A stretch of 8,542 nt of DNA, from contig JACQVL010000183.1 in NCBI GenBank assembly GCA_016209865.1, positions 1 to 8,542 on the forward strand. The letters run 5' to 3'. Made by a program: the position numbers and the translations under genes. How positions within the stretch are numbered: position 1 is the stretch's first letter; every line of letters begins with the position of its first letter. Shown piece by piece: positions 1 to 8,542 of the stretch. The DNA comes from Candidatus Latescibacterota bacterium. GTDB taxonomy: Bacteria; JAAXHH01; JACQVL01. Below the pieces are notes generated by a model. That model was not told where the DNA came from. It saw only the letters and a program-made list of their open reading frames with translations, and did no database searches.

Positions 1-1843
1 CCTCGGATTCACGCCAGGTCCCGTCGTTCGTCTGGACGAGGTACGTCTGGAAGTTCGGAGTGACCGTGTCGAGGAGGACGGTGACGGTGTGCGGTTCGGA
101 GCCTTGCTGGACGGAGATGTGCGTCTGGTTGAGCGACCAGGTGAAGTCGCCGTCCCGCCGGGAGGTCATCGAGAACTGCGGCAGGGGCATCGCGCTCGAT
201 TCGTACCAGACGTGGCCGTCGTAGGTGTAAGAGACCGCCCCGTGTTCCGGCTCTTCCGGGTAGAGGGACGTGAGGAAGTTGTTGCGAAGGGTGGTGCAGA
301 ACTGCCGGTACAGGGCCGCGTTCTCGCGCACCGAGTTCCCGAACTGCTCCGGGTCGTTCACCTCGGCCACCCCGTCGAAATCGTCGTGCACGAACGCCTT
401 GTGCAGGTCGAGGGCGCTCATCGGCACACCGTGCCGCTCGAAGTGGCGCGTCCCCTTCCGGCCGTCGTCGAAGTCACAGCCCGGGTCGATCATCACCCAC
501 TTGCGGTGCTCGTTCGACCAGACTTCCGCCACGCAGTGCGAGGTGATGATGCACACCCGCGCCTGCAGGCCGAGCGACAGGCAGGCCTGGACGAACGTGC
601 TGGCGTAATGTGTGCACATCCCTAAGGAGAGTTGCTGGCTGGCCAGTTCGAGGACGACTAACGCGTCCCAGGGTGGGACGAACTGGAGCGTCCCCCGGTT
701 CCAGCCATCTTCCCACTGCTGCCGGGTCCATCGCTTCAGGCGGAGGAATTTCTCGAACTCTGTCTTCGCCCCGGCGACGACGTGGTCGAGCCGCCATCGC
801 TCCCGGAGGATGGTGAGCCGTGGCTCATCCGTTAGCTGGTAGGCGAACGGATAGCTCCCCGGGACGAGGTCGTCGTTGTGGGCCTCGACCACCCGGAGGG
901 AGGGATGCGCCGGCTTCGTCATCTCCCCGCTGATCTCCACCTCCAGTTGGCGCAGCGCCGGCGTCGCGTCTCCGCGAGCGGTCGTCAGTGTGGCGCGCCA
1001 CTGGACGAACCGGTGGCTCTTGGGCAGGCTGACCGGGCCGGTGATGTCCTGCCAGGGGCTCCACGTCTCAGGCCCGTAGGAGGGGGTTGTTCCGCTCCGC
1101 CACTGCAGGCTGATGGCCGTCCCGCGCGGGACCGTCGCATCCGGGGTGAAGCAGACGCTCTTGACCGCGATCCGGGGCGCGATCGGGCCGTCCCCGGCGG
1201 TGGCCGCCAGGTCGATGGGCGAGGAGGTGATCGTTCCGGACGGCGCATGTCGGTGGAGGTTGAGGCGGACGACGTATTCTCCGATGCAAAAATCGTTCCG
1301 GCCGAGCCGCTCCGTCGTCCACGTCTTCCCTCCGTCGATCGATTTCGCGCTCCGATGATGATGGCGAGTGTTGTCCACGTACAGTCGCCAGCCTTTCCCG
1401 CTCCCGCTCCGGATGACGATGTCGTTCGCGCCCGCCTTGAGGGCTTTGGCGGGGATGGGGACGATCTGCCAGCCGGCCGACCAGTACGAGTCGGGCTTGC
1501 CCTGGAACGACACATTCTCCCGCTGATACTCGTGCTCGATCGTCTGTCCGTTGATCTCGACGATCAACGTCTGGTCGGTCGTCTCCGCGGCCGGGTCGTG
1601 CCCCTGCGGGTCGGTGCGAATGACCACCTCCGCCGCCTTCACGTCCGCAAACCCGAGGAGAAACGTTTTCTTCGCCCACACATGATCCGCGACGACGTCG
1701 TGCGTCCGGCTGGTGATCGCGCCGACATCATCGGCCACGAGCATCCGCGGCTTCAACCGGGCATGTTCGTCCACCACTTCGATGTGATGGTCATACGTGC
1801 ACCGGGTCAGGTCGGTGAAAGTCGTAAAGGTTCGTACCGGCAT
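1..1843 (-). CDS. Transglutaminase-like domain protein, 3' end cut by window edge
   Basis: An uninterrupted frame runs from ATG at 1843 to position 1 (614 codons seen, no stop). The start has a GAGGGGG Shine-Dalgarno a few bases upstream and an in-frame TGA just before it, so no earlier start is possible. The catalytic triad of the transglutaminase-like/papain-like fold is visible: Cys410 in LGMCTHYASTF, His436 in SHCVAEVW and Asp453 in WVMIDPG. Residues about 50-215 look like a beta-sandwich with one Asp-box (S168-I-D-G-G-K-T-W175). Residues about 225-305 look like a second beta domain. The part after 555 looks like a third, FnIII-like beta region (VTPNFQTYLV). There is no signal peptide or membrane segment at the N terminus. 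The fold covers peptidases, amidases and cross-linkers, so the substrate is unknown. It lies downstream of the peptidase-Rieske pair on the same strand, 177 bp away, so co-transcription is possible but not shown. Confidence 0.88.
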   Translation of the reverse strand, partial: MPVRTFTTFTDLTRCTYDHHIEVVDEHARLKPRMLVADDVGAITSRTHDVVADHVWAKKTFLLGFADVKAAEVVIRTDPQGHDPAAETTDQTLIVEINGQTIEHEYQRENVSFQGKPDSYWSAGWQIVPIPAKALKAGANDIVIRSGSGKGWRLYVDNTRHHHRSAKSIDGGKTWTTERLGRNDFCIGEYVVRLNLHRHAPSGTITSSPIDLAATAGDGPIAPRIAVKSVCFTPDATVPRGTAISLQWRSGTTPSYGPETWSPWQDITGPVSLPKSHRFVQWRATLTTARGDATPALRQLEVEISGEMTKPAHPSLRVVEAHNDDLVPGSYPFAYQLTDEPRLTILRERWRLDHVVAGAKTEFEKFLRLKRWTRQQWEDGWNRGTLQFVPPWDALVVLELASQQLSLGMCTHYASTFVQACLSLGLQARVCIITSHCVAEVWSNEHRKWVMIDPGCDFDDGRKGTRHFERHGVPMSALDLHKAFVHDDFDGVAEVNDPEQFGNSVRENAALYRQFCTTLRNNFLTSLYPEEPEHGAVSYTYDGHVWYESSAMPLPQFSMTSRRDGDFTWSLNQTHISVQQGSEPHTVTVLLDTVTPNFQTYLVQTNDGTWRESE

Positions 1844-1915
1844 GGGACCCCCTCATAAGAGCAGTGACGAGTGACGAGTGACAAGTAAAACATAATCCAC
1901 TCGCGTCTTACGGCT

Positions 1916-1940
1916 GTCATTCCCACGCAAGCGGGAATCC
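1916..1940. repeat. GTCATTCCC...GGGAATCC dispersed palindromic repeat
   Basis: The core is a 6-bp stem, attccc (1919-1924) with gggaat (1933-1938), around an 8-base loop. The wider GTCATTCCC...GGGAATCC consensus is a familiar small intergenic palindrome in many bacterial genomes, including proteobacteria and Nitrospirae. Its function is not known. It may fold in RNA transcribed from either strand. Confidence 0.65.
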
Positions 1941-1957
1941 ATTTCACCTTAGTTAGA

Positions 1958-1982
1958 ATGACACTATTGAGTCATATTTTTT
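1958..1982 (+). terminator. Weak hairpin followed by a T run (possible terminator)
   Basis: atgac (1958-1962) pairs with gtcat (1971-1975) around an 8-base loop, and the T-rich tract 1976-1982 follows. The shape is that of a weak intrinsic terminator on the plus strand, but no plus-strand gene ends nearby. It could block antisense transcription or be an accident of the repeat. The stem is short, so confidence is low. Confidence 0.25.
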
Positions 1983-2020
1983 CCTCTCGTCACTTGTCAC
2001 TCGTCACTGATTGTTACCGA

Positions 2021-2335
2021 CTACCGACCACCGATTCTCACATACACATCAGTTCCTTCCACCGTGACGTCGTACCGTTCGATGCACACCTGGCCGGAGA
2101 AATCGGACACGCCCGTCTCGACGTTGAACCGCCACCCGTGCCACGGGCAGGTGACCATCTTCCCCTCCAGCCATCCCTGACCCAGCGACGCGCCCATGTG
2201 GAGGCAGGTGTCCGAGATGGCGTAGTACGTGCCGTCGGCGTTAAAGATGGCGATGTACCGGCCGTCAGCCTCGACGGTCACGCCTTCGCCGGGCGGGATG
2301 TCGTACGCTTTGGCGACTTTGATGAAGCGCCCCAT
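2021..2335 (-). CDS. Rieske [2Fe-2S] ferredoxin-like protein
   Basis: This 104-residue protein is a complete single Rieske domain. The two cluster-binding motifs are C44-L-H46 and C63-P-W-H66, in the spacing usual for soluble Rieske ferredoxins and the small NirD-type subunits. Known relatives carry single electrons to ring-hydroxylating oxygenases or reductases. It has no signal peptide or membrane anchor, so a cytoplasmic electron carrier is expected. Its ATG lies 3 bases after the stop of the M3 peptidase gene (TAG-AAT-ATG). No clear Shine-Dalgarno of its own is visible, so translation is probably coupled to the peptidase. No oxygenase or reductase partner is encoded in the window, and the true redox partner is unknown. 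Confidence 0.9.
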   Translation of the reverse strand: MGRFIKVAKAYDIPPGEGVTVEADGRYIAIFNADGTYYAISDTCLHMGASLGQGWLEGKMVTCPWHGWRFNVETGVSDFSGQVCIERYDVTVEGTDVYVRIGGR

Positions 2336-2338
2336 ATT

Positions 2339-3823
2339 CTATATCGGTAGTCGTTCCGCCAGTTCCTGAATCAATGGTTCCGTCGTCAAGCCCGTGTCGC
2401 CGAGCTGTGCGGCCAGTTCCCAGACGGTATACTGCTGGCCGGACGACCAGAGGTCCCGCAGGAACGCGCCCGCCCCCGGAGCCGCAAACCATCGAGGCCC
2501 GTACCGCGCTCGGAGGGCGTGACGGAGCTGCGCCTGGAAAAGCCAGGCCTGCAGGTATTCCGCGCAGTAAAACCCCTCATCCAGGTCGGTCAGGTACATC
2601 TGGGGCGGGATGTTGACGTGAATCGCCTCGGACAGATGCCGCGCGTACCGGTCGTCCTGGCCATCCAGCCGGTCGGACGAGTGCAGGCCGAGTTCATACA
2701 GCAGTTTCGCGCAGTACCGTCGCACCATGAACAGTTCCTCTAAGTGGGTGAACCAGACGAATTCGTCCTGTTTCGGCATGGGCACGTGCTCCTCCAGCCA
2801 GAGCGGGTCGAGGAACAGATGGTCGAACAGGAAGGCGAACGACTCGGTGACCGAGTTATCCCCTAAGTACGCGTATTCAAACGGGCTGGATGGAGAGACG
2901 AAGCTGAAGTGGAGGGCGTGGCCGCCCTCGTGGAAGAGCGCGCGGTAGTCGTCGCACCCGTTCTGGGGCATGATGACGAGCATGATCCGATCCGGGATGT
3001 GGAGGGGGACGCAGAACGCGCGGGGGGATTTGCGCGCCCGCGCCTCGACGTCGAGCCGGATCGCCTGGCGCTCGTCGAGGTCGATGCCCAACTGGGCGAG
3101 CGCGTCCCGGAAGACGCCCAGCAGCCGGTCGGCCGTAAACGCCTCGTCGAACGAAGGCGCGCGGAGCATCCGCCGGATGTCGAACGGTTCCAGTTGGTCG
3201 AGCCGCAGGCCGAGGTACCGGTCGGCGGCCCGGCCGAGATGGGCGACGTACCGGTCTTCCGTCTCGGCCAGAAACTGCCGTGCCCGTTCAGCCAGGCCGT
3301 AGAGGTCGAGGCCTTTGCCCTTCATGCACAGGTCGGTGTAATGCTGGTAGCCGAGTTCGACGGCCAGGCGGTGGGACAACCCCACGGATTCGGCCCGGAG
3401 CGGGGTCAACCGCTCGACCACCTCAAGCTGCGCCTGATGGATTCGCCGCTGCCGCTCCCGGTCGGGTTCGTTGGCGATTGCGATCGTCGCGTGCCGGTAA
3501 CTGATCGTTTGGTCGTCGACCTGGATCGTGGCGTGGGCTTCTTCCGTGGCGATCCGGTCGTCGAAGTGTTTCGTCGCCTGGCCCAGATAGCTGCTCAGGA
3601 GGAACGCTTTCAGGTACTGGTAGCGCCGGGGGTCGGGGGCGCTCTCCTGGGCGAGAACCTGGTCGAGCGTCTGGATCGCCTGGCGCGAGGTCAGGCCGGG
3701 GTAGCGGTCGTAGATGGAGGAGAGGTTGAGGTCGGGTTTGAGGCCGGCGTAGTGGAGGTAGATTTCTTCTTCAAGCGCTTCGAGCAAGGCCTGAGCGTCC
3801 GCTTGAATGTGCGACACGGTCAT
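2339..3823 (-). CDS. M3-family (oligoendopeptidase F/thimet-like) zinc metallopeptidase
   Basis: This 494-residue protein is largely helical and has the zinc site of M3 metallopeptidases: H298-E-G-G-H302, followed by the probable third ligand Glu327 (in NSVTESFAF), 25 residues after His302. The late motif GFYCAEYLQAW (about 417-427) fits the substrate-binding Tyr region of the family. Members cleave short peptides in the cytoplasm, and no signal peptide is present here. The ATG at 3823 is chosen because AGGAG lies 6 bases upstream. An in-frame ATG at 3883 would add 20 residues of unlikely composition and has no ribosome site. The length is a little below the usual 550-700 residues, but the core looks intact. 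It forms a tight pair with the downstream Rieske gene. Confidence 0.9.
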   Translation of the reverse strand: MTVSHIQADAQALLEALEEEIYLHYAGLKPDLNLSSIYDRYPGLTSRQAIQTLDQVLAQESAPDPRRYQYLKAFLLSSYLGQATKHFDDRIATEEAHATIQVDDQTISYRHATIAIANEPDRERQRRIHQAQLEVVERLTPLRAESVGLSHRLAVELGYQHYTDLCMKGKGLDLYGLAERARQFLAETEDRYVAHLGRAADRYLGLRLDQLEPFDIRRMLRAPSFDEAFTADRLLGVFRDALAQLGIDLDERQAIRLDVEARARKSPRAFCVPLHIPDRIMLVIMPQNGCDDYRALFHEGGHALHFSFVSPSSPFEYAYLGDNSVTESFAFLFDHLFLDPLWLEEHVPMPKQDEFVWFTHLEELFMVRRYCAKLLYELGLHSSDRLDGQDDRYARHLSEAIHVNIPPQMYLTDLDEGFYCAEYLQAWLFQAQLRHALRARYGPRWFAAPGAGAFLRDLWSSGQQYTVWELAAQLGDTGLTTEPLIQELAERLPI

Positions 3824-3829
3824 GGAGGG

Positions 3830-3834
3830 CTCCT
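3830..3834 (-). promoter_or_regulatory. Ribosome binding site that fixes the M3 peptidase start
   Basis: Reading the minus strand, AGGAG is followed by six bases and then ATG at 3823. This is the best-spaced Shine-Dalgarno in the area and favours 3823 over the upstream in-frame ATG at 3883. Confidence 0.75.
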
Positions 3835-3974
3835 GATGTCGGAGTGGACGTGCAGGATGGAAAGACGGATTGAGCGAACGCATCAGACCTCATTCCCCGC
3901 TCCGTTTTCCATCCTCCCAAAATGGGGGACGGCGATGAGAAAGGCAAGAGAAATTTGTTTTATCGGATAATCTA

Positions 3975-4004
3975 TTGACATCTTCTCTCTTCCGAGCATT
4001 TTAT
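3975..4004 (+). promoter_or_regulatory. Sigma70-type promoter for the signalling operon
   Basis: A perfect -35 TTGACA (3975-3980) is followed after 18 bases by TTTTAT (3999-4004), four matches to the -10 consensus. An alternative -10, TATATA (4002-4007), has a longer spacer. Transcription would begin near 4011, about 15 bases before the ATG at 4026. The TTG of the -35 is also an in-frame TTG codon, which argues against using it as a start. Confidence 0.5.
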
Positions 4005-4025
4005 ATAGGGTCATCCGGAGAGGTC

Positions 4026-6629
4026 ATGGGGAATGCCGGGTGGCTTAATCCGCAATCCGCAATGGGTATTAGTCGCCATCTTCCTCCACATCTCGTAACG
4101 GGTCCCGGCATGCAGACCTCAGGCGCATCCCCGGCTCATCGGCCGGTCTCGTTCCGGCACACGATCACCTGCCAGGCGCTCGTCCTCGGCCTGCTGCTGA
4201 TCGCGGGCCGCTGGGTGGTCTCCACCGTCTCTTGGCGGGGCACGCCAACGCTGCACGTCTCCCTGGAATTCATCGCTGGACTCCTCGCGCTGGTCATCGC
4301 CCTGGGCGGCATCGTGCGGTACGTGGCGTTCAAACAGCGGCTCGTCCTGCTGTTCGGCCTGAGTTTCATGGGCGCGAGTATCGTCGACCTGCTCCATGCG
4401 GAGATGTCCCTCCGGGCGCTGGCGGTGAGTGAAGGCCCGGACCCGGTGACATGGACGGCGGGCCGGGTGACGCTCAGCCTGTTCCTCATCGCCGGCCTGC
4501 TGGTCGACCGGTACGCCCCGCACGCTCGCCGGGTCCGCACCGAACTCCTCACGGCAGTGACGGTGACGGTCGGGGTGACCTGGATTCTCGTCCTCCTGCT
4601 CAACTGGTACATCCAGCGAAGGGCAACCATCTTCGCCAATATGCCCTCGCTCGGCTGGGTCTCCGAATGGGGACTCGTCCCGGTCTTCTTAGGGATCGCG
4701 TGGGGATACTGGCGGGCGTTCGTCCGGCAGCGGTCGTCGTACCTCGACTGGGCGTCCGCCTCCGCCGTCATCTTCTGCATCACCCAGGTGTATTCCGCGA
4801 CCAACGTGACCGTGCACCAGTTCACCTTCGTTGCCAGTCATTTTCTGAAGGATTTCGGGTACCTGATCGCCCTGATCGGGCTGTACGTGGAGAGTCTGGC
4901 GCTGTTTCGTGATCTTGAGCAGCAGCAGGGGGCGTTGCGGCAGGCCGAAGAGAAATACCGGTCGATCTTCGAGAACGCGGTCGAGGGCATCTTCCAGAGC
5001 ACCCCTGACGGGCGCTTCCTCACGGCCAACCCCGCCATGGCGCGGATGTTAGGCTACGACTCGCCCGAAGAATTCATCACCACGATCACCGACGCCGAGC
5101 GCCAACTGCACGTCAGGCCGGAGCTCCGGCAGGAGTTCAAACGGTTGATAGAGGAACAGAAGGTCGTTCACGAGTTCGAGTTCAACCTCTACCGCAAGGA
5201 CCGGAGCACGATGTGGGCGTCCCTGCACGCCCGCGCCGTCCGTGATGAGCAAGGGATGATCCGCTACTACGAGGGCACGGCTGAAGACGTCACCGAGCAC
5301 AAGCGGGCGGCGGAGCGACTGCAGGAGGCGTACCAGCACATCAACGACCAGAACCAGGACCTGGAGCGGTCGAATCGCAGACTGGCCACCCTGCTCGACG
5401 TCAGCCGGATGATGGCCACGGTCCACAGCCTGGACGCGTTGCTCCAGAGCATCTTAGTGAAGGCGACCGAACTCATCCCCCTGGCGAGGGCTGGTGTCCT
5501 GATGCTGTACGATCCCGTGATCGACCGACTGGTGCCTCACGCGACGATCGGGTACCAACTCGGCATCCTCAGCGACCTGCGCCTTCGCCCCGGGGAGTCG
5601 TTTCCCGGCCGCGTGTTCGCCACCGGCCAGCCGTACATGAGCCAGTCGCCGGAGGAGCTGGCTTCCACGATGGATGAGCTGAACGACGAGCAACGACGGC
5701 TGGTGGGACAGGCGGCCGCTGGCCTGCCGCCGAGCCTGGGCATGATGTGCGCCCCGCTCGTCGTGCAGGGAAAACCGATCGGAGTGATGATGGTGAACAA
5801 CTATGCGTCCACCTCGCCGTTCACCGCCGACCATCTCGCCTTCTTCCAGGCGCTCTGCAGCCAGGTCGCGACAGCTATCCGCAACGTGCAGTTGTACGAT
5901 GAGGTGCAGGAGTACGCCGGCCAGCTCGACCAGAAGAACGAGGAACTGGAGAGCTTTGTCTACACCGTTTCCCACGATCTCCGGTCTCCCCTTGTTTCCC
6001 TGCACGGGCTGATGGGGATGTTCGTCAAGGCGGCCGGGTCGGCCCTCGACGAGCGCGGGCGCCGGTACCTCGCCCGCCTGGAAGCGAACGTCAGCCAGAT
6101 GGAGGAACTGATCGACGGCCTGCTGGAACTCTCCCGCGTCGGCCGGATGGCCGTCCAGATGGAAGACCTGGACATGAACCGGCTCGTCGGCGGTGTTATC
6201 GAGCAGCTCCGGCCCCAGTTCGACGCGACAGGGATCGCCGTCACCGTCCATCCTCTGCCGCGCCTGTCCGCGTCGGCGCTGCAGATGAAGCAGGTGTTCA
6301 GCAACCTGATCGGGAACGCGATCAAGTTCATGGGCGATGCCCCGGACCGGCGGATCGAGGTCGGGGGGGAACTCCTCAACGGGGCCGCCCAGTTCTACGT
6401 GAAGGATACCGGAATCGGGATCGACCCGGCGTACCATGAGAAGATTTTTGCGATCTTCCAGCGCCTGCAGGAACTGGAGGGCGTCACAGGCACCGGCGTC
6501 GGTCTGGCGATCGTCAAGAAGATCATCGACAACGCGCACGGGACGATCGCGGTCGAGTCCGAGAGAGGCAAGGGCGCGACGTTCCGGTTTACGGTGCCGA
6601 GTGGAAAAGAGGCGGGAGGAGCTGTATGA
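4026..6629 (+). CDS. Membrane sensor histidine kinase (MASE3-like, PAS, GAF, HisKA, HATPase)
   Basis: From the N terminus this 867-residue protein has about eight hydrophobic segments (roughly 40-300), including a MASE3-like stretch with VDLLHAEM. A PAS/PAC domain follows (309-425, starting EKYRSIF), then a short coiled coil, a GAF domain (469-625) and a HisKA domain with phosphoacceptor His650 in VSHDLRSPL. The ATPase domain has N-box Asn760/Asn764, G1 box D794-T-G-I-G and G2 box G822-T-G-V-G-L. All catalytic motifs are intact, so autophosphorylation at His650 is expected. The H-box and C-terminal part resemble kinases of the phytochrome/Cph1 type that work with Rcp1-like regulators, but there is no chromophore-binding domain. 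The start at 4026 has GGAG 5 bases upstream. ATG 4110 is an alternative, because codons 4026-4109 are unlike the rest of the gene. The stop overlaps the next gene by 4 bases. Confidence 0.9.
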   Translation: MGNAGWLNPQSAMGISRHLPPHLVTGPGMQTSGASPAHRPVSFRHTITCQALVLGLLLIAGRWVVSTVSWRGTPTLHVSLEFIAGLLALVIALGGIVRYVAFKQRLVLLFGLSFMGASIVDLLHAEMSLRALAVSEGPDPVTWTAGRVTLSLFLIAGLLVDRYAPHARRVRTELLTAVTVTVGVTWILVLLLNWYIQRRATIFANMPSLGWVSEWGLVPVFLGIAWGYWRAFVRQRSSYLDWASASAVIFCITQVYSATNVTVHQFTFVASHFLKDFGYLIALIGLYVESLALFRDLEQQQGALRQAEEKYRSIFENAVEGIFQSTPDGRFLTANPAMARMLGYDSPEEFITTITDAERQLHVRPELRQEFKRLIEEQKVVHEFEFNLYRKDRSTMWASLHARAVRDEQGMIRYYEGTAEDVTEHKRAAERLQEAYQHINDQNQDLERSNRRLATLLDVSRMMATVHSLDALLQSILVKATELIPLARAGVLMLYDPVIDRLVPHATIGYQLGILSDLRLRPGESFPGRVFATGQPYMSQSPEELASTMDELNDEQRRLVGQAAAGLPPSLGMMCAPLVVQGKPIGVMMVNNYASTSPFTADHLAFFQALCSQVATAIRNVQLYDEVQEYAGQLDQKNEELESFVYTVSHDLRSPLVSLHGLMGMFVKAAGSALDERGRRYLARLEANVSQMEELIDGLLELSRVGRMAVQMEDLDMNRLVGGVIEQLRPQFDATGIAVTVHPLPRLSASALQMKQVFSNLIGNAIKFMGDAPDRRIEVGGELLNGAAQFYVKDTGIGIDPAYHEKIFAIFQRLQELEGVTGTGVGLAIVKKIIDNAHGTIAVESERGKGATFRFTVPSGKEAGGAV
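4047..4063. repeat. Short tandem repeat AATCCGC x2 near the kinase start
   Basis: The heptamer aatccgc occurs twice head to tail (4047-4053 and 4054-4060), followed by aat. It falls inside the first codons if translation starts at 4026. Short tandem heptamers also occur in the intergenic repeat at 1863-2010. This raises the possibility that this segment is leader rather than coding sequence. Confidence 0.5.
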
Positions 6630-7069
6630 ACCACGAACCGTTTCACATCCTGCTCGTCGAGGATAACGAAGATCATGCGGAGATCACGATGGTGACGCTC
6701 GAGGAGAATCACGTCGCCAACCAGGTTGTCTGGGTGAAAGACGGGGCCGAGGCGCTCGACTACCTGTTCCGCCGGGGGATGTACGCCGACCCGGTCCGGC
6801 ATCCGGCTCCGGGACTCATCCTGCTCGACCTCAAGCTGCCCAAAGTGGACGGCCTGGAGGTGCTCAAGGAGATCAAGACTGAGCCAGCCCTCCGGCGGAT
6901 TCCGGTGGTCATGCTGACGACCTCCAGCCGGGAGGAAGAGATCCTCCGGAGCTACGACCTGGGGGTCAACAGTTACGTGACCAAGCCCGTCCGGTTCACC
7001 GAACTCTCCGAAAAACTCCGGCATATCTGTGATTTCTGGATGCTCACCAACACCCCACCGCCGCGCTGA
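6626..7069 (+). CDS. Single-domain response regulator, Rcp1/CheY-like
   Basis: This 147-residue protein is one receiver domain with all key residues: acidic pair E12/D13, phosphoacceptor D68 (LILLDLKLP), switch T98 and K120. The extended alpha-loop with LFRRGMYADP and the C-terminal FWMLTNTPPPR tail match the Rcp1 family, known as partners of cyanobacterial and bacterial phytochrome-type kinases. There is no output domain, so it presumably passes phosphate on or binds a target protein. ATG 6626 overlaps the kinase stop (ATGA) and is preceded by GGAGGAG, so co-translation with the kinase is strongly indicated. The neighbouring kinase is its obvious phosphodonor. Confidence 0.93.
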   Translation: MNHEPFHILLVEDNEDHAEITMVTLEENHVANQVVWVKDGAEALDYLFRRGMYADPVRHPAPGLILLDLKLPKVDGLEVLKEIKTEPALRRIPVVMLTTSSREEEILRSYDLGVNSYVTKPVRFTELSEKLRHICDFWMLTNTPPPR

Positions 7070-7087
7070 GGGAGAGGGAGACGACCC

Positions 7088-7948
7088 GTGGACGACCAAC
7101 CCATTCTCATCCTCTTAGTGGACGACAACGAAGACCAGGCGCTCATCGCCACGGATGCGCTCTCGGAAGACCCCCAGATCATCGTGACCGTAGCGCGTTC
7201 CGGTCATGAGTGCCTGTCACGGCTCCGCGATGCCGCCTACGACCTGGTCATCCTGGATTACAGCATGCCCCGCATGACCGGGATGGACGTCTTGCGGCAG
7301 ATGCGGACAGACGGCCTCACCGTGCCGGTCATCATGGTTACCGGGTACGGGGATGAGAAGGTGGCGGTGGAGGCGATGCAACTGGGCGCGTCCGATTACC
7401 TCATCAAGTCGGGCCACTACCACGACCTCTTGCCGGCGATCGTGCATCGGACGATTGACACGCAACAGCATCGCCGGGAGTTAGAGGAGCAGCGCACCCG
7501 CAACATCCGGCTGTCCGCCATCTTAGAGACGGCGGTGACGGTCAACCACGAGATCAACAACCCGCTCGTCACGGTCGTCGGGTACGCGGAGATGTTAGCG
7601 CAGCAGGCCAAGGAGAAGGATGCCTTCCTGTACGACGGTCTCATCCGCATCTTAGATGCGAGCCGCCGGATCGAGGGGGTGGCGCGCCGGCTGGGCCAGG
7701 TGATCAATCCGGCGACGAAGCCGTACATCGGGGATGTCCGGATGCTCGACCTGGATGCGGCGATCACGCAGAACGACCACGCTGCCGACGAGGCGACGGA
7801 TTATGCAACCCTCTACGCCCAGATGGTCGAGCTCAACCGGCTGCTCGAACGGCGTGTCGCCGAACAGGAGCAGGAACTGGCCGCGCTCCGGGGATCACAG
7901 ATGACACAGATGAAGAAGGAGGATGGCGCGGATACACAAACAGGATGA
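7088..7948 (+). CDS. Receiver domain fused to a HisKA-like helical domain, no ATPase domain
   Basis: The protein has 286 residues. Residues 1-125 form a receiver domain: D12/D13, phosphoacceptor D57 (LVILDYSMP), T85 and K107. A helical linker leads to a HisKA-type H-box, H154-E-I-N-N-P (about 142-205), of the HEINNP kind found in NtrB-like kinases. No N-, G1- or G2-box follows. The protein ends with a heptad-rich coiled coil (about 243-270) and a polar tail. It therefore cannot bind ATP as a normal kinase does. It may be a phosphotransfer module using D57 and H154, or a dimeric adaptor. The GTG start has GGGAG 7 bases upstream and lies 18 bp after the Rcp1-like gene, so it belongs to the same operon. 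Kinase-less REC-HisKA proteins occur elsewhere, so this is probably a real architecture and not a truncation. Confidence 0.88.
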   Translation: MDDQPILILLVDDNEDQALIATDALSEDPQIIVTVARSGHECLSRLRDAAYDLVILDYSMPRMTGMDVLRQMRTDGLTVPVIMVTGYGDEKVAVEAMQLGASDYLIKSGHYHDLLPAIVHRTIDTQQHRRELEEQRTRNIRLSAILETAVTVNHEINNPLVTVVGYAEMLAQQAKEKDAFLYDGLIRILDASRRIEGVARRLGQVINPATKPYIGDVRMLDLDAAITQNDHAADEATDYATLYAQMVELNRLLERRVAEQEQELAALRGSQMTQMKKEDGADTQTG

Positions 7949-7973
7949 CGCGTTTGCGGCTAATCCGTCATCC
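7943..7973. terminator. Inverted repeat spanning two convergent stop codons
   Basis: ggatgacg (7943-7950) is the exact inverse of cgtcatcc (7966-7973), with a 15-base loop. The TGA of the REC-HisKA gene lies in the left arm, and the TAG of the Rad52-like gene lies in the loop. The hairpin forms equally in transcripts from both strands, as expected of a shared bidirectional terminator, but no T run follows on either strand. Its function is inferred from position. Confidence 0.4.
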
Positions 7974-8352
7974 ACAGATGCAGGCCCACCCCGAATTGTT
8001 TCGCGCAAAGTTTGATCGCATCCCCGACCGCCGCTTTATACGCGTTCACCACGGCTTCCTCCCCGGTCCCGATCACCGCGCCCCCGAAGGCCGTCTTCGT
8101 GACCCCGCAGACGGTCATCACGCCGAGCACCAGGATTTCATGCTCGACTCGCAGATGCTCCTGCACGGTGAACGTCCACTCAAACCCGAAGAGCGTGTTG
8201 AGCCGGTCGATGACCGTGGCCGTCTCGACATAATCAAACTGTATCGTGTGCCACTGGCCGGTTTTTTTGTCCTTCCACCGCTGGGTGCGGTGTTTGATGG
8301 CCGAGGCCGGGAACGGCTGCGCCAGGGCCTGCTGAGTCTTGAAGCTGAACAT
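7960..8352 (-). CDS. Rad52/Rad22-family single-strand annealing protein
   Basis: This 130-residue protein carries the signature pattern of the Rad52 core: TATVIDRLNTLFGFEWTFTV (45-64), a beta strand VLGVMTVCG (75-83), and the helix-loop AYKAAVGDAIKLCAKQFGVG (104-123). The last matches the family's A-x-x-D-A-x-K-x-x-x-x-x-F-G motif. Members bind single-stranded DNA, form rings and anneal complementary strands in recombination; bacterial relatives include phage annealing proteins and DdrA of Deinococcus. The protein is shorter than the usual core of about 170-200 residues and ends just after the FGVGLHLW motif, so it is a minimal version. The start at 8352 has AGAGGA 8 bases upstream. It is convergent with the signalling operon, with 11 bp between stop codons, and has no other repair or phage gene beside it in the window. 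Confidence 0.8.
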   Translation of the reverse strand: MFSFKTQQALAQPFPASAIKHRTQRWKDKKTGQWHTIQFDYVETATVIDRLNTLFGFEWTFTVQEHLRVEHEILVLGVMTVCGVTKTAFGGAVIGTGEEAVVNAYKAAVGDAIKLCAKQFGVGLHLWMTD

Positions 8353-8383
8353 GGGTCTTGTCCTCTGGCTGATAACATTTCCA

Positions 8384-8403
8384 CCCGCCCCTGAAGGGGC
8401 GGG
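8384..8403. repeat. Perfect 8-bp GC hairpin upstream of the Rad52-like gene
   Basis: CCCGCCCC, loop TGAA, GGGGCGGG forms a perfect stem-loop 32 bp upstream of the Rad52-like start codon, in its probable 5' leader. No T run follows on either strand, so it is not a standard terminator. GC hairpins of this form occur as REP-type repeats and at ends of IS200/IS605-family elements. No transposase gene is seen here. Confidence 0.6.
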
Positions 8404-8458
8404 CGAGAACTATTCCCTTATGGTTCATCCGACATTTTTACGGATCACGCTGATGAGA

Positions 8459-8474
8459 GTTTGATGATCAAAAC
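8459..8474. other. Small AT-rich palindrome GTTTGATGATCAAAAC
   Basis: TTTGAT (8460-8465) and ATCAAA (8467-8472) are exact inverses separated by one base. This is the size of a dimeric repressor site, and it lies about 110 bp upstream of the Rad52-like start. Such a site can also occur by chance in A+T-rich intergenic DNA. An operator role is speculative. Confidence 0.25.
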
Positions 8475-8487
8475 AGGGCATCCGTAG

Positions 8488-8538
8488 GGGCGATCCTTGT
8501 GATCGCCCGCATCGGGGCGAATACCAGATTCGCCCCGA
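8488..8538. repeat. Twin hairpin dispersed repeat, running to the window edge
   Basis: Two strong hairpins stand side by side. gggcgatc (8488-8495) pairs with gatcgccc (8501-8508) around cttgt. tcggggcgaat (8512-8522) pairs with attcgccccga (8528-8538) around accag, giving an 11-bp perfect stem. Both share the GGGGCGA motif, so they look like related modules of one repeat family. Similar GTAGGGGCGA-type intergenic repeats are familiar in Chloroflexi, cyanobacteria and other environmental genomes. The repeat may continue past the window. Confidence 0.65.
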
Positions 8539-8542
8539 CAGG

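Follow-up and report, generated by a model that had tools for sequence, protein, structure and literature searches.

The gene at positions 7088..7948 (+ strand, GTG start, 286 aa) of the 8,542-nucleotide stretch of DNA analysed here (the window) encodes a receiver domain (REC) joined to a HisKA/DHp core without an ATPase domain. This raises the question of whether the protein is a truncated histidine kinase or a stable architecture, and what its histidine would be used for.

As judged by Pfam, the N-terminal receiver (residues 8-117, 7109..7438 (+), Response_reg, E 4.3e-27) carries the residues of a phosphorylatable REC, namely D12/D13, D57 (codon 7256-7258, +), T85 and K107. It is followed by a HisKA/DHp core (residues 151-196, 7538..7675 (+), E 5.5e-5), whose match of 23.6 bits lies just under the Pfam gathering score of 26.9, and the H-box in this core reads H154-E155-I-N-N158-P (H154 codon at 7547-7549, +). 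NCBIfam returned generic REC matches only, far under the cut-offs. Neither in the protein nor in frame downstream of it did Pfam reveal an HATPase domain with N, G1 and G2 boxes, and a six-frame profile scan of the window gave a single HATPase match, located inside the upstream kinase, and no remnant elsewhere. Evidently, the intact receiver, the intact H-box and the missing ATPase boxes described in the initial annotation are all present as claimed, with D12/D13 as an addition. Downstream, a gene for a Rad52/Rad22-family recombination protein (7960-8352, - strand) lies tail to tail with the operon and starts 12 bp past the stop of the 7088-7948 gene, so that no frameshifted-away ATPase remnant follows it.

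The AlphaFold2 model of the protein (mean pLDDT 89.8) consists of the REC domain, a helix of residues 111-174 (7418..7609, +), a second DHp helix (179-203), a beta-hairpin and a final long helix or coiled coil (222-280, 7751..7927 (+)). In this prediction REC alpha5 runs unbroken into the signalling helix and DHp alpha1. After the DHp, the model holds only the hairpin and one helix; a degenerate CA-like second domain is absent. The hairpin strands (210-214 and 217-220) fall exactly on a conserved tail motif, YIGDVRMLDL (residues 213-222, 7724..7753 (+)). Thus, the previously noted C-terminal coiled coil was found again in the model, and the conserved tail directly after the DHp had been overlooked. 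Foldseek and VIA-align matches were dominated by the REC domain and carried little information on the DHp-tail part. The best PDB sequence match was LvrB (8vc9, 1.3e-16, residues 46-202), a Leptospira protein of REC-DHp-CA architecture, whose REC acts on the core via the same kind of continuous helix and, when phosphorylated, liberates the CA domain (PMC13269768). LvrB shares with the 7088-7948 protein the N-terminal REC and the alpha5 running into signalling helix and DHp, but carries a complete CA domain in the same chain.

The hallmark of the tail is Y-x-G/D-x-x-M-[IL]-D-[LI], and the family was defined by Y-x(2-8)-M-[IL]-D-[LI] directly behind DHp alpha2 and at or near the chain end. Profiles were built from three DHp-plus-tail segments and subsequently from 24 (profile A2) and run against 384 diverse genomes with a threshold of E <= 1e-17. 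About 60 of the 384 genomes gave matches; a few of these matches stop before the tail and represent ordinary kinases. The 7088-7948 protein matched to the last position (4.2e-29), a score that is partly circular, the protein having been a seed; the tail is nevertheless common to independent family members. As the alignment between the A2 profile and HK853 includes the last profile position, the tail is probably the counterpart of the segment running up to the CA domain of complete kinases. Among the tail-matching proteins, 105 of 111 end <= 64 residues past the tail, the 7088-7948 protein having the longest extension of these 105; in proteins that match only the DHp body, another 85-371 residues follow in almost all cases. 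The 90 non-redundant tail proteins gave a HisKA match in 89 cases and a REC match in 44, many with PAS or GAF, and HATPase was not among their 25 commonest domain families.

Family architectures include REC-DHp, sensor-DHp and REC-DHp-REC. ATPase-less REC-DHp homologues were found to recur, as the initial annotation had proposed to check, and in 24 aligned REC-DHp proteins D13, D57, K107, H154 and P159 were invariant. In the G219 group, 16 of 24 genomes contain exactly one REC-DHp-tail protein each, and the open frames of almost all of these measure 221-244 aa. The host genome itself encodes a REC-GAF-HisKA paralogue of the DHp-tail type (L079:5901-7178 (-), contig C316), whose C-terminus lies a few residues beyond 'YLADVPIPMIDL', and a REC-GAF-GAF-HisKA protein of genome G013 ends after 'YVSDIPIQMIDL', where the 7088-7948 protein has YIGDVRMLDL; the gene of this G013 protein (L080) adjoins a CheW-like gene. 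REC-DHp-tail-REC proteins of 360-373 aa without HATPase were found in three genomes (L240:1093-2211 (-), L246:1429-2547 (+) and L241:1489-2568 (+)). In the last of these the histidine is replaced (VNDQINTPL) and the T at +4 is kept; similarly, the H-box histidine is R or D at L031:976-1818 and L189:778-2319, with N/T(+4) kept, which makes these two members natural test cases for a function as phosphatase or scaffold. Consequently, the description as an orphan REC-HisKA protein holds for the architecture, and the notion of an isolated oddity has to be given up, as the protein belongs to a large family.

The genomic surroundings of this family are mixed. Conserved kinase neighbours were not found for the family at large, most members being two-component orphans. 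Some of the genes adjoin PilZ, UDP-glucose dehydrogenase or beta-propeller genes. In two genera, a REC-REC-DHp-tail gene overlaps a UDP-glucose/GDP-mannose dehydrogenase gene (L072:4514-7005, L073:4574-7092), for which an envelope or polysaccharide link is possible. In two genera of one order (L043:167-865, L058:1396-2022), a short protein with two TM segments has DHp-tail as its C-terminal part and is encoded beside adenine phosphoribosyltransferase-like and acylphosphatase-like genes, both named by eye. A plasmid search with a REC-DHp protein was swamped by ordinary response regulators.

The missing ATPase domain is a family trait of a stable, conserved architecture. When a tree was computed from the DHp body, tail excluded, the distribution of the ATPase-less label required 3 changes, compared to 16.9 for shuffled labels; this tree is based on few columns, is weakly supported and includes no more than 18 rows with an ATPase. 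The rows nearest to the 7088-7948 protein are ATPase-less proteins of its own order. Homologues with a full ATPase domain, named beforehand as evidence for a truncated copy, exist as more distant REC-DHp-CA proteins, and the nearest DHp relatives lack the domain. The sole syntenic orthologue lies on a Latescibacterota MAG contig (L010, identical in sequence to G001) with the order transglutaminase, Rieske, kinase, Rcp1-like, REC. This contig ends inside the REC, 105 residues into the third gene and before H154; the rest of the gene was not on any other G001 contig, and a full-length close orthologue with the H-box was not found. Over the readable part, 66 of 99 REC residues are identical and synonymous sites are saturated, which indicates that the gene is under purifying selection. 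The reading frame of the L010 kinase (L010:2108-4260) terminates at ...SGTIVC, and the end of the protein seems to be encoded in a different frame, a probable sequencing or assembly error or else a real frameshift.

In the window, the gene is preceded by a complete sensor kinase gene (3975..6629, +; MASE3-PAS-GAF-HisKA-HATPase according to Pfam) and a gene for a single Rcp1-like receiver (6626..7069, +; matches to Rcp1 1i3c, 2e-29, and RcpA 1k68, 2.5e-33). Kinase and Rcp1-like genes overlap by 4 bp, and a gap of 18 bp separates the latter from position 7088. The operon of three co-directional, almost contiguous genes, its complete kinase and the Rcp1-like label of the middle gene were therefore all recognized correctly at the outset. 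Divergent genes occupy 2-3883 (- strand; transglutaminase-like, Rieske ferredoxin-like and M3-peptidase-like), of which the transglutaminase-like and Rieske ferredoxin-like ones also flank the cassette in L010.

Strong relatives of the Rcp1-like protein were detected in 85 of the 384 genomes. At the best 28 of these loci outside the window's order, a kinase gene lies immediately upstream in 26 of 28 and a same-strand, REC-headed gene immediately downstream in 23 of 28. REC-(PAS)-DHp-CA is the commonest type of third gene; REC-GGDEF (L260, L266), REC-PAS-HD-GYP (L267), REC-GGDEF-EAL (L283) and REC-PAS-ANTAR (L277) were also observed. Gene order, strand and the first two genes of the HK / Rcp1-like / REC-HK, REC-GGDEF or REC-HD-GYP cassettes are the same as in the window, but the window's third gene has neither an ATPase nor a known output enzyme; the window, and L010 as far as it is readable, carry the ATPase-less DHp version in the third slot. 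Since the third genes elsewhere encode REC-headed output proteins, this slot belongs to an output protein under receiver control, and the 7088-7948 protein fills it in an HK / Rcp1-like / REC-X cassette. The statement that the window holds no output protein is thus not supported in this form. The conservation of kinase and Rcp1-like neighbours, which had been proposed as a check, was found around relatives of the Rcp1-like protein, but not for the DHp-tail family, most of whose members lack two-component neighbours.

Spo0B and ChpT likewise use a kinase-derived DHp dimer without ATP, a likeness that concerns the proposed function; both retain a degenerate CA-like domain and lack a REC. HisKA proteins without HATPase, including REC-(PAS/GAF)-HisKA response regulators, were described in a census of archaea, according to which none of the latter had been studied (PMC5847659). 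Furthermore, incomplete kinases and phosphotransfer proteins made of HisKA only are catalogued in P2CS (PMC2716373); apart from these two sources, we found no literature on DHp-only proteins or on the cassette. The nonenzymatic HK-like and REC-(PAS)n-HisKA proteins (for example A. fulgidus AF_1472, a 'possible incomplete histidine kinase' in P2CS) agree with the protein described here in having a REC or sensor, a HisKA with its histidine and no HATPase. However, the archaeal REC-HisKA proteins carry PAS or GAF between REC and HisKA, whereas in the 7088-7948 protein the REC is joined directly to the DHp, and the latter adds the hallmark tail, the C-terminal helix and the HK / Rcp1-like / REC-X cassette.

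With respect to function, our favoured reading, held tentatively and at somewhat less than an even chance, is that the 7088-7948 protein would be a DHp without ATPase, gated by its REC, and would trade phosphoryl groups with receivers via H154 by Spo0B-like chemistry. The upstream kinase would phosphorylate the Rcp1-like protein and probably also D57. The state of the REC would then travel along the continuous helix to a four-helix DHp dimer, as in LvrB, and the DHp would exchange phosphoryl groups with receivers in the manner of Spo0B and ChpT, without use of ATP. Thereby, H154 would accept a phosphoryl group from a phospho-receiver and then pass it on or discharge it, the partner being either the Rcp1-like protein of the adjacent gene or a receiver encoded at another locus of the genome. 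A direct intramolecular transfer from D57 to H154 may be a candidate route as well; in LvrB the REC works allosterically (PMC13269768).

The evidence for this reading comes largely from the pattern of conserved residues; the clean split of proteins by the tail profile, the DHp-body tree, the cassette counts and the purifying selection were counted in its favour as well. In four tested HisKA kinases, E(+1) was needed for phosphorylation of the histidine and not for the phosphatase reaction, and the reverse was true for N/T(+4) (PMC3510030). Among the 90 non-redundant members, the histidine is kept in 88, E(+1) in 81 and N/T(+4) in 62, with Q at +4 in 26; 28 members keep the histidine and have lost N/T(+4), compared to 2 in the reverse case. 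These counts refer to sequences and not to independent events, since the members with Q(+4) may all belong to a single clade, and the profile favours H and E. The conservation of H154, which had been singled out for checking, is accordingly high. Because H and E(+1) are kept more than N/T(+4), the pattern leans to phosphoryl transfer on the histidine. In addition, the REC-DHp-REC proteins make a receiver-to-His-to-receiver route plausible and point to receivers as partners, and 44 of the 90 members carry a REC. Against this reading stand the few members without the histidine (R or D) that keep N/T(+4), one of them in the window's own order, and the position of most family members elsewhere, which are not beside two-component genes.

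The same residues bear on the main rival, a dedicated response-regulator phosphatase, in which the REC-gated DHp would dephosphorylate the Rcp1-like protein or another regulator via N158 without ATP; we regard this as possible but rather unlikely. Such a role was proposed for HisKA proteins without HATPase (PMC5847659), and the isolated DHp of NtrB or of EnvZ acts as a phosphatase (PMC3510030), in both cases a HisKA core without CA like the present one but a laboratory fragment of a complete kinase. N158 is present in the 7088-7948 protein, and the few His-lacking members retain N/T(+4). On the other hand, +4 is the least conserved catalytic residue in the family (Q or S in 28 of 90), the N375Q exchange was dead in CrdS (PMC3510030), and E(+1), which is dispensable for phosphatase activity, is kept in 90%. 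Q(+4) could still support a phosphatase, and with H154, E155 and N158 all in place either chemistry could be feasible for the 7088-7948 protein.

Two further explanations appear improbable to us. The ATPase domain of the neighbouring kinase might phosphorylate H154 in a heteromer, as in cross-phosphorylating kinase pairs: the operon does encode a complete kinase, and the retention of H and E meets the needs of a kinase substrate, but most family members have no nearby kinase gene, and the H-box of the kinase (HDLRSP) and its DHp are of a different type from those of the 7088-7948 protein. Slightly less credible still is a dimerisation or docking scaffold, in which phosphorylation of the REC would alter the coiled coil and the C-terminal helix, the histidine chemistry being incidental. 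The long helical rod with its extra C-terminal helix in the model would suit this function, and Galperin and colleagues suggested dimerisation and protein interaction for REC-HisKA proteins (PMC5847659); however, the H-E-x-N-x-P box is kept in about 90% of the members from diverse genomes, which is unexpected for a scaffold. Finally, a recently truncated or decaying REC-histidine kinase that has lost its ATPase, as the usual REC-DHp-CA third gene of the cassette in other genomes might suggest, is very improbable and was rejected on the tail-end lengths, the six-frame HATPase scan without a remnant and the DHp-body tree with its ATPase-less nearest relatives from the same order, in addition to the conserved tail and the purifying selection on the REC.

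Overall, the architecture, the conserved histidine and the designed absence of the ATPase in the original reading were retained, and its lack of an output protein was not. HisKA without HATPase, including REC-HisKA, is a known kind of protein, described in archaea; apparently new details are the tail hallmark, the REC-DHp-REC form and the setting in the cassette, and the bacterial breadth and the residue-by-residue conservation of an ATPase-less DHp family are further additions. We consider it an evenly balanced proposition that the DHp-tail proteins form a coherent, widespread and unnamed class, present in about one in six sampled genomes, in which a receiver or sensor gates an ATP-free His phosphotransfer or phosphatase core, the module in the window substituting for the output enzyme of the cassette. 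Proteins in which HisKA is not accompanied by HATPase are routinely labelled kinases or set aside as incomplete. The tail hallmark, the conservation of the histidine, the REC-DHp-REC fusions and the cassette turn this vague class into a testable one, whose members may relay phosphate, strip it or act as scaffolds, and the answer would alter the reading of two-component wiring in a sizeable share of bacterial genomes.
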